The notes under the pieces are model-generated. The model did no database searches, had not been told where the DNA came from, and saw only the letters and a program-made list of their open reading frames with translations. The translations under genes and the position numbers were made by a program. Source: an uncultured bacterium (GTDB lineage Bacteria > Planctomycetota > UBA1135 > UBA2386). From it: 7,694 bases of DNA. Below are positions 1-7,694 of this stretch, in pieces. How positions within the stretch are numbered: the stretch's first letter is position 1; each line of letters starts with the position of its first letter. Location of the stretch: positions 1-7,694 of the forward strand of contig CALKYL010000076.1 of assembly GCA_938003515.1 (NCBI GenBank). Reading direction: 5' to 3'.

Positions 1-1582
1 GACGGTGCTGGGACTCACGGCCTTCTGGCGATCACGTGACCCCGCGACGCCACCTCGGACGGACCCCGCCGCGAGAGTCGAAGGGGCGCCCGCAAGCGCC
101 GGCACGGCAGCCCTGCCCGCGTCGCGACGCACCGTGCCCGTGAAGGCCAGGGTCCGCTTCGAGACCGCTGCAGGCGCGCAGCTGGCGGCTGCGCCGGTCT
201 GGTTCTGGCGCGGCGACGAGCGGCCGCGGTGGACGCAGCGCGCGCGGCCCGGTCGCGCGATCGCCGGCATCGACCGCCAGCGCGACGTCGAACCCCCGCA
301 CGACTCGGCGCTCCACACCGACGCCGCCGGCACGATCGCGCTCCCCGAACTCCGCGAAGGCGAGGCCCCCGTCACGGCGGTGTCGGTGCGCTTCGCGCCC
401 GAACTCTGGTACTCGACCCCGCTGCCGGTCGAAGGACCGATCGTGCTTCCCGAGACCGCGGTCGTCACCGCGAGGATCGAGGGTGCGCCGACCGGCACCG
501 AGTGGGAGGTGCGGTTCTCGGCCGTGGTCGGTCCCGGCTGGGACTCGGCGCGCTGCGACGTGACGACGCGCTCCGGCGCCGGCGTCGTCTGGGTCGGCCA
601 GACCCGGCAGCGCGCCGGCTGCGATGATGTTCTCTCGTCGACGGTGCTGCGGGGCATGCTGGTCGAGGCCGATCGGGCCCTCGGCCACGGCTTCGAGGTC
701 GACGAAGCCGACGAGGTCGCCGCGGCGACGGCGCCGAACGAGTTCGTGTTCGCCGCCGCGGGTCCCGTGCCGCGGGTCGAGATCGCGGTGGTCGACGCGC
801 GCGGCCGGCGCGTCGACGTCGAGGGCTACGCGGTGCATCGCGGCTTCGGGCGTCCGCAGTGGCTCGAGCGCGGCCTCGCGGTCTTCGACAGCCATCGCCA
901 CGACGCGTACGGGAAGGTGCTGGTGCGCCTCGCCGACGGCCGTTGGTTCGAGCGCCCGGTGCACGTCGAGGCCGACGACCGCGTCGTTCGCCTCGCGTTG
1001 CCGCTCTCCGAAGCCGTGGAGCCGCTCCGGGTCGAGGTGCCGTCGGGGTTCGGCGAGGTGACCAGCGTGCGCCTCGAGGCGCGACCTTCCAATCCCTGGT
1101 GGGACCTCGGACGCTACGGCGACCACACCCACGGGTTCTCGGTGTGGGAGTGGGGGCGCGAGGACGGGGGAATCTGGATCGCCGGCGTGCCCGAGCACTG
1201 GAAGCAGTTCGCGCTGGGCACCGACGAAGCCCGTATCGGCCTCGTCAGGCGTGCCGCCGACCCCGCGCTCCGGGTCGATTGGCAGCCGGCCATGCCAGCG
1301 GTGACGATCGACGTCGCGGCCTACTTCGCCGACTGCGCGGCGCCGCCGCACGCCGTCGCGTCGCTCGAGGTCGAGCTGCCCTACGTGGTCGAGCGTGGCT
1401 ACGGCGAGAACGGGGCGGCCCAGTGGAAGCAGGTGGCGTGGCACCGCCGCGACCCCGATGCGCGCGTCGTGGTCGACGTGCCGGTGTGGCGCGACTTGCA
1501 GCTGCCGGCCGAGTTGCCCTGGCGCCTGCGCATCCTCGACTCGCAGGGCAGCCCGCTCGCCGAATACCGCCGCGTGCTCTGA
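1..1582 (+). CDS. Exported or membrane-anchored all-beta protein with internal repeats, 5'-truncated
   Basis: I do not recognise the family. The frame ends at a TGA (1580-1582) and is open to the left edge. A GTG at position 5 could be a start, but the first residues (TVLGLTAFWRSR) read like the end of a transmembrane helix followed by a basic stop-transfer patch and a Pro/Ala-rich linker, so I infer that the true start lies upstream. The visible part is 525 residues from that GTG. It is rich in Val, Trp, Arg and Asp with alternating beta-strand patterns, like stacked beta-sandwich or carboxypeptidase-regulatory-like domains. A motif RG-x-x-RP-x-W-x-x-R occurs at about residues 69-79 and again at 279-289, with a weaker RG...QW echo near 464-474, which suggests duplicated domains. 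The next gene converges on it 96 bp away. The coding frame is confident; no function can be assigned. Confidence 0.8.
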   Translation, partial: TVLGLTAFWRSRDPATPPRTDPAARVEGAPASAGTAALPASRRTVPVKARVRFETAAGAQLAAAPVWFWRGDERPRWTQRARPGRAIAGIDRQRDVEPPHDSALHTDAAGTIALPELREGEAPVTAVSVRFAPELWYSTPLPVEGPIVLPETAVVTARIEGAPTGTEWEVRFSAVVGPGWDSARCDVTTRSGAGVVWVGQTRQRAGCDDVLSSTVLRGMLVEADRALGHGFEVDEADEVAAATAPNEFVFAAAGPVPRVEIAVVDARGRRVDVEGYAVHRGFGRPQWLERGLAVFDSHRHDAYGKVLVRLADGRWFERPVHVEADDRVVRLALPLSEAVEPLRVEVPSGFGEVTSVRLEARPSNPWWDLGRYGDHTHGFSVWEWGREDGGIWIAGVPEHWKQFALGTDEARIGLVRRAADPALRVDWQPAMPAVTIDVAAYFADCAAPPHAVASLEVELPYVVERGYGENGAAQWKQVAWHRRDPDARVVVDVPVWRDLQLPAELPWRLRILDSQGSPLAEYRRVL

Positions 1583-1643
1583 CGCGGCGGCGGCGTCCGG
1601 ACCGAGGAACGCGAACGCGCCGGCGAGCGCGTGCTCAGCAAGA

Positions 1644-1678
1644 GAGCGACGGCCGCTCGCCGCGATGCACCGATCGCG
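1644..1678. terminator. Possible bidirectional terminator hairpins between convergent genes
   Basis: Two adjacent inverted repeats lie between the convergent stop codons. CGCGAT (1661-1666) pairs with ATCGCG (1673-1678) around a 6-nt loop and directly abuts the protease stop codon. GAGCG (1644-1648) pairs with CGCTC (1654-1658) around a 5-nt loop. Neither has a T-tract, so a classical intrinsic terminator is not proven; position and convergent gene order are the main support. Confidence 0.3.
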
Positions 1679-2608
1679 TCACTGGATGACGAAGGTCGTG
1701 ACCGGCGACGTGTCCTCGACGATCTCCGGCAACGCCGGGTCGAGCGACGCGACGGCGCTGTGCACGACGAAGCCGGAGAGCCACGGCAGGTTCGGCAGCG
1801 TCAGGCTCGCGGTCGCGCGGCCGTCGGCGGCGTAGGTGCCGGCGAAGCCGGGCAGGCCGAGGCTCCACTCGGTGACGACGTCGAAGCCGAGCTCGAAGAC
1901 CTTGAGCGGCCCGACGGCCACCGTCGCCGGCGCCCCGGTGACGGACAGCACCGCGAGGTAGTCCGCGCCCGGGTGGTAGACGTCGACGAACTCGAACGTC
2001 ATCGTGCCGCCGGGCGTGATGTTGCCGCCGACGACGACTTCGTTGGTCGCCGCGTTGCGGCGGTTGACCCACGCCAGCGCGAATGGCTCGCTCGAACCGA
2101 GGAACTGCTGGCTCTGCAGGCGCACCGTGTAGTCCCCGGTGAACGGCGGCACGAACTGCACGATCTCGAACGGGTTGAACTGGCTCGCCGAAGCGGCCAC
2201 CAGCGTGGTGCCGAACCACACCGTCATGTCGAGATCCATCTGCAGCACGCTGGTCGAGTAGCTCGAGTCGGCGAGCGAGAACCAGACGCCGCAGACCCGC
2301 GTCTCGTCGTTGGCGACCAGCGGGATCGTCACTTCGTGCACGCCCTGCACGAAGGACGCCGGGGTCAACGTCGTCGTGTAGAGCTGCCCCCGCACCAGCG
2401 CCGAGTGCGACGCGGCCGCGTTGATGTGGCCGGTTCCGTCGCGGTCGCTGAGCACCGCTGCGCCCTCGACGTTGTGGAACGCGCCGGCCATGAGCAGCGC
2501 CCGGACCGCCTCCGGCTGCGCCTCGAGCGCGCTGTCGGTCTGCGCCAGCAGCGCGGCGGTGCCGCACGTGACCGGCGAGGCGTAGGACGTGCCCGTGCCG
2601 ACGTTGCC
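1679..2608 (-). CDS. C-terminal part of the interrupted S8 protease (Ser motif plus beta-rich tail)
   Basis: This is the continuation of the protease frame after the second TAA. It opens with GNVGTGTSYASPV, the catalytic-serine motif, then the closing helix of the S8 domain (TCGTAALLAQTDSALEAQ), then beta-rich sequence including FTGDYTVRLQS, similar to a pre-peptidase C-terminal type jelly roll, and a last module (LGLPGFAGTYAADGRATASL ... VTTFVIQ). The first in-frame ATG is at 2489-2491, which lies after the serine, has no signal peptide and no suitably placed ribosome site; the nearest GGAGG is about 17 nt away. Independent translation to a useful product is therefore unlikely. An annotator might report 1679-2491 as a hypothetical protein. 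Confidence 0.45.
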   Translation of the reverse strand, partial: GNVGTGTSYASPVTCGTAALLAQTDSALEAQPEAVRALLMAGAFHNVEGAAVLSDRDGTGHINAAASHSALVRGQLYTTTLTPASFVQGVHEVTIPLVANDETRVCGVWFSLADSSYSTSVLQMDLDMTVWFGTTLVAASASQFNPFEIVQFVPPFTGDYTVRLQSQQFLGSSEPFALAWVNRRNAATNEVVVGGNITPGGTMTFEFVDVYHPGADYLAVLSVTGAPATVAVGPLKVFELGFDVVTEWSLGLPGFAGTYAADGRATASLTLPNLPWLSGFVVHSAVASLDPALPEIVEDTSPVTTFVIQ

Positions 2609-2617
2609 TTAGCGTTA
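2609..2617 (-). other. Double in-frame stop (TAA CGC TAA) inside the protease catalytic domain
   Basis: On the minus strand the codons read GCC TAA CGC TAA GGC. They separate ...GYDPDA from GNVGTGTSYASPV. From the first TAA to the final TGA is exactly 312 codons, so no frameshift is involved. Dropping the nine bases would join DPDA directly to GNVGTG, giving a plausible subtilase sequence. The stops sit in a small T/A-rich island in an otherwise very GC-rich gene. Confidence 0.9.
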
Positions 2618-3844
2618 GGCGTCGGGATCGTAACCGGTATTGCCGGTGCCGCAGGCGGCGACCTCCGGCTTGTCGTGTCCCTCGATCGGATTCACCCAGC
2701 TGGACGACGACGCCATCGTGTCGTCGTTCCAGTCGTGGTTGTTCTGGTCGACGGCGTTGCCGGACGACGTCATGTTGTAGCCGCAGCCCGGCGTCGTGAC
2801 CTTGCCGTCGCCGTTGCCCTGGTTGCCGCAGGACTTGAACATCATCACGGCGAAGTGGCGGATGATGTAGTCGAAGTAGCGGTCCAGGAACCGGATCTCG
2901 CCCTTCTGCCCGTTCCACCACGAGCAGTTGCCGAAGCTGATGCCCTGGTTCATGCCCCACGCCCACGCCTGCGGCGCGACGCTGTCACCGGCGCCGCCGT
3001 AGCTGTACAGCTGGGTCAGGCCCGGCGCCGCCCCGGTGTTCGGGAAGTGGGCGCTGCAGACGATGCCCGCGACCGCGGTGGCGTGCGACGCGACGTTGGT
3101 CGACGAGCCCTCGATCACCGGCGGCAGATAGGGGTTGTTCGGCGAGACCGCGGCGGTGTCGTTGATCAGGACCTTGACGCCCGCGCCGTCGTAGCCGCGC
3201 CGATGGACCACGTCCGTGCGCGCGGTCTTGCTCGCCCAGTCGTTCCACATCGGCGACCCCTCGGGCTCCCACGTCGGCGAGGACCAGTACGCGAGGTCGA
3301 CGTCCTCGCGCAGGGCCAGCGCACGCACCTGTTCGGCGGTCCCTCGCACGAACACGATCGGCGTGATCGTGTCGACGTGCACGACCGCCGCGCCGACGGC
3401 GCGAGCGGCCGCCGCGAACGCCGCGTTGCCGGGCTCGACGAACTGCTGCGCCGTCGCCAGCGCGAGGCGTCGGGCGTCCTCGGCGGCCATCCCGGCGGCG
3501 CGACCCGAGTCGATCGTCGAGCGCAGGTCGGGCATCGCCGCCGGCGCGACCAGCCAGAAGGCGACTTCGTGCGGACCGCCGAGCGCGAGCTTCTCGATCA
3601 GCAGCGAGTCGAGCTTGCCGTTCGCCGCGTCGCGCGCGCCGATCGCGAGCTGCTTCACCAGCACCGGATCGACGAGCCGGCCGCTGCCGTCGCGCGTGAC
3701 CCGCTCGATGCGGCCGGTCGCCCGGTCGAGGATCCGTTCCTCGCGTAGCGTCGAGCCGCTCCCCGGCATCGCGACTTCGGTTCGGGACAGGACCTCCTGG
3801 CCCTGCGGCAGGGCGATGGTTGCGAGGGATATCAGTGCGAGCAT
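2615..3844 (-). CDS. N-terminal part of the interrupted S8 protease (lacks the catalytic Ser)
   Basis: This is the part translatable from the ATG at 3844 to the first TAA (2615-2617): 409 residues holding the signal peptide, propeptide and the Asp, His and Asn motifs of a subtilase, ending GNTGYDPDA. The protein stops about 10 residues before the expected catalytic serine, so it would be inactive if it is stable at all. An automatic annotator would probably call this S8 family serine peptidase without noting the missing residue. The frame could be extended to a GTG at 3943, but the added residues look like untranslated leader. A product might still be exported and fold partly; there is no evidence that it has a role of its own. 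Confidence 0.55.
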   Translation of the reverse strand: MLALISLATIALPQGQEVLSRTEVAMPGSGSTLREERILDRATGRIERVTRDGSGRLVDPVLVKQLAIGARDAANGKLDSLLIEKLALGGPHEVAFWLVAPAAMPDLRSTIDSGRAAGMAAEDARRLALATAQQFVEPGNAAFAAAARAVGAAVVHVDTITPIVFVRGTAEQVRALALREDVDLAYWSSPTWEPEGSPMWNDWASKTARTDVVHRRGYDGAGVKVLINDTAAVSPNNPYLPPVIEGSSTNVASHATAVAGIVCSAHFPNTGAAPGLTQLYSYGGAGDSVAPQAWAWGMNQGISFGNCSWWNGQKGEIRFLDRYFDYIIRHFAVMMFKSCGNQGNGDGKVTTPGCGYNMTSSGNAVDQNNHDWNDDTMASSSSWVNPIEGHDKPEVAACGTGNTGYDPDA

Positions 3845-4010
3845 GGGATTCGTTGCGGGCAGGAGCGGAGAGCATAGCCCGCTGCCGGAGCCGATGCCGG
3901 CGGTCTCGCGGCCGCTCCGGCCTGGTTCGGCGTCCGGCCGCACACGGCGTGCGCATCAGCCACCGACGGGCGCGCGCTCCCGACTGCGCGGCGGATGCGG
4001 AACCGAGGCC

Positions 4011-4053
4011 GCGATCCGGTCGATGCGTCGCAGCGCCTCGATCGTCGGATCGC
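4011..4053. repeat. Inverted repeat GCGATCCG ... CGGATCGC
   Basis: Eight-base arms at 4011-4018 and 4046-4053 are perfectly complementary with 27 bp between them, and the inner sequence can add a short GCG/CGC stem. It could be a cruciform, a second operator or a chance match in GC-rich DNA; nothing decides between these. Confidence 0.3.
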
Positions 4054-4084
4054 AGACCCGGGCTCGCCGACCGCGCTGGCCGCG

Positions 4085-4100
4085 GCGATGTCCACATCGC
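4085..4100. promoter_or_regulatory. Operator-like dyad GCGATGTCCACATCGC
   Basis: This is a perfect 7-bp inverted repeat with a 2-bp spacer (GCGATGT-CC-ACATCGC). Its centre lies within about 4 bp of the midpoint between the divergent start codons at 3844 and 4333. The shape suits binding by a dimeric helix-turn-helix regulator acting on both genes. No regulator gene is present in the window, and one such repeat by chance in a region this size is quite possible, so this is only a candidate. Confidence 0.3.
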
Positions 4101-4283
4101 ACGAGGACGGCCGCTGGCCGCCGCCTGCGGGGATGCGACGCCGCCCGGGTGTCGGCCGCTGGCACCCCGGGCCACGACCCGCGCAGCGCCCGCTGCCATC
4201 GCACCCACCAGCTCCCGGTGTGGTTCCGACGCGAACGCCGCTGTGCTGTGTGGGGACCGCGGGGTCGCCTCCTCGCTCCGGCA

Positions 4284-4346
4284 CCCCTGTCCCGCATCCC
4301 CCGTTCCCAAGCCCGCACCCCGCCGCCAGCCCATGCCCCCCATCCC
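4284..4346 (-). other. G-run tract (G-quadruplex candidate) on the minus strand across the propeller gene start
   Basis: Nine runs of three or more C on the plus strand (at 4284, 4291, 4298, 4306, 4312, 4318, 4330, 4336 and 4344) are separated mostly by 2-4 nt. The minus strand therefore carries closely spaced G-runs meeting the usual G-quadruplex pattern several times over. The tract covers the leader and the first codons of the propeller gene, so the mRNA leader is C-rich and has no Shine-Dalgarno. Confidence 0.5.
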
Positions 4347-5532
4347 GCTCCCATTCCTCGGACTGCTGCTCGCCTCGTCGGCGCTCGCGCAGACCGTCTT
4401 TCCGCCCTTCAACAGCACCTACCAGATCGTCAACCTGGGTGCGGTGCCCGGGATCCCGGGCTACGGCGGCACCGCGTTCCTGCCTGGCAACCCCAATGTG
4501 CTGGTGGTCGCGCCCTACCCGGCGACGACGATCGTCGCGCTCCCGCTCGTGCGCGACGCGCAGGGCTACATCACCGGATTCGGCACGACGACGCCGGTTG
4601 CCACCGTCGGCGGCACGGACGGCGGGCTCGCGTACGGCCCGAACGGCGTGCTGTTCGCGACCTGGTACGGCCCGAACCGCCTGAGCCAGATCAAGCCCGG
4701 CAGTACGGCCGCCGACCGCGTCGACGACCTGGACCCGCTCGGGGTCTGGTCGACGGTCGGCACCTGCGCCTTCGTGCCGGCCGGTTTTCCGGGCGCCGGC
4801 CGCTGCAAGGTCATCAGCTACACCGCCAGCACCGTGCACGATCTGCCGCTGACCCCGGACGGCAACGGCACCTTCGCACCCGGCCCGGCCGGACCCGGCG
4901 TCCCGGTGGCCGGTTACCCCGAGGGCATGGCCTACGTGCCGCTGGCGGCGCCGTTGCTCGGCGGCAAGCTGCTGATCGCCGAGTGGAGCGCCGGCAACCT
5001 CGCCGCCTACGACATCGATGCCATCGGCAACCCGCTGCCGGCGTCGCGCGTGCTGGTCGCCGGCGGCGCGTTCGGCATCGGCGGCGGCGCGGTGGACCCG
5101 GTCAGCGGCGACATCGTGTTCCTCAGCAGCTCGCGAATGCTGCTGCTGCGCAACGGCGCGGCGTGCGGCACCTACACGAGCTACGGCCCCGCGTCGCCAG
5201 GCGCGCTCGCCACGCCGACGATCAGCGGCGCAGGCTGCGCACGCATCGGTCAGACGATCACGCTGACGACGACCGGCCCGAACAACGGCATCGGCGTGCT
5301 CGCGACCGGCTACCAGACCAACCTGCCGTTCCTCAACCTGACCGTGCTGCAGAGCCTCAGCGCGATCGTGGTCAGCATCCTCGACGGGACGGGGCAGGGT
5401 GCGCTGTCGCTGCCGATCCCGGTCAGTCCGACGCTCGGCAACAGCCATGTGTACTTCCAGGCGGCCTATTTCGACGCGTCGACGAGTTCGGGGCTGAGCG
5501 CGAGTGCGGGGCTGGACGTCCTGATCCGCTGA
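4333..5532 (+). CDS. Secreted beta-propeller-like protein with C-terminal beta module
   Basis: This encodes 399 residues from the ATG at 4333. I chose that start because a clear signal peptide follows at once (hydrophobic core FLGLLLASSALAQ, likely cut after Ala19); the same frame is open upstream to 3820 but that part lacks protein-like character. Residues 30-280 hold five repeats marked by a G-x-A-x-x-P type motif (GTAFLP 46, GLAYGP 98, TCAFVP 144, GMAYVP 198, GGAVDP 251) spaced about 46-54 residues, as in NHL or SMP-30-like propellers. The stretch PEGMAYVP ... LLIAEWSAGNLAAYDID recalls, from memory, a family common among PEP-CTERM exported proteins, but no PEP-CTERM tail is present. Residues about 300-399 (from GAGCARIGQTITL to SAGLDVLIR) form a separate beta-rich module. 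The role is unknown, plausibly extracellular or cell-surface. The leader has no Shine-Dalgarno. Confidence 0.88.
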   Translation: MPPIPLPFLGLLLASSALAQTVFPPFNSTYQIVNLGAVPGIPGYGGTAFLPGNPNVLVVAPYPATTIVALPLVRDAQGYITGFGTTTPVATVGGTDGGLAYGPNGVLFATWYGPNRLSQIKPGSTAADRVDDLDPLGVWSTVGTCAFVPAGFPGAGRCKVISYTASTVHDLPLTPDGNGTFAPGPAGPGVPVAGYPEGMAYVPLAAPLLGGKLLIAEWSAGNLAAYDIDAIGNPLPASRVLVAGGAFGIGGGAVDPVSGDIVFLSSSRMLLLRNGAACGTYTSYGPASPGALATPTISGAGCARIGQTITLTTTGPNNGIGVLATGYQTNLPFLNLTVLQSLSAIVVSILDGTGQGALSLPIPVSPTLGNSHVYFQAAYFDASTSSGLSASAGLDVLIR

Positions 5533-5934
5533 CGCCTGCAGGTAGTGCCTGCACTTCACGCAGCGCTGCAACCGCATCACCCGACGGCGCCCGGCAGGCG
5601 CCTCCACTGAGCCCGGCGCCGGGCCCCGCGCCCGCGGCAGCGTCGAAACGAGTGGCCAGGAACGCGCCATCCGAAGCGTGGGGAGCAGCGCGCGCGCCCG
5701 GTCGACACGCCGTCGAGCGCAGACCCCTCCCGCGCCCGCACGGCCACCCGACGCCGAGCCGCTGCTGGTCCGCCGCCGGACGCGGCCGGGCCCAGCCGCA
5801 CGGCACGGCAACCCGGGCAGCACACCGGGCGCAGGCCTCGCAGGCGACGGACGCGGCGGTTTCTCGCGACACACGCGTCGGCGCTCGTCATTCAGGGCCC
5901 TACCGACAACGCCAGACTCGAGGCCGAGACCGCC
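5533..5934. other. Intergenic region, no gene seen
   Basis: These 402 bp separate two genes of the same direction. Apart from the hairpins near its left end I see no RNA gene, repeat array or credible coding frame; translations on both strands are Arg/Ala/Gly-rich and lack any domain or signal. It presumably carries the promoter of the downstream gene, but no clear promoter motif was found. Confidence 0.55.
5537..5624. terminator. Cluster of three GC-rich hairpins downstream of the propeller gene
   Basis: Three inverted repeats follow the TGA at 5530-5532. TGCAGG (5537-5542) pairs with CCTGCA (5548-5553) around TAGTG. GGCGCC (5586-5591) and GGCGCC (5597-5602) flank CGGCA. A perfect 14-bp palindrome GCCCGGCGCCGGGC lies at 5611-5624. 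No U-tract follows, so termination is inferred from position only; GC-rich DNA produces such stems readily. Confidence 0.3.
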
Positions 5935-7694
5935 ATGCACTCCGACTCCATCAAGGGGCTTCTGCTCGTTTGCGCTGCCGTGTCCGCCGCTCTCCCGGGG
6001 CAGACACCTGCAGCTGCGGGCGACGCCCGCGCACCGATCCGATGCGACCGCGACGGCACGCTCCGCGTCGAAGGCGCGAGGCACCGGGCGACGTTCACGC
6101 CCGCCGGAGCGTCGCTCTCGACGCCGCAGGACGGCGATCGCTCGGACGAGTCGACGCTGCTGCTGCGCCTGCTCGGCCTTCGCCGCGGCGACGCCTTCGT
6201 CGCCGCGTCCGATCGGCCGCAGCCGATCGCCTCGGTCGCGGCCGTGCGCTACGACCACGCGTCGACCGTCGAACGATACGAGCTGCGCGCGAACGGCTTC
6301 GAGCAGACGTTCGAGTTCGCGACCGCGCCGGCCGGGGAAGGTGACCTGGTGCTGTCGATCGAGGTCGGCGGCAACGTCACCGCCGACGCCACGCCGGCGG
6401 GCCACCGGACCCTGACGTTCTTCCGCGACGGTCATCCGGTGATCGACTACGGCGAGGCGTTCGCGTTCGACCGCGCCGGGCAGCGCGTTCCGGTCGAGAC
6501 GTCCTACGACGGCTTGGGCCGCATCGAACTGACCGTGGCCGCCGCCTTCCTCGACTCGGCCCGCTACCCGATCGTCGTCGACCCGGTGGTCAGTCCGATC
6601 TTCAACCCGAGCGGCCTGTCCACCAACGACACCCTGCCGGACGTCGCCTACGACCGTCACACCGACCGGTACGTCGTCGTCTGGCAGCGCAACGCCAGCT
6701 TCTTCGACCGGCAGATCCACGCCAGGATCTACAGCAGCACCGGCAGCGTCCTGACGCCGGTGATCCCGGTCACGACCGGCGGCGACAACCAGTTCGCGTC
6801 GGTCGCGGCCAGCAACGGCAGCGTCCCCGGCTTCATGGTGGTCTGGCAGGGCAACGACCGCATCTGGGGCCGCCAGTACGACCTCGGCGGCAACCCGCTG
6901 AGCAACGCGTTCCCGCTCAGCCTGCCCGGACCCGGCGTGCGAGACCGCCGCCCGTGCATCTCCGGACCCGGCGACGGCGCGATGATGGTCGCCTGGGACC
7001 GCACGCCGCAGGGCGCCAACGACCCGACCTCGATCATGATCCGCGACGTGTACTGGCAGCTGCCCGGGGCCTCGGGCTCGGTCACGATGGGCGGCGAACG
7101 CGCGCTGCACAGCGTCACCGCTGGCTACGTGCAGAACGTGAAGCTGGCGCGCAGCGACGTGACGGTGACGGTCGGCGGCCAGTCCTGGTACGCCAACCGC
7201 GCCGTCTGGGAGCGCTACTACACGGCCACGTCCGACTTCGACGTCGTGACGGCGGCCTTCCGGTTCCGCCATCCATCCGGCTTCCAGCCCATCGGCAACC
7301 TGACTTCGATCGGCCTCATCGGCCCCGACGAACGCTTCCCCGACATCGCCGCGCTCGCCTCGCAGCGCCAGGATCCGAACGACCTTCAGTACTGCGTGGT
7401 CTGGCAGGACGACCTCGACATCTCGGCCCTCTTGTTCGATCTGAACGGCTCGATCAGTGCCCCGATCACGGTGCGAGCGTCCGCGGCAGCAGAGGTCAAA
7501 CCGGTGGTCGGCGCCGGGCACTGCGAGTTCACGGTCACCTACGGCGAGGTCACCGGCAGCGGCAACCAGGCCATCGACCTCTACGCGGCGCGCATCCTGC
7601 CCTTCGGCTCGGTGCCGCTCGACCGGCGCGTCGTGCGCAACCCGGGCAACCTGCTGCAGACCGTGGATCGCGTCTCGTTGCGACCGATCCTGCC
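5935..7694 (+). CDS. Secreted VVW-repeat (beta-propeller-like) protein, 3'-truncated
   Basis: The frame is open for 586 codons from the ATG at 5935 to the right edge without a stop. The start is supported by a signal peptide (SIKGLLLVCAAVSAALPG, cleavage near residue 22-28) and a weak CGAGG about 11 nt upstream. Residues about 35-219 resemble the N-terminal module found in large secreted repeat proteins of myxobacteria and planctomycetes (seen here: YELRANGFEQTFEF, then GEGDLVLSIEVGGNVT, ending ARYPIVVDPVVSP). From about 230 the protein has repeats of roughly 45-70 residues centred on a VVW-like strand: VVVW 247, MVVW 301, MVAW 351, RAVW 422, CVVW 487 and a weaker FTVTYGE 532. Most are followed by a second strand of the type IHARIYSSTG or ISALLFDLNG. 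This suggests propeller blades. The function is unknown, probably extracellular binding or structural. It begins 402 bp after the propeller gene, so cotranscription is uncertain. Confidence 0.88.
   Translation, partial: MHSDSIKGLLLVCAAVSAALPGQTPAAAGDARAPIRCDRDGTLRVEGARHRATFTPAGASLSTPQDGDRSDESTLLLRLLGLRRGDAFVAASDRPQPIASVAAVRYDHASTVERYELRANGFEQTFEFATAPAGEGDLVLSIEVGGNVTADATPAGHRTLTFFRDGHPVIDYGEAFAFDRAGQRVPVETSYDGLGRIELTVAAAFLDSARYPIVVDPVVSPIFNPSGLSTNDTLPDVAYDRHTDRYVVVWQRNASFFDRQIHARIYSSTGSVLTPVIPVTTGGDNQFASVAASNGSVPGFMVVWQGNDRIWGRQYDLGGNPLSNAFPLSLPGPGVRDRRPCISGPGDGAMMVAWDRTPQGANDPTSIMIRDVYWQLPGASGSVTMGGERALHSVTAGYVQNVKLARSDVTVTVGGQSWYANRAVWERYYTATSDFDVVTAAFRFRHPSGFQPIGNLTSIGLIGPDERFPDIAALASQRQDPNDLQYCVVWQDDLDISALLFDLNGSISAPITVRASAAAEVKPVVGAGHCEFTVTYGEVTGSGNQAIDLYAARILPFGSVPLDRRVVRNPGNLLQTVDRVSLRPIL

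Follow-up and report, generated by a model that had tools for sequence, protein, structure and literature searches.

Two stop codons ahead of the catalytic serine of a planctomycete-like subtilase gene lie in a short, non-homologous patch that is probably a contig error

When two stop codons stand just ahead of the catalytic serine in a protease gene that otherwise looks complete, has the gene been inactivated, is its frame decoded in some unusual way, or is the sequence itself at fault? This question is raised by the minus strand of the 7,694-nucleotide stretch of DNA analysed here (the window), in which an S8 (subtilisin-like) serine peptidase gene occupies positions 1679..3844, with an ATG at 3844 and 721 codons before a TGA at 1679-1681. 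Exactly two internal stops interrupt this frame, a TAA at codon 410 (2615..2617) and another at codon 412 (2609..2611). Asp229, His254 and Asn341 are located in the upstream open part (2618..3844, minus strand, codons 1-409; 442 codons if the start is the GTG at 3943). Ser420, whose TCC codon at 2585-2587 lies eight codons past the second TAA, belongs to the downstream open part (1682..2608, minus strand, codons 413-721, first residues GNVGTGTSYASP). These four residues, all in the same frame, are taken here to be catalytic on the basis of the family motif. A preliminary description of this DNA was accurate in placing two TAA codons eight codons before the serine, the Asp, His and Asn motifs upstream and the serine motif downstream in a single frame, and about 310 open codons after the stops (309 by count, up to the TGA). 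No in-frame ATG, GTG or TTG occurs between the stops and the serine, and the conventional translation product lacks this residue, with translation ending at codons 410/412 and the longest conventional ORF of the downstream part (1679..2491, minus strand, 270 aa, ATG) beginning at 2491, past the serine. This 270-aa ORF is protein database entry P0081; the upstream part of the gene was not among the 15 matches listed in the protein database search. Two further open frames, 1631-3748 on the plus strand and 1635-2966 on the minus strand, overlap the peptidase gene on the other strand or in another frame; such long overlapping frames are expected from a G+C content of 72%, and no evidence for genes was found there. 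The plus-strand ORFs at 2-1582, 4333-5532 and 5935-7692 matched no family in Pfam (E ≤1) or NCBIfam (E ≤0.1), and gave no tblastn match at 1e-8 in 58 loci.

Database searches using the frame with X at the stops revealed 76 homologous proteins, the best of which was 73% identical over 100% of the query, scoring being limited to the 7996 candidates sharing most words. Homology was full-length and extended over both sides of the stops, indicating that the frame is one gene and not a chance assemblage. In relatives, a single open frame spans both parts, so that the suggestion that the downstream part might normally be a separate gene fails. PF00082 matched the read-through frame with an E-value of 9.3e-12 and 45.3 bits, above the curated cut-off of 21.8, and neither part passed on its own (no family for one, 18.7 bits for the other). 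The seven homologues listed with a source name were S8 or S8/S53 peptidases of Planctomycetota or Planctomycetes. At the proposed catalytic positions, the 76 homologues have Asp in 71 at position 229 (Glu in three, a gap in two), His in 74 at 254 (a gap in two), Asn in all 76 at 341, and Ser in 75 at 420 (Ile in one). By profile, the best solved relatives were PDB 1wmd (KP-43; E 2.3e-22, profile positions 246-590) and SubHal 5fax (E 3.2e-21, profile positions 246-589). A relative at E 1e-50 or better was detected in 27 of the 154 genomes belonging to the order of a relative genome; among the 31 matches listed for these 27 genomes, 29 span the site and none contains an internal stop. No relative of the gene was found in viral contigs and plasmids.

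Three further homologues are noteworthy. P0049, encoded on a 7759-base contig, is 83% identical over 47% of the query, leaves the family in its C-terminal part from about residue 342, in what looks like a frameshift, and continues into a region with precomputed Pfam matches, presumably kelch repeats. P0086 and P0088 are downstream-only homologues with an initial Met near or past the serine motif, the N-terminus of P0086 reading MAGSASP where some relatives read GTSSASP; each may be either a fragment cut off by the end of its contig or a broken copy.

Outside the immediate vicinity of the stops, the gene resembles its intact relatives. When seven copies (that of the window and those of six relatives) were compared for the upstream and downstream parts separately, pairwise differences between the window and the relatives were about as large as those among the relatives in both parts, except for two upstream pN values (0.239 and 0.242, to L004 and L005, against a maximum of 0.231 among the six relatives). 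In both parts, private changes were more numerous in the window than in any other of the seven copies (45 upstream and 38 downstream). The share of these falling at codon positions 1 and 2 was 0.62 upstream, the second highest of the seven, and 0.61 downstream, with relatives ranging from 0.29 to 0.64 and from 0.39 to 0.75, respectively, a weak test given the high silent differences. The extra private changes and the upstream pN values may be explained by a longer branch, and a slight relaxation would also fit.

The disturbance is nevertheless wider than the two stops themselves. In close relatives, the segment preceding the serine reads ACGT-TITTTTTASPWI-GAQ-GTGTS or similar, and in the window ACGT-GNTGYDPDA(stop)R(stop)-GNV-GTGTS. 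The conserved Thr-rich loop is replaced by a patch of 36 nt (codons 401-412, 2609..2644, minus strand) that contains both stops and includes nine abnormal codons ahead of the first. Within it, only T403 and G401 are at all common, being shared with 49 and 19 of the 76 homologues, respectively, each of the remaining ten residues occurring in none to four of them; the patch as such is present in none (0/76). The next residues, N414 and V415, are also rare (2/76 and 5/76), suggesting that the patch may extend to codon 415; its edges are uncertain by about one codon on the left (it could begin at 402) and by up to three on the right. At the nucleotide level, the patch matched each of eight relatives at only 6-8 of 36 ungapped positions, against shuffled means of 9.5-9.8, and the same 36 nt are identical at 27-36 positions among the relatives themselves. 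Alignment of the patch to the profile of the relatives was equalled by 211 of 300 shuffles without gaps and by 111, 85 and 120 of 300 under three gap settings. As the patch comes no closer to the relatives' loop than shuffled sequences do, the stops are not simply the outcome of two point mutations in a normal loop. A local forward alignment of the 45-nt segment 2600-2644 was suggestive, being matched by 8 of 200 shuffles, and the best gapped forward path follows a short shared stretch offset by 13 nt. Two compensating 13-nt indels, to which this local score might point, would remain unsupported, since 111 of 300 shuffles did equally well in the global gapped test.

In a profile scan that used 27 of the 76 homologues for comparison, the windows beginning at codons 398-409 stood out most strongly among 710: this gene dropped to -1.40, where the lowest of the 27 homologues scored 4.13, a deficit enlarged by the score of -4 given to each of the two stops. 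The gene fell under the lowest relative at 71 of the 710 positions; 47 of these lay beyond starts 389-414, and there its largest deficit was 0.60; the worst deficits of five relatives in the same scan were 0.57, 0.26, 0.85, none (+0.02) and 0.04. The number of residues between T400 and G416 is 15 in the window, the commonest length in the family (59 of 76 homologues; 14 in eight, 16 in four, 13 in two, 12 in two and 38 in one). The patch is unrelated to the homologous loop, with its length unchanged. The view of an intact gene but for two stops, advanced in the preliminary description, therefore holds for the rest of the gene, which resembles its relatives, but not for the stops, which lie in some 36 nt of non-homologous sequence of constant length. 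In one homologue of the 76, P0072 (476 aa, 2052-base contig), similarity is lost in the same pre-serine loop from about residue 415, with unrelated residues up to the end, a loss that hints at a weak spot. On the opposite strand, the patch contains a hydrophobic stretch in one frame, too short to be of use.

An assembly or consensus error confined to some 36 nt upstream of Ser420 in one contig, which is probably metagenomic, is the explanation that we consider probable. The gene itself would be an unexceptional S8 subtilase from a planctomycete-like bacterium, a planctomycete host being suggested by the relatives, with one short segment wrong in a single contig and the organism's actual gene intact. 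The patch is private (in none of the 76 proteins, and no stops among the 31 matches listed), and this reading is preferred because of the constant length and the failure to find a donor. A technical cause is what we infer from these observations, and the unchanged length would fit an error of the substitution type or a gap filled to match its estimated size. In a survey of interrupted prokaryotic genes, unclustered frame breaks validated by BLASTP are expected to be sequencing errors and not genuine indels (PMC3711429); this expectation may extend to the patch, by analogy only, since the paper treats frameshifts. Against an error, no genomic repeat is evident: the normal loop is single-copy in eight of eight relative genomes, so that a misassembly is not directly explained by a repeat, and the longest run that the patch with its flanks shares with any of three common sequencing adapters is six bases. 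A repeat hotspot was also discarded: at ≤3 mismatches, the Thr-rich half of the loop gave 34 matches in the eight genomes, fewer than the 40 obtained with its reversed control.

A genuine and very recent inactivation is a close, though less likely, alternative. Here, a small replacement by template switching, illegitimate recombination or error-prone repair would have exchanged some 36 nt ahead of the serine. The truncated product encoded by the gene as written, with 409 residues (442 when the GTG at 3943 is the start), would lack the nucleophile and hence, judging from the family, any protease activity. The sequence as given does carry the patch, and the few signs of further decay would fit a recent event, the high number of private changes and slightly high upstream pN being compatible with slight relaxation as well as with a longer branch. 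Unrelated DNA could have introduced a stop, since 33.5% of 20,000 simulated 12-codon blocks of random DNA of patch composition contained at least one; at least two occurred in 5.7%, so that two stops in one patch are moderately unusual even for such DNA. The G+C content of the patch (55.6% against 70.3% for the gene) and its position within the lowest-GC3 stretch of the gene would also suit a replacement, but other 36-mers in the window have a G+C content as low as 50%. A pair of GGCAA 36 nt apart flanks the patch; this bracket is unremarkable, as identical 5-mer pairs at distances of 27-48 start close to 257 of the 682 codons, and 11 of 2125 positions have one at a distance of exactly 36. An exchange with no net change in length would moreover be a coincidence for the mechanisms proposed, and searches for a donor were negative throughout. 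No second copy of the patch occurs in the window, where the best match was one shared 10-mer, which also led us to discard a diversity-generating retroelement. The 58 fetched loci contained no donor (best outside match, 13 nt), nor did E. coli genomes (no match), plasmids (nine records, ≤24 aligned bases, E ≥2), phages (12 records, ≤22 aligned bases, E ≥3), viral contigs (exact 26-mer) or the 154 genomes of the order (27-mer with ≤3 mismatches). The idea that the normal loop was inverted, reversed or complemented in place was rejected: when the segment 2600-2644 was aligned locally to the profile of the relatives, 21 (reverse complement), 143 (reversed) and 108 (complement) of 200 shuffles were as good.

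It is very unlikely that the patch represents a functional, divergent loop that later acquired two stops by point mutation. Its length is indeed the commonest of the family, but a similar loop occurs in none of the 76 homologues, the six close relatives show no private change at this loop, and it would be improbable for two TAA codons so close together to have arisen independently with no other clear decay.

Even less credit can be given to recoding, whether by readthrough, by the use of TAA as a sense codon or by ribosome bypassing of the patch. Of the three options listed in the preliminary description, recent inactivation and an assembly or read error retain their standing; recoding is poorly supported, since the conserved loop is not restored whether the patch is read or skipped. 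Readthrough would yield GNTGYDPDAxRx in place of that loop, the patch is found in no homologue, and the lack of an in-frame start codon between the stops and the serine also counts against recoding. No Rfam family or tRNA gene was found, and no unusual RNA fold in three stretches (z -0.65, -0.41 and -0.72). The most improbable reading of all is a bypass in a chromosomal gene of a bacterium, with the ribosome passing over 36 nt from GGC codon 401 to the matching GGC at 413, which if true would leave a protease loop shorter by 12 residues than that of relatives: such codon repeats are common in the gene, the patch replaces rather than adds sequence (its loop has the commonest family length, 59/76), the first stop lies nine codons after GGC 401, at codon 410, and not right after it, and skipping 12 codons would leave three residues where 75 of 76 homologues have 12-16, the exception being P0072, whose frame is lost.

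The patch is probably not a real biological feature, and a new way of reading genes is very unlikely. Its biological weight is small. What looked like a candidate for recoding, two clean stops ahead of an active-site residue, became a localized patch without homology once homologues were compared, which illustrates why any proposal of recoding should first be tested by comparing the residues immediately upstream of a premature stop with those of the family. The likeness to T4 gene 60 (PMC5009743) consists of two like Gly codons around a stop-containing stretch; in contrast to that system, the window has no extra insert, no stop adjacent to the take-off codon and no conservation. In the singleton interrupted prokaryotic genes of the survey mentioned above (PMC3711429), the break also affects a single family member, although these are frameshifts and the window gene displays an in-frame exchange. 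The solved structures 1wmd and 5fax (SubHal) are those of intact enzymes, distant from the window gene. Planctomycetota S8 peptidases (PF00082, e.g. P0001) have full-length homology, the catalytic residues and the C-terminal region in common with it, but combine an unbroken frame with a Thr-rich loop, in place of which the window copy carries the patch.
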